Shown: positions 1 through 64,000 of the stretch, one piece after another
How the letters are laid out: the number at the start of each line of letters is the position of its first letter
How positions within the stretch are numbered: the stretch's first letter is position 1
NCBI RefSeq assembly: GCF_019679455.1
Contig: NZ_JAIEZQ010000001.1
Location: 496,001 to 560,000, forward strand
From: Nocardioides jiangsuensis
GTDB lineage: Bacteria; Actinomycetota; Actinomycetes; Propionibacteriales; Nocardioidaceae
Direction: 5' to 3'
Length of the DNA: 64,000 nt
Translations under genes and position numbers: made by a program
The notes under the pieces: generated by a model
Database searches by the model: none
The model's input: only the letters and a program-made list of their open reading frames with translations
What the model was told of the DNA's origin: nothing

Positions 1-1099
<1,099 letters not shown>

Positions 1100-1110
1100 G
1101 TGGGTGGCTT

Positions 1111-1917
1111 TCAGTCGCGTCGTTTCACTGCCGGGTGCGCCCCGGCCGCCACCAGGTCGGCGACGGCGGCGCGCGGGTCCCGTCCTCGGACCAGCGTCTC
1201 GCCCACCAGTACGACGTTCGCGCCCTGCTTGGCGTACTCGAACACGTCGTGCGGGCCGCGGACACCGGACTCGGCCACCCGCACCACGTCGTCGGGGATG
1301 CGGGGCGCCAACCGCGAGAAGGTGTCGCGGTCGACGTCGAGGGTCTTGAGGTTGCGGGCGTTCACGCCGACCAGTGTCGCGCCCGCGTCCAAGGCCCGGT
1401 CGACCTCCTCCTCATCGTGCACCTCGACCAGCGGGGTGAGCCCGATGGAGTGGGCGCGCTCGATGAGGCCCTCGAGCCGGTTCTGGTCCAGGGCGGCCAC
1501 GATCAGCAGCGCGAGGTCGGCGCCGGCCGCGCGGGCCTCCCACAGCTGGTAGGAGGTGACGATGAAGTCCTTGCGCAGGACCGGGATCGAGACCGCCTTG
1601 CGGACCGCGCGCAGGTCGTCGAGGCTGCCGCCGAAGCGGCGCCGCTCGGTGAGCACGCTGATCGTGCAGGCACCCCCGGCCTCGTAGTCGGCGGCGAGGG
1701 ACGCGGGGTCGGTGATCGTGGCCAGGGCGCCCTTGCTCGGGCTGGACCGCTTGACCTCGGCGATCACGCTGACGCCGGCGGCGCGGAAGCGCGGCATCGG
1801 GTCCACCGCGTCGGGGGCGCGGTGCGCGGCGGCCTTGACCTCGTCGAGCGGCGTGAGCGCCTCGCGTTCGGCGAGATCGACGCGGACGCCGTCGATGATC
1901 TCGTCGAGAACGGACAT
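1111..1917 (-). CDS. trpC: Indole-3-glycerol phosphate synthase
   Basis: Converts CdRP to indole-3-glycerol phosphate with loss of CO2 and water, the step before tryptophan synthase. 268 aa, normal for the single-domain bacterial enzyme. The (beta/alpha)8 barrel signatures are visible: [10 protein letters not shown] (residues 54-63, catalytic Lys56), [18 protein letters not shown], and the phosphate-binding VAESGV near the end. ATG 1917 has GAGG a few bases upstream. No separate trpF is present nearby, which fits a PriA-type HisA (11647-12390) doing both isomerisations. The 126 bp upstream holds no Trp-codon leader peptide that I can see. Confidence 0.97.
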
Positions 1918-2044
1918 GAGGACCTCGCACCATTGTCTGGGTCGGCTGGGTCTCTAGACTCTCACGACACAGGGGGCACGCCCGCACAGAGGTCCGGATG
2001 CGGAACGCGTGCCCGCCACCCCGCTCGACGAGGAGGAACCGAGG

Positions 2045-2449
2045 ATGAGCGAGCCGCCCGGTGCGCCGTACGGCAGCGGCCAGCAGCCCCCGGGCCCCGG
2101 CCCCTCCGGCTACCCTCCCCCGCCCTACGGCTACCGGCCGGGCGGGTACGTGCAGAACAACGGCAAGGCGGTCGCCTCGCTGGTCACCGGGATCGCGTCG
2201 CTGGTGCTCTCCTGGTGCTGCGGGCTCGGCCTCGTCGGGATCGTCGCAGTGGTTCTCGGGGTGAAGGCACGGGCCGAGATCCGCCGCTCCGGGGGCACCC
2301 AGTCGGGCGACGGGCTCGCCCTGGCCGGCATCATCACCGGCGCGGTGGCGATCGTGCTGGGGCTGGTCGTGCTGGTCGCGGTCGCGATCGCGCTCTCCAC
2401 CGGGATGGGAGAGACGGGCCCCGGGCCGGGAACCGGCACGGCGCTCTAG
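2045..2449 (+). CDS. DUF4190 membrane protein (copy A)
   Basis: Unknown role. 134 aa: a Pro/Gly/Tyr-rich cytoplasmic N-terminus (about residues 1-35), then two hydrophobic segments (about 42-68 and 90-118) around a short basic loop with KARAEIRRSGG and GDGLALAGIITG. This is the usual DUF4190 pattern. ATG 2045 is preceded by AGGAGG at a good distance, so it is preferred over upstream GTG 2009. Its TAG stop (2447-2449) is inside the 6-bp target of the adjacent IS481 element, which therefore sits directly against the gene without damaging it. A second DUF4190 gene (3657-3959) lies just beyond the IS. Confidence 0.85.
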   Translation: MSEPPGAPYGSGQQPPGPGPSGYPPPPYGYRPGGYVQNNGKAVASLVTGIASLVLSWCCGLGLVGIVAVVLGVKARAEIRRSGGTQSGDGLALAGIITGAVAIVLGLVVLVAVAIALSTGMGETGPGPGTGTAL

Positions 2450-2450
2450 C
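2445..2450. repeat. IS481 target-site duplication, left copy
   Basis: TCTAGC, repeated exactly at 3578-3583. It fits the NCTAGN target reported for IS481 of Bordetella and contains the stop codon of the upstream DUF4190 gene. Confidence 0.95.
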
Positions 2451-2470
2451 TGTGATGTCCAGCCACGTTG
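2451..2470 (+). repeat. IS481 left terminal inverted repeat
   Basis: Matches the reverse complement of 3558-3577 over about 19 of 20 bases: TGTGATGTCCAGCCA identical, then one mismatch, then GTTG. Confidence 0.9.
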
Positions 2471-2571
2471 GTCGAGAACCTGTGACGACACGATCTGATG
2501 TCGTAGATGGGTGAAGACCTCCCGATGTGGAGTGGAGCTGTCTAAGGAACCGCTCCCACCAGGAGGTCTTC

Positions 2572-3582
2572 GTGTCCCACGCTACCCACTCCAACGCCGC
2601 TCTCACGCCACGTGCCCGACTGCGGCTGGCGCGCCTGATCGTCGATGACGGCTGGGCCCCGGCTCGGGCCGCCGAACGCTACGACGTGTCATGGAAGACC
2701 GCGGCGAAGTGGGCGGCCCGCTATCGCGAGGAGGGGCCTGCGGGAATGCTCGACCGGTCCTCGGCGCCCCGCCATCAGCCGAACCGGACCTCGGCGCCGA
2801 TGGTCCGCAAGATCGTGCACCTGCGCTGGAAGCACCGCCTGGGGCCGGTCCAGATCGCCGACCGGCTCGGGATGCAGGCCTCGACCGTCCACGCCGTCCT
2901 GGTCCGGTGCCGGCTCAACCGGCTCGCGCATGTGGACCGGGCCACCGGTGAGCCGATCCGCCGCTACGAACACCAGCGACCCGGCGATCTGATCCACGTC
3001 GACGTCAAGAAGCTCGGCCGGGTCCCCGACGGCGGCGGCTGGCGTTACGTCGGCCGCCAGCAAGGCGACAAGAACCGGGCCGCGACCGCGGCCCGCACCG
3101 GTGCGCCCAAGAGCAGGTACCACCAACCGCTGGTCGGGACCTGCTACCTGCACACCGTCATCGACGACCACTCGCGGGTGGCTTACGTCGAGGCCCATGA
3201 CGACGAGACCAAGGAGACCGCCGCAGCAGTGCTGCGCAACGCGGTGGCCTGGTTCGCCGAACGCGGCGTGAACGTGCAACGGGTGCTGTCCGACAACGGC
3301 GGGGCGTACCGGTCGTTCCTGTGGCGCGACACCTGTGCAGAGCTCGGGGTCACCCCGAAGCGGACCCGGCCCTACCGGCCCCAGACCAACGGCAAGATCG
3401 AACGGTTCCACCGCACCCTGGTCGAGGGCTGGGCCTTCAAGAAGTTCTACAGCTCCGAGTCCGCCCGACTCGCCGCCCTGCCAGCATGGGTCCACGACTA
3501 CAACCACCACCGGCCCCACTCGGCCATCGGGAAACGGTCACCCATCACCAGGTTGGACAACCTGGCTGGACATCACATCTAG
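2572..3582 (+). CDS. IS481 family transposase
   Basis: DDE/RNase H-fold transposase that cuts and joins the ends of its IS. 336 aa from GTG 2572, which has AGGAGG six bases upstream. An in-frame ATG at 2527 is longer but lacks a ribosome site. Seen: an N-terminal helix-turn-helix (about residues 10-55, with RLARLIVDDGW and SWKTAAKWAARYREEG) and a second DNA-binding part. The rve-type core has Asp in HVDVKKLGRV, Asp in VLSDNGGAY and Glu in NGKIERFHRTL. The final Ile codon is half encoded by the target, and the TAG stop lies wholly in the target duplication, so the element depends on insertion at CTAG for termination. Confidence 0.95.
   Translation: MSHATHSNAALTPRARLRLARLIVDDGWAPARAAERYDVSWKTAAKWAARYREEGPAGMLDRSSAPRHQPNRTSAPMVRKIVHLRWKHRLGPVQIADRLGMQASTVHAVLVRCRLNRLAHVDRATGEPIRRYEHQRPGDLIHVDVKKLGRVPDGGGWRYVGRQQGDKNRAATAARTGAPKSRYHQPLVGTCYLHTVIDDHSRVAYVEAHDDETKETAAAVLRNAVAWFAERGVNVQRVLSDNGGAYRSFLWRDTCAELGVTPKRTRPYRPQTNGKIERFHRTLVEGWAFKKFYSSESARLAALPAWVHDYNHHRPHSAIGKRSPITRLDNLAGHHI
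3558..3577 (-). repeat. IS481 right terminal inverted repeat
   Basis: Reverse complement begins TGTGATGTCCAGCCA, pairing with the left end at 2451-2470. It lies inside the last codons of the transposase frame. Confidence 0.9.
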
Positions 3583-3583
3583 C
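3578..3583. repeat. IS481 target-site duplication, right copy
   Basis: TCTAGC, identical to 2445-2450. Bases 3580-3582 are the TAG that ends the transposase frame. Confidence 0.95.
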
Positions 3584-3656
3584 GGGCCGATGTGCTCGCC
3601 CCCGGGTCGCGGAGCCGGTAGCGTCCACCTTCCGCACCACGGACCCAGGAGACGCC

Positions 3657-3959
3657 ATGAGCTACACGCCCCCGCCGCCGCCCCCGCCCGGAGCAGGCGG
3701 CTACGCGACACCGCAGACGAACAAGAAGGCGCTGTGGTCGATGATCCTGGGGATCCTCGCGCTGGTGTTCTGCGGGCTGGTCACCGGCATCCCCGCGCTG
3801 ATCCTGGGCAACGGCGCCAAGAAGGAGATCGCGATGTCCGGGGGCGCCCAGTCCGGCGCCGGGATGGCGCAGGCCGGGGTGATCCTGGGCTGGATCTCGA
3901 TCGTGTTCAGCGCCCTCGTGCTGGTCTACGCCCTGACCACCGGGTCCCTGGGCTCCTGA
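3657..3959 (+). CDS. DUF4190 membrane protein (copy B)
   Basis: Unknown role. 100 aa: a short proline run (PPPPPPPG), then two transmembrane segments (about residues 25-48 and 62-95) separated by GNGAKKEIAMSGGAQSGAGMAQAG. It closely resembles the loop of copy A (2045-2449: same SGG-QSG and LAG/QAG pattern), so the two look like tandem paralogues now split by the IS481 element. ATG 3657 has AGGAGA upstream. A 22-bp repeat array starts 5 bp after its stop codon. Confidence 0.85.
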   Translation: MSYTPPPPPPPGAGGYATPQTNKKALWSMILGILALVFCGLVTGIPALILGNGAKKEIAMSGGAQSGAGMAQAGVILGWISIVFSALVLVYALTTGSLGS

Positions 3960-3964
3960 CCTCG

Positions 3965-4030
3965 CGTTGAGAGGTCACTCGTTCGGCGTTGAGGCGTCAG
4001 TCGTGCGGTGTTGAGGCGTCAGTCGTGCGG
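3965..4030 (+). repeat. 22-bp tandem repeat array 1 (3 units)
   Basis: Units 3965-3986, 3987-4008 and 4009-4030, core TTGAGGCGTCAGTCGTG. The first unit has the outer-type variant (GAGAGG, CACTCGT). It starts 5 bp after the stop of the DUF4190 gene, in sense orientation to it, and ends 29 bp before the stop of the convergent DUF2752 gene. Related arrays are at 5849-5936 and 36296-36383. Confidence 0.95.
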
Positions 4031-4059
4031 CCGCGCGGGGCTCCCCGGGCGGTACGGCG

Positions 4060-4497
4060 TCAGGGCGCGAGCCACTCGAACGCCGGCAGGTTGCGCACCA
4101 CCCAGAACGCGAGCGAGACCACCGCGAGCAGGAGCGCTCCGGCGAGCCCGCGACGCGGGCTGACGGTTCGTCGTACGCCCCGCCAGCGGTCGGAGAACCA
4201 GCGCGTCCAGAAGAACACCATCAGCGGGATGGCACCGACGAACAGCAGGTTGCTCGACGCGGCCGCCGCGAGGTCGCCGCGGGTCAGGTCGTTGACGGCG
4301 CGCAGGCCGCCGCAGCCGGGACAGTAGGTGCCGGTGAGCAGCAGCCACGGGCAGTACAGGTAGCTGCCGCTCTCGTGCGGGTCGCGCAGGTGCAGCAGCA
4401 CGCTGGCGCCGAGCACCGCGCCGGCGACCAGGGTCGGCGCCGCCACCCGCTGCGCGCGGGTCGACGGCGTCGCACCGGTGTCGAGCGCGGTGGCCAT
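4060..4497 (-). CDS. DUF2752 domain membrane protein
   Basis: Unknown role. 145 aa with three predicted membrane spans (about residues 20-38, 78-98 and 116-135). The family signature is the cysteine motif CPWLLLTGTYCPGCGGLRAV (about residues 49-68), possibly a metal or disulphide site facing the membrane. ATG 4497 lies 13 bp after the HGxxPAAW gene on the same strand, so they are probably co-transcribed with TIGR02234 and hisI. The 3' end is 29 bp from repeat array 1. Confidence 0.88.
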   Translation of the reverse strand: MATALDTGATPSTRAQRVAAPTLVAGAVLGASVLLHLRDPHESGSYLYCPWLLLTGTYCPGCGGLRAVNDLTRGDLAAAASSNLLFVGAIPLMVFFWTRWFSDRWRGVRRTVSPRRGLAGALLLAVVSLAFWVVRNLPAFEWLAP

Positions 4498-4510
4498 GAC
4501 CGTGCGCCGG

Positions 4511-4708
4511 TCAGTGACCGGCGGTCTCCGCGCCGAGGCCCAGCAGCTGCATGACCTTGCCGACGATCGCGCCGACGGGGAGCAGGGCGACGCCCACCCA
4601 GAAGAGCAGCATGTTGGCGACCACGAGGCCGATGCCGCCGACGACGAAACCGATCAGGATGATCGTGACGCCGGTCCACGCTGCGGGGGTGTTGCCGTGG
4701 TGAGCCAT
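4511..4708 (-). CDS. HGxxPAAW family small membrane protein
   Basis: Unknown role; this small family is typical of actinobacterial trp loci. 65 aa from ATG 4708, with AGGAGA eight bases upstream; longer readings in this frame run into TIGR02234 and have no ribosome site. The N-terminus MAHHGNTPAAWTG carries the defining HGxxPAAW motif, followed by two tightly spaced transmembrane helices (about residues 14-33 and 36-55). It lies between TIGR02234 and DUF2752 in the same direction. Confidence 0.9.
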   Translation of the reverse strand: MAHHGNTPAAWTGVTIILIGFVVGGIGLVVANMLLFWVGVALLPVGAIVGKVMQLLGLGAETAGH

Positions 4709-4805
4709 GCCGTGGTTCTCCTTGACGCTGGGTGAGGCGGGCCGGGGGCCTCTCCCGGTGCGGGCACCGTGAGCAGCCGCCCTGGACGCGGTTGGTCCGC
4801 CCATT

Positions 4806-5429
4806 CTAGGAGGTCGGGTCGCGTCCTTCGTCGAGCGCCCGCCACATGTCCTCGTCGGCGGGCGGACGCTCGGCCCGGGCGGCGGGGGCGTCGTACTTGC
4901 TGCCCATCGCCGGCCACCGGGGCGAGCGAACGGCGGCCACACCGAACGCGGCCGCCGAGAGCAGCACGCCCACCCCTGCCAGGTAGTACCAGGCCGAGAG
5001 GTTCGTGACGAAGGTGTCCCCAGTCGCGCCCTGCGCCATCGCCGCGGCCACGGCGTCGTCCTGTGCCGCCGAGAAGCCGAGGACCACCGCGACCAGCGCA
5101 CCGGCCGAGGCGAGCAGGCCGACCACCGCGAGCACCCTGCGGACCCACCCGCGCGCGACCAGCAGCACCCCCCAGGACGCCAGCGCGACCAGCGCGAGGG
5201 CGGCGACGAGCGGTTGCGACTCCGAGCCGCTGACCGAGGCCTCGACCCGGATCCCGGCGGCGTCGCCGCGCGAGGTGGCCCAGTCTCGGCTGCCCGCCAC
5301 GGCGGCGAGCCCCGCCCCGGCGAGGCCGAGGAGGACGGCGGGTCCGTAGGACCGGTCCCGGCGCGGCGCCTTGGTCTCCTCAGGCGTCCCGGGCTCGGGC
5401 GCCGGCGAGGGCGTGGACGGCTCAGGCAT
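4806..5429 (-). CDS. Trp biosynthesis-associated membrane protein (TIGR02234-like)
   Basis: Family of unknown function usually found beside trp genes in actinobacteria. 207 aa: a proline-rich N-tail (1-25), then four hydrophobic helices (about 30-48, 70-92, 97-118 and 145-166) with an extracytoplasmic stretch between the first two ([13 protein letters not shown]). The C-terminal tail ends [17 protein letters not shown], characteristic of the family. ATG 5429 overlaps the end of hisI by 8 nt, implying coupling. The trpE gene that often stands between hisI and this gene is absent here. Confidence 0.87.
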
Positions 5430-5796
5430 CGGCGGTCGTCACCAGGTCGTTGTCGAAACAGGTACGACTCCCGGTGTGGCAGGCGGCGCCGACCTGGTCG
5501 ACCCTCACCAGGAGCGTGTCGCCGTCGCAGTCGAGGCGCACCTCCTTGACCCACTGCTTGTGGCCGGAGGTCTCGCCCTTCACCCAGTACTCCTGCCGCG
5601 AACGGCTCCAGAACGTCGACCGCCCCGTGGTGAGCGTGCGGTGCAGCGCCTCGTCGTCCATCCAGCCGACCATGAGCACCTCGCCGGTGTCGTGCTGCTG
5701 GACGACGGCGGCAACCAGGCCGTGCGCGTCACGCTTGAGCCGGGCGGCGATGTCGGGGTCGAGGGCGGACGGAGCGGTGGCGTCGGAGGTTGTCAC
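5422..5796 (-). CDS. hisI: Phosphoribosyl-AMP cyclohydrolase
   Basis: Opens the purine ring of PR-AMP, third step of histidine synthesis. 124 aa from GTG 5796, normal for single-domain HisI. The metal sites are visible: DCDGD (residues 89-93, Mg), and Cys106/His107 with Cys113 in [11 protein letters not shown] (Zn). The frame stays open to 5871, but that extension enters repeat array 2 and is not protein-like; GTG 5796 fits the family length, although its ribosome site is poor. It stands about 5 kb away from the main his cluster and is fused to the trp-associated group by an 8-nt overlap. Confidence 0.93.
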
Positions 5797-5848
5797 GCCT
5801 CGATTATCGCGCGCGGCCTCCGAGGGCCGTCGTACGGCGTCCGTCCGG

Positions 5849-5936
5849 CCGCACGAGTGACCTCTCAACACTTCACGACTGACGCCTCAACACCTCACGA
5901 CTGACGCCTCAACACCGCACGAGTGACGCCTCAACG
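5849..5936 (-). repeat. 22-bp tandem repeat array 2 (4 units)
   Basis: Units 5849-5870, 5871-5892, 5893-5914 and 5915-5936. The two outer units carry CACTCGT and the two inner ones CAGTCGT on the minus strand. The unit at 5915-5936 overlaps the 3' end of the ABC exporter gene and contributes its TGA stop (5931-5933). The other end is 52 bp from the hisI start, so the array lies in the hisI upstream region. Confidence 0.95.
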
Positions 5937-7733
5937 GGGGGTGTGCTGGGCGACCCAGGAGGCGTGGAGGCGTCCGTAGACCCCGCCCTCCGCCACGAGC
6001 CGGTCGTGCGAGCCGCGCTGGACGATCCGCCCCGCGTCCACGACGACCACCTCGTCGGCGTTCTCTGCGGTGGAGAGCCGGTGGGCGATGGTGACCGAGG
6101 TGCGGCCGCTCATCAGGCGCTCCAGCGCCTGGCCGATCCGCATCTCGAGCTGCGGGTCGACCGCGCTGGTCGCCTCGTCGAGCACCAGCAGGTCCGGGTC
6201 GGCGAGGTGGGCGCGCACCAGCGCGACGAGCTGCCGCTCGCCGGCCGAGAGCGACTCCCCGCGCTGTCCCACCCGGGTCTCCAGCCCCCGCGGGAGCGTG
6301 GCCAGCCAGTCGGACAGGCCGAGCTCGCGGATCGCCTCGCGGATCTCCTCGTCGGTCGCGCCGAGCCGGCCGTACCGCGCGTTGGCGGCCAGCGTGTCGT
6401 CGAACAGGAAGCCCTCCTGCGGCACCATCACCACCCGCTCGCGCAGCGAGGTGAACGGCACCTCGCGCAGGTCCACCCCGTCGAGGCGCACCGCCCCCGA
6501 GCTGGGGTCCATCAGCCGGGTCAGCAGCTTCGCCAGGGTGGTTTTGCCCGAGCCGGTCTCCCCGACCACCGCGACCCGGCGGCCGGGCTCGATCCGCAGG
6601 GACACGTCGTGCAGCACCGGCCGCCCCCCGGGGTAGGCGAACTCCACGTCGTCGAACTCGATCGAGACCGGGCGCTGCGGCAACGCCGTGCCGCCGTCGC
6701 CGGGGTCGACCACGTCGGCCGGGGTCTCCAGGATCCCGATCACGCGGCGCCAGCCGGCGATCGCGTTCTGGGCGTCGGTGAGCACCTGGGTGCCCATCTG
6801 GACCGGCCCCACGAACAGCGTGACCAGGAACGCGAACGCGAGCACCTTGCCCGCGGTGATCTCCCCGGCGAGGCCGAGCCAGATCCCGACGATCAGCACG
6901 CCGGCGTTGGCGAGCCCGGCCGAGACACCACCGAGCGAGAACGAGAACGCGGTCAGCCCCTGCGCCCGGGTCGAGGCGGCCCGGTGCCGGTCGACGGCGG
7001 TGTCGATCCGGTCCTGGGTGCGATTCTCGATGGCGTACGAGCGGACGACGGCCGCGCCCACCACGGGCTCGGAGATCGCCGAGAGCATCACGCCGACCTG
7101 GCTCCGCACCACGCCGTACGCCTCGGAGAGCTTGCGCTGGAAGTACCGCAGCGACAGGAACAGCGGAGCGAAGCAGAGCCAGACCACCAGGGTCAGCTGC
7201 CAGCTGTAGTAGGCCATGATCAGGGTCGCGACGATGATCTGCCCGACGCTGACCACCGCGATCATGCCGCCGAAGACCAGGAACTGCGAGACCTGGTCCA
7301 CGTCGCTGGTGACCCGGGCGACCAGGGCGCCGCGGCGCTCGGTGTTCTGGGTGAGCAGCGGCAGGTCGTGCACGTGCCGGAACGCCTTGATCCGCAGCGT
7401 GGCGAGCCCCCGCTCGGCGGTGGCGAACAGCCGCGAGGTCATCAGGTACGACGCCCCGCTGGTCACCACGATCGCGACCCCGGCCAGGACGGCCATCTTC
7501 GTCATGAACGCGGTGTCCGGCCCACCGGGGCCGTTGAGGCCGCGGTCGAGGGTCTGCTGCACCGCGATCGGGACGACCACCCGGCCGAGGGTGGCCAGCA
7601 CCGCGAAGAACCCGGTGAGCCAGATCCCCTCCTTGAGCTCGGGCGAGAAGTCCACGCCACGGGCGATCGTGCGCCACGCGGAGATCGACTCCCCCGTGCT
7701 CATCGACGTGCTGCTCGTGGTGGTGGCGCTCAC
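5931..7733 (-). CDS. ABC exporter subunit with the catalytic nucleotide site
   Basis: Half-transporter of the type IV (ABCB-like) exporter class. 600 aa: six transmembrane helices (about residues 35-320), then the nucleotide-binding domain. Walker A is GETGSGKTT (near 393). The signature is LSAGERQ, deviating from LSGGQ. Walker B is LLVLDEATSAVD with the catalytic Glu (near 516), and the switch His is in IAHRLST. GTG 7733 overlaps the upstream partner by 4 nt (GTGA). A longer open frame continues upstream but is only the shadow of the partner gene. Substrate unknown; multidrug or lipid export is the family norm. Its stop codon lies in repeat array 2. Confidence 0.93.
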   Translation of the reverse strand: MSATTTSSTSMSTGESISAWRTIARGVDFSPELKEGIWLTGFFAVLATLGRVVVPIAVQQTLDRGLNGPGGPDTAFMTKMAVLAGVAIVVTSGASYLMTSRLFATAERGLATLRIKAFRHVHDLPLLTQNTERRGALVARVTSDVDQVSQFLVFGGMIAVVSVGQIIVATLIMAYYSWQLTLVVWLCFAPLFLSLRYFQRKLSEAYGVVRSQVGVMLSAISEPVVGAAVVRSYAIENRTQDRIDTAVDRHRAASTRAQGLTAFSFSLGGVSAGLANAGVLIVGIWLGLAGEITAGKVLAFAFLVTLFVGPVQMGTQVLTDAQNAIAGWRRVIGILETPADVVDPGDGGTALPQRPVSIEFDDVEFAYPGGRPVLHDVSLRIEPGRRVAVVGETGSGKTTLAKLLTRLMDPSSGAVRLDGVDLREVPFTSLRERVVMVPQEGFLFDDTLAANARYGRLGATDEEIREAIRELGLSDWLATLPRGLETRVGQRGESLSAGERQLVALVRAHLADPDLLVLDEATSAVDPQLEMRIGQALERLMSGRTSVTIAHRLSTAENADEVVVVDAGRIVQRGSHDRLVAEGGVYGRLHASWVAQHTPR

Positions 7734-9547
7734 CGGGTCACCGCCCCTTCGTCGTCGCCCGCTTCTGCGCGGTCCTGCTCGTAGGCGTTGACCAGGTCGG
7801 CGTACCCCGCGCTGCGCGCCAGCAGCTCGGTGTGCGTGCCCTGGTCGGACACGTGCCCGTCGGTGAGGTAGACGACCTCGTCGGCCAGCCCGATCGTGGC
7901 CTTCCGGTAGGCGACCACCAGGATCGTGCTGCCGAAGCCGCGGAGGGCCGCGAGGATCCGCGCCTCGACCTCCGGGTCGACCGCCGAGGTGGCGTCGTCC
8001 ATCACCAGCAGCCGGGGCCGGCGTACCAGCGCCCGGGCCAGCGACAGCCGCTGCCGCTGGCCGCCGGACAGGGTGGTGCCGCGCTCCCCCAGCCGGCTGT
8101 CGAGGCCGTGCGGCAGGCCGGCGACGAACCCGTCGGCCTGCGCGGTCCGCAGCGCCTCCCAGACCTGCTCGTCGTCGACGTCGGCGCCGAGGGTGACGTT
8201 GCCGCGGACGGTGTCGTCGAAGAGGAACGTGTGCTGCGGGACCAGCGCGACGTGCTCGGCGAGCGCGCCGGCCCGCAGGTCGCGCAGGTCGGTGCCGTCG
8301 ACCAGCACCGCGCCGTCGACCGGGTCGACGAGCCGCACCAGCAGCGAGGTCAGCGTGCTCTTTCCCGAGGCGGTGGCGCCGACCACGGCGACCGTGCGGC
8401 CCGGCTCGACGGTGAACGTCAGGTCCTCGAGCAGGCTCTGGTCGGCGTCGTACCGGTAGGCGAGGTGGCGTACGTCGAGCCGCGCGCCGTCGTGCGCCGC
8501 CGGGATCTCCCGGCCGCCGTACTGCATCTCCCCGGTCGCCGCGAGCACGGCGCCGACCCGCTCGAAGCCGACCACGCTGCGCGGGAACTCCCCGAGCAGC
8601 CAGCCGAGGGAGCGGATCGGGAAGGCCACGATGGTCAGCAGGTAGGCCACCGTGACCACGTCGCCGGCATCGGTCTGGCCGTTCAGCACCCGCCACACGC
8701 CGACGCTGAGCACGGCGAGCACGCCGAGGTTCGGCAGCGCCTCGAGCGCCGGGTCGAACGCCGCCCGCACCCGTCCGGCGCGGACCGCGACGTCGCGCAG
8801 CTGGTGGGCCCGCTCGGCGAACCGGGCGGTCTCCTCCTGCTCGCGGCCGAGGGTCTTCACGACCAGGGCACCGTCGAAGGACTCGTGCGCCACCTCGCTG
8901 ACCTCGGCGCGCAGCGCCTGGGCACGGGTCATCAGCGGCGACTGGAGCCGCTGGAAGGCGATGTTGGCCACGATCACGAGCGGGAAGACCAGCAGCCCGA
9001 CCAGCGCCATCACCAGGTCGGCGAGGAGCATCTGCGCCACGGCGATCACCATCATCGCGACCGTGCCGACCGCCATCGGCAGCGGCGCGATCGGCGCCCA
9101 GGCGGCCTCGACGTCGGCGTTGGCGTTGGAGAGCAGCTGCCCCGTGGGGTGCTGCTGGTGCCAGGACATCGGGAGCCGGAGGTACTGCCGGGTGACCGCG
9201 CGCCGGTAGTGGGCCTGCATCCGGTACTGCATCACGCCCGCGCCGAGCCGGCGGGCGACGATGCCGACCGCGCGGAGGATCGCGACCCCGACGAAGAGCG
9301 CGAGGATCGCGATCAGGCCCTTGGTGCTGGTGGTGCCGGTCTCGAACGCAGGCAGCACCACGTTGTCGGTCGCCCAGCCGAGCACCCACGCGTCGGCGAC
9401 CGTGAGCGCGCCGAACAGCAGGCTGCCCAGGGTGGAGAGGGTGAAGATCCAGGGCTCGCGCCTGATGGCGACGCCGAGGACGGCGAACCCGTCACGGATC
9501 GTGCTGGCCGACGCGACGCGCCGCCGGCTGGTGTGGCTGGTACTCAC
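7730..9547 (-). CDS. ABC exporter subunit with a degenerate nucleotide site
   Basis: First gene of the exporter pair, 605 aa from GTG 9547 (GGAAGGGAG upstream). Six transmembrane helices occupy about residues 25-325. The NBD has Walker A GATASGKST (near 390) and a normal signature LSGGQRQR. Walker B ends VMDDATSAVD, with Asp in place of the catalytic Glu (near 514), and the switch histidine is replaced by Tyr (VVAYRKATI, near 546). Together with the altered LSAGE signature in its partner, this builds one dead and one active ATP site, as in TM287/288- and BmrCD-type heterodimers. It is divergent from the TIGR03085 gene. Confidence 0.93.
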   Translation of the reverse strand: MSTSHTSRRRVASASTIRDGFAVLGVAIRREPWIFTLSTLGSLLFGALTVADAWVLGWATDNVVLPAFETGTTSTKGLIAILALFVGVAILRAVGIVARRLGAGVMQYRMQAHYRRAVTRQYLRLPMSWHQQHPTGQLLSNANADVEAAWAPIAPLPMAVGTVAMMVIAVAQMLLADLVMALVGLLVFPLVIVANIAFQRLQSPLMTRAQALRAEVSEVAHESFDGALVVKTLGREQEETARFAERAHQLRDVAVRAGRVRAAFDPALEALPNLGVLAVLSVGVWRVLNGQTDAGDVVTVAYLLTIVAFPIRSLGWLLGEFPRSVVGFERVGAVLAATGEMQYGGREIPAAHDGARLDVRHLAYRYDADQSLLEDLTFTVEPGRTVAVVGATASGKSTLTSLLVRLVDPVDGAVLVDGTDLRDLRAGALAEHVALVPQHTFLFDDTVRGNVTLGADVDDEQVWEALRTAQADGFVAGLPHGLDSRLGERGTTLSGGQRQRLSLARALVRRPRLLVMDDATSAVDPEVEARILAALRGFGSTILVVAYRKATIGLADEVVYLTDGHVSDQGTHTELLARSAGYADLVNAYEQDRAEAGDDEGAVTR

Positions 9548-9573
9548 CAGGCTCCCTTCCTTTGGGCCAACCC

Positions 9574-9579
9574 TACGAT
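9574..9579 (+). promoter_or_regulatory. -10 element of a leaderless promoter
   Basis: TACGAT, six bases before ATG 9586, the spacing at which actinobacterial transcripts start on the A of the start codon. Only 38 bp separate the two divergent start codons here (9547 and 9586). Confidence 0.6.
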
Positions 9580-9585
9580 CAGGGC

Positions 9586-10215
9586 ATGACGCGGATGTCG
9601 AGGACCGAGCGCGCCGCCCTGTGCGACCTGGCGCTCCAGGTCGGCGAGGACCAGCCCACGCTGTGCGGCGGCTGGACGGTGAAGGACCTGGTGGTGCACC
9701 TGCTGCTCCGGGAGCGGAGCCCGCTCGCGGCGGGGATCGTGGTCCCGCAGCTGGCCGGGGTGACGGAGCGCGCGATGGAGCGGATGAAGCGGGGCACCGA
9801 CTTCGCGGTGCTCGTCGAGCGGCTGCGCAGCGGCCCACCGGCCCTGCCCGGCCTGGCGAAGATCGAGGACCGGCTCAACACGGTCGAGTTCTTCGTCCAC
9901 CACGAGGACGTGCGCCGCGCCGTAGCCGGCTGGACGCCGCGCCGGCTGAGCGCGGCGGAGGAGTCGCGGCTGTGGTCGCTGATCCGGGTGCTCGGCCGGG
10001 GGCTCACCCGCGGCGCGCCGGTCGGCGTGGTCCTCGAGCGCAGCGACACCGGCGAGCGGGCGGTCCTCAAGGACGCACCGGCCACGGTCGTCGTACGCGG
10101 TCTGCCGAGCGAGCTGACCCTGTTCGTCTACGGCCGCATGGGGCAGGCCCGGGTGGAGCTCGACGGGTCCGACGCGGACGTGGCCGCGCTCACCGGTACC
10201 GACCTCGGCGTCTGA
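9586..10215 (+). CDS. TIGR03085 family metal-binding protein (maleylpyruvate isomerase-like fold)
   Basis: Family of unknown reaction related to the DinB/mycothiol-dependent maleylpyruvate isomerase fold. 209 aa from ATG 9586. The N-terminal helix bundle contains TLCGGWTVKDLVVHLLLRE (about residues 22-40), where the conserved His is the expected metal ligand, and NTVEFFVHHEDVRRA (about 103-117), with a further His pair. The C-terminal part (about 140-209) has the small sterol-carrier-like strand pattern. There is no ribosome site, but a -10 lies at leaderless distance. Mycothiol dependence would be an inference from the fold only. Confidence 0.82.
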   Translation: MTRMSRTERAALCDLALQVGEDQPTLCGGWTVKDLVVHLLLRERSPLAAGIVVPQLAGVTERAMERMKRGTDFAVLVERLRSGPPALPGLAKIEDRLNTVEFFVHHEDVRRAVAGWTPRRLSAAEESRLWSLIRVLGRGLTRGAPVGVVLERSDTGERAVLKDAPATVVVRGLPSELTLFVYGRMGQARVELDGSDADVAALTGTDLGV

Positions 10216-10238
10216 CCAGCCCCCTCGCGCGCCGCGGG

Positions 10239-10787
10239 TCACCGGGGCGCGGGGCCCGGCCCGGCATCGCCCTGCTTCCGCATGCGCTCCCGCATGCTCC
10301 CGGCGAGCAGCGAGCCCGCGGCCGCCACGAACACCAGGTCGAAGACCATCTGCACCAGGGCCAGGACCCGCGCTACCTGGCCGGCCGCGTGCACGTCGCC
10401 GAGGCCGATCGTGGTCAGCATCTGCATCGTGAAGTAGAGCGAGTCGGTCTTCGTCTCCAGCCCCACCATCTGGCCGGGGCGGGAGAGCGCGAGGCTGTAG
10501 TAGCCCATGGCGAACACGGCGACCACGCCGCTCAGCAGGGTGACCAGCGCCGGGAAGCCGACGTCCTCGCCCTGCACGAGGTGCCGCCGGACCTGGCCCG
10601 CGATCGCCCAGCCCAGGACGCTCGCACCGGCCAGGGTGAACAGCACGCCGGTGAGCAGGTCGCCGCCCTCCTTCTCCACCGGGACGGCGTAGTACGTCGC
10701 GATGACGGCGAACACGCTGACCATCGGACGGACCCACCGCCGGCGCAGCCGGGTGCCCTGCGTGCGACGCGGCCGGGACGCGGTCAC
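10239..10787 (-). CDS. Potassium channel-like membrane protein
   Basis: Likely K+ or cation channel subunit. 182 aa from GTG 10787. An Arg-rich N-terminus (RPRRTQGTRLRRRW) is followed by helices at about 22-37, 45-66, 80-102 and 138-164, and a pore helix plus filter TTIGLGDV (residues 125-132) before the last helix. The filter is TIGLGD, not TVGYGD. The aligned variant also occurs in the second pore of eukaryotic two-pore channels, and selectivity cannot be deduced from it. No cytosolic RCK domain; the tail is short and basic. Start choice is uncertain: no strong ribosome site and several upstream GTGs. Confidence 0.8.
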   Translation of the reverse strand: MTASRPRRTQGTRLRRRWVRPMVSVFAVIATYYAVPVEKEGGDLLTGVLFTLAGASVLGWAIAGQVRRHLVQGEDVGFPALVTLLSGVVAVFAMGYYSLALSRPGQMVGLETKTDSLYFTMQMLTTIGLGDVHAAGQVARVLALVQMVFDLVFVAAAGSLLAGSMRERMRKQGDAGPGPAPR

Positions 10788-10888
10788 CCGGCGCCCCCGA
10801 GCCGGGCCGCGGAGCGCGGTCGTGGACTCATGGGACCACTGTCGCACCCCAGGTCGGCCGAGAGCGCGCGAACGCGGAAGCCGTCCGG

Positions 10889-11650
10889 TCAGCGCACGGG
10901 ATGGCCGGCGTCGGCGAGGGACCGCTTCACGTCGGCGATCCGCAGCGTGCCGAAGTGGAAGACGGTGGCGGCGAGTACGGCGTCCGCGCCGGCGTCCACG
11001 GCCGGCGGGAAGTGCTCCACCTTGCCCGCTCCCCCGCTCGCGATCACGGGGATGGTCACCTCGCGGCGGACCAGCCGGATCAGGTCGAGGTCGAACCCGT
11101 TCTCGGTGCCGTCGGCGTCCATCGCGTTGAGCAGGATCTCCCCGGCGCCGAGCTCGGCCGCACGCGCGGCCCACTCCAGCGCGTCGAGGCCGGCGCTGCG
11201 ACGGCCGCCGTGGGTGGTGACCTCGAAGCCGGAGTCGGTGCCGGCCGCGCGCCGGGCGTCCACGGAGAGCACGAGCACCTGGTTGCCGAACCGGTCGGCG
11301 ATCTCGGCGATCAGCTCGGGCCGGCGGATCGCGGCGGTGTTCACCGCGACCTTGTCCGCCCCCGCGCGCAGCAGCCGGTCGACGTCGTCGACGCTGCCCA
11401 CCCCGCCGCCGACCGTCAGCGGGATGAAGACCTGCTCGGCGGTGCGGGAGACGATGTCCATCGTGGTCGCGCGACCCTCGTGCGAGGCCGAGATGTCGAG
11501 GAAGGTGAGCTCGTCGGCGCCCTCGGCGTCGTACACCTTGGCCAGCTCCACCGGGTCGCCGGCGTCGCGGAGCTCGCGGAAGTTGATGCCCTTGACGACG
11601 CGGCCCGCGTCGACGTCGAGGCAGGGGATGACCCGGACGGCGAGGCTCAT
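10889..11650 (-). CDS. hisF: Imidazole glycerol phosphate synthase cyclase subunit
   Basis: Uses ammonia delivered from HisH to convert PRFAR to IGP and AICAR. 253 aa TIM barrel. The N-terminal catalytic Asp is in [15 protein letters not shown] (Asp12 region), the second in VLSVDARR, and phosphate loops are GGGVGS and ASGGAG. ATG 11650 overlaps the hisA stop by ATGA, so its translation is coupled to hisA. hisH lies upstream in the same direction, so both halves of the synthase are made from neighbouring transcripts. Confidence 0.97.
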
Positions 11651-12390
11651 GGCCGGCGCTTCGCGGGCAGGGTCAGCGCGAGCGCGTCCTCGAGGGTGAA
11701 CCGGCCCTCGTACAGCGCGGTGCCGATGATCGCGCCCTCGACGCCGTCCTCGACGAGCCCGGTCAGCGCCTCGAGGTCGGCGAGCTCGGTGATCCCGCCG
11801 GACGCGACGACCGGGCGGTCGGTGGCGGCGCAGACGTTGCGCAGCAGCTCGAGGTTGGGGCCCTGGAGCATGCCGTCCTTGTTCACGTCGGTCACCACGT
11901 AGCGGGCGCAGCCCTCGCGGTCGAGCCGCGCGAGCACGTCGTAGAGGTCGCCGCCCTCCCGGGTCCAGCCCCGGGCGGCGAGGGTGCGGCCGCGGACGTC
12001 GAGGCCGACCGCGATCCGGTCCCCGTGCCGGGCGATCGCCGACGCGCACCACTCGGGGTGCTCGAGCGCGGCGGTGCCCATGTTGACCCGGCGGCAGCCG
12101 GCGGCCAGCGCCGCGTCGAGGGAGGCGTCGTCGCGGATCCCACCGCTCATCTCGACCTTGATGTCGAGGGTGCCGACGATCTTCGCGAGCAGCTCCCGGT
12201 TGTCGCCCCGGCCGAAGGCGGCGTCGAGGTCGACGAGATGGATCCACTCGGCGCCGCGGGCCTGCCAGTTCAGCGCGGCCTCGACCGGGTCGCCGAAGCG
12301 CTTCTCCGAGCCGGCCACGCCCTGCACCAGCTGGACGGCCTGGCCTCCGGCGATGTCGACGGCGGGCAGCAGCTCCAGGTAGGCACTCAT
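11647..12390 (-). CDS. hisA: HisA/PriA phosphoribosyl isomerase
   Basis: Isomerises ProFAR in histidine synthesis; in actinobacteria the PriA form also does the TrpF step. 247 aa TIM barrel. Catalytic Asp in [15 protein letters not shown] (residue 12), the PriA-like [16 protein letters not shown], a second Asp in [11 protein letters not shown], and phosphate loop ASGGI. The AFGRG stretch and the lack of a trpF beside trpC support dual function, which remains an inference. ATG 12390 has no ribosome site but a -10 (TAAGGT) at leaderless spacing, so hisA-hisF has its own promoter. Confidence 0.95.
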
Positions 12391-12397
12391 GGGTCCA

Positions 12398-12403
12398 ACC
12401 TTA
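12398..12403 (-). promoter_or_regulatory. -10 element, leaderless promoter of hisA
   Basis: TAAGGT on the minus strand, seven bases before ATG 12390, predicting a transcript that begins at or next to the start codon. Confidence 0.55.
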
Positions 12404-12509
12404 GGGGGACGTGGGACCGACCCCGGACCCCGTCCCACCCGGGGAGAGGGGCCCGTCACACCGCGGGTGCGAGTCGGGCCCGGGCGGGCGTCCGCGCCCC
12501 GGCCGGGCG

Positions 12510-12842
12510 TCAGCGCCGGCGCACGAGGACCAGCAGCACCGGGAGGACCAGCAGCGTCAGCACGAGCGCGGCCAGCCGCGCGGGCCAGTCCGGACGGACC
12601 ACCCACACCAGCACGTTCACCGCGAGCAGCGCCGCCAGCAGCAGCGAGGTGCGGGTCCGCGCCCGCCGTGCCAGCGGTCCGGTCTGCTTCCCACGCGGGG
12701 TCCAGGTCGGCGTCATCCGCCGCAGTGCCCTCTTCCTCGCCTCGTGACGCTCGCGACGCTCGGCCTCCGAGGCCCGTGCCGCCGCCCTGATCGCGGCCTC
12801 GCGCTCCCGTTCCGCGCGGCGCCGGGCACGCTCCTTGCTCAT
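12510..12842 (-). CDS. Small basic membrane protein between hisH and hisA
   Basis: Not recognised. 110 aa from ATG 12842. The first 60 residues are a highly charged, probably helical stretch rich in Arg, Glu and Ala ([19 protein letters not shown]). Next come [19 protein letters not shown] and two closely spaced hydrophobic helices at the C-terminus (about 70-86 and 90-107) ending VLVRRR. It lies 50 bp after hisH in the same direction. It could be a membrane anchor with a cytosolic coiled coil; no enzymatic motif is visible. Confidence 0.75.
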
Positions 12843-12891
12843 CGCCGCCCGTCCGACGGCGCGGCCTCGGTCCCCCGGCGGGGCCGGGGCG

Positions 12892-13524
12892 TCACAGCGA
12901 CTCGACCCAGTTGCGCAGCAGCGCGGCACCGGCGTCGCCGGACTTCTCCGGGTGGAACTGGGTCGCGCACAGCGGCCCGTTCTCGACCGCGGCGACGAAC
13001 CGGTCACCGCCGTGCTCGGCCCAGGTCACCAGCGGCGGGCGCGTCCGGCCGTGGGTCTCCAGGACCCACTCGCGGACGCCGTACGAGTGCACGAAGTAGA
13101 ACCGCTCCCCCTCGATCCCGCGGAACAGGCTGCTGCCCTCGGGCACCTCGACGGTGTTCCAGCCCATGTGGGGTACGACGGGCGCCTGGAGGCGCTCCAC
13201 GACCCCCGGCCACTCGGCCAGCCCCACCGTGTCGTCGCCGTGCTCGACGCCGTGCGCGAAGAGGATCTGCATGCCCACGCAGATGCCGAGCACGGGACGG
13301 CCGCCGGCGAGACGCCGTCCGATCACCTCGTGCCCCTTCACCGCGCGGAGCCCCTCGACGCACGCGCGGAAGGCGCCGACGCCGGGCACGACCAGGCCGT
13401 CGGCGTCCGCGGCGGCCTTCCGGTCGGCGGTCAGTGTCACGTCGGCCCCGGCGCGCTCGAGCGCGCGGACCGCCGAGCGGGTGTTGCCGGAGCCGTAGTC
13501 GAGGACCACGACGAACTTGGTCAC
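12892..13524 (-). CDS. hisH: Imidazole glycerol phosphate synthase glutaminase subunit
   Basis: Class I glutamine amidotransferase that feeds ammonia to HisF. 210 aa. Oxyanion strand VPGVGAF, nucleophile Cys in [11 protein letters not shown] (about residue 80), and His-Glu pair in QFHPEKSGD near the C-terminus. GTG 13524 overlaps hisB by 4 nt (GTGA), continuing the coupled hisD-C-B-H series. A long N-terminal extension in the same frame is a shadow of hisB. Confidence 0.97.
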
Positions 13525-14132
13525 AGGCTGCCCTTGGTGCTGGGCACGCCCGTCTCGCGCGGGTCGTAGGCGATCGCGTCGCGCAGGGCACGGGCCACGG
13601 CCTTGAACTGCGCCTCGACGAGGTGGTGCGGGTCGCGGCTGGAGAGCACCCGCACGTGCAGCGCGATCTGGGCGTGGAAGGCCAGCGTCTCGAAGACGTG
13701 CCGGGTCAGCGACCCGAGGTAGGAGTCCCCGATCGTGACGAAGACCTGCGCCTCGGGCTCGCCGGTGTGCACGCAGTACGGGCGGCCGGAGACGTCGACC
13801 GCGCACTGCACGAGCGCCTCGTCGAGCGGCACCAGGGAGTCCCCGAAGCGGCGGATCCCCTTCTTGTCCCCCAGCGCCTCGCGCAGGGCGTCGCCGAGCG
13901 CGATCGCGGTGTCCTCGACGGTGTGGTGGGCGTCGATGTGGGTGTCGCCGTCGGTGTGCACGGTCAGGTCGATCAGCGAGTGCCGCGCCAGCGAGGACAG
14001 CATGTGGTCGTAGAACCCCACGCCGGTGGAGACGTCGGCGTGCCCGGTGCCGTCGAGGTCGAGCTCGACGAGGACCTTCGACTCCTTCGTCTCCCGCTCG
14101 ATGCGTGCGCGGCGGTTGTCTGGGCTGCTCAT
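13521..14132 (-). CDS. hisB: Imidazoleglycerol-phosphate dehydratase
   Basis: Dehydrates IGP to imidazole-acetol phosphate. 203 aa, the monofunctional size, without the phosphatase domain of enteric HisB. Metal-binding motifs of both repeats are present: [12 protein letters not shown] (about residues 68-79) and the later [23 protein letters not shown] and [12 protein letters not shown] also match. ATG 14132 overlaps hisC by ATGA and its own stop overlaps hisH by GTGA. Confidence 0.97.
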
Positions 14133-15196
14133 CGTCCTAGTACCTCCAACAGGGCGGCCTTGAAGGCCGCCATCTCCTCCGGTGTCCCGACCGAGACCCG
14201 CAGCCAGCCGTCGGGGCCGGTCTCGCGGATCAGCACCCCCTGGTCGAGTAGACCCTGCCACACCGCGTGCCGGTCCTCGAACCGGCCGAACAGGCAGAAG
14301 TTCGCGTCGCTGTCGGCGACCTCGAGGCCCTGCTCCCGAAGCCAGGACACGGTCGCGTCCCGCTCGGCACGCAGGTCGTCGACCCGGGCCAGCAGCTCGT
14401 CGGCGTGCCTCAGCGCGACGCCGGCCACGGCCTGGGTGACCGCCGAGAGGTGGTACGGCAGCCGCACCACCCGCAGCGCGTCGCAGATCTCGGTCGACGC
14501 GGCCAGGTAGCCCAGCCGTGCCCCGGCCAGCGCGAACGCCTTGCTCATGGTCCGCGAGACGATCAGGTTCGGCGTCGAGGCGAGTAGCTCCAGCGCGCTC
14601 GGCGTGCCGGTGCGCCGGAACTCGCCGTACGCCTCGTCGATCACCACCACCCCCGGGGCCGCCGCGCAGACGGCCTTGACCGTGTCGAGCGGCAGCGCGG
14701 TGCCGGTGGGGTTGTTCGGCGACGGCAGCAGCACGACGGTCGGCCGGTGCTCGGCGATCACGGCGAGGGCGTGCTCCACGTCGAGGGAGAAGTCGTCCTC
14801 GCGGTGTCCCACGACCCAGCCGGTGCTCGCGTCGCGGGCGTACTCCGGGTACATCGAGTACGTCGGCGCGAAGGAGACCGCGACCCGGCCCGGGCCGCCG
14901 AACGCCTGGAGGATCTGCAGCATCACCTCGTTGGACCCGTTGGCGGCCCACACGTGCTCCGGGGCCACACCGTGGCCGAGGTAGTCGGCCAGCGCGACCC
15001 GGAGCGCGGTGAACTCGCGGTCGGGGTACCGGTTGAGGGTGCCGGTCACCGAGGCGACCGCGGCGGCGACGTCGGCCACCACCGCCTCGCTCGGGCCGTA
15101 GGGGTTCTCGTTGACGTTGAGGGCCACGGGCACGTCGAGCTGGGGGGCGCCGTACGGCTCGATGCCACGCAGCTCCTCCCGAAGGGGAAGCGTCAT
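14129..15196 (-). CDS. hisC: Histidinol-phosphate aminotransferase
   Basis: PLP-dependent transaminase (class I/II fold) making L-histidinol phosphate. 355 aa. [16 protein letters not shown] at the N-terminus, PLP-contact Asn in PSPNNPTGT, Asp/Tyr in [10 protein letters not shown], Schiff-base Lys in [17 protein letters not shown] (about residue 216), and Arg near the C-terminus in WLRVSVG. ATG 15196 overlaps hisD by ATGA. The 411-aa version upstream is a frame shadow. Confidence 0.97.
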
Positions 15197-16503
15197 CGGC
15201 GGTCCTCGAGACGGACCCGGATGGCGGCGCCGTGACCTGGCAGGTCCTCGGCGTCGGCGAGGGTCATCACGTGGTCGGCGATGTCGCGCAGCGCGGCGTC
15301 GGTGTACTCGACGACGTGCACGGCCTTGCGGAAGGACCGCACGGACAGGCCCGAGGAGTGGCACGCGCAGCCGGCGGTCGGCAGCACGTGGTTGGAGCCG
15401 GCGGCGTAGTCGCCGAGCGAGACCGGGGCGAACGCGCCGACGAACACGGCCCCGGCGTTGCGGACCCGGCCGGCCCAGCGGCCGGCGTCCTCGGTCTGGA
15501 TCTCGAGGTGCTCGGCGGCGTAGCCGTTGACCACGGCGAGCCCCTGCTCGAGGTCCTCGACCAGCACGATCGCGGACTGACGGCCACCGAGCGCGGTGCG
15601 GACCCGCTCGACGTGCCGGGTGACCGACACCTGCTTGTCGAGCTCGGCCTCGACCTCACCGGCGAGCCGTTCGGACGGGGTGACCAGCACGGACGACGCC
15701 AGCGGGTCGTGCTCGGCCTGGCTGATCAGGTCGGCGGCGACGTGCGCGGGCACGGCGCTGTCGTCGGCGAGGATCGCGATCTCGGTCGGGCCGGCCTCGG
15801 AGTCGATGCCGACGACGCCCTTGAGCAGCCGCTTCGCGGAGACCGTGTAGATGTTGCCCGGCCCGGTGACCAGGTCGACCGGCCGGCAGGGCCCGGCGCC
15901 GTACGCGAACATCGCGACCGCCTGCGCACCGCCCACGGCGTAGACCTCGTCCACCCCGAGCAGCGCGCAGGCCGCGAGGATGGTCGGGTGCGGCAGGCCG
16001 CCGTTGGACGCCTGCGGGGAGGAGGTGAGCGCGATCGAGCTCACCCCGGCCACCTGGGCGGGAACCACGTTCATGACCACGCTGGAGACCAGCGGCGCGA
16101 GGCCGCCGGGCACGTAGAGACCGACCCGCTCGACCGGGACCATCCGCTGGGTGACCGTGCCGCCGGGCACCACCTCGGTGACCACGTCGGACTCGAGCTC
16201 GGCCTCGCAGGTGATCCGCAGCCGGCGGATCGACTCCTCCAGCGCGGCCCGGACGGCGGGCTCGAGGGCGTCGAGCGCCTCGGTCAGCGCCTCCCGCGGC
16301 ACCCGGATGTCGGTCTGCTCGACCCGGTCGAACTTCGCGGCGAACTCGGTGATCGCCTCGACCCCGCGATGGCGCACGGCGTCACAGATGGGACGGACGA
16401 CGTCGAGGGCGGCCTCGACGTCGAGCTCTGCGCGCGGCACCACGGTGCGGTAGTCAGGAGCCGCGTCCGCGGACGCGCCCCTGAGGTCGATACGGCGGAT
16501 CAT
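15193..16503 (-). CDS. hisD: Histidinol dehydrogenase
   Basis: Zn-dependent NAD enzyme oxidising histidinol to histidine in two steps. 436 aa, full length. Landmarks: [42 protein letters not shown], the glycine-rich [19 protein letters not shown], and the metal/catalytic His in QAEHDP. First gene of the coupled hisD-hisC-hisB-hisH run. ATG 16503 lacks a ribosome site but has TACACT seven bases upstream, consistent with a leaderless message. Confidence 0.97.
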
Positions 16504-16510
16504 GGGTCCC

Positions 16511-16516
16511 AGTGTA
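16511..16516 (-). promoter_or_regulatory. -10 element, leaderless promoter of hisD
   Basis: TACACT on the minus strand, seven bases before ATG 16503. No convincing -35 hexamer was found. Confidence 0.6.
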
Positions 16517-16595
16517 GGGCTGCGCGGTGAGCCGCCCTGCGCGGTGTGTCAGCGCGCGGACCCCGCAGGGATGCCCCGGTGGGTAAGCCGGTGGG

Positions 16596-16601
16596 TAGGT
16601 T
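16596..16601 (+). promoter_or_regulatory. -10 element, leaderless promoter of the Lon-domain gene
   Basis: TAGGTT six bases before GTG 16608; no ribosome site in between, so the transcript probably starts at the GTG. Confidence 0.55.
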
Positions 16602-16607
16602 GTCCCC

Positions 16608-17279
16608 GTGACCTCGCAGCTGCCCATGTTCCCCCTGAACACCGTGCTGTTCCCGGGCGTGACGATGCCGCTGCACGTGTTCGAGGACCGGTACCGGGCG
16701 CTGGTCCACCACCTGCTGACCATCCACGACCGCAGCGAGCGGCTCTTCGGCGTGGTGGCGATCCGGGAGGGCTACGAGGTCGGCTCGCACGGCTCGCGGT
16801 CGGTGCACCGGATCGGCTGCGTGGCGCAGATGACGTCGGTCGAGCCGTACGAGGACGGGCGCTTCGACATCGAGGTGGTCGGCCGCTCCCGGTTCCGCCT
16901 CGACGCGATGGACACCTCGGGCCCCTTCCTCGTGGGTCAGGTCACCCACCTCCCGGACGACCCGCGCAAGGCCGGTACGGCGGAGGAGGCGGCCCGGGCT
17001 CTCGAGACGTTCGCGGTCTACCGGGCCCGGCTGTCGGAGCTGCGCGGCGCCGACGTCCTCGACGGGGCCCTCCCCCGCGACCCGACGTACCTGTCCTACA
17101 CGCTGGCGGCGACCTGCCTGCTGACCCTGCGCGAGCGGCAGGCCCTGCTCGAGGCGGACTCCGCCCGCGAGCGGCTCATCATGCTGCGGATGTCGCTGCG
17201 CGAGGAGATGCGGGCGATGCGCGCGATCCCGTCCCTGCCCGCCACCGAGGTGGCCCGCACCGGGTGGTCCCCGAACTGA
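16608..17279 (+). CDS. LON peptidase substrate-binding domain protein
   Basis: Stand-alone homologue of the N-terminal domain of Lon; it has no AAA or protease domain, so it is not itself a Lon protease. 223 aa. MFPLNTVLFPGVTMPLHVFEDRYRALV (residues 7-33) is the classic start, then the beta-rich FGVVAI-RIGCVAQMTSVEPYEDGRFDIEVVGRSRFRL, and a C-terminal helical half with RERLIMLRMSLREEMRAMRAI. It overlaps the following ybaK gene (TGATG), so the two are co-translated. Function unknown. Confidence 0.9.
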   Translation: MTSQLPMFPLNTVLFPGVTMPLHVFEDRYRALVHHLLTIHDRSERLFGVVAIREGYEVGSHGSRSVHRIGCVAQMTSVEPYEDGRFDIEVVGRSRFRLDAMDTSGPFLVGQVTHLPDDPRKAGTAEEAARALETFAVYRARLSELRGADVLDGALPRDPTYLSYTLAATCLLTLRERQALLEADSARERLIMLRMSLREEMRAMRAIPSLPATEVARTGWSPN

Positions 17280-17770
17280 TGGCGCGCAGGAACGCTCCCG
17301 GCGGTACGCCGGCGACCGTGGCCCTCACGCGCGCCGGGGTCGGGTTCACGACCCATCCCTACGACCACGACCCGGCCGCGGAGTCCTTCGGCCTGGAGGC
17401 CGCCCGGGCGCTCGGCGTCGACCCGGCGCGGGTCTTCAAGACCCTGTTCGTCTCGGCGGACGGCCGGCTCGCCGTCGGGGTGGTCCCGGTCTCGGGCCGG
17501 CTCGACCTCAAGGCGGTCGCCGCGGCCCTGGACGCGAAGAAGGCCGTGATGGCCGAGCCGGCCGTGGCGGAGCGCGCGTCGGGCTACGTGGTCGGCGGGA
17601 TCTCCCCGGTGGGCCAGAAGCGTCCGCACCCGACCGTGGTGGACGAGTCGGCGCTCGCCTTCGAGACCGTCTTCGTCTCCGGCGGCCGGCGGGGCCTGGA
17701 CCTGGAGCTCGCTCCGGCCGACCTGCTCCGCGTCACCTCGGCGACGACGGCGCGGATCGGCCGGAGCTGA
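17279..17770 (+). CDS. ybaK: Cys-tRNA(Pro)/Cys-tRNA(Cys) deacylase
   Basis: Trans-editing factor that hydrolyses mischarged Cys-tRNA(Pro). 163 aa YbaK/EbsC fold. Seen: YDHDPAAESFGLEAARALGVDPARVFKTLF, with the conserved Lys of the VFKTL motif (about residues 44-60), GVVPVSGRLDLKAVAAAL, and YVVGGISPVGQKRPHPTVVDE with the GGxSPxGQ loop (about 103-113). ATG 17279 overlaps the preceding stop. The 3' end abuts a 26-bp tandem duplication. Confidence 0.95.
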   Translation: MARRNAPGGTPATVALTRAGVGFTTHPYDHDPAAESFGLEAARALGVDPARVFKTLFVSADGRLAVGVVPVSGRLDLKAVAAALDAKKAVMAEPAVAERASGYVVGGISPVGQKRPHPTVVDESALAFETVFVSGGRRGLDLELAPADLLRVTSATTARIGRS

Positions 17771-17822
17771 GCCGGTGCCCGGTCAGTCGGTGGTGAGCCG
17801 GTGCCCGGTCAGTCGGTGGTGA
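17771..17822. repeat. Perfect 26-bp tandem duplication at a stop codon
   Basis: 17771-17796 is repeated exactly as 17797-17822. It sits directly after the ybaK stop and contains the last codons and TGA of the DUF3352 gene on the minus strand, so that stop region is present twice. Looks like a recent slippage event. Confidence 0.95.
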
Positions 17823-19494
17823 GGCGGAACCGGGCGCGCACGACGTTGTCGGAGTCCACCCAGCTGCTGGCGCCGAGGGCGTCGAGCGGGGCGAGGTTCT
17901 CCTGGATCGTCAGCTCGTCGGGGCCGGTCTTCCCGGCCGCCTCGGTGAAGTCCTTGGCCAGCTTCTCGACGGCGTCGAAGCTCAGGTAGAAGGCGCTGGT
18001 CGCCTCGTCGGCCTCCGGAAGCACCTCCTGGAAGGCGACGTCGTCGCCGAGCGCCCCCTCCTCCACGAGCCGGGCGACGTACGCCGGGTCCAGGCCCAGG
18101 GCGACCAGGCCCTCGGCCTGCTCGACCTGGAGGAGGTCGGCGTCGGGGCCGATGGCGGCCTTGACCTTGTCGACCGCGGCCGTGACCTCGGCGGGGTCGC
18201 CGGAGACGCGGACCCCGACGGGCACCGTGGTCGGGTCGCCGGCATGCATCAGGGCATGGACGTCCACGTCGCCGTCGACCGAGATGCTGAAGCCGTCCCC
18301 AAGCAGCGCCTCGACGTCCTCGGGCAGGGCCAGACCGGTCTGCGCCTCGGCCTCGCGGAGCATCTCCTCGGTGGACATCCCGGGACCGAAGACGCCCGAC
18401 ATCGAGTCGAGCCAGGTGCCGAGCCAACCGTCCTCGAGGCCCACGGTGAACGCCGCCGCGGTCGTGGCGGGCAGGTCGGAGAGGCTCGGGCCGGCCGCCT
18501 TCTGCGAGACGCCGGCGGGCATGCCCTTCCCGGCGACCTCCACGTCCATCGCACCGTCCTCGAACCGGACCACCCCGGCCATGCCCTCGAAGTCGGCGTA
18601 GAGCTCCTGCACCTCCCGCATCCGGTCGGCGCCGGCCCCGGCCTCGAGCCGGGCCGTCGTCCCGCTCGGCGCGTAGTCGAACCAGGCGTCGCCCGACTCG
18701 CTGAGCTCGGCGAGCACCTCGGGGGCCTCGGCGGAGGCGTACATGGTCACGATCCCGGGGTCACCCACGGCGTCGGTCCACTCCTGGAACTCCGCGTCGT
18801 CGGCCAGCGACGCCTCCGCGGCTGCGGCCGCGAGCGCGTCGGCGTGCTTCTGGGTGTCGCTGACCACGGCGTAGTCGCCGACGAAGGCGAAGCCGCCCTC
18901 GGCGTCACCCTCGGACGTGTCGCCGGAGCCACCGGTGTTGTCCTCGCAGGACGACAGCTTCTCCAGGCCCGTCCGGGCGGCGTCCTCGTCGGTGACCTGC
19001 AGGGCGAGCACCGGGGTCGGACCTGCGTCCTCGCCGTCACCAGGGACGACGGCCAGCGCGACCCGGTCACCGATCCACGGGGCCACGTCGTCGCCGTAGG
19101 CGAGGTCGGTGCAGATGCCGTCGGCCTGGATCTGCTCGAACATCAGCCGGCGCAGGTCGTCCTTCGCCTCGAGGTCGAGCTCCTTCTCGAGCCCGGGGAA
19201 CTTCTTGAGGATCCGCACGGCCTCGATCTTCTGCTCCGCGGAGGGGTCGAGGTCGAGGCTGACGTAGCCGACCGCGTCCGCGGGCACCGCGTCGGCGGGC
19301 TGGCTCCCACCGCCCATCAGGGCCAGGGCGCCCCAGCCGCCGACGCCGACGACCGCGACAACGCCGAGGGCCGCCACGGCGAGCAGGGGGCCGCGGCGCG
19401 TGGGCCGCGACTGCTCGGCGCCGCCCGCGCCGAGGTACTCCGGGGACCCGGCTCCCGTCGGCTCGTCAGGACCGGTGGGCTGGTACGACGACAT
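17809..19494 (-). CDS. DUF3352 domain protein, membrane-anchored
   Basis: Unknown function. 561 aa. A Pro/Gly-rich cytoplasmic N-terminus (1-35) is followed by one transmembrane helix (about 36-60), leaving some 500 residues outside the cell. The outside part starts ADAVPADAVGYVSLDLDPSAEQKIEAVRILKKFPGL, the typical DUF3352 opening, and repeats an aspartate-rich module with LPATTAAAFTVGLEDGWLG and FYLSFDAVEKL. One cysteine pair (GICTDL and SSCEDN) may be disulphide-linked. The final residues RLTTD and the stop lie in a duplicated 26-bp block. ATG 19494 is the only sensible start. Confidence 0.85.
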   Translation of the reverse strand: MSSYQPTGPDEPTGAGSPEYLGAGGAEQSRPTRRGPLLAVAALGVVAVVGVGGWGALALMGGGSQPADAVPADAVGYVSLDLDPSAEQKIEAVRILKKFPGLEKELDLEAKDDLRRLMFEQIQADGICTDLAYGDDVAPWIGDRVALAVVPGDGEDAGPTPVLALQVTDEDAARTGLEKLSSCEDNTGGSGDTSEGDAEGGFAFVGDYAVVSDTQKHADALAAAAAEASLADDAEFQEWTDAVGDPGIVTMYASAEAPEVLAELSESGDAWFDYAPSGTTARLEAGAGADRMREVQELYADFEGMAGVVRFEDGAMDVEVAGKGMPAGVSQKAAGPSLSDLPATTAAAFTVGLEDGWLGTWLDSMSGVFGPGMSTEEMLREAEAQTGLALPEDVEALLGDGFSISVDGDVDVHALMHAGDPTTVPVGVRVSGDPAEVTAAVDKVKAAIGPDADLLQVEQAEGLVALGLDPAYVARLVEEGALGDDVAFQEVLPEADEATSAFYLSFDAVEKLAKDFTEAAGKTGPDELTIQENLAPLDALGASSWVDSDNVVRARFRLTTD

Positions 19495-19588
19495 GGCTGT
19501 CTCCCCGTGCGTGAAAGGTGGTTCTCAAGGATGGGTGCGATCCGCGACGAGACGCGCCGAGACCGCCCCCGTCGTTGCGGGGCCTACG

Positions 19589-20202
19589 CTACCGGGCCGG
19601 GCCGCCCTCGGTGCGGTCCTCGCCGAGATGGCCGAACGCGTCGTGGTCGCGGCGTGCGCCGGACGGCTCGTCCTTCGGTGGCGACCACAGGATGATCAGC
19701 GCACCGAGCAGCACGGCCACCGGCCAGACGAGGTAGCTCGCGGGGGCGGTGACCAGGAGCTCGACGGGCACCTTCTCCCCCGGCCGCGCCTGGGCAAGGG
19801 CGGCGTCGGGATCCCCGGGGCCGAGCAGCCACCCGGTCAGCGCCATCGTCGCGGCGGCGAGCCCGGAGCCGAGCACCAGGGTGAGCGTGGTCAGGCGCAG
19901 GTCGCGCTGCCGCCACCAGGTGAGCACGACCCCGGCCGTGAAACCCGCGACGGCGGCGACGACGGCGTACCAGCCGTCACTGTCGAAGCGCTTGGCGAGC
20001 TCGGCCTCGCCCATCGAGCCGCCGCGCCGGCCGGCGGTGAACACCGCGGGGTCGACCAGCGCCCACCACACGACACCGCACATCACGCCGAGCCCCAGCA
20101 GGGTGCCGAGGACCGCGGCCACGTCGGCGGCGGCGCCCGCATGCCGTCGCACGGACGGGGCCGGACCAGCAGCGCCGGCGCCGGACCCGGGGGCCGGGCG
20201 AC

Positions 20203-20206
<4 letters not shown>
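19589..20206 (-). CDS. Small polytopic membrane protein (DUF2567-like)
   Basis: Unknown role. 205 aa from GTG 20206, which overlaps the dnaE stop by 4 nt (GTGA), so translation is coupled to dnaE; longer readings are dnaE shadow. Four hydrophobic helices: about 28-48, 82-101, 110-128 and 150-172. Between the first two lies an outside segment with FTAGRRGGSMGEAELAKRF. The layout matches the DUF2567 family of actinobacteria, but I name it only tentatively. The tail is acidic and His-rich (ARRDHDAFGHLGED). Confidence 0.7.
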
Positions 20207-23775
<3,569 letters not shown>

Positions 23776-23932
23776 TGGCGGCGATCGCCCCTTCCAACCC
23801 GAACACAGACAAACAACAGCCGACGGGGGTCACCGCCGCTGGACCTCTTGGGGAAGAGAAGTCAGCCTACGTGACCCGTGAGCCCCATCGTGGCAGGACC
23901 CTCCGACAGTCCCGGGTGCGCCGGACCACAGG

Positions 23933-24340
23933 TCAGGAGCGCGCCGCGGAGCCCCACCCGTGCCACCGGTCGACCTCGATCCAGGCGCTGACCCGGGCCC
24001 GCTCGCGGTTGGGGTAGCGCCGTCCCGTGTAGTGGGTCGAGAGCCGGTCGATGTCGGCCAGGTCGGGGTCCTCGCGCAGCTCCACGATGCGGCCCTGGAG
24101 GCTGACGTGGGTGTACCAGCCCGCCTCGTCGAGGGCGGTCAGCGAGACCCGCGGGTCCTCGCGCAGGTACTCCAGCCGCTTGCGGCCCTCGTCCATGTTC
24201 ACCAGCACCCGGTCGCCGTCCAGCAGGTACCAGGTGGCCACGGACACCGGCGCGCCGTCCGGCCGCAGCGAGGTGATCACCGCGGGGTTGGGCTTGGCGA
24301 GCAGGTCGCGGACGTCGTCGGGCAGCGGTGCGGCGGGCAT
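23933..24340 (-). CDS. PPOX-class F420-dependent oxidoreductase-like protein
   Basis: Split beta-barrel flavin/deazaflavin-binding protein. 135 aa. PNPAVITSLRPDGAPVSVATWYLLDGDRVLVNMDEGRKRLEYLREDPRVSLT (about residues 17-68) matches the PPOX F420 family, and the C-terminus holds YTGRRYPNRERARVSAWIEVDRWHGWG. A GGAGG lies before ATG 24340. Cofactor (F420 versus FMN) and substrate cannot be told from sequence alone. Confidence 0.88.
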   Translation of the reverse strand: MPAAPLPDDVRDLLAKPNPAVITSLRPDGAPVSVATWYLLDGDRVLVNMDEGRKRLEYLREDPRVSLTALDEAGWYTHVSLQGRIVELREDPDLADIDRLSTHYTGRRYPNRERARVSAWIEVDRWHGWGSAARS

Positions 24341-24367
24341 GGGTCCTCCATCGGTACGGCGGGTGCC

Positions 24368-24394
24368 CGGGGACGTCCCGGGCGGGCGTCCCCG
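24368..24394. terminator. Possible hairpin terminator between the GNAT-chorismate mutase and PPOX genes
   Basis: CGGGGACG (24368-24375) pairs with CGTCCCCG (24387-24394), an 8-bp stem with an 11-nt loop that can itself pair. There is no U-run. Confidence 0.4.
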
Positions 24395-24426
24395 AACCTA
24401 GCGCGGCGGGCGACGCCGCCGTACGG

Positions 24427-25194
24427 CTAGCGACGGTCGGCGTCGACCGCGTCGCCGGCGGCGTCGAGGCTCACCGCGATCACGGTGTGCATGATCGCGG
24501 CGACCCGCTCCGGACCCAGGTTGGGGGTGCGGGCGGCCATCCGGGCCACGATCTCCGCCTCGCGCTCGGCGTCGCGGCCGGCGTGGCCCGGGACCGTCTT
24601 GCGGCGCTGGACCTCCGCGGTGAGGGCGGCCCGCTCGTTGAGCAGGTCGGCGAGCCGGTCGTCGACCTCGTCGATCCGGCCGCGCAGCTCGGCGAGGTCC
24701 CCGCGCCACACCATCCGCACGTCGGGGGCCTTCTCCTCGTTGCCGGCGCCGTCGGTGCGCTCGACCGCGACGAAGCCCTCGCGCTCGTAGAGGCGCCTGG
24801 CGTCGGTGTTGGACTCGAAGACCCACAGCTGGAGGCCGTCGGGACGGACCCCCTTGGCCAGGTCGAGCAGCACCGTGCCGATGCCCTGGCCGGTCCGGCC
24901 GGCCGCGACGTAGAGCGAGTGCACCCAGTCGTCCTCGAGCAGCAGCAGTCCGACCACCTCGCCGTCGAGCTCGGCGACCCACGCCTCACGGTCGCCGTGC
25001 AGCTGGTCGGAGAGGAACGCGCGGTCCTCGTCGGGGGTGTGCACCGGCGGGGGCATCATCGGCACCGCCGCCAGCCGGGTCTCGGAGAACATCGCGGCGA
25101 CCGCGTCGAGGTCGTCGGGCACGCCGAGGCGCACCACGAGGTCGGCTACGCCGTCGGACCGCTCCATCCCCGCGTCCCCGTCAGTACTCGTCAC
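24427..25194 (-). CDS. GNAT acetyltransferase fused to AroQ-type chorismate mutase
   Basis: 255 aa with two domains. Residues about 18-165 are a GNAT fold: acetyl-CoA loop GRTGQGIG (99-106) and [13 protein letters not shown] (129-141). Residues about 167-245 are an all-helical chorismate mutase. Aligned by eye with E. coli CM, six of seven active-site residues are kept: Arg171, Arg188, Lys199, Asp208, Arg211 and Glu212; His236 stands at the Gln88 position. GTG 25194 overlaps the RluA-family gene by 14 nt; ATG 25167 is an alternative start. Chorismate mutase makes prephenate for Phe/Tyr. What the acetyltransferase acts on, and why they are joined, is unknown. Confidence 0.88.
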
Positions 25195-26128
25195 GCAGCG
25201 CGTCGAGGGCGCGCTGCAGGTCGTCGGGGTACGGCGACTCGTACTCGACGTACTCCCCCGTCTCGGGGTGCTCGAAGCCGAGGCGTACCGCGTGCAGCCA
25301 CTGCCGCTCGAGTCCGACCCGCTGCGCGAGCACCGGGTCGGCGCCGTAGGTGAGGTCGCCGACGCAGGGGTGCTTGAGCGCCGACATGTGCACCCGGATC
25401 TGGTGGGTCCGGCCGGTCTCGAGGTGGATCTCCAGCAGGCTGGCGAACCGGTGCGCCTCGAGCGTCTCGTAGTGCGTGACGCTGTCGCGGCCGCCGGCCA
25501 TCACCGCGAACTTGTAGTCGTAGCGCGGGTGCCGCCCGATCGGGGCGTCCACGGTGCCGCGGAGCGGGTCGGGGTGGCCCTGGACCAGCGCGTGGTAGGT
25601 CTTGTCGACGGTGCGGTCGCGGAAGGCGTTCTTGAGCACCGAGTAGGCGTGCTCGGACTTGGTGACCACCATGACGCCGGAGGTGCCGACGTCGAGCCGC
25701 TGCACGATGCCCTGTCGCTCGGCGGCACCGCTGGTCGCGATCCGGAAGCCGGCCGCCCGCAGGTGGCCCACGACGGTGGGTCCGGTCCAGCCGGGGCTGG
25801 GGTGCACCGCGACGCCGATCGGCTTGTCGATGACCACGATCGACTCGTCGTCGTGGATGATCTTGATTCCCTCGACGGTCTCCGGCACCACCGCGACCGG
25901 GTCCACCAGCGACGGGATCTCCACGTCGAGGAAGGCGCCGGGCTCGACCCGGTCGGACTTGGCGACGGGCTTGCCGTCGAGGGTCACGTGACCGGCGGCG
26001 ATCAGGTCGGCGGCCCGGGTGCGCGAGAGGCCGAACAGCCGCGCCAGGGCGGCGTCGAGCCGCTCCCCCGCCAGGCCGTCGGGCACCACCAGGCTGCGGC
26101 GCTCCATGCCGCCTGCGTCCAGTGTCAC
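25181..26128 (-). CDS. RluA-family 23S rRNA pseudouridine synthase (RluD-like)
   Basis: Isomerises uridines in 23S rRNA. 315 aa from GTG 26128, overlapping lspA by GTGA. S4 RNA-binding domain at about residues 20-72 ([31 protein letters not shown]), then the catalytic domain with Asp146 in [16 protein letters not shown] (the usual form is HRLDxxTSG; here Gln replaces His), and [27 protein letters not shown]. It is the lspA-rluD pairing common in actinobacteria. The target position is not deducible. Confidence 0.93.
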
Positions 26129-26745
26129 GGGCGGGTCCCTCCGCCGGCGGCGCCGGGGTCGGTCGCGGGCCGGGGCTCGCGGTCGCGCGCCGGCTCCTCG
26201 TGCCGGCCGCCGTCGACCCGCACGCCCCGCAGCGCCTGCAGGATGATCACCCCGGCGGCGATGTTGATGCAGATGTCGGCGACGTTGAACACCGGGAAGT
26301 TCGGGAACATGAAGAGGTCGACCACGTGGCCGCGGAACGGCCCGGGCGACCGGAAGATCCGGTCGCTGAGGTTGCCGGCCACGCCGCCGAGGAGGCAGCC
26401 GAGGCCGATCGCCCAGCCCACGCTGCCGAGCCTGCGCGCGGTCCACAGCACCGCCACGACGGCGACGACGGCGATGCCGGACAGCACGACGGTGTACGAC
26501 GTACCGGTGCTGAAGGCCGCGCCGGGGTTCCGGGTGAGGTACAGCGAGAAGTAGTGGCCGACCAGCTCCACCGGGGGCTCACCGGTGAGCCGGTCGACCG
26601 CGATGATCTTGGTGACCACGTCGGTGACGAAGGCGACCGCCGCGATGGCGGCGAAGAGCCAGAGGTACCGGCGCCGGGACCGTGGCTGGGACTGGGGGTT
26701 CGACTGGTCGCTGGTGTTCAGCGACGCTCCTCGCGCTGCTTGCAT
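26125..26745 (-). CDS. lspA: Lipoprotein signal peptidase (signal peptidase II)
   Basis: Aspartyl protease of the membrane that removes signal peptides from prolipoproteins. 206 aa from ATG 26745. Four transmembrane helices; catalytic Asp128 in NLSDR and Asp157 in [13 protein letters not shown]; conserved NPGAAFS (about 73-79). The start overlaps the preceding zinc-finger gene by 28 nt. An in-frame CTG just after GAGGAG (near 26722) is an alternative start that would remove the unlikely MQAARGAS segment. The C-terminal tail (about 175-206) is charged and Pro-rich. Confidence 0.95.
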
Positions 26746-27554
26746 GACAGGCACAGTGTCGCACGCGGGAAAGCCATGACCCGCATCTTGCCGATGGGCT
26801 GACCACAGCTCTCGCAGACGCCGTAGCTCCCGTCGTCGATGCGCGCGAGCGCCCGCTCGGTCTGCGCCAGCATCTCGCGGGCGTTGTTGGCCAGGCTCAT
26901 CTCGTGGTCGCGCTCGAACGTGGTCGAGCCGACGTCGGCCTGGTCGTTGCCCGCGCCGTCACCGGCGTCGCGCATGAGCCCGGCGAGCTCCTCCTCGGCG
27001 TCGTGCAGCTCGTGCCGCAGCCGGTCGGCGTACTGGTTCAGCTCGTCGCGGACCTCGGCGAGCTCCGCGGTGGTCCACGGCTCCTCGTCGGACTTGACCG
27101 CCAGCGAGCTCGCAGCCTCCGCCGTGGACTTCTTCGCCGTGCTTCGCGCCGGGGCCTTCTTCGCCGCGGCCCTCGCCGTGGTCCGGGTGGCCGGAGCCGT
27201 GCTGCTCGTTGCCTTCTTCGTGGTTGCCATCTTGTTCACCGTGGCCTTCTTGGCGGGAGCCTTCTTGGCGGGAGCCTTCTTCGCCGGCGTCTTCTTCACC
27301 GACGTCTTCTTCACCGCGGTCGTGGCCGTGGAGGCCGTCTTCGCGGGAGTCTTCTTCGCGGGGGACTTCGTCGCCGGGGCCTTGGCGGCCGGCGCCTTCT
27401 TCGCGGGGGCCTTGGCCGCCGGCGTCTTCTTCGCGGGAGCCGAGCCGGTGGAGCCGGTGGAGCCCGGCGAGGCCTTGCGGGCGACCGTGGACGTCACGCG
27501 CTTGGCTGCCGCAGCGGTCCTGCCGGCGAGCTTCTTCGCGGTCGAGCGTGACAT
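26718..27554 (-). CDS. DksA/TraR-type zinc-finger protein with histone H1-like N-terminus
   Basis: 278 aa in two parts. Residues 1-150 are almost only Lys, Ala, Pro, Thr and Ser, with repeated KKAPAKKAPAKK and KKTPAKK, like eukaryotic H1 tails and mycobacterial HupB. Residues about 160-278 form a coiled coil (ELAEVRDELNQYADRLRHELHDAEEEL) and a four-Cys zinc finger: Cys247, Cys250, Cys268 and Cys271 in CESCGQPIG and LCLSCK. That is the DksA/TraR plan, which binds the RNA polymerase secondary channel. The tail suggests DNA or rRNA binding. GAGGGGG precedes ATG 27554. Function is inferred. Confidence 0.85.
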   Translation of the reverse strand: MSRSTAKKLAGRTAAAAKRVTSTVARKASPGSTGSTGSAPAKKTPAAKAPAKKAPAAKAPATKSPAKKTPAKTASTATTAVKKTSVKKTPAKKAPAKKAPAKKATVNKMATTKKATSSTAPATRTTARAAAKKAPARSTAKKSTAEAASSLAVKSDEEPWTTAELAEVRDELNQYADRLRHELHDAEEELAGLMRDAGDGAGNDQADVGSTTFERDHEMSLANNAREMLAQTERALARIDDGSYGVCESCGQPIGKMRVMAFPRATLCLSCKQREERR

Positions 27555-27569
27555 GGTGGAGCGGCCCCC

Positions 27570-27599
27570 TCAATACAGAAGGTGTGGCAGCAGCCACAC
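27570..27599 (-). promoter_or_regulatory. Candidate promoter and palindromic operator of the DksA-like gene
   Basis: TATTGA (27570-27575, minus strand) is a possible -10. A perfect inverted repeat, GTGTGGC/GCCACAC with 4-nt spacer (27582-27599), covers the place of the -35. The stretch from 27600 to about 27819 shows no gene; it should hold the ileS promoter, but I could not place its hexamers. Confidence 0.4.
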
Positions 27600-27819
27600 G
27601 CGTGCCGCGAGAATATGCCCCTCGGAGGGGCTCAGCAACAGAACTCGCCAACTCCGACGCACAATCTCCACCGTCCCGGCACAGCCCGGGAAGCACCGCC
27701 GTGCGCCCGGACCACCACAAATCGGACCGTCCGTCTCACATCGGCACCGCCGTTCGCCCGAAAACCGGTGTGTGGCCTGCCCGGACGGTCTGGCAGACTT
27801 GGCGGCATCGCACGGCGTT

Positions 27820-28062
27820 GATGGGACGAGTAGCCCTGTACGGCCACGAGCGACCCGGGGACGGTGGGAGCCCGGGGGTGTCGGCAACGGTGAAGATCAC
27901 CCCGGAGCCGCCGGAAGAGCGCCCCTCGGGGCGGGTAGAACCGGCAGCGATGACCTCACGAGAGGGTCGGCCTCCGCCAGGAGCCGGCCAAGGAGGGTGG
28001 TACCGCGGGTGCGGCCGACGGCCGGGCTCGTCCCTTCGCCAGGTTGACCCGGTGTGAAGGAC
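27820..28062 (+). promoter_or_regulatory. T-box riboswitch, translational type, ileS leader
   Basis: Senses uncharged tRNA-Ile. The canonical T-box AGGGTGGTACCGCGG is at 27994-28008, and the leader begins with GACGAGTAG (near 27824). An ATC in GTGAAGATCACC (27896-27898) is the likely isoleucine specifier. The 3' side CGTCCCT can pair with AGGG to form the anti-sequestrator. Alternatively GTCCCTTC (28030-28037) pairs with GAAGGAC (28056-28062), the ileS ribosome site, hiding it. No intrinsic terminator lies before ileS, so control is at translation, as known for other actinobacterial ileS T-boxes. The 5' boundary is approximate. Confidence 0.9.
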
Positions 28063-28069
28063 AGAACCC

Positions 28070-31240
<3,171 letters not shown>

Positions 31241-31355
31241 ACCCGCGGCGCGGTGTCCCGGCCGCGACGTGCGACCGGGACGCCGCGACCGCCGGGTGCT
31301 GCCCGCCGTGGTGCCCGCCGGGGTGGTGTCCGCCGGACCGCGCGGACGAAGCACA

Positions 31356-31399
31356 ACGCCGAAGGCCGGCTCCCCGTGCGGGGAGCCGGCCTTCGGCGT
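31356..31399. terminator. Bidirectional hairpin terminator between ileS and wag31
   Basis: A perfect 20-bp stem (31356-31375 with 31380-31399) around a GTGC loop, between two convergent genes. Calculated by eye as the strongest hairpin in the window. Confidence 0.93.
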
Positions 31400-31418
31400 C
31401 TGTCTCTGCTGGCGCGGG

Positions 31419-32186
31419 TCAGCCGTGCTGGCTCTGCCCGCTCTCCTCGCCGAGAAGGGACTTGAGCCGCTTCGGGGCGTGGTCGCTCGAGCTGAGCGAA
31501 CCGCCCTCGCCGTTGCCCTCGAGCGCGGACAGCTGCTGCTGGAAGTAGCTCTTCAGGCGGCTGCGGTACTCGCGCTCGAAGGAGCGGAGGTTCTCGACGT
31601 CGGCGCTGAGCTTGTCCTTCTCCTTCTCGAGGTCGCCGAAGAGCTGCTGGCGACGCTCGGCGGTCTCGGAGTCGAGCATCTGCGAGCGGGTCCGGGCGTC
31701 GGACTCCATGCGGTCGGCCTTGACCTTGGACTCGGACTCGAGCCGCTCGGCCTTGGTCCGCGCCTCGCCGACGATCTTGTCGGCCTGGTCCTTGGCGTCG
31801 CCGACGAGCTCGTCGGCGTTGCGGGCGGCGATCTCGAGCAGCCGCGCGGCGGCGCTCGACGCCTCCGCGACGGTGGCGACCTTGATCGTCTCCACCGAGC
31901 TCGACGCCGAGGCGGCGGGAGCGGGAGCGGGCTCGGGAGCCTTCACCGGCTCGGGGGCCTTGACGGGCTCGGGCGCCTTCTCCTGGACCGGGGCGGCAGC
32001 CGCGGCGGGGCCGCCCTGCTGCGCGCTGGCGAGCTTCGAGCGCAGGTCGTCGTTCTCACGAGTGAGTCGAGCAAGCTCGGCCTCGACCTCGTCGAGGAAC
32101 TGGTCGACCTCGCCCATGTCGTAGCCCTCGCGAAGGCGGACCGGAGTAAAGCGCTTGTTGCTCACGTCCTCAGGCGTCAGCGGCAT
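31419..32186 (-). CDS. wag31: DivIVA-domain polar growth protein Wag31
   Basis: Coiled-coil scaffold that marks cell poles and recruits wall synthesis. 255 aa from ATG 32186 (AAGGGTGAGG upstream). The N-terminal lipid-binding DivIVA domain is LTPEDVSNKRFTPVRLREGYDMGEVDQFLDEVEAEL (about 3-38). It is followed by a Pro/Ala-rich spacer with three KAPEPV-type repeats (about 75-95) and a long C-terminal coiled coil (about 105-225, with EARTKAERLESESKVKADRMESDARTRSQM). Last gene of the dcw region, separated by 149 bp from yggT, so it probably has its own promoter. Confidence 0.96.
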   Translation of the reverse strand: MPLTPEDVSNKRFTPVRLREGYDMGEVDQFLDEVEAELARLTRENDDLRSKLASAQQGGPAAAAAPVQEKAPEPVKAPEPVKAPEPAPAPAASASSSVETIKVATVAEASSAAARLLEIAARNADELVGDAKDQADKIVGEARTKAERLESESKVKADRMESDARTRSQMLDSETAERRQQLFGDLEKEKDKLSADVENLRSFEREYRSRLKSYFQQQLSALEGNGEGGSLSSSDHAPKRLKSLLGEESGQSQHG

Positions 32187-32335
32187 GACCTCACCCTTAA
32201 TTCGTAGTCGGATGGAACGTGCGGCATCGCTGCCGCTGTCGCGCCCACGGTACTCCGCACGGAGGGCGGGGGCGCAACGGGGCTGCCCGATGGTCGAGCA
32301 GCCACAGAAGAGTATCGTCCGGGAGCCGCCAGCAC

Positions 32336-32626
32336 TTAGACGAAGCTCTCGGTCAGGTTGAGCAGCAGGTACGTGATGATCAGCACGATCATGAAGCTCA
32401 GGTCGAGCGCGACGCTGCCCAGGCGCAGCGGCGGGATGAACCGGCGGAAGAAGTTGATCGGCGGATCCGTGATCGTGTACACGATCTCGAGTACGACCAG
32501 GATCGGTCCCGACGGCGTCCACGACCGCGCGAACACCTGCACCCAGTCCACGATGAAGCGGACGAAGAGCAGCGCGAGGAACAGCCAGAGGACCAGGCTC
32601 AGGATCTGGGCGACGGCACTAACCAC
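32336..32626 (-). CDS. YggT family membrane protein
   Basis: Conserved small membrane protein next to sepF in Gram-positives; role unclear, linked to division or osmotic stress. 96 aa: two transmembrane helices (about 4-28 and 72-92), and the conserved loop DPPINFFRRFIPPLRLGSVALDLS (about 54-77). GTG 32626, 10 bp after sepF. Confidence 0.92.
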   Translation of the reverse strand: MVSAVAQILSLVLWLFLALLFVRFIVDWVQVFARSWTPSGPILVVLEIVYTITDPPINFFRRFIPPLRLGSVALDLSFMIVLIITYLLLNLTESFV

Positions 32627-32636
32627 GGAGACGAAT

Positions 32637-33131
32637 CTAGCTCTGGTTGAAGAAGCCGCCCTCGGCGATGCGCTGCTTGTCCTCAGCGGCCACCGAGACG
32701 TTCGGGGGTGAGAGCAGGAACACCTTGTTGGTGACCCGCTCGATGGTGCCGCGCACGGCGAACACGAGGCCGGCGGCGAAGTCGACGAGACGCTTGGCGT
32801 CGTTGTCGTCCATCTCCGACAGGTTCATGATCACCGGGACTCCCTCGCGGAAGTTCTCGCCGATCGAACGCGCCTCGTTGTAGGTGCGCGGGTGCAGCGT
32901 GGTGATCCGCGACAGCTCCGCCACGACACCGGTCGGGCCGGGCGCGGGACGACGACGCTCGGCGATGTTCGCGACCGGCGTGGGCCGCGCGGCCTCCGCC
33001 CGGTCGGCCTCGGTGCCACGGGCCTGTCCGCGCTCGTCGTACTCGTCGTGGGAGGCGTACTCGTCGTCGAAACGATCGGTGTCCTCGAGCAGGCCTAGGT
33101 ACACACCCATCTTGCGCATTGCGCCGCTCAT
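32637..33131 (-). CDS. sepF: Cell division protein SepF
   Basis: Membrane anchor for FtsZ in bacteria lacking FtsA, as here. 164 aa: an N-terminal amphipathic start ([19 protein letters not shown]), an acidic/Arg-rich linker (20-72), then the SepF core: [70 protein letters not shown] (about 75-145). ATG 33131. The gene order ftsZ-pgeF-yggS-sepF-yggT-wag31 is standard for actinobacteria. Confidence 0.96.
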
Positions 33132-33189
33132 GACCTGATGTCCTCCGGTACTCCGCGCCCTCGGTTAGGACGCTGCTGCTTGCTTGACA

Positions 33190-33939
33190 CTACTTGATGG
33201 TGGGGCGACGTCCGAGCACCGCGCTGCCAATCCGCACGTGTGTCGCCCCGGCCCGGACCGCCTCTTCGAGGTCCGCGCTCATGCCCGCCGAGACCCAGGT
33301 GGCCTCGGGGTCCAGCCGTCGTACGTCGGCCGCCACCTCGGCGAGCCGGGCGAACGCCGCGGCGGGGTCGCCGCCGAGCGGGGCGACCCCCATCACGCCC
33401 CGCAGCCGCAGGCCCCCGGTGCCCGCGACCCGCTCGGCGAGGTCGAGCACGCCGTCGGGCTCGACACCCGCGCGGCCCTCCCCCGCACCGGGCGGGTCGA
33501 GGCTGACCTGGACCAGACAGTCGAGCTCCGCGCCGCGCTCGGCCGCCCCACGGGCCAGCCCGGTGAGGAGCTTGGCCCGGTCGACGGACTCGACCACGTC
33601 GGCGTACCGCGCGACCGCGGCCGCCTTGTTGCTCTGCAGGGTGCCGACGAAATGCCAGCGCAGGCCGAGGTCGCGGGTCTCGGCCGCCTTGGCCTCGGCC
33701 TCCTGGTGACGGTTCTCACCGACGTCGGTGACGCCGAGCCCGGCGAGCAGGCGTACGTCGGACGCCGGGAAGAACTTGGTGACCACGGTGAGCGTGACCT
33801 CGTCGGGGGAACGCCCGACCGACGTGCACGCGTCGGCGATCCTGACCCGCACCGCGGCGAGGTTGCGCTCGATCTCGGTCCGTCGCCGCGTGGCGGTGGC
33901 GTCCGTCTCGGTCCCGGTCCCGCTCGTGCGCGTGCTCAC
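33190..33939 (-). CDS. YggS family PLP homeostasis protein
   Basis: PLP-binding protein (COG0325) that buffers vitamin B6; single alanine-racemase-like barrel without known catalysis. 249 aa. PLP Lys in LTVVTKFFPASDVRLL (about residue 53), GENRHQEAEAKAAE, WHFVGTLQSNKA, and the phosphate loop SAGMSADLEEAVRAGATHVRIGSAVLG at the end. GTG 33939 overlaps pgeF by GTGA. Confidence 0.95.
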   Translation of the reverse strand: MSTRTSGTGTETDATATRRRTEIERNLAAVRVRIADACTSVGRSPDEVTLTVVTKFFPASDVRLLAGLGVTDVGENRHQEAEAKAAETRDLGLRWHFVGTLQSNKAAAVARYADVVESVDRAKLLTGLARGAAERGAELDCLVQVSLDPPGAGEGRAGVEPDGVLDLAERVAGTGGLRLRGVMGVAPLGGDPAAAFARLAEVAADVRRLDPEATWVSAGMSADLEEAVRAGATHVRIGSAVLGRRPTIK

Positions 33940-34721
33940 GGGCGCACCCAGACCAGGCCGGCGGAGCGGCCCGAGGCGGCGCCCTGGCGGCGGTAGGAGT
34001 AGAGGTCGTCGTCCTCCAGGGTGCAGCGGGAGGCGTCGAGCACCTCCACGCCGGCGGCCCGCAGCTGCGCGGTGACCCCGGCGCCCACGTCGACGGCCGG
34101 GGTGCCCCATGACGTCTCGGCGTAGGACTCGGGGACGACCGCGGCGACCTCGGCGCGCATCTCCTCCGGGACCTCGTAGCAGCGGCCGCACACGTGCGGC
34201 CCCACCCAGGCCACGAGCTGCTGCGCGCCCAGGTCACGCATCGCGGTCACGGTGCGCGTCACCACGCCCGCGACCATCCCCGGCCTTCCGGCGTGGGCCG
34301 CTCCCACGACGCCGTGCGCCTCGTCGGCGAGCAGCACCGGGACGCAGTCGGCGACCCGGACCATGAGAGCCACGCCGGGCACGGCCGTGACGAGACCGTC
34401 GGCCACCGGAGTCTCCTGCTCGTGCGGAGCGACGACGTACGCCTCGTCGACCACGTGGACCTCGGCCCCGTGGACCTGGTGCATGCGGACGACCAGCGGC
34501 GGGCGGACCCCCTCGGGCAGCGCGAACGGGTCCCCGTCGTACGCCTCGCCGCCCCGCGCGAACGCGTGGGCGACGAGGTCGACGTTCCTCCGCACCGTGA
34601 CGGCGTCGTCCTCACCCTTCTCGGCGAGGTTCAGCGAGGCGTACGGCCCCGCGCTGACCCCGCCGTGACGGTCGGTGAAGGCGACGTCGATGACCCCGCG
34701 CGTGTCCTGGAAGGCGAACAA
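33936..34721 (-). CDS. pgeF: YfiH/LACC1 family peptidoglycan editing factor or multicopper-like oxidase
   Basis: Family called polyphenol oxidase, purine nucleoside phosphorylase or PgeF; true substrate here unknown. 261 aa. DVAFTDRHGGVSAGPYASLNLA (about 12-33), the metal-type Cys in RVADCVPVLLAD, His in VGAAHAGRPGMVAGV (usual form HAGWRG, here HAGRPG), and GPHVCGRCYEVPEEM. The start is TTG 34721, deduced from the family's MFxFxDTxG opening and GAGGG upstream; it lies 18 bp after ftsZ, so probably co-transcribed. Confidence 0.9.
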   Translation of the reverse strand: MFAFQDTRGVIDVAFTDRHGGVSAGPYASLNLAEKGEDDAVTVRRNVDLVAHAFARGGEAYDGDPFALPEGVRPPLVVRMHQVHGAEVHVVDEAYVVAPHEQETPVADGLVTAVPGVALMVRVADCVPVLLADEAHGVVGAAHAGRPGMVAGVVTRTVTAMRDLGAQQLVAWVGPHVCGRCYEVPEEMRAEVAAVVPESYAETSWGTPAVDVGAGVTAQLRAAGVEVLDASRCTLEDDDLYSYRRQGAASGRSAGLVWVRP

Positions 34722-34739
34722 CGAACCGGCGACCCTCGC

Positions 34740-36050
34740 CTACTTGAGGAAGTCGGGCACGTCGAGGTCGTCGTCGTCGAACTGCACCTGACGCGGCTGG
34801 CGCGGCGGGGCGGGCTGCGACGGCTGGCTCTGCTGACCCTGACCCTGCTGACCCTGACCCTGCTGGCCCGGCTGCGGACGCGACCCGTAGCCGCCCTGCT
34901 CGCCGGCCGGAGCGGCCGGACGCTGCGCGGGGGCGTCGGACTGCGGCCGCTGGTGGCTGACGCCGCCCTGGGTCGCGAGGCCGGGGTTGGCCGCCGGCCG
35001 CTGCGAGGCGAAGGACTGCGCGGCGGACCGCGTCTCCGCCTGCGACTGCGACTGCTGCTGCGGCTCGCGGCGGAGCACGGTGCCGCTGTCGCGACGCTTC
35101 GGCATGCCGCCGTCGAAGCCGGCCGCGATGACGGTCACGCGGACCTCGTCACCGAGCGCGTCGTCGATGGTCGCGCCGAAGATGATGTTCGCCTCGGCGT
35201 GTGCGGACTGCGCGACGAGCGCGGCGGCCTCGTTGATCTCGAACAGGCCGAGGTCGGAGCCGCCGGCGATCGAGAGCAGGACGCCGTGGGCGCCGTCGAT
35301 GGACGCCTCGAGCAGCGGGCTGGAGACCGCCATCTCCGCGGCCGCGACCGAGCGGTCCTCGCCACGGGCCGAGCCGATACCCATGAGGGCGGAGCCGGCG
35401 TTGGCCATGACCGACTTCACGTCGGCGAAGTCGAGGTTGATCAGGCCCGGGGTGGTGATCAGGTCGGTGATGCCCGAGACGCCCTGGAGCAGCACCTGGT
35501 CGGCCTGCTTGAAGGCGTCGAGGACGCTGACGTTCCGGTCGCTGATCGACAGCAGCCGGTCGTTGGGGATCACGATGAGGGTGTCGACCTCCTCGCGGAG
35601 CTGGGAGATCCCCTCCTCGGCGGAGTTGGCGCGGCGACGGCCCTCGAAGGCGAACGGACGCGTGACGACACCGATGGTCAGGGCGCCCAGCGAGCGGGCG
35701 ATCCGGGCCACGACGGGAGCGCCACCGGTGCCGGTGCCACCACCCTCGCCGGCGGTCACGAAGACCATGTCGGCGCCCTTCATGACCTCTTCGATCTCGT
35801 CGGCGTGGTCCTCGGCGGCCTTGCCACCCACCTCGGGGTTGGCTCCGGCGCCGAGCCCGCGGGTGAGCTCGCGGCCGATGTCGAGCTTGACGTCGGCGTC
35901 GCTCATGAGGAGTGCCTGGGCGTCGGTGTTGATCGCGATGAACTCGACGCCCTTGAGGCCGACCTCGATCATCCGGTTGACGGCGTTGACGCCACCTCCA
36001 CCGATACCCACGACCTTGATGACGGCCAGGTAGTTCTGCGGTGCTGCCAC
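34740..36050 (-). CDS. ftsZ: Cell division GTPase FtsZ
   Basis: Tubulin homologue forming the Z ring. 436 aa from GTG 36050 with GAGAGG eight bases upstream. GTP-binding GGGTGTG (103-109); T7 loop in [18 protein letters not shown] disordered Gln/Pro/Gly linker (about 325-420, including GQQGQGQQ repeats) and the conserved C-terminal peptide [11 protein letters not shown], which binds SepF/FtsW-type partners. Preceded by a 342-bp gap holding a promoter region and repeat array 3, so it can be expressed apart from ftsQ. Confidence 0.98.
34830..34869 (-). repeat. 15-bp minisatellite in the FtsZ linker
   Basis: Two exact 15-bp copies (34830-34844, 34845-34859) and part of a third encode the GQQGQ repeats. 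The unit is a multiple of three, so copy-number change would keep the frame. Confidence 0.85.
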
Positions 36051-36152
36051 GGCGGGTGCCTCTCGCTGCTCTTGCTGCCTGCTGCTTGCAGGCAGACGGG
36101 GTGTACGTCGGTGGGGGAAGTAGCCACGAGGCCTGTCGATAACCGGGAACCC

Positions 36153-36192
36153 TAACCCTGAAGTAGAGGGTTATAGTTATGTCAACCTCGTG
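36153..36192 (-). promoter_or_regulatory. ftsZ promoter region with inverted repeat
   Basis: On the minus strand a TTGCAA hexamer is followed after 18 bp by TATAAC, a plausible -35/-10 pair; a TTGACA (36180-36185) lies between them. A perfect inverted repeat, TAACCCT/AGGGTTA with 7-nt spacer (36153-36173), overlaps the -10 and start region. About 100 nt of leader follow before GTG 36050. Which hexamers are used is unsettled. The stretch 36193-36295 shows nothing further. Confidence 0.5.
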
Positions 36193-36295
36193 CTTGCAAG
36201 ACAACGTAGGCGGTGGGCCCAGGAGGAAACAAACGACACGCGGGGCACGCGGTACTTGTTTTTCGTGGCGTCCGACATGTGGCGCGCCCCGGCCC

Positions 36296-36383
36296 GCGCA
36301 CGAGTGCCCTCTCGACGCCGTACGACTGACGTCTCAACGCCTCACGACTGACGCCTCAACGCCGAACGAGTGACGCCTCGACG
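36296..36383 (-). repeat. 22-bp tandem repeat array 3 (4 units)
   Basis: Units 36296-36317, 36318-36339, 36340-36361 and 36362-36383. On the minus strand it begins 9 bp after the ftsQ stop, with outer units CACTCGT and inner units CAGTCGT, the same order as array 2. It separates ftsQ from the ftsZ promoter. Confidence 0.95.
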
Positions 36384-36392
36384 CGGGCGGGG

Positions 36393-37169
36393 TCAGCGGG
36401 TGATGGTGGGCTGGCCGGGGACGCTGACGTCGTACACCTGGGCCTTGCGGTCCAGCAGCACGTCGAGCACCTCCGCCTTGTTCGCGGAGTCCTCCGCGCT
36501 CCCCCACAGGATCGTGCGCCCGTTGCGCAGCACCAGCGAGATGGTGTCCACGGTGCGCACCTCGAGGTAGTCGACCTTGCCGGACAGGTCGTCGGGCAGC
36601 GCGTCGATCACCAGCGCGGCCTCGGCGAGCGCCTCGGACCGGGTCGCCGCGGCCATGCGTACGACGGGCAGCCCGGCGGGCTTCGACGGGTAGCTGCGGA
36701 ACAGCACCCCCTCGTCGTCGAGGCCGCGGACGATCCCCTCCCGCTCGACCACCGCGACCGCGACCCGTTCCTGGACCGCGATCCGGACCGTGTCGGGCCA
36801 GGCCCGGGACACGTCCACCGACTGGGTGGGCGCGAGCCCCTCGACCCGCGCGGCGATCGCGTCGAGGTCGACGGTCGCAAGGGGCTCCCCGAGCGGGACC
36901 GCTGCGGTGCGGCGGACCTCCGCCGTGTCCAGCACGTCGGTGCCGGTCACGCGGACCGAGGCCACGGCCAGGGTCGAGGAGAAGAGCACCAGCCACCCGG
37001 CGGCGCCGGCGAGGCCGAGCAGGAGCAGCGCCACCAGGATCGGGCGCCAGGCGAGCCAGCGGCGCGCCCACTGCCGGCGCGCGAAGCGTCGCCGCGCGAC
37101 CCGGACGGTCTGCTCGTCCTGGTCCTCGCCGCCCTGCTCCGCGCGGGAGTCCGGCCTAGCCCGCAGCAT
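36393..37169 (-). CDS. ftsQ: Cell division protein FtsQ
   Basis: Divisome membrane protein linking FtsL/FtsB to the ring. 258 aa: basic cytoplasmic N-terminus (1-42), one transmembrane helix (about 43-65), POTRA domain (SVRVTGTDVLDTAEVRRTAAVPLGEPLATVDL, about 70-103) and the FtsQ beta domain ([22 protein letters not shown] onward). ATG 37169 overlaps the end of murC by 14 nt. Its stop is 9 bp before repeat array 3. Confidence 0.95.
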   Translation of the reverse strand: MLRARPDSRAEQGGEDQDEQTVRVARRRFARRQWARRWLAWRPILVALLLLGLAGAAGWLVLFSSTLAVASVRVTGTDVLDTAEVRRTAAVPLGEPLATVDLDAIAARVEGLAPTQSVDVSRAWPDTVRIAVQERVAVAVVEREGIVRGLDDEGVLFRSYPSKPAGLPVVRMAAATRSEALAEAALVIDALPDDLSGKVDYLEVRTVDTISLVLRNGRTILWGSAEDSANKAEVLDVLLDRKAQVYDVSVPGQPTITR

Positions 37170-38586
37170 CGCCCGACCTCTCCGCGAGCAGCACCAGCAC
37201 CTCGGGGCCGACCAGGGTCACGTCCCCGGCGCCGAGGGTCAGCACCACGTCGCCGGGCCGGGCCCGCTCGACGAGCCGCTGCGGCGTCGCGGACCAGGAC
37301 GGCTCGAAGACCACCCGGTCCGCGGGCAGCGGCACGTGCGAGGCGACCATCGCGCCGTTGACCCCGGGCTCGGGGTCCTCGCGAGCCACGTAGACGTCCA
37401 TCACGACCACCTCGTCGGCCGCGCCGAGCGCCTCGCCCATCTGGGCGCCGAAGATCTTGGTCCGCGACACCAGGTGCGGCTGGAAGGCCACCACGAGGCG
37501 CCCCTCCCCCACGACCGAGCGGGCCGCCTGGAGGTCGCCGGCGATCTCGTTGGGGTGGTGGGCGTAGCTGTCGTACACCCGGATCCCGCCGACCTCGCCC
37601 TTGAGCTCCATCCGGCGGCGGGTGCCGCTGAACGCCTCCAGGCCGCGGCGCAGGTCGGTGAAGGAGAACCCCAGCCGCAGCCCGGCCGCGAGCGCCGCCA
37701 GCGCGTCGAGCACGTAGTGCCGGCCCGGGATCTGCAGGGAGACCTCCCCCAGCCGCCGGCCGCGGTCGACCACGGTGAAGGTCGAGGTGGAGCCGGCGAA
37801 GACCAGGCCCTCGGCGCGGAGGTCGGCCTCGGGCGACTCGCCCACGCCGACCGCGGTCATCCCGCGCTCGCGGGCCTGGCGCACCAGGTCCGCGGCGCCG
37901 TCGTCGTCGACGCAGGCGACCAGGAACCCATCGGGCGAGATCCGGTCGAGGAAGTCGGTGAAGGCGGCGTGGTAGGCCTCCTCCGTGCCCCAGTTGTCGA
38001 GGTGGTCGGCCTCCACGTTGGTGACCAGCGCGGCGTACGGCGAGTAGACGAGGAACGCGCCGTCGCTCTCGTCGGCCTCGGCGACGAACAGGTCGCCGCT
38101 CCCGTCGTGGGCGTTGGAGCCGGACTCGTTCAGCTCCCCGCCGATCGCGAAGGACGGGTCGGCCGCGCAGTGCTGGAGGGCCACGGTCAGCAGCGACGTG
38201 GTGGTGGTCTTGCCGTGCGTGCCGGCCACCGCGACCACGCGGCGGCCCTGCATCACCGACTCCAGCGCCGCCGAGCGCGGCAGCAGTCGCAGCCCCTGCC
38301 GGCGCGCCTCGACGACCTCGGGGTTGTCCTCGCGTACGGCGGTCGACACCACGAGCGTGTCGACGTCGCGCACGTGGGAGGCGTCGTGGCCGATGTCGCA
38401 GCGGGCGCCCAGCGCGCGCAGCGCCTCGATCGTGCGGGACTCCTTGGCGTCGGAGCCGCTCACGGTGATGCCGCGGGCCAGCATGATGCGGGCGATGCCG
38501 GACAGGCCGGCGCCGCCGATGCCGACGAAGTGGACGCGGCCGAGCCGGTCGGCGGGGAGCAGCTCGTCGGGGACGGGGACGATCAC
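37156..38586 (-). CDS. murC: UDP-N-acetylmuramate-L-alanine ligase
   Basis: Adds L-Ala to UDP-MurNAc, first peptide step of wall precursor synthesis. 476 aa from GTG 38586, overlapping murG by GTGA. N-terminal Rossmann motif VHFVGIGGAGLSGIARIML (about 16-34), ATP loop VAGTHGKTTTTSLL (about 121-134), and Mur ligase body with HPNEIAGDLQAAR. The in-frame upstream extension is murG shadow. Confidence 0.97.
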   Translation of the reverse strand: MIVPVPDELLPADRLGRVHFVGIGGAGLSGIARIMLARGITVSGSDAKESRTIEALRALGARCDIGHDASHVRDVDTLVVSTAVREDNPEVVEARRQGLRLLPRSAALESVMQGRRVVAVAGTHGKTTTTSLLTVALQHCAADPSFAIGGELNESGSNAHDGSGDLFVAEADESDGAFLVYSPYAALVTNVEADHLDNWGTEEAYHAAFTDFLDRISPDGFLVACVDDDGAADLVRQARERGMTAVGVGESPEADLRAEGLVFAGSTSTFTVVDRGRRLGEVSLQIPGRHYVLDALAALAAGLRLGFSFTDLRRGLEAFSGTRRRMELKGEVGGIRVYDSYAHHPNEIAGDLQAARSVVGEGRLVVAFQPHLVSRTKIFGAQMGEALGAADEVVVMDVYVAREDPEPGVNGAMVASHVPLPADRVVFEPSWSATPQRLVERARPGDVVLTLGAGDVTLVGPEVLVLLAERSGDAAG

Positions 38587-39659
38587 CGGACCGCCGCCGT
38601 CACCATCGCCGCGAGCCGCTCGTCGGCGTCGCGCGGGATCAGGTCCGAGGCCGCGGCCGACATCGTCTCCAGCCGCGCCCGGTCGCCGAGCAGCGTGGGC
38701 AGGGTCGCCCGCACCCACTCGGGGGTGAACGCGCCGTCCTGCACCAGCAGCCCGCCGCCGGCGTCGACCACGGGGCGGGCGTTGAGGTCCTGCTCCCCGT
38801 TGCCGATCGGCAGCGGCACGAACACGGCCGGCAGGCCCACGGCCGACACCTCGGTGACCGTGTTGGCGCCCGCGCGGCAGACCACGAGGTCGGCCGCGGC
38901 GTAGGCGAGGTCCATCCGGTCGACGTACGGCACCACGACGTACGCCGGGTCGCCGTCGCGGCGCTCGACGCTCACCTCACCGGACGGCCCGGCCACGTGC
39001 AGCACCTGGACGCCGGCGTCGGCGAGCGCACGCTGCCCGGCGGACACGGACTGGTTGAGGCGGCGGGCGCCCTGGGAGCCGCCGGTGACCAGCAGGGTCG
39101 GACGGTCGGGGTCCAGCCCGAAGGTGGCCCGCGCCTCGGCGCGCATCGCCGGCCGGTCGAGCGTGGAGATCATCCGGCGGATCGGCAGGCCGAGGTAGCT
39201 GGCGTGCCGCAGCGGTGTCTCGGGGAAGCTGGTGGCGACGTGCGTGGTCATCCGGGCGCCGAGCTTGTTGGCGATGCCCGGCAGCGCGTTGCCCTCGTGC
39301 ACGACCAGGGGCAGCCGGCGGCGGCGGGCGGCGAGGTACGCCGGCACCGACACGTAGCCGCCGAAGCCGACCACCACGTCGGGGCGGACCCGGTCGACCA
39401 CGTCGAGCGCGGCGCTCACCGCGCTCCTGAGCCGGCCGGGCACCCGGAGCAGGTCACCCGAGGGCTTGCGGGGCAGCGGGACCGGCGGGATCAGCTCGAG
39501 CGGGTAGCCGGCCTCGGGCACCACCCGCACCTCGAGCCCGCGCGGGGTCCCGAGGGCGGTGACCTCCACCGACGGGTCGGCCCGTCGCAGGGCATCGGCA
39601 GTCGCCAGGAGCGGCGAGGTGTGCCCCGCCGAGCCACCCCCGGCCAGGAGAACGCGCAT
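38583..39659 (-). CDS. murG: Lipid II synthase (GlcNAc transferase)
   Basis: Transfers GlcNAc to lipid I on the inner face of the membrane. 358 aa GT-B fold. MRVLLAGGGSAGHTSPLLATADAL at the start (lipid I-binding GGxxGH-type loop), VVGFGGYVSVPAYLAARRRRLPLVVHEGNALPG, GGSQGARRLNQSV, and the UDP-binding CRAGANTVTEVSAVGLPAVFVPLP. ATG 39659, 9 bp after ftsW. Confidence 0.97.
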   Translation of the reverse strand: MRVLLAGGGSAGHTSPLLATADALRRADPSVEVTALGTPRGLEVRVVPEAGYPLELIPPVPLPRKPSGDLLRVPGRLRSAVSAALDVVDRVRPDVVVGFGGYVSVPAYLAARRRRLPLVVHEGNALPGIANKLGARMTTHVATSFPETPLRHASYLGLPIRRMISTLDRPAMRAEARATFGLDPDRPTLLVTGGSQGARRLNQSVSAGQRALADAGVQVLHVAGPSGEVSVERRDGDPAYVVVPYVDRMDLAYAAADLVVCRAGANTVTEVSAVGLPAVFVPLPIGNGEQDLNARPVVDAGGGLLVQDGAFTPEWVRATLPTLLGDRARLETMSAAASDLIPRDADERLAAMVTAAVR

Positions 39660-39668
39660 CAGAGTTTT

Positions 39669-40922
39669 CTACTTTCCTCGTCTCGACAGTCCGCCGTTGG
39701 CGGTCACCCCCGCGGTACGCCGCCGCCGCTTGGCCTTGAGCGCTGCCGCGGCCCCGGGCTCGGAGCGGGCGAAGGACACCAGCAGCCCGAGCGCCACCAG
39801 CGACGGCAGCAGCGCAGACCCACCGTAGGACACGAGCGGGAGCGGGATGCCGATGACCGGCAGCAGCGCGAGCACCATGCCCACGTTGATCATCATCTGC
39901 ACCGTCAGCCAGATCGTGATGCCGGCGGCCATGTAGCGCACGAACGGGTCGGTGGTACGCGTGGCGACCCGGATCCCGGCGTAGGCGATGGTGAGGAACA
40001 GCGCGAGCACGAGCAGGGTGCCGACCAGGCCGAGCTCCTCGCCGAGCACCGCGAAGATGAAGTCGGTGTGCGCCTCGGGGAGGCTGCCCCACTTCTGCTG
40101 GCTGGCGGAGATGCCCTTGCCGAACCAGCCGCCGCTCGACATCGCGAAGAGGCCGTGCGCGGCCTGCCAGCCGGCGCCCTCGTAGTTCTTGAACGGGTCG
40201 GCGAAGTTGGTCAGCCGCTCCAGGCGCTCGGCGCTGGTGCTGGCCAGCCAGAGGGCGAGCACCGCCACCACGAGCAGCGCCCCGCCGAACAGCCGGGCCG
40301 GGGCGCCGACCACCCAGAGCATGCCGAGGATGATCGCGAAGAGCACAAGGGCGGTGCCGAGGTCGCCGCCCTTGATCACGAGCAGGGTGAGCAGGCCGGT
40401 GACGGGGAGGACGGGGATCAGCGTGTGCTTCCAGTCCCCCAGCAGCCGCTCCTTGCGGGCGTAGAGGTCGGCGCACCACAGGATGATCGCGAGCTTGGCG
40501 ATCTCCGACGGCTGGATCGTCAGCGGCCCCAGCGCGAGCCAGTTGGTGTTGCCGTTGACCTCCCGGCCGAGGCCGGGCACCTGGGTGAGCACCAGCAGGA
40601 CCGTGGAGACGGCGAGGCCGGGCCAGGCCAGACCCCGGATCAGGCGGTGCGGCAGCCGCGACGCGACGAACGCGATGGGCAGCGCGAGCACGACCCAGGT
40701 GAGCTGGCGGAAGAAGACGTAGTAGCTGTTGCCGTCGTACTGCGTGTAGGAGTACACGCTCGAGGCGCTCAGCACCATCATCAGCCCGATGGTGAGCAGC
40801 AGCGTGGAGGCCCCGAGCAGCAGGTAGTACGACGTGAGCGGCCGGTCGAGCGCGTGCTTCGTCGCGGCCACCCAGCCGGCGACCGCGCCCTGCCTGCGCT
40901 GCTGCCCTGCCGTCGTGGTCAC
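39669..40922 (-). CDS. ftsW: Septal peptidoglycan glycosyltransferase FtsW
   Basis: SEDS polymerase that works with FtsI at the septum. 417 aa from GTG 40922, ten predicted transmembrane helices. SEDS landmarks: TIQPSEIAKLAIILWCADLYA, the catalytic Asp in KGGDLGTALVLFA, FGKGISASQQKWGSLPEAHTDFIFAVLGEELG, and PLVSYGGSALLPSLVALG. Basic C-terminal tail (ALKAKRRRRTAG). Confidence 0.96.
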   Translation of the reverse strand: MTTTAGQQRRQGAVAGWVAATKHALDRPLTSYYLLLGASTLLLTIGLMMVLSASSVYSYTQYDGNSYYVFFRQLTWVVLALPIAFVASRLPHRLIRGLAWPGLAVSTVLLVLTQVPGLGREVNGNTNWLALGPLTIQPSEIAKLAIILWCADLYARKERLLGDWKHTLIPVLPVTGLLTLLVIKGGDLGTALVLFAIILGMLWVVGAPARLFGGALLVVAVLALWLASTSAERLERLTNFADPFKNYEGAGWQAAHGLFAMSSGGWFGKGISASQQKWGSLPEAHTDFIFAVLGEELGLVGTLLVLALFLTIAYAGIRVATRTTDPFVRYMAAGITIWLTVQMMINVGMVLALLPVIGIPLPLVSYGGSALLPSLVALGLLVSFARSEPGAAAALKAKRRRRTAGVTANGGLSRRGK

Positions 40923-40977
40923 ATCCAGCCCTTCTGCCCGTCGTACCGTCGCGGGCCGCGGGCGGTCCCGGCGGCCC

Positions 40978-42426
40978 CTAGCGTTCGCGGAGCCGGTGCA
41001 CGGCGGCGGCGAACGCGTCGCCTCGCGCCCCGTAGTTCGCGAACATGTCCATGGACGCGCAGCCCGGGGCGAGCAGCACGGTGTCGCCTGGCTGGGCCAG
41101 GTCCGCCGCCGCTCCGACCACGCGGTCCATCACGTCAGTGTCCCCGCCCTCGATCGCGATGACGCGGACATCGGGGGCGTGTCGCGCAAGCGCGTCGGCG
41201 ATCACATCGCGGTCCCGGCCGAGCAGGACGACGGCACGCAGCCGGTCCTTCGCGGCCCGCACCAGGTCGTCGAACCGGGCGCCCTTGGCGAGCCCGCCCG
41301 CGACCCACACGACGGGCTCGTAGGCCATCAGCGACGACTGCGCGGCGTGCGGGTTGGTGGCCTTGGAGTCGTCGACGTAGCGCACGTCGTCGACGGTGTC
41401 GACCAGCGCGATCCGGTGCCCGTCTGGCTCGAAGGCGCGCAGCCCGTCGCGGACCGACACCGGCGGCACCCCGTGCGAGCGGGCGAGGGCGGCCGCGGCC
41501 AGCGCGTTGGCGACGAAGTGCGGCGCGTCGGAGGCGAGGTCGCCCACCGTGCACAGCTCCGCGGCGCTGGTCTGCCGCTCCTCGACGAAGGCGCGGTCGG
41601 CCAGCACATCCTCGACCAGGCCGACCATGCCCACCTGGGGCGTGCCCAGGGTGAAGCCGACGGCGCGGCAGCCCTCCTGCACGTCGGCCTCGCGGACCAG
41701 CCGTTCGGTCACCGGGTCCGCGACGTTGTAGACGCAGGCCCGCTCGGCCCGCTCGTAGATGCGGCCCTTGTCGGCGGTGTAGTCGGCCATGGAGGCGTAC
41801 CAGTCGAGGTGGTCCTCGGCGACGTTGAGCACGACGGCGGACTCGGCGGCCATCGAGTGCGTGTAGTGCAGCTGGAAGCTGGAGAGCTCGACCGCGAACA
41901 CGTCGTACGGCGTCGGGTCCATCACCGCCTCGACGATGGGCAGGCCGACGTTCCCGCAGGCCACGCTGCGCAGGCCGTGCGCACGCAGGATGTAGTCGAG
42001 CATCTGGACGGTGGTGGTCTTGCCGTTCGTGCCGGTGACCGCGAGCCACGGCGCGGGGTGGTTCGGGTCGCGCAGCCGCCAGGCGAGCTCGACCTCCCCC
42101 CAGACCGGGATGCCGCGCGCGGCGGCCTGGGCCAGCAGCGGCGCCGAGGGCGACCAGCCGGGCGAGGTGACCACGACGTCGACGTCGTCGGGCAGCTGCG
42201 CGGTCGACCCGGGGCCGAGCCGGACGTCCGCGCCGAGGATCTCGAGGAGGGTGCCCTTCTCGCCGCGGTCGCCGGCGTCGGACTCGTCGAGCGCGGTCAC
42301 GTGCGCGCCCTGGTGGGTGAGGTTGTCGGCGGCGGCGAAGCCGGAGACGCCCATGCCGGCCACGACGGCGCATACGCCGTCCCAGGCGTCGAGGCGGCCG
42401 AGCCGCTCCAGGTCGGGCTTGTTCAT
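40978..42426 (-). CDS. murD: UDP-MurNAc-L-Ala-D-Glu ligase
   Basis: Adds D-glutamate to the wall precursor. 482 aa. N-terminal VVAGMGVSGFAAADNLTHQGAHVTALDE, ATP loop VTGTNGKTTTVQMLDYIL (about 136-153), LNVAEDHLDWYASMADYTADKGRIYE, and the C-terminal VYVDDSKATNPHAAQSSL-type segment (here RYVDDSKATNPHA). ATG 42426, 49 bp after mraY, one of the few non-overlapping joints in the cluster. Confidence 0.97.
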   Translation of the reverse strand: MNKPDLERLGRLDAWDGVCAVVAGMGVSGFAAADNLTHQGAHVTALDESDAGDRGEKGTLLEILGADVRLGPGSTAQLPDDVDVVVTSPGWSPSAPLLAQAAARGIPVWGEVELAWRLRDPNHPAPWLAVTGTNGKTTTVQMLDYILRAHGLRSVACGNVGLPIVEAVMDPTPYDVFAVELSSFQLHYTHSMAAESAVVLNVAEDHLDWYASMADYTADKGRIYERAERACVYNVADPVTERLVREADVQEGCRAVGFTLGTPQVGMVGLVEDVLADRAFVEERQTSAAELCTVGDLASDAPHFVANALAAAALARSHGVPPVSVRDGLRAFEPDGHRIALVDTVDDVRYVDDSKATNPHAAQSSLMAYEPVVWVAGGLAKGARFDDLVRAAKDRLRAVVLLGRDRDVIADALARHAPDVRVIAIEGGDTDVMDRVVGAAADLAQPGDTVLLAPGCASMDMFANYGARGDAFAAAVHRLRER

Positions 42427-42475
42427 GCGGGGTCCCCTCCGAGGTGTGGGCGCGGCGAGGACGTGCGGGGCGTGC

Positions 42476-43546
42476 TCATGCTCCTGCCACCCACTCCGCG
42501 TAGAAGACGCCGAGGCCCGCGGCGACGCAGAGCCCGCAGATGATCCAGAACCGGATCACGATGGTGACCTCGGCCCAGCCCTTGAGCTCGAAGTGGTGCT
42601 GCAGCGGGGCCATCCGGAAGAGCCGCTTGCCCTTGGTCGCCTTGAAGTAGCCGACCTGGAGGATGACCGAGAGCGTGATCAGCACGAACAGGCCGCCCAC
42701 GATGAGCAGCAGCAGCTCGGTGCGGGTGAGGATCGCCAGCCCGGCCAGCGCGCCGCCGAGCGAGAGCGACCCGGTGTCGCCCATGAAGATCTTCGCCGGG
42801 GACGCGTTCCACCACAGGAACCCGAAGCAGGCACCGGTGAGCGCCGAGGCGACCACGGCCAGGTCGAGCGGGTCGCGCACCTCGTAGCAGGCCGGGCCGG
42901 GGGCGATCTGGCACCACTGGTTGTTCTGCCAGATGTTGACCAGCGTGTAGGCGCCGAAGACCATCGTCGACGCGCCGGTGGCGAGGCCGTCGAGGCCGTC
43001 GGTGAGGTTCACGCCGTTGCTGGCGCCGGCGATCATCAACATGATGAAGACGATGACCACGACGCTCGGCAGGGTCAGCGCCGGGAAGTCCCGGATGAAG
43101 GAGATCGCCCGCGAGGCCGGGGTCTCACCGCGGCTGTCGGCCAGGGCAGGGTGCAGCGCGAGCAGCCCGAAGACCACCGCCACCAGCGTCTGGCCGGCCA
43201 TCTTCGCCTTGCTGCGCAGCCCGAGGCTGCGCTGCTTGGCGATCTTGATGTAGTCGTCGAGGAAGCCGACCGTGCCGAGCCCCACGAACAGGAAGAGCAG
43301 CAGCAGCGCGGACGCCGAGGGCCAGTCCTGGGTGAGCAGCTTGGCGATGAAGTACGCGAGCACCACCGAGAGGATGATCACCAGCCCGCCCATGGTGGGC
43401 GTGCCGCGCTTGGTGTGGTGGGTGGTCGGCCCGTCGTCACGGATCAGCTGGCCGTAGCCCTTGGCCACCAGCACGCGGATCGCCACCCGGGTGCCGAGCA
43501 GCGTGAGGATCAGCGAAAGCCCGCCGGCGAGCAGGATCGCTCTCAT
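42476..43546 (-). CDS. mraY: Phospho-MurNAc-pentapeptide transferase
   Basis: Makes lipid I on undecaprenyl phosphate. 356 aa, ten transmembrane helices. [14 protein letters not shown] (about 45-58), GFLDDYIKI with catalytic Asp, [32 protein letters not shown], and the cytosolic His loop [17 protein letters not shown] 43546 overlaps murF by ATGA. Confidence 0.97.
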
Positions 43547-44964
43547 CGGGGTGACTCCTTCGGTCCGGGGTCCTGCCCGGGGTCGTCGGCCAGCAGGGCC
43601 TCGGCGACGGTCTCCAGGGCGGCTGCCCGGGAGGCCTTGAGCAGGACGACGTCCCCGGGAGCCACGTGCTCCCGCAGCCACGCGAGTGCGTGGGCGTTGT
43701 CCTCGACGAAGACCGACTCCTCGCCCCACGAGCCCTCGAGGCAGGCCCCGAGGTGCATCGGGCGGGCCGGCTCGCCGACGACGAGGAGCTGGTGGATGTC
43801 GAGGCGCACGGCCAGCCTGCCGAGGGCGTCGTGCTCGTCCCGGCTCGACTCGCCGAGCTCGCGCATCTCTCCCAGCACCGCGACGGTGCGGGTGTCCGGG
43901 CCGCGGCCGCGGCCGACGGCCGCGAGGGCCTTGAGCGCGGCCCGCATCGAGTCGGGGTTGGCGTTGTAGGCGTCGTTGATCACGGTCACGCCGTCGGCGC
44001 GCTCGTGCACCTCCATCCGCCAGCGCGAGGCGCGGGCGGCGGTGAGCGCCCGGGCGCAGTCGGCGAGCGGGACCCCGAGCGCGAGCGCGGTCGCGGCCGC
44101 GGCGGTGGCGTTGAGGGCGTGGTGCTCCCCCACGAGCCGCATCTCGACGTGGGCGCGTTGGGTGCCCGTCACGAGGTCGAACCGGGGCCGGCCGAGCTCG
44201 TCGAGGGTCAGGTTCTCCAGGCGTACGTCGGCGCGGGCGCTCTCCCCGAAGGTGAGCACCGCGCCGCGGGACCGTCCCGCCATGGCGAGCACCAGCGGGT
44301 CGTCGGCGTTGAGGACCGCGGTCCCTTCCTCGGTCAGCGCGTCGACGAGCTCGCCCTTGGCCTGGGCGATGGCCTCCTGGCTGCCGAACTCGCCGATGTG
44401 CGCCTTGCCGACGTTGAGCACGAGCGAGACCAGCGGCGGCGCGACCGCGCACAGGTCGCGGAGGTGGCCGATGCCGCGGGAGCCCATCTCGAGCACGAGG
44501 TTCTCGGTGGCGGCGTCCGCGCGGAGCACGGTCAACGGCAGGCCGATCTCGTTGTTGAACGACCCGGCGGTGGCGACGGTGGTGCCGGACTCCGCGAGCA
44601 CCCCGGCCAGCAGGTCCTTGGTGCTGGTCTTGCCCTGGGAGCCGGTCAGCGCGACCACCCGGACCTGCGGCAGCCGGGCGAGCACGTGCCGCGCCAGGCG
44701 GCCGAGCGCGTCGAGCGGGTCGGCGACCACGACGGCGGGCAGGCCGACCGGGCGGGTGCCCAGCACGGCGGCGGCCCCGGCCTCGAGGGCGGCGGCCGCG
44801 TAGGCGTGCCCGTCGACGTGCTCCCCCGCGAAGGCGACGAACAGCCCGCCGAGCTCGGCGACACGGCTGTCCACGAAGGCGGGCCCGGTGACGGTGACAC
44901 CGGTGTCGTCGTGGACCTCGCCGCCGACGACGGCGGCGAGCTCCGGGAGGGTGAGCGGGATCAT
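43543..44964 (-). CDS. murF: UDP-MurNAc-tripeptide D-alanyl-D-alanine ligase
   Basis: Adds D-Ala-D-Ala to the precursor. 473 aa from ATG 44964 (overlaps murE by ATGA). N-terminal substrate domain with [41 protein letters not shown] loop [18 protein letters not shown] (about 106-123), [18 protein letters not shown], and [19 protein letters not shown]. Confidence 0.97.
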
Positions 44965-46490
44965 CGGCGGGTCATCTCCTCGAGGAGGACGGTGCGGTCG
45001 TCGAACGGGTGCACGGTGCCGTGCACCTCCTGGCCGGACTCGTGGCCCTTGCCGGCCACCACGACGGTGTCGCCGGGGCCGGCGAGCCCGACGGCGAGGC
45101 GGATCGCCTCGCGCCGGTCCCCACACTCGTGGACCTCGGCGCGGTCGCCCCCGGGCACGGAGGCGGCGCCCTCGAGCACGGCGGCGCGGATCGCTGCCGG
45201 CTCCTCGGTGCGCGGGTTGTCGTCGGTGACGACCAGGACGTCGGCCAGCCTGGCCGCGATCTCACCCATGATCGGCCGCTTGCCGTGGTCACGGTCGCCG
45301 CCGGCGCCGAGCACCACGACGAGGCGACCCGCGGTGAGGGGGCGCAGCGCGTTGAGGGCGGCGGTCACGGCGTCCGGCTTGTGGGCGTAGTCGACGACGG
45401 CGAGATAGTCCTGGCCGGCGTCGACCTGCTCGAGGCGGCCGGGAACTCCCCCGGACGTGGCGATGCCCCGGGCGACCGCCGCGGGGTCGAAGCCTGCCTC
45501 GCCCAGCGCCGCGATCGCGCACAGCGCGTTGGAGACGTTGAAGTCGCCGGTCAGCGGCACGTGCGCCGGGAACCGGGTCCCGTCGGGGGCCCGCACGGTG
45601 AAGGTCGAGCCGGTGGGCTCGAGGGCGACGTCGAGCGCGGTCCAGTCGGCCTCGCCGCCGGCCGCGGAGAACGTACGGACGGGGATGGTGGCCTCGCCGA
45701 CGAGCCGGCGGCCGTACTCGTCGTCGACGTTGACCAGCCCGAGCCGCGCGCGCTCGGGGGTGAACAGGGACGCCTTGGCGGCGAAGTACTCCTCCACGGT
45801 GGCGTGGAAGTCGAGGTGGTCGCGTCCGAGGTTGGTGAAGGCGGCGACGTCGAAGACGACGCCGTCGACCCGGCCCATGACCAGCGCGTGGCTCGAGACC
45901 TCCATCGCGCAGCCGCGTACGCCGCGCTCGCGCATGACCGCGAACAGCGCGTGCAGGTCCGGCGCCTCGGGCGTGGTCAGCGTGGTCCTCACGTCGACCC
46001 CGTCGATCCGGGTGCCGACGGTGCCGACCACGGCGGCCGGGACGCCGGAGGCCTGCAGGCCGCCCTCGGCGAGCCGGGTGGTGGTGGTCTTGCCCTGGGT
46101 CCCCGTGACCGCGACGAGGCGCAGGTCACGAGCGGGCTCGCCGTACACCCGCGCGGCCAGGCCGCCGAGCACCGCCCGCGGGGCGGGTACGACGAGCACG
46201 GGCACGTCGAGCCCGTCGCAGAGCGCGACGCCGTCGGGGTCGGTGAGCACGGCGCTCGCGCCGGCCTCCACCGCGGCCGCGGCGAAGGTCGCGCCGTGCG
46301 CGCGGGCGCCGGGGAGCGCGGCGTACAGGTCACCGGGCCGGACCCGCTGCGAGCTCAGGGTCAGGCCGGTGACGAGCGTGGAGTCGCCGTGCCCGCCGGC
46401 ACGGGCGAGCTCGGCTCCGAGCCAGTCGCGGACGGCGCCGACGGCGGTCTGCGGGGGCACGCTGGGGCGCGCGGGGATCACGTCTGGCAC
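44961..46490 (-). CDS. murE: UDP-MurNAc-tripeptide synthetase, diaminopimelate-adding
   Basis: Adds the third peptide residue. 509 aa from GTG 46490. ATP loop [18 protein letters not shown], substrate part [31 protein letters not shown], and the DNPR motif in [14 protein letters not shown] (near residue 420), which marks diaminopimelate-adding MurE. Whether meso- or LL-DAP is used (LL-DAP is typical of Nocardioides walls) cannot be read from this motif. Confidence 0.96.
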
Positions 46491-46509
46491 GCCGGAAGGT
46501 TACCTGCGC

Positions 46510-48315
46510 TCACCATTCGAGGGGGTGGTCGGGGGCGGGCACGCCGGTGGGCGGCACGGCGTACTTGCGCAGCAGGTAGCTCATGATCTTGTGGAACGCC
46601 GGACCGCCGATGGAGCCGCCGCCGCCGTCGTTCTTGGGGTCCTGGACCACGACGTACACGAGGAACCGGGGGTCGTCGGCGGGGGCGAAGCCGGCGAACG
46701 AGACGGTGAACGTGCCGTCGTAGCACTGGCACTCCTCGCCGACCCGCTGGGCGGTGCCCGTCTTGCCGGCCACCCGGTAGCCCTCGATGGCCGCGGCGGG
46801 CGCGGTGCCCTCCTCGGGGTCGGTGACCGCCTCCATCATCTCCGCGGTCTGCCGCGCGGCCCGCTCGCTGATCACCCGGCGGGCGGTCGTGGTGTCGGTG
46901 CCGACCTCGGTGCCGTCGCTGGTCGTCGCCGACCCCTCCACGAGGCTGGGCTGGACCAGGACTCCCCCGTTGGCGATCGCGTTGACGGCGGTGGCCATCT
47001 GGAGCGCGTTGACCGAGACGCCCTGGCCGAAGGAGATGGTGTCCTGGTTGATCTGCGACCAGCCCTCCCACGCGGGCAGCAGGCCACGGGACTCGCCGGG
47101 GATGCCCGAGCCGGTCTTCTGCCCCAGCCCGAAGCTGGACAGGTAGCCGTGCAGCTCCTCCGGGGAGAACTCGTCGGCGGCGAGGACGGTGCCGATGTTG
47201 GAGGACTTGGCGATCACGCCGGTCAGGGTGAGCCGCAGCCGGCCGTGGTCCCAGTAGTCGCCGATGACGCGGTCCTGCCGGGGCAGCTCCGCGGGCACCG
47301 GGATCTTGGTCTCCGGGGTGACCTTGCCGGCGTCGAGCAGCGCGGCGGCGGTGAGCACCTTCTCCACCGAGCCAGGCTCGTAGACGTCGGAGACCGACCG
47401 GGTGCCGAGGTCGGCCGGCGAGGAGAGCATCGGCTCGTTGGCGTCGAAGGTCGGGTGGTCGGCGAGCGCGAGCGTCTCCCCGGTGCGCGTGTCGAGCACC
47501 ACCGCGGCGCCGGACTCTCCGCCGGAGCCCTGGACGGCCTCACGCAGCACGCGCTGGGTGTACCACTGCACGTCGCGGTCGATGGTCAGCTGGAGGTCGG
47601 AGCCGTTCTCCGGCGCCACGACGCTGTTGTCGCCGAGCGGCAGCTTCTGCCCGCCGCCCATCTCGTACGTCGCCGAGCCGTCCTTGCCCGACAGCAGGTC
47701 GTCGAAGATCAGCTCGAAGCCGGCGAGCGGCTCGCCCTCGGTGCCCATGAACCCGAGCAGGTTCGCGGCCACGTCCTTGGCGGGGTAGGCCCGGACCGGG
47801 TCGCGCTCGGTGTCGATCCCGGTGTAGCCGCGGTTCTCGATCTCGGCGACCACGGCGCGCGCCTCGGTGGCGGGCACCCGGCGGGCGATGTACTGGAACT
47901 GGGTGTCGGGCTTGCGCAGCCGCTCGAGCACCTCGAAGTAGTCCACGTCGAGCCGGCTCGCGACGATCTTGGCGATCGGCCCGGCGTCGGGCGCGCTCAG
48001 CGTGGGGTTCGCGGTGATCATCAGCCCGTCGAGGGACTCCGCGAGCGGCGCGCCGTTGCGGTCGGTGATCGTGCCGCGGGTCGCGGGCAGGGTCACCGTC
48101 TCCAGGCCCACGGCCTCCGCGCGCGCGGCGTACGCCTTGGCGTCGATGCCCTGGAGCTGGAACAGCCGGGCCCCGAAGACGGAGACCACCATGGCGATGA
48201 GGATGAAACCGACTCGCAGCCGGACCAGCGCGGCGCCGCGCGCGGGTCGGCGGCGGGGCCTCGAGGGTCCGGGCGAGGACGGGCCCGGCGTGCGCGGGCG
48301 CGTGCCCTGGGTCAA
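46510..48315 (-). CDS. ftsI: Septal penicillin-binding protein (class B PBP, FtsI)
   Basis: D,D-transpeptidase of the septum. 601 aa: Pro/Arg-rich cytoplasmic tail, one transmembrane helix (about 30-52), PBP dimerisation domain, transpeptidase domain. Active-site motifs: Ser in PGSVEKVLTAA (near 313), SSN in IAKSSNIGTVL (near 370), KTG in VAGKTGTAQRVG (near 514). The start is TTG 48315, overlapping the ftsL stop by TTGA. A late cysteine pair, CQCYDG, may be structural. Confidence 0.96.
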   Translation of the reverse strand: MTQGTRPRTPGPSSPGPSRPRRRPARGAALVRLRVGFILIAMVVSVFGARLFQLQGIDAKAYAARAEAVGLETVTLPATRGTITDRNGAPLAESLDGLMITANPTLSAPDAGPIAKIVASRLDVDYFEVLERLRKPDTQFQYIARRVPATEARAVVAEIENRGYTGIDTERDPVRAYPAKDVAANLLGFMGTEGEPLAGFELIFDDLLSGKDGSATYEMGGGQKLPLGDNSVVAPENGSDLQLTIDRDVQWYTQRVLREAVQGSGGESGAAVVLDTRTGETLALADHPTFDANEPMLSSPADLGTRSVSDVYEPGSVEKVLTAAALLDAGKVTPETKIPVPAELPRQDRVIGDYWDHGRLRLTLTGVIAKSSNIGTVLAADEFSPEELHGYLSSFGLGQKTGSGIPGESRGLLPAWEGWSQINQDTISFGQGVSVNALQMATAVNAIANGGVLVQPSLVEGSATTSDGTEVGTDTTTARRVISERAARQTAEMMEAVTDPEEGTAPAAAIEGYRVAGKTGTAQRVGEECQCYDGTFTVSFAGFAPADDPRFLVYVVVQDPKNDGGGGSIGGPAFHKIMSYLLRKYAVPPTGVPAPDHPLEW

Positions 48316-48947
48316 CGCGTCCTCCCCTGGGACTGCTGCGGCTTCTGCTTCTTTGTACCTGCCTCGCGGGCCTCGTCACGGTTGCCACGCTCGGCGTCGG
48401 CGCGGTTTGCCGAGGCGGCCTCGGCACGGTCGCTCTTCCGGTCGGCCTTCCGGACGGCCTTGGGCTGCTCGATCTCGACGATCACCGGGTCGGGGCGCAG
48501 CGACTTGGGCTTCGCGGTGGGCAGCGGGTTGATCCGCATCCCGTCGGCGGGCTCGGCGGGCAGCGGCTTGCCGACGATCTCGCCGTCGGAGAGCCGGATG
48601 AACGCCGGGCTGCTCGCCGGCACCATCCCCATCCGCTTGGCCCGGGTGGCCACGCGCTGGGGGTCGCGCAGCTGCTCGAGCTGCATCTGCAGCGACTCCT
48701 CCTTGGCGGCGAGCACGGTGGCCTGCTCCTCCATCGAGGTGGCCACGAACGACGACTGCTGCATGCTCGTGTTGAACAGCAGCAGGCCGACCACGCCCGT
48801 GACCAGCAGCAGCGAGACCAGCGACACGAACGGCACCCGCGGCGCCTTCTGCGTGCGGCGGGGCACCACGGTCAGCCGGGCGCGCTCGACGGCAGCCTCG
48901 GCGAGGCGGGGGAACTGTGTGCGTGCCTGGCTGAGAGGGGTGCTCAT
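48312..48947 (-). CDS. ftsL: FtsL-like cell division protein
   Basis: Single-pass divisome protein expected between rsmH and ftsI. 211 aa: basic N-terminus (to 35), transmembrane helix (about 40-62), a short extracytoplasmic coiled coil ([41 protein letters not shown], about 70-112), then a long charged disordered tail (about 140-211). Sequence conservation of FtsL is low; the assignment rests on position and topology. ATG 48947 overlaps rsmH by ATGA. Confidence 0.85.
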
Positions 48948-49909
48948 GCGGTGGCTCCAGTGCTGGTGCGGACTCGTTCAACGGCGCGCAGGCGCACCGA
49001 TGCTGCTCGGGGGTTCTCCGCGATCTCCTCGGCGGACGCCTTCTCGGCGCCGCGGGTGACCAGGCGGAGCTCGGGCTCGTGGCCCTCGGGGACGAACGGG
49101 AGGTCGGGCGGCAGGTCGCTGCGGGTCTTCTCGGTGAAGGCCTGCTTCACGAGCCGGTCCTCGAGCGAGTGGTAGGACATGACGACCACGCGGCCGCCGA
49201 CGCCGATCGACCCCATCGCCGCGGGGATCGCCCGGCGCAGCACCGACAGCTCGTCGTTGACCTCGATGCGCAGCGCCTGGAAGGTGCGCTTCCCGGGGTG
49301 GCCGCCGGTACGACGGGCGGGAGCGGGGATGGCGTCCCGGATCAGGTCGACGAGCCGCGCGGACCGGGTGAACGGCTCGCGCTCGCGCTCCCGGACGACC
49401 GACTCCGCGATCCGCCGGGCGAACCGCTCCTCGCCGTACTGCTTGAGGATCCGGGTCAGCTCCTCCACCGGGTAGGTGTTGAGGACGTCGGCGGCGGTGA
49501 GCCCCGTCGTGTCGTCCATCCGCATGTCGAGCGGGGCGTCCTCGGCGTAGGCGAAGCCGCGCTCCCGGACGTCGAGCTGCATGGAGGAGACGCCGAGGTC
49601 GAACAGCACCCCGTCGACGTGGTCGAGGCCGAGGTCGGCGATCACGTCGGGGATCTCGTCGTACACGGCGTGGGCGAAGGTGACCCGGTCGCCGAAGGGG
49701 GCGAGTCGCTCGCGGCTGCGCTCGAGGGCGTGGACGTCGCGGTCGACGCCGATCACCCGCGCCTCGGGGCAGCGGGTGAGGACGGCTTCGGTGTGCCCAC
49801 CGAGGCCGAGCGTCGCGTCGACCATGACCGACCCCGGCTGCTGGAGCGGGGGTGCGACCAACGCGACGACCCGGTCGAGGAGGACCGGGACGTGACTGGG
49901 GCTCGTCAT
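48944..49909 (-). CDS. rsmH: 16S rRNA (cytosine1402-N4)-methyltransferase
   Basis: SAM-dependent methylation of C1402 in 16S rRNA. 321 aa. SAM motif [15 protein letters not shown] (about 32-46), [47 protein letters not shown] (about 99-131), [24 protein letters not shown] 49909; ends by overlap with ftsL. Standard second enzyme gene of dcw clusters. Confidence 0.97.
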
Positions 49910-49919
49910 GACCTCGCGC

Positions 49920-50072
49920 CTAGTCGCCCAGGTGGACGAGCAGCATGAGGGCGAGTGCGAGGCCGGAGGAGGCGACCGCCGAGAAGGCGATGACGGTGAG
50001 CCCGTCGCGCACCTCGTGGCGGACCCGCCTGGTGGGTTGGCCGGACAGCTGTCCGGAGAAGGTGACGCTCAT
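49920..50072 (-). CDS. 50-codon small membrane ORF between mraZ and rsmH
   Basis: Not recognised. ATG 50072 with AAGGGG about nine bases upstream; 50 aa; TAG stop 10 bp before rsmH. Residues 1-22 are polar ([21 protein letters not shown]), then one likely transmembrane helix (about 24-48, [22 protein letters not shown]) ending HLGD. The position in the dcw operon suggests a small division or wall factor. Coding potential rests on the ribosome site, tight packing and a clean amphipathic layout only. Confidence 0.65.
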
Positions 50073-50168
50073 GGTTTCGACCCCTTGCTGAGAATCCTGG
50101 GTGGAGAAGCACCGCGCGGTGCTGGTCCTGCTCTGCTCGACTCGGAAGGATTCGTCTGGCCAGGTCCC

Positions 50169-50240
50169 CGTCCGCTCGTCCTTGGGAAGCTGTCCTCTGG
50201 CACCGGGGAAGGTGCGCCAGATGACAGAGGAGAGCGGACG
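50169..50240. other. Long hairpin between mraZ and the small ORF
   Basis: Outer arms CGTCCGCTC (50169-50177) and GAGCGGACG (50232-50240); inside, CTGTC/GACAG (50190-50194 with 50223-50227) and CTGG-CACC with GGTG-CCAG. There is also a 16-bp palindrome at 50107-50122. Could be an attenuator or processing site early in the dcw message. Confidence 0.6.
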
Positions 50241-50272
50241 TGGGCCAAGCCCTACGACTCACCGTCATGTCC

Positions 50273-50704
50273 TCAGATCACGCCGGGGAACACCTCCTCG
50301 GACAGGTCCGCGAAGGCCTGCTCCTGCTCGTCGGAGTAGCTCTGCCACGACGCGGCGTCCCAGATCTCGATCCGGTTCATCGCGCCGATGACGATGCACT
50401 CCTTGGACAGCGACGCGTAGTCGCGCAGCATCGGCGGGATCGTGATCCGGCCCTGCTTGTCGGGCGTCTCGTCGGAGGCGCCGGCGAAGAACATGCGGAC
50501 GTAGTCACGCGCGCCCTTGTTCGTCACGGGGGCCTCACGCAGCCGCTCGGTGAGCTTGCCGAACTCCTCCATCGACCACACGTAGAGGCAGCGCTCCTGA
50601 CCTCGTGTGACCACTAGACCCTCCGACAGCTCGTCCCTGAACTTCGCCGGGAGGAAGAGGCGGCCCTTGTCGTCGAGCCGGGGCGTGTAGGTGCCGAAGA
50701 ACAC
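50273..50704 (-). CDS. mraZ: Transcriptional regulator MraZ
   Basis: DNA-binding ring protein of AbrB-like fold, autoregulator of the dcw operon. 143 aa from GTG 50704 (GGGGGAGG seven bases upstream); the usual start [16 protein letters not shown] reads [16 protein letters not shown] here. Two SpoVT-AbrB repeats: [17 protein letters not shown] (about 9-25) and [16 protein letters not shown] (about 83-98). Its operator is probably the four boxes at 50770-50805. Confidence 0.96.
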
Positions 50705-50769
50705 GGTGACACCTCCCCCTTCTGTGGCCGCCGGGAGTCCGTGAGAACTCCGGCGAACGCTTCCCTCTC

Positions 50770-50805
50770 CTCCACTGCGCACCACAGTACTCCACTTCGC
50801 TCCAC
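50770..50805 (-). promoter_or_regulatory. MraZ operator: four boxes at 10-bp spacing
   Basis: On the minus strand GTGGAG, GTGGAG, GTGGTG and GTGGAG at 50800-50805, 50790-50795, 50780-50785 and 50770-50775, each separated by four bases. A direct repeat with one-helical-turn spacing, 66 bp before the mraZ start, is the known pattern of MraZ sites (TGGG-type boxes in E. coli). Confidence 0.8.
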
Positions 50806-50901
50806 CATCAACCCGAAACACGCAACTTCACGCCTGTTTCGCGGTGGAGCCGGCGGAGGGCGCCAGGCCGGTCTCCCGGGTGAAAAGCGCAGGTCACGGG
50901 G

Positions 50902-50954
50902 GTGGTGAGGCGGGGGTGGGGGGCGGTGGGGAGGAAAGGTGGGGCGAAGTGGGG
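50902..50954 (+). promoter_or_regulatory. G-rich box series facing moxR
   Basis: GTGGGG at 50916-50921 and 50926-50931, then 50939-50944 and 50949-50954: two pairs with exact 10-bp spacing, plus GTGGTG at 50902. The pair GTGGGG-CGAA-GTGGGG differs from the mraZ boxes by two bases but lies on the other strand. It could be a second MraZ site or simply a G-quadruplex-prone run. The rest of the 453-bp gap (50705-51157) shows no gene. Confidence 0.45.
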
Positions 50955-51157
50955 TGCGGAGGGAGGACGCCGGCGCTCCCCACCCCGGTCGACCGTCCTC
51001 CACCGGCCTCCCCGCGACACCCTCCGCCCGGCCGGTGGGAACTCGACGGCCCGCTGCCTCGTCTCGGTGACAGGGGTGCAGCGATGGGGTTGGATGGGGA
51101 CACGAATACGGGGAGGTCCGTGGCCAGGGCCGCGGACCCGGCGGGAGGCAGGGACAC

Positions 51158-52159
51158 GTGACCTCAGTGCACGAGCAGACCAGCGGGGCGGGGCGGGCCG
51201 AAGGGTCGGACCTCGACACGCTGGCGCGGGTCACCGGCCGGATCCGGGCGAGCATCGAGAAGGTGATCGAGGGCAAGCCGGAGGTCGCGCGGCTCGCGAT
51301 CGTCGTGCTGCTCGCCGAGGGTCACCTGCTCATCGAGGACGTCCCGGGTGTCGGCAAGACCATGCTCAGCAAGACGCTGGCCCGCTCCATCGACTGCTCG
51401 GTGCGCCGCATCCAGTTCACCCCCGACCTGCTGCCCTCCGACGTCACCGGCGTCTCGGTGTTCAACCAGGACACCCGCGAGTTCGAGTTCCGGCCCGGCG
51501 GCATCTTCGCCAACATCGTGGTCGGCGACGAGATCAACCGCGCCTCCCCCAAGACGCAGTCCGCCCTCCTCGAGTGCATGGAGGAGCGGCAGGTCACGGT
51601 GGACGGGTCGACGTACCACCTCGACGCTCCGTTCCTGGTGATCGCGACCCAGAACCCGATCGAGATGGAGGGCACCTACGCGCTGCCCGAGGCGCAGCGG
51701 GACCGGTTCATGGCCCGGGTCTCGATGGGCTACCCGGTCGAGGCCGCGGAGATCGCGATGCTCGACTCGCACACCCGCAGCAACCCGCTCGAGGACCTCG
51801 AGCCGGTGACCGACGCCGGGGAGATCCGGAAGCTGATCGACATCGTCAACCGGGTGCACGTGGCCGAGCCCGTGCAGCGCTACGCGGTCGCCCTGACCAC
51901 CGCGACCCGCCGCTCCCCCGAACTGATGCTCGGCGCCTCCCCGCGCGCCACCCTGCACCTGGTGCGGGCGGCCAAGGCGTACGCCGCGATGGCCGGCCGC
52001 GACTACGTGATCCCCGACGACGTGCAGGGCCTCGCCGTGCAGGTCCTCGCGCACCGGCTGCTGCCCACCGTCGAGGCGTCGATGAGCGGCCGCACCACCG
52101 AGGTGGCCCTCAACCAGATCATCGCCGGCGTCGCGATGCCGGAGAGCCGACGCGGCTGA
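51158..52159 (+). CDS. MoxR family AAA+ ATPase
   Basis: Chaperone-like ATPase, usually acting with VWA/DUF58 proteins. 333 aa from GTG 51158. Walker A DVPGVGKTMLSKTLA (about 62-76), Walker B FANIVVGDEINRASPKTQSALLECMEERQVTVDG (about 118-150), sensor 1 FLVIATQNPIEMEGTYALPEAQRDRFM, C-terminal lid with GASPRATLHLVRAAKAYAAMAGRDYVIPDD. First gene of moxR-DUF58-tgpA, divergent from the dcw cluster. Confidence 0.95.
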   Translation: MTSVHEQTSGAGRAEGSDLDTLARVTGRIRASIEKVIEGKPEVARLAIVVLLAEGHLLIEDVPGVGKTMLSKTLARSIDCSVRRIQFTPDLLPSDVTGVSVFNQDTREFEFRPGGIFANIVVGDEINRASPKTQSALLECMEERQVTVDGSTYHLDAPFLVIATQNPIEMEGTYALPEAQRDRFMARVSMGYPVEAAEIAMLDSHTRSNPLEDLEPVTDAGEIRKLIDIVNRVHVAEPVQRYAVALTTATRRSPELMLGASPRATLHLVRAAKAYAAMAGRDYVIPDDVQGLAVQVLAHRLLPTVEASMSGRTTEVALNQIIAGVAMPESRRG

Positions 52160-52172
52160 CAGGGGTCCGGAC

Positions 52173-53471
52173 ATGCGCGAGGCACTCTCCGCGATGACCA
52201 CTCGGGGTCGCGCGTTCCTGGCCGCGGGGATCACCGCGGCGGTCTGCGCGATCCTCCTCGGCCAGGAGGACCTGCTCCGGATCGGCGCGCTGCTGGTGCT
52301 GCTGCCGCTGGTGACCGCATTCTTCCTCGGCCGCAGCAAGTACCGCCTGGGCCTGGTCCGGTCGGTCAGCCCGTCGCAGGTGGCCGCCGGGCAGCAGGCG
52401 CGCGTGCAGCTCGACCTGACCAACGACGGCCGGATGCCCACGGGGCTCCTGCTGCTCGAGGACCAGCTCCCCTACGTGCTCGGCACCCGGCCCCGCTTCG
52501 TGGTCGACAAGATGGGTCCGCGCTGGCGCCGCACGGTGGGGTACGTCGTCCGCTCCGACGTCCGCGGGAAGTTCTCCATCGGCCCGATGACGGTCCGGCT
52601 CAGCGACCCGTTCGGCCTGGTGGAGCTGACCCGCGCCTTCCACTCCACGACGTCCCTGGTGGTGACGCCGCGGATCTCGCCGCTGCCCCCGATCCCGCTG
52701 TCCGGGGCCTGGACCGGCTCCGGGGACAACCGGCCGCGGGCGTTCGCGAGCGGCAGCGCCGAGGACGTGACCGTGCGCGAGTACCGTCGCGGCGACGACC
52801 TGCGCCGGGTGCACTGGCGCAGCAGCGCCCACGTCGGTGAGCTGATGGTGCGCCGCGAGGAGCAGCCCTGGCAGTCCCGGGCCACGCTGTTCCTCGACAA
52901 CCGGAGGTCCACCCACCGCGGCAGCGGTGCCGCCTCCTCCCTCGAGCACGCGGTGTCGGTCACCGCGTCCATCGCGGTCCACCTCGTCCAGCGCGGCTTC
53001 GTGGTCCGGCTGGTCACCGCCGCCGGCGAGGAGCAGGGCGGCTCGTGGCACGAGCGCGGCGGTGTCGCGGCTGAGACCGGCCCGCTGCTCGAGGCGCTCG
53101 CCGTGGTCACCGAGGTCGACCGCACGCACCTGGACACGCGGTGGCTCCAGGACGTCGGGCACTCCGGCCTGCTCGTCGCCGTCCTCGGCGCCGTCGACGA
53201 CCAGGACAAGGGCGCGCTCTCCCGGATGCGTCACTCCGCGGCGAGCGCGATGGCCGTCGCCCTCGACGTCGACCGCTGGGCGCGGACCCGGGACGCCCGC
53301 GCCGACGGCGACCAGGACGGCCCGGGCGCCGCCTGGCTCAAGGCGCACGGCTGGAAGGCGGCCACCGCACGGCCCGACGTCCCCGTCTCGACCACCTGGC
53401 AGGAGCTCGGCGTGGCCGGACGCAGCAAGGGCGCCCGGGTCCCCCGCTCGGTCGGCGGGAGGCTGTCGTGA
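52173..53471 (+). CDS. DUF58 domain protein
   Basis: Partner of MoxR ATPases, role unclear. 432 aa. Two N-terminal transmembrane helices (about 14-32 and 34-52), a beta-rich part, and the DUF58 signature VREYRRGDDLRRVHWRSSAHVGELMVRREE (about 204-233) followed by a VWA-like fold (TLFLDNRRS). ATG 52173 after AGGGG; ATG 52194 is possible. Stop overlaps tgpA by GTGA. Confidence 0.93.
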   Translation: MREALSAMTTRGRAFLAAGITAAVCAILLGQEDLLRIGALLVLLPLVTAFFLGRSKYRLGLVRSVSPSQVAAGQQARVQLDLTNDGRMPTGLLLLEDQLPYVLGTRPRFVVDKMGPRWRRTVGYVVRSDVRGKFSIGPMTVRLSDPFGLVELTRAFHSTTSLVVTPRISPLPPIPLSGAWTGSGDNRPRAFASGSAEDVTVREYRRGDDLRRVHWRSSAHVGELMVRREEQPWQSRATLFLDNRRSTHRGSGAASSLEHAVSVTASIAVHLVQRGFVVRLVTAAGEEQGGSWHERGGVAAETGPLLEALAVVTEVDRTHLDTRWLQDVGHSGLLVAVLGAVDDQDKGALSRMRHSAASAMAVALDVDRWARTRDARADGDQDGPGAAWLKAHGWKAATARPDVPVSTTWQELGVAGRSKGARVPRSVGGRLS

Positions 53472-55885
53472 GCAAGGTCCACCTCGGCTGGCCGGGCACC
53501 ACCTCGGCGTCCCTCCTCGCCGCCCTCACCACGTGGATCGCACTGTGGGCCTGGGCCGGCTTCGTGGAGCGCCCCAGCGGCTTCCTGGTCCCGCTCTTCG
53601 GCGTGGGGCTGCTGGTGGCGGCGACCGGGATGCTGCTGCGCTCGGCACGCGTCCCCAGCCTGCTCACCGCGCTGGGCCAGGCGGGGGTGGTCGCGCTGTG
53701 GCTGCACCACCGCTGGGCGGAGGATCTCGCCCTCGGCGGCTGGATCCCCACCGACGAGTCCATGGCCCGGTTCGGCGAGGTGCTCCGTGACAGCGTCACC
53801 GCCGCGCAGAGCTACGCCGCGCCGGTGTCGGCCTCGGTGCCGGAGATCTACCCGCTGCTCATCGTCACCGGTGCGGCCGCGGTCGTGCTGGTCGACTTCA
53901 TCGCCTGCGGGCTGCGCCGGGTGCCGGTCGCCGGGCTCCCCCTCCTCGCGGTCTACACCGCCCCCGCGTCCATCCTCGACGGCGGCGTGCCGTGGTGGGG
54001 CTTCGTCGCCGGGGCGATGAGCTTCCTGTTCCTGCTCGCCGGCGACGAGGGACGGCGGCTGTCCCACTGGGGACGCCAGATCTCCCACAGCGACCGGGTC
54101 TTCGACACCCTCGGGACCCGCGTGAGCACGGAGACGGTGCGTGCCTCGGCCCGCAAGATCGGACTCACCGCGACCGGGCTGGCCGTGCTGGTCCCGATCT
54201 TCGTGCCGACCTTCAGCGGCACCCTCTTCGACGGGAGCGGCCCCGGCGGGGACGGGGACGGCGACGCGGTGGCCATCGACAACCCGATGGCCGACCTCAA
54301 GCGGGACCTGGTGCGCGGACGCGACGTGGACGTCCTCGACGTCTACACGGTCACCGGCGACCCGACGTACCTGCGGGTCTCGGTGCTCGACTCGTTCGAC
54401 GGCGAGACCTGGAAGCCCTCGGACCGCGAGATCCCCGCGGAGCAGCGCGCCGAGGGCCGGCTCCCCCGACCGCCCGGCCTGAGCTCGGGGGTGACGCGGC
54501 GGGAGGTGACCTTCCAGATCCGGGCCCGCGACACCTTCGACTCGCAGTGGCTGCCGGCGCCGTACCCGGTGTCCTCGATCGAGGCCCGCGGCGACTGGCG
54601 CTACGACACCGACACCTTCGACTTCATCAGCGCCGCCGAGGGACAGAGCACCGTCGGGCTGGAGTACGACCTCTCGGCGCTCCAGGTGGAGGCGCTCGCG
54701 AGCACCCTCGCGAGCTCCGGCCCCTCGCCCGAGAACATCTTCACGCCCTACACCGACCTGCCGGACAACCTGTCCGACCGGGTGCCGCGCCTGGCCCGCG
54801 AGGTGACCGCCGGCGCGACGAGCCGCTTCGAGAAGGCGGTCCGGCTCCAGGACTGGTTCCGCGAGGACGGCGGCTTCCGCTACTCGCTCACCGAGCGGGG
54901 ACCGGGCAACAGCACCGACGACCTGCTCGACTTCCTGAGCCCCGACGGCCGGGTCGGCTACTGCGAGCAGTTCGCCGCGTCGATGGCGGTGATGGGCCGG
55001 AGCCTGGGCATCCCGTCCCGGGTGGTGGTCGGCTTCCTGCGCCCGGACAAGGTGGAGGAGGGCCACTACGTCTACAGCGCGCACGACCTGCACGCCTGGC
55101 CGGAGATGTACTTCGATGGCACCGGCTGGCTGCGCTTCGAGCCGACCCCGCAGGACCGCGCCAGGTCCGTGCCGAGCTACACGAACGCGCAGCTGGGCGT
55201 CGATCCCACGGCCGCACCCTCCGCGGCCGCGCCGACGCGCGCCCCCGACGACTTCGACCGGCCGAGCCCGTCGCCCGAGGCGGGCGCCGCCGGCGGGTCG
55301 AACGGCTCCGGCGGCATCGGCCGGGAGCTGCTCACCGGGCTGCTGGTGCTGCTCGGGGCGCTGGGGCTGGCGGTCCTGCCGCGCGCGGCCCGCGGCTGGG
55401 TACGGCGCCGGCGCTGGGCGTCCGCGACCACGCCCGCGGGGGTCGCGGAGGCGGCCTGGGCCGAGCTGCGCGCGAGTGCCCTCGACCTCGGCCTGGGCTG
55501 GGACGACTCGGTCACCCTGCGTACCCGGGCCCGCTCCCTGGCGGCGGCGTTCGGTGCTCCGGCAGCGGACGCCGAGGAGCGGCAGACCCGGTCGCCGGCG
55601 TCCGGCGTCGAGGCCGCACCGGAGGCGGCGCGCGCGCTGGAGCGGCTCGTGCGGTACGTCGAGCGGGCGCGCTACGCCCGGGCGGTGGAGGCCCAGGACG
55701 GTGTCGAGGACGACGTGCTGCTCGTCGTCGGGGCGCTGGGTGACGGTGCGTCCCGCCGGCGGCGGCTGCGGGCCACCTGGTGGCCGACGTCGCTGTTCGA
55801 CCGGAGTTCCTCGCGCGACGCCCGCCGCCGGCGGGCGGCGTCCGGTCCGGCGATCGGCGAGCCCGGCGTCGACCACGCGGTGTAG
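53468..55885 (+). CDS. TgpA-type transglutaminase-like membrane protein
   Basis: 805 aa from GTG 53468. N-terminal half with about seven transmembrane helices (DUF3488-like, to about 240), an extracytoplasmic transglutaminase-like domain, one helix near 620-640, and a C-terminal DUF4129-like cytosolic part. Catalytic Cys499 in VGYCEQFAASMAVMGRSLGIPSRVVVGF, His542 in HDLHAWPEMYFDG with the Asp just after. The triad is intact. In Pseudomonas TgpA is essential and wall-linked; no direct function is known here. Third gene of the coupled operon. Confidence 0.93.
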   Translation: MSKVHLGWPGTTSASLLAALTTWIALWAWAGFVERPSGFLVPLFGVGLLVAATGMLLRSARVPSLLTALGQAGVVALWLHHRWAEDLALGGWIPTDESMARFGEVLRDSVTAAQSYAAPVSASVPEIYPLLIVTGAAAVVLVDFIACGLRRVPVAGLPLLAVYTAPASILDGGVPWWGFVAGAMSFLFLLAGDEGRRLSHWGRQISHSDRVFDTLGTRVSTETVRASARKIGLTATGLAVLVPIFVPTFSGTLFDGSGPGGDGDGDAVAIDNPMADLKRDLVRGRDVDVLDVYTVTGDPTYLRVSVLDSFDGETWKPSDREIPAEQRAEGRLPRPPGLSSGVTRREVTFQIRARDTFDSQWLPAPYPVSSIEARGDWRYDTDTFDFISAAEGQSTVGLEYDLSALQVEALASTLASSGPSPENIFTPYTDLPDNLSDRVPRLAREVTAGATSRFEKAVRLQDWFREDGGFRYSLTERGPGNSTDDLLDFLSPDGRVGYCEQFAASMAVMGRSLGIPSRVVVGFLRPDKVEEGHYVYSAHDLHAWPEMYFDGTGWLRFEPTPQDRARSVPSYTNAQLGVDPTAAPSAAAPTRAPDDFDRPSPSPEAGAAGGSNGSGGIGRELLTGLLVLLGALGLAVLPRAARGWVRRRRWASATTPAGVAEAAWAELRASALDLGLGWDDSVTLRTRARSLAAAFGAPAADAEERQTRSPASGVEAAPEAARALERLVRYVERARYARAVEAQDGVEDDVLLVVGALGDGASRRRRLRATWWPTSLFDRSSSRDARRRRAASGPAIGEPGVDHAV

Positions 55886-55949
55886 GCGGCCGGAGCCGAC
55901 GCCCGCGCGCGGCTCACCCGGCCGGCGCGACACGTCCTCGCAGACGCAG

Positions 55950-55983
55950 AGGTCCCGCTCCGGCTTGCTGCCGGGCGGGACCT
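55950..55983. terminator. Bidirectional terminator after tgpA
   Basis: Arms AGGTCCCGC (55950-55958) and GCGGGACCT (55975-55983), continued by CCGGC/GCCGG with one bulged T. Lies between convergent tgpA and DUF3040. Confidence 0.85.
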
Positions 55984-56019
55984 GGGACGTCGTGGGGATG
56001 TGCCGGGGATGCCGGCTGG

Positions 56020-56472
56020 TTACATGCCGTTGTTGTCGCGCCGGCGGCGCCACCGCTCCTCGAACCGGTGCATCATCGACTGGTGGCCGCCGGACTTGCC
56101 GCGGGGACGCTTCTTGGTCTTGCCGCCCTCGATCACGCTGAGCCCGAAGGCCCCCTCGGGGGTGTCCCGCAGGACCCGCTGCTCCTCGGCGCTCGGCGCG
56201 GCGTTCTGCCCCTTCCAGGCGGTGAGGGCCACCACCGCGGAGCCGAGCATGACCACGAAACCGACGATGCCGACCAGCGTCTGCTGCAGGACCGCACCGG
56301 TCATCAGCACGACGACACCGACCAGGAAGACCCCACCGGCGACATAGGCACGGCGGCGGGCGTTGCGGCGCAGCGACGTACCCCTCAGCGCCGAGGCGAA
56401 CTTGGGGTCCTCGGCCACCAACGCGCGTTCCATCTGCTCGAGCAGACGCAACTCTTCTTCGGAGAGCGGCAC
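56020..56472 (-). CDS. DUF3040 membrane protein
   Basis: Actinobacterial family of unknown role. 150 aa from GTG 56472, which has GGGAGGA upstream and gives the family start VPLSEEELRLLEQMERALVAEDPKFASALRG; a TTG 15 nt earlier is less likely. Two transmembrane helices (about 43-63 and 66-88), then a polar tail ending in the basic HRFEERWRRRRDNNGM. A -10 (TAGACT) lies about 30 bp before the start. Confidence 0.9.
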   Translation of the reverse strand: MPLSEEELRLLEQMERALVAEDPKFASALRGTSLRRNARRRAYVAGGVFLVGVVVLMTGAVLQQTLVGIVGFVVMLGSAVVALTAWKGQNAAPSAEEQRVLRDTPEGAFGLSVIEGGKTKKRPRGKSGGHQSMMHRFEERWRRRRDNNGM

Positions 56473-56502
56473 GGCTTCCTCCCGCAAAATGATCGTGCAA
56501 CA

Positions 56503-56508
56503 AGTCTA
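56503..56508 (-). promoter_or_regulatory. -10 element of the DUF3040 gene
   Basis: TAGACT on the minus strand, 30 bp before GTG 56472, leaving a short leader that holds GGGAGGA. Confidence 0.5.
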
Positions 56509-56692
56509 GGCAGCACATCTGGCACGCGGTACCCGACCTCCAAAAAATCATCTACCACGGCACCAAATGCAACCTCGGCGGGACCTGCGGCGTCCTTGGT
56601 ACGGGTGGGTCGGAGGCAGGTCTCCGGCATCGCGTGAGGCACGACACGTCGGGTCCGCGCGGACGCCCTGCGGGCACCCCGCGCGGTGGCCG

Positions 56693-56811
56693 TATTCTTT
56701 GACACGTTTTGTGGGTGCCGCTCGGGCGCACACACCGCTCGGATGGGCACAGGGCCTGGCCGAACGGGGGAAACCGCCGGTGTCCGCGCCGGCTCAGGCA
56801 CGGAGGCCTAC
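56693..56811 (+). promoter_or_regulatory. Promoter and structured leader of the L,D-transpeptidase
   Basis: TATTCT (56693-56698) is a likely -10. The roughly 105-nt leader can pair GGCCT (56753-56757) with AGGCC (56804-56808), covering the GGAGG ribosome site, and folds a GCCGG/CCGGC hairpin inside. It contains GCCGAACGGGGGAAACCGCC, loosely reminiscent of c-di-AMP (ydaO) leaders that control wall hydrolase genes. Upstream, 56509-56692 shows no gene. Confidence 0.4.
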
Positions 56812-57543
56812 ATGAAGAGATTGCTCAGTGTGGTGGCTGCCCTGGTGATGGGGCTCGGCCTCACCGCCGTGGTCGCCCAGCCGGCGCAGGCCGCGGTCGA
56901 CCTGACCGCGCCGTTCTCGCGCGAGCCGGTGTTCCGCGGCGACGTCGACAAGGACCAGTACAACATCGAGCACGTGTACGACGTGCAGTACCGGCTGCGC
57001 TGGCTCGGCCTGCTCGACGCGACCCCCAACGGCGTGTTCGGCCCGCAGACCGAGCAGGCAGTGAAGCAGTTCCAGCGCAGGCTCGGGCTCAGGGTCACCG
57101 GCCGCGTCACCGCGAACACCTGGGCGCCCCTGATCAAGCGGACCATCCGCGGCAAGGGCGCGGTCCCGAAGGTCTGCCGCACCGACGGCTGGCACGTCTG
57201 CTACGACCGCAAGCGGCACCAGGTCAACCTGTACAAGCACGGCTCGCTGTACAACTCGTGGCTGGTCCGCGGCGGCTCCTACAGCACCCAGACCCGCACC
57301 GGGAACTTCACCGTGCAGTGGCGCGACATCGACCACCGCAGCCGCACCTTCGGCGGCGCGCCGATGCCGTACTCCCAGTTCTTCTCGGGCGGCCAGGCGC
57401 TCCACGGCTCGCGCAACATGATGGACCCGTGGGTCGGGCACAGCCACGGCTGCGTCAACTTCTGGGTCGAGGACGCGCGCCAGCTGTGGAACCTCACGCA
57501 CGACAAGAAGCTGTACGTGCACGTGTACGGCGCCTGGGACTGA
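56812..57543 (+). CDS. Secreted L,D-transpeptidase with peptidoglycan-binding domain
   Basis: Makes 3-3 cross-links in peptidoglycan outside the cell. 243 aa from ATG 56812 (GGAGG upstream). Sec signal peptide 1-27 (KRLLSVVAALVMGLGLTAVV, cleavage after AQA). PG_binding_1 repeat at about 55-108 (YDVQYRLRWLGLLDATPNGVFGPQTEQAVKQFQ). YkuD domain at about 118-240 with His198 and the catalytic SHGCVNF (Ser211-His212-Gly213-Cys214). No lipobox. Ends before a clear terminator. Confidence 0.95.
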   Translation: MKRLLSVVAALVMGLGLTAVVAQPAQAAVDLTAPFSREPVFRGDVDKDQYNIEHVYDVQYRLRWLGLLDATPNGVFGPQTEQAVKQFQRRLGLRVTGRVTANTWAPLIKRTIRGKGAVPKVCRTDGWHVCYDRKRHQVNLYKHGSLYNSWLVRGGSYSTQTRTGNFTVQWRDIDHRSRTFGGAPMPYSQFFSGGQALHGSRNMMDPWVGHSHGCVNFWVEDARQLWNLTHDKKLYVHVYGAWD

Positions 57544-57569
57544 CCGGTCCCCCACCACCGCACACAGGA

Positions 57570-57597
57570 GCGGGCCCCGGAGTCATCCGGGGCCCGC
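57570..57597. terminator. Terminator after the L,D-transpeptidase
   Basis: A 12-bp perfect stem (57570-57581 with 57586-57597) with loop GTCA, followed by TTCGTCGTCC. Serves the plus-strand gene, and probably the convergent VOC gene. Confidence 0.88.
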
Positions 57598-57633
57598 TTC
57601 GTCGTCCCACCCGGCGTACGGCGCGGCCGGCCG

Positions 57634-58020
57634 TCACGGCGCGGGGTGGCCGGGGTCGGCCACCACGTCGAGCTCGTGTCCCTCCGGGTCGGTCATCGGC
57701 TGCCACCAGACCCCGATGTCGTCGAGCAGGTCGGTGACCGGCTCGCCGACCCGGCGCCCGCCGAGGCTCTCCAGCCTGTCCACGAGGGCGGGCACCCCGA
57801 GCCCGAACGGCGGGTGCACGTCGAGGTGCATCCGGTTCTTGCCGGCCTTCGGCTCGGTGACCTGCTGGAGGATGAGCACCGGCCCGGGCGGCTCGCCGGC
57901 GGCCGGCTCGAGCACCTCGAAGCCGGGGACGCTGGCGGCGTGGACGTAGCCGAGCGCGGCGCACCAGAACTCCACGAGCCCGCGCGCGTCGAGGCAGTCG
58001 AGGACAACGGAGACTCTCAT
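57634..58020 (-). CDS. VOC (glyoxalase-like) family protein
   Basis: Function unknown; vicinal oxygen chelate fold. 128 aa. VSVVLDCLDARGLVEFWCAALGYV (about 3-26), GPVLILQQVTEPKAGKNRMHLDVHPP with a possible metal His (about 46-71), and WWQPMTDPEGHELDVVADPG with the final Glu/Asp ligands (about 105-124), which fits the Glyoxalase_6 subtype. ATG 58020 overlaps the end of a 5-codon upstream ORF by ATGA; that ORF has a leaderless promoter. Confidence 0.88.
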   Translation of the reverse strand: MRVSVVLDCLDARGLVEFWCAALGYVHAASVPGFEVLEPAAGEPPGPVLILQQVTEPKAGKNRMHLDVHPPFGLGVPALVDRLESLGGRRVGEPVTDLLDDIGVWWQPMTDPEGHELDVVADPGHPAP

Positions 58021-58046
58021 CGGGCGGCTCCCATGGGCCCAGCCTA
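58017..58046 (-). promoter_or_regulatory. Leaderless promoter and 5-codon upstream ORF of the VOC gene
   Basis: TAGGCT (-10, 58041-58046) lies six bases before ATG 58034, which opens ATG-GGA-GCC-GCC-CGA-TGA (MGAAR); its TGA (58017-58019) overlaps the VOC ATG (58018-58020). Translation of the VOC gene may depend on reinitiation. Confidence 0.45.
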
Positions 58047-58199
58047 GGGAGAACCGGCCTCCCGCGGCACGGGATCGGCGCCCTCGCGCCCAGGTCGTCG
58101 CTCAGGCGACGTCGGCGGCGGTCTCGAGCGTCGTCCGCAGGACGAGCCGGTCGTCGCGGCTCCGCGAGCGAGAGCTGCGCGAGCGCCTCCCGGGGAAGG

Positions 58200-59411
58200 T
58201 CAGGGCCTCCCCTCCCCGAGGAGGGTGGCCGGTCGGACCGCCTGCGCCCCGAAGCGCAGCGTGGCCCGGTCGACGGCCTGGTCGGCCTCGGACCAGCCGC
58301 TCTCGCGGGCGCCGAGCACCAGCTGCCGCTGGACCGCGGCGCGCGGCAGCAGCCCCTCCATCCGCACCCCGACCAGCCGGAGCCGGGCCCGCTGGAGCCC
58401 GAGCGCGGTGAACAGGTCGGCCGCGGTCTGGTAGATCTCCTGGGTCACGTCGGTGGCGTCGCCCAGGGTGCGGGAGCGGGTGATCGTGGTGAAGTCGGCG
58501 AACCGGACCCGCAGCGTCACCGTCCGGCCGGCCACCCGTGCGGTGCGCATCCGACCGGCGACCTTCGCCGACAGCCGGAGGATCTCGCGCAGGATCACCT
58601 CGGGGTCGTCTGTGTCGCGGCCGAAGGTCTCGTCGGCGCCCATGCTCTTGTCGGGCTCGTCCGCCCCCCGGCGGGGGGTGACCACCCGGCGGTCCTGCCC
58701 CCACGCGAGCTGGTGCAGCTGCGCGCCGAGCGAGGCCCCCACCGCCCGCTGCAGGGTGGCCAGCGGGGTGTGCGCGATGTCGCCGACCGTCATCAGCCCG
58801 AGCCGGTTCAGCATCTGGGTGGTCTTCTCGCCCACCCCCCACAGCTCACCGACGTCGAGCGGGTGCAGGAACGCGGTCACCGACTGCGGCGGGACCACGA
58901 CCACCCCGTCGGGCTTGGCGCGCCGGCTCGCCAACTTGGCGACCGCGACGGTGCTCGCCACCCCGACCGAGCAGGTGATCCCCTGCTCGTCGTAGATCCG
59001 GGCGCGCAGCTGCTCGGCGATGGTGTACGGCGACCCGAGCCGGCGTACCGACCCCGACACGTCGAGGAACGCCTCGTCGAGGGAGAGCGCCTCGACGAGC
59101 GGGGTGACCTGGCGGAAGTTCTCCATCACCGAGGAGGAGACGGCGGTGAAGGTCGCGAACTCGGGCGGGATCACCACCGCCTGCGGGCAGAGCCGGCGGG
59201 CCCGGGTCATCGGCATCGCCGAGCGGACGCCGTACTCCCGGGCGAGGTAGTTCGCCGACAGCACCACCCCGCGGTGCCCGCCGCCCACGATGACCGGCAC
59301 GTCCTGCAGGTCGGGGCGGTCGCGCACGGCCACCGACGCGTAGAACGCGTCCATGTCCACGTGCAGGATCGGGCACTCGCGGGAGGCCGCCGCCAGGTCG
59401 CGCGGGCTCAT
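58200..59411 (-). CDS. dinB: DNA polymerase IV (Y family)
   Basis: Lesion-bypass polymerase. 403 aa. Catalytic Asp in HVDMDAFYASV (Asp19, Asp21) and the acidic pair in ALSLDEAFLDVSG (about 108-120). Steric region VIVGGGHRGVVLSANYLAREYGVRSAMP. HhH region WGVGEKTTQMLNRLGLMTVGDIA, then the little finger. QLVLG in AVQRQLVLGARE (near 358) matches the beta-clamp motif of E. coli Pol IV. Last gene of the dnaE2-methyltransferase-dinB series. The 152 bp between 58047 and 58199 shows no gene that I can support. Confidence 0.96.
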   Translation of the reverse strand: MSPRDLAAASRECPILHVDMDAFYASVAVRDRPDLQDVPVIVGGGHRGVVLSANYLAREYGVRSAMPMTRARRLCPQAVVIPPEFATFTAVSSSVMENFRQVTPLVEALSLDEAFLDVSGSVRRLGSPYTIAEQLRARIYDEQGITCSVGVASTVAVAKLASRRAKPDGVVVVPPQSVTAFLHPLDVGELWGVGEKTTQMLNRLGLMTVGDIAHTPLATLQRAVGASLGAQLHQLAWGQDRRVVTPRRGADEPDKSMGADETFGRDTDDPEVILREILRLSAKVAGRMRTARVAGRTVTLRVRFADFTTITRSRTLGDATDVTQEIYQTAADLFTALGLQRARLRLVGVRMEGLLPRAAVQRQLVLGARESGWSEADQAVDRATLRFGAQAVRPATLLGEGRP

Positions 59412-59471
59412 CGCCGCACCCCCGGGACCCCGGGGACGGGACGGACTGGGGACGGCCCGGGGCCGGCCGGG

Positions 59472-60233
59472 TCAGCGGCGGGTGGCCAGGGCGTGCAGCT
59501 GGGTGCCCAGGGGGAGGTACTCGGGTCGGTCCGCGACCGCCCGCTCCAGCTCCACCAGCGCCGTCGCGGCGCCGGGCTCCAGGTCGACCAGCGAGCTGGG
59601 CACCAGGTCGACGAAGACCCGCACCGCGTGCAGGGCGGTGGTGTCGAGGCCCGCCCGGTCGAGCACCGTGGTGATCTCGTCGGCGGTGAACCGGCGGTGG
59701 CTGCCGCCGCGGGAGGTGTCGTCGAGGAGCTCCCGGGCCTGGTTGAAGTGGCCGGCCATGGCCCGGGTGACCACCGCGGCATGCCGCTGGCTGACCAGCA
59801 GGCTGAGGGTGCCGCCGGGACGGAGCACCTCGGCGATGGAGGCCAGCGCCGCGGCCGGGTCGTCGACGATCTCGAGCACCCCGTGGCACAGCACCACGTC
59901 GGTGCGTCCGGCGGGGACCAGGTCGTGCAGGCTGGCCAGGTCGCCCTGGCGGCCGGTGACGAGGTCGGCGACACCGCGCTCCTCGGCCCGCCGGGCCAGG
60001 ATCGCGAGGGCGTCGGGGCTGGGGTCGATGACGGTGACCCGGTGGCCGAGCTCGGCCACCCGGACCGCGAAGCCGCCGGTGCCGCCGCCGATGTCGAGGA
60101 CCGAGGCGGTCTGGTCGCCAGCATCGGCGGGGACAGCGGCCAGGACGTCCTGGAGCGCCTCCCAGACGACGGCGGTGCGAGCGGCTCCCCGCCCCTGGTG
60201 ACCGGGACGCTGCGAGCTGTTCTGTGCTGGCAT
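59472..60233 (-). CDS. Class I SAM-dependent methyltransferase
   Basis: Substrate unknown. 253 aa from ATG 60233. SAM motif I SVLDIGGGTGGFAVRVAELG (about 46-65), acidic residue VTVIDPSPDALAILARRA (about 69-86), motif II-like DVVLCHGVLEIVDDPAAALASIAEVLRPGG (about 113-143). Closest in pattern to Methyltransf_11/UbiE-like proteins. It lies between dnaE2 and dinB with 34 and 60 bp gaps, and its own -10 at leaderless spacing. A 316-aa reading upstream is a dnaE2 shadow. Confidence 0.9.
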   Translation of the reverse strand: MPAQNSSQRPGHQGRGAARTAVVWEALQDVLAAVPADAGDQTASVLDIGGGTGGFAVRVAELGHRVTVIDPSPDALAILARRAEERGVADLVTGRQGDLASLHDLVPAGRTDVVLCHGVLEIVDDPAAALASIAEVLRPGGTLSLLVSQRHAAVVTRAMAGHFNQARELLDDTSRGGSHRRFTADEITTVLDRAGLDTTALHAVRVFVDLVPSSLVDLEPGAATALVELERAVADRPEYLPLGTQLHALATRR

Positions 60234-60240
60234 GGCGCCC

Positions 60241-60246
60241 ACCCTA
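60241..60246 (-). promoter_or_regulatory. -10 element, leaderless promoter of the methyltransferase
   Basis: TAGGGT on the minus strand, seven bases before ATG 60233. Confidence 0.5.
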
Positions 60247-60267
60247 GTGAGCCACGGCACGGGTCGG

Positions 60268-63200
60268 TCATCCGGCACTCCCGGGACTGCGGTGCCACAG
60301 CTTGCGGGGCGCGGTCTTGGTGTCGTCGCCCGCGGGCTTGATGTCGGCGTAGGGCGACAGCTTGAAGCCGCTCGAGTGCACCAGCACCCTGCGTCGGCCC
60401 ATCCCGCCCGCGGTGCCGGCACTGCCCTGCTGCTGCGCCGCGGGCGGGTCGGCCATCACCGGCCGGGTCGCCCGGCTCTCGGCCGCCCCGGTGACCGCGG
60501 ACTCCCCCACCGCCACGGCGTCGGCGAAGCCGAGCGGCACCTCGGCCATCGCCGCGCGCACCGCCTCGACGCCGTCGTGCTGCCACAGGTCGTAGAGGGC
60601 CGGCAGCTCCCAGCACCCGGTGGCCCGCAGCGAGACCCCGCGCGGCCCGGTGCGCCGCAGCTCCCCGCGCACCAGCAGCAGCCAGGAGTGGAAGACCGTC
60701 GCGGCGTACGGGCCCTGGGCGTCCTCGAAGAAGGTCGCGTCGACCGGGCCGGTCGCGTCGTCGAGGGTCAGGAAGACCACCCGGCGCCCGGACCGGATCG
60801 GCGGGGTCTGGGTGGCGACCTTGACCCCGGCGACGAGCAGCTCGGACCGGCTCCGCTGGTGCACCAGGTCACGGGACCGGACCACGCCGAGGTCGTCGAG
60901 GAACCCGGTGTAGAAGTCCACCACGTGCCGGCTCACGTCGAGGCCGAGGATCTCGAGCTCGGCGCGGACCCGCTCGGAGGCGTTCATCTCGGGCAGCCCG
61001 CTGACCTCGCCGTCGGCGGGGGTGTCGCCGAGGTCGAGGGCGAGCTGGACCGAGGTGAGCGGGGCCGCGGCCCGGGTCGCCCGGGACTGGGCGGCGGCCT
61101 GCTGCCACACGCCCGGCCCCGCGGCCTGCTCGCGGTCCCGGTGGTCGGAGCTGTTCCGGCGCGCCGCCTCGGCCGCCCGGACCGCGGCGGTGGACCCTGC
61201 CCCCGCGCGGTCGCCCCCCGGGTCGCCGGGCAGCGGAGTGCGCGCGGCCGGGCCGGCGGGGCGGGTGCGGGACAGCCCGCGGCTGCGGCCCTTGCCCGCC
61301 CGGTCCACCGCCCGCGCGTGCCGGTCGAGGTCGGCGACCTGGAGGAGCAGGTCGCGCCGGGTCACCTTGCTGCGGCGGCGCACCCCGAGCGGTGAGCCGA
61401 TCCCGTAGATCGAGTCGAACCCGCCGGCGAGCACGAGCCGCTCCACGACCGGCCGGGAGACGCGGGCGCGGTGCCAGAAGTCGGTGAGCGAGTGGTAGGG
61501 ACGGGCCGCGACGACGCGGCCCACCTCCGCCTCGGAGATCCCCTTCACCTCCGAGAGCGCGAGCCGGATGCCGTAGGCGCGGCCGTCGGGCAGCCCCTCC
61601 CCGGGGGCCTGCCGGGGCGGCTGCCCGAGCACCTCCGGCGGCGGCTCGTCGTACACCCCCACCTTCTCCACGACGTACTCGGCGCCGCTGGCGTTCACGT
61701 CGAGGCCGAGGACGGCGATGCCGAGCTGGCGGGCGTCGTCGAGGATCAGCCGCTTGGGGTACATGCCCGGGTCGTGGGTGAGCACCCCGGCGAGGAAGTG
61801 GGCCGGGTGGTGGGTCTTGAGCCAGGCGGACTGGTAGGTCGGCAGCGCGAACGCGGCGGCGTGGGCCTTGCAGAAGCCGAACGAGGCGAACGCCTCGAGC
61901 ACCTTCCAGACCTCCTCCACCACGGCGGGCGGGTAGCCGCGGGCCACCGCGCGGGGGAAGAACCAGAGTCTGGTGTCGGCCATCCCCTCCACGTCGCCGA
62001 GCGCCCGGCGCGCCTCGTCGGCCTCGGCGAGGGTGCAGCCGGCGAACTGGGCGATGATCTCGATGACCTGCTCGTGGAAGACCACCACGCCGGAGGTCTC
62101 CTCCAGGATCGGCCGCAGGTCGTCGTGCAGGTAGGTCGGCATCGACCAGCCCTGTCGGGCGTTGAGGTACGGCGTGATCATGTCGCTCTTGACCGGCCCG
62201 GGCCGGAACAGCGAGATGTCGATGATGATCTCCTCGAACGTCCGCAGCCCGGACTTGCCGACCAGCTCGCGCTGGCCCGGCGACTCGATCTGGAAGCAGC
62301 CGAGCGTCTTGGACTGGCCGATCAGCGAGAAGGTCGCGGGGTCGTCGAAGGGCACCTGCGCCTCGTCGTCGAGGTCGACGACCTCGCCGTCCACCCGCTC
62401 GATCTCGCGGAGCGCGTGCGCCATCGCCGACTGCATCCGGATACCGAGCACGTCGAGCTTGAGCAGGCCGAGGTCCTCCACGTCGTCCTTGTCGAACTGG
62501 CTCATCGGGAAGCCGGCGTAGCTGGCCTCCACCGGGGTGCGGTCGAGCAGGGTGGCGTCGGAGAGCAGCACGCCGCAGGGGTGCACCGCGATGTGCCGTG
62601 GCAGCCCGTCGAGCCGCTCGACGAGCCGGAACATCAGGTCGAGCCGCTCCTCGCCGAGACCGGAGGCGCGGAGCTCGGGCAGCTCCCGCAGCGCCACCCG
62701 GGCGTCGCGGGCACGGATGTGCGGGAAGGCCTTGGCGATCGCGTCGACCTCCCCCGCCGGCATGCCGAGCGCGGCCCCGACGTCGCGGACCGCGTGCCGG
62801 ACCCGGTAGGTGTCCATCATCGAGACGCAGACGCAGCGTTCCCCGCCGTAACGGTCGAGGATGCGCTCGTAGACCTCGAGCCGGCGCGCGGACTCCACGT
62901 CGACGTCGATGTCGGGCAGCGCCTGGCGCAGCGGGGAGAGGAACCGCTCCATCAGCAGCCCGTGCCGCAGCGGGTCGACCCCGGAGATGCCGAGCAGGTA
63001 GTTGACCAGGCTGCCCGCCCCGGAGCCCCGGGCGGCGGAGCGGACCCCCATCTCCCGGACCAGGTCGGTGACGTCGCCGACGGTGAGGAAGTAGGAGGCG
63101 TAGCCGAGCTCGTCGATGGTGCGCAGCTCGTCGTCGAGCCGCTTCCAGATCCGCTGCCGCGGCGCGCTGCCGTACCGGCGGCCGATGCCCGCCTCGCAGC

Positions 63201-64000
63201 GGGCCCGCAGCATCGCGCTCGCCTCGGCCCGCGAGGAGCCGAACTCCGGGAAGTGCACCTCGCCGAGGCCGAGGTCCTCCCGCGGGTCGACCGCGCACCG
63301 GTCGGCGACCATCCGGGTGCGGGAGAGCAGCTGGCGGGCGTCGCGCTCGCCGAGGCCGGCGAGCCGGCAGACCTCCTCGGCCACCTCGGCCATCTGCTTG
63401 CCGGACTTCAAGAAGCCCTCGGCGTTGCCACGGTCGACGTGGCGCAGGTCGAGCGGGACCAGCCGGCGGGCGGCGTCGAGGACGTCGACGGTGGGCGCGT
63501 CGGTCCGGTCGGCGTAGCGGACGGCGTTGGTCAGCACCACCCCGAGCCGCTCCGCCCGGGAGATCCCGGCCATCCGCGCGGCGTGCGAGGCGGTGCCCGG
63601 CCCGGACCCCGGCAGGCGGTGGGAGACCACCTCGACGAGTAGGTCGGCGCGGTCCACGACGCGCAGCCACGGCTGGAGGGCGGCGCGGGCGAGGTCGTCC
63701 CGGCGCAGGGTGGTGGCCCGTCCGAGCTCGGAGCCGGGGCCGAGCATGACCAGCACGTCCCGGCCCGCGACGTGCTCGGCGACCAGGTCCACGGTGGTGA
63801 CCGGGGTGCCCCGCTCACCGGCGAGATGGGTCGCGGAGACCAGCCGGCACACCGCGGCCCAGCCCTGCTTGCTGGTGGCCAGGAACGTGGCCCGCGGCAG
63901 CCGCTGGTCGCGGAAGGCGCCGCCGCGCGCCGGGGTCCGGCCCCGGCGGCCCGCGGTCGCGTCGGCGGCCGGGGGCAGCGCCCCGGTGGGGGCCACCGCG
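60268..64000 (-). CDS. dnaE2: Error-prone DNA polymerase DnaE2/ImuC (5' end beyond right edge)
   Basis: Second C-family polymerase, the catalytic member of the SOS mutasome with ImuA'/ImuB in actinobacteria. About 1240 codons visible; the N-terminal PHP start is outside. Seen: RSAARGSGAGSLVNYLLGI, active-site Asp pair in LPDIDVDVESARR (FDIDF in replicative DnaE), LLKLDVLGIRMQSAMAHAL, GFCKAHAAAFALPTYQSAWLKTHHPAHF. An Ala/Arg/Gly-rich insert of about 100 residues (roughly 61000-61330) precedes the C-terminal OB fold. The stop is 34 bp before the methyltransferase gene. Any LexA site would be outside the window. Confidence 0.94.
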   Translation of the reverse strand, partial: AVAPTGALPPAADATAGRRGRTPARGGAFRDQRLPRATFLATSKQGWAAVCRLVSATHLAGERGTPVTTVDLVAEHVAGRDVLVMLGPGSELGRATTLRRDDLARAALQPWLRVVDRADLLVEVVSHRLPGSGPGTASHAARMAGISRAERLGVVLTNAVRYADRTDAPTVDVLDAARRLVPLDLRHVDRGNAEGFLKSGKQMAEVAEEVCRLAGLGERDARQLLSRTRMVADRCAVDPREDLGLGEVHFPEFGSSRAEASAMLRARCEAGIGRRYGSAPRQRIWKRLDDELRTIDELGYASYFLTVGDVTDLVREMGVRSAARGSGAGSLVNYLLGISGVDPLRHGLLMERFLSPLRQALPDIDVDVESARRLEVYERILDRYGGERCVCVSMMDTYRVRHAVRDVGAALGMPAGEVDAIAKAFPHIRARDARVALRELPELRASGLGEERLDLMFRLVERLDGLPRHIAVHPCGVLLSDATLLDRTPVEASYAGFPMSQFDKDDVEDLGLLKLDVLGIRMQSAMAHALREIERVDGEVVDLDDEAQVPFDDPATFSLIGQSKTLGCFQIESPGQRELVGKSGLRTFEEIIIDISLFRPGPVKSDMITPYLNARQGWSMPTYLHDDLRPILEETSGVVVFHEQVIEIIAQFAGCTLAEADEARRALGDVEGMADTRLWFFPRAVARGYPPAVVEEVWKVLEAFASFGFCKAHAAAFALPTYQSAWLKTHHPAHFLAGVLTHDPGMYPKRLILDDARQLGIAVLGLDVNASGAEYVVEKVGVYDEPPPEVLGQPPRQAPGEGLPDGRAYGIRLALSEVKGISEAEVGRVVAARPYHSLTDFWHRARVSRPVVERLVLAGGFDSIYGIGSPLGVRRRSKVTRRDLLLQVADLDRHARAVDRAGKGRSRGLSRTRPAGPAARTPLPGDPGGDRAGAGSTAAVRAAEAARRNSSDHRDREQAAGPGVWQQAAAQSRATRAAAPLTSVQLALDLGDTPADGEVSGLPEMNASERVRAELEILGLDVSRHVVDFYTGFLDDLGVVRSRDLVHQRSRSELLVAGVKVATQTPPIRSGRRVVFLTLDDATGPVDATFFEDAQGPYAATVFHSWLLLVRGELRRTGPRGVSLRATGCWELPALYDLWQHDGVEAVRAAMAEVPLGFADAVAVGESAVTGAAESRATRPVMADPPAAQQQGSAGTAGGMGRRRVLVHSSGFKLSPYADIKPAGDDTKTAPRKLWHRSPGSAG

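Follow-up and report, generated by a model that had tools for sequence, protein, structure and literature searches.

An IS481-family insertion at a gene end in Nocardioides jiangsuensis with its transposase stop codon in the duplicated CTAG target

A target-derived stop codon, similar to the one described here, is known from IS870. Within the IS481 family, the closest described cases are ISLxc2 and ISLxx4 of Leifsonia xyli, for which it was reported in 2008 that the transposase stop lies inside the duplicated host site NCTAGN (PMC2516522), and TnRErm46/ISRe46 of Rhodococcus equi, reported in 2019, in which the TAG on the right ends the transposase and the TAG on the left preserves the stop of parB (PMC6794481). 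Bordetella IS481 is reported to sit in prn at ACTAGG and to disrupt it (PMC3279416). Most IS481 members make 6-bp duplications, and related elements have TGT...ACA ends (PMC10045372).

Here we describe an IS481-family element in a 64,000-nucleotide stretch of the Nocardioides jiangsuensis genome (hereafter, the window). It shares with ISLxc2 and ISLxx4 a transposase stop in a duplicated NCTAGN site, but it is a different element, and a saved host stop is absent from the available part of the Leifsonia description (PMC2516522). With TnRErm46/ISRe46 it has in common the CTAG target, the NCTAGN repeats and the roles of TAG on both sides, whereas the Rhodococcus element, in the portion of the paper available, is a resistance-cargo transposon with another inverted repeat and a more distant transposase (PMC6794481). 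Bordetella IS481 agrees in its NCTAGN recognition sequence and 6-bp duplication and differs in that its insertion inside prn breaks the gene (PMC3279416). The family survey matches the window element in duplication length and TGT...ACA ends; stop codons have 0 occurrences in the available part of its text (PMC10045372). As far as the available parts of PMC2516522 and PMC6794481 go, these papers already describe the arrangement, to which the window element adds a further, solid example. What we add is quantitative: how far the arrangement spreads, which degenerate cores occur, how scarce CTAG is within genes and how strongly insertions are enriched at gene stops; a search of titles and abstracts in the open-access literature found none that tied CTAG scarcity to IS481 insertion at gene stops.

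The element and its outside stop

The features of the locus are collected in Table 1. The transposase scores 336.6 bits against the NCBIfam model transpos_IS481 (NF033577; cut-off 224), which places it in the family. It is encoded by a single gene and combines an N-terminal HTH/leucine zipper with an integrase core (Pfam domains HTH_29, LZ_Tnp_IS481, rve and rve_3). Residues D144, D241 and E277, which we take from integrase-type transposases to be the catalytic ones, are invariant across 12 members, and the 35 residues that separate D241 and E277 agree with the DDE triad of the family, with its spacing of about 35 from the second D to E. Terminal inverted repeats of the TGT...ACA type and a 6-bp NCTAGN duplication are likewise present.

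Table 1. Features of the element and its host locus, in window coordinates
Feature	Position	Strand	Remark	Basis
DUF4190 gene, 134 aa	2045..2449	+	stop in left target copy	Pfam PF13828
Left target copy TCTAGC	2445..2450	.	TAG 2447-2449 = DUF4190 stop	sequence
IS481-family insertion sequence, 1,127 bp	2451..3577	+	TGT...ACA ends, inverted repeats matching at 19/20	
Left inverted repeat TGTGATGTCCAGCCACGTTG	2451..2470	+		sequence and inverted-repeat search
AGGAGG, Shine-Dalgarno-like	2561..2566	+	5' of GTG 2572	sequence; function presumed
Transposase gene, 336 aa	2572..3582	+	stop codon beyond element	NF033577, Pfam
Right inverted repeat	3558..3577	-	doubles as coding DNA for the transposase C-terminus	
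Right target copy TCTAGC	3578..3583	.	TAG 3580-3582 = transposase stop	sequence
Second DUF4190 gene	3657..3959	+		Pfam PF13828

From its GTG start, the transposase frame contains no stop up to the element border. The right inverted repeat encodes NLAGHH and the first base of the last codon; this last sense codon, ATC (3577-3579, Ile), combines an A of the element with the TC of the target copy, and the TAG that follows lies entirely within the right target copy, as in ISLxc2 and ISRe46. An earlier note, made from the sequence alone, had claimed that a TCTAGC duplication fitting NCTAGN borders the element, that the transposase lacks an internal stop, with an Ile codon across the border and TAG in the right target copy, and that the left hexamer carries the DUF4190 stop; base-level reading agrees with each of these claims.

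We propose that the DUF4190 gene received an IS481-family element in the TCTAGC that contains its stop codon. In this reading, the transposase targets NCTAGN, or more loosely NYTARN, with duplication of 6 bp. The phase in which the transposase gene crosses the right inverted repeat is fixed: the element's final A and two target bases form the last sense codon, ANY, and the following target triplet, TAR, is the stop. The core of the target, CTAG, is palindromic, and insertion in either orientation therefore provides a transposase stop; a host C-TAG stop survives in the left copy if the gene lies on the same strand and in the right copy if it lies on the opposite one. To this reading we assign a probability of about 0.93. 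We infer that the transposase frame is lastingly reliant on its target. A minimal mobile element can thus borrow a coding signal from the place in which it lands, and annotators should be cautious, as the transposase gene ends beyond the element border.

Spread of the target-supplied stop among relatives

A total of 197 loci were collected: the two copies of the own genome, 80 from GTDB contigs (the best 80 of 511), 29 from related genomes, 16 plasmid pieces (of 325 matching plasmid records), 29 from a phylum-wide family search and 41 from IMG/VR. Element ends were anchored on TGT/ACA together with the inverted repeat, and a direct repeat, if present, was also considered where the inverted repeat was weak; CTAG was not used; a free inverted-repeat search gave drifting borders, and the TGT/ACA-anchored ends were used in its place. 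Ends could be set in 151 loci, 39 had none and 7 lacked the C-terminus; removal of 6 duplicates from the 151 left 145 non-redundant loci.

In 125 of the 145, the stop starts two bases past the border (+2). The right cores in these 125 are CTAG (114), CTAA (8), TTAG (2) and TTAA (1), all four of which yield TAA or TAG in that phase, and the duplication is exact in 91 of the 116 loci that have both hexamers. The last residue of the transposase is T in 43, S in 42, I in 26 and N in 14, and only these four occur because the last sense codon must be ANY; the target stop thus explains why otherwise near-identical transposase copies differ in their last residue. The phase reaches down to 36% identity, and Proteobacterial members agree (L128, L129, L130, L135, L137 and L141). 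The only other copy in the own genome (G000:C1:1136126-1137263), 90% identical and frameshifted, is flanked by TCTAGC and CCTAGC and runs into the target TAG with Thr in place of Ile. The check that the earlier note had suggested, on other copies in the genome or relatives, supports its NCTAGN target and its target-supplied stop in almost every locus whose ends could be set, with a few relatives that stop early and a few that read on.

The own genome, which has only two copies, one of them broken, would by itself allow the target stop to be a chance feature of the window copy alone. Such a single-copy coincidence is refuted by the 125 non-redundant relatives, out of 145, that share the offset, and by the degenerate cores, which still give TAA or TAG; its likelihood is negligible; a target-supplied stop is not peculiar to the window copy and is common among the IS481-family relatives surveyed.

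Several loci depart from the pattern. Among the 20 of the 145 not counted as matching, six (L019, L021, L044, L055, L056 and L180) have frames that stay stopless until the contig breaks off exactly at the last base of the element, and in L011 the border is followed by N. For L010 and L132, the 145-locus tally took the wrong outer repeats: a separate TGT/ACA-anchored analysis gives +2 for L010, and L132 ends, by eye, in the TGA of its own flank GCTGAT. L132 comes from the Mycolicibacterium poriferae plasmid pJCM12603, where an IS481-family copy lies between long inverted repeats; its left flank is ATCAGC and its right flank GCTGAT, with no direct CTAG repeat. L070 and L185 have a same-frame stop three codons earlier. 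L108, L136, L183 and L193 end early, with a TGA in L183 (target GGTAGC) and L193 (TCTAGT); by eye, another frame spells the usual tail into the target TAG, and they are apparently frameshifted. Distant members, about 25-35% identical, stop elsewhere and therefore fall outside the pattern (L142, L181, L184, L186, L188, L190, L194, L196, L197 and L199); CTAG-flanked ends were recognised in none of these ten, and in L181, L184 and L197, at 28-30% identity to the window protein, the ends are doubtful.

The frames of L039 (target GCTTAG) and L201 (right flank AGGATC) continue past the border into neighbouring sequence, as does that of L085 (CCTCGA), which is outside the 145-locus count. The earlier note's claim that the target guarantees termination is therefore overstated, although a stop is supplied in most loci; the target-supplied stop lasts only as long as the target copy stays intact. 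L201, a piece of an IMG/VR contig, has an intact left target, ACTAGT, and its frame extends roughly 100 codons beyond the border, which would make it a natural C-terminal fusion.

The open frame itself may have arisen by erosion, the element's own stop having been lost without any benefit as the target always gave one. The shortened or frameshifted L070, L185 and L193 still have CTAG targets, so that target choice is independent of the open frame, and compact overlap of gene and repeat accounts for the phase without benefit. A phase held in members just 36% identical suggests constraint, but the overlap of the gene with the right repeat would hold the phase too. We regard erosion as a serious contender, at somewhat less than even odds.

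CTAG scarcity and insertion at gene stops

In 400 kb of the own genome, CTAG was observed 106 times, against expectations of 1012 (base composition), 425 (dinucleotide) and 304 (trinucleotide), and in the window 16 times against 64.9. The motif is thus depleted 3-10 fold in the own genome and is mostly found outside genes: 21 of 101 scored CTAGs lie within a coding frame, compared with 987 of 1200 random positions and with 72-89% for seven other palindromes.

By heuristic coding calls (80 open codons and third-position GC bias), made in the same way for insertions and controls, 34 of 72 insertions coincide with a host stop, 3 have an out-of-phase frame running in without a stop and 35 have neither. 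Among the control CTAGs, the corresponding numbers are 14, 21 and 72 for the 107 further ones located in these flanks, and 22, 21 and 58 for the 101 taken from the own genome; the host-stop excess of the insertions has a Fisher p of 8e-7 against the flank CTAGs and 5e-4 against the genome CTAGs. The set of 72 leaves out L060 (false ends), duplicates, flanks under about 300 bases, loci missing TA in either hexamer, and the plasmid, phylum-wide and IMG/VR loci. Frames of both strands appear to stop at the same CTAG in L031, L040, L062, L067, L078 and L092, in which both target copies may be host stops; such double endings occur in 6 of 72 insertions, 2 of 107 flank CTAGs and 3 of 101 genome CTAGs, a difference that is not significant.

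The simplest reason for the stop-site excess is selection against harmful insertions, and the excess is probably for the most part the survival of harmless ones. The transposase might instead actively favour CTAGs located at the ends of genes, guided by transcription, by DNA shape or by a more extended motif, over and above availability and selection. The share of host stops among insertions relative to genomic CTAGs (34/72 versus 22/101) speaks for such a preference; against it, selection filters the insertions that survive, the coding calls come from open frames and third-position GC bias rather than annotation, the genome control consists of a single genome, and the flank control may contain other mobile DNA. 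We consider active preference improbable. Also unlikely in our view is a wider proposal, in which a large IS481 clade that spans actinobacteria and Proteobacteria would have given up its stop codon to a target motif rare in coding sequence and common at gene ends; a single 4-bp palindrome would then be stop signal and gene-sparing address at once, with a stop-site excess beyond availability and possibly an active preference. A motif found mostly outside genes or on gene stops offers a simple reason for low harm. The idea that insertion spares the host gene is borne out for the window copy and many others; it does not extend to Bordetella IS481, which disrupts prn in the part of the report available (PMC3279416).

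The host locus

The order trpC, DUF4190, DUF4190 occurs without the element in two same-genus genomes, in both of which TGA is the stop of the first of the two DUF4190 genes. The empty TCTAGC site that the earlier note proposed to confirm in a sister strain was not found when the genus set (only four genomes, the own one included) and further relatives were queried with both DUF4190 flanks; as TGA ends the first gene of both element-free pairs, these do not reveal the exact TCTAGC that preceded insertion.

Between trpC (minus strand) and the DUF4190 gene (plus strand), the window carries GGGTCTCTAGACTCTCACG at 1948-1966. It is exactly kept ahead of trpC in two same-genus genomes and was found with one mismatch in 2 further genomes of 118 searched. 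Its position and conservation make it a candidate promoter or operator, and it itself contains a CTAG that is conserved.

The window also contains arrays with a 22-bp period, each of 3-4 units (GTTGAGGCGTCAGTCGTG plus 4 bases), in intergenic-looking places at 3966-4028, 5852-5936 and 36321-36383. Repeats of this type have 0 matches in three same-genus genomes and 100 matches in the own genome at <=2 mismatches, against 0 for the reversed control, and the arrays look like a recent, genome-specific repeat.
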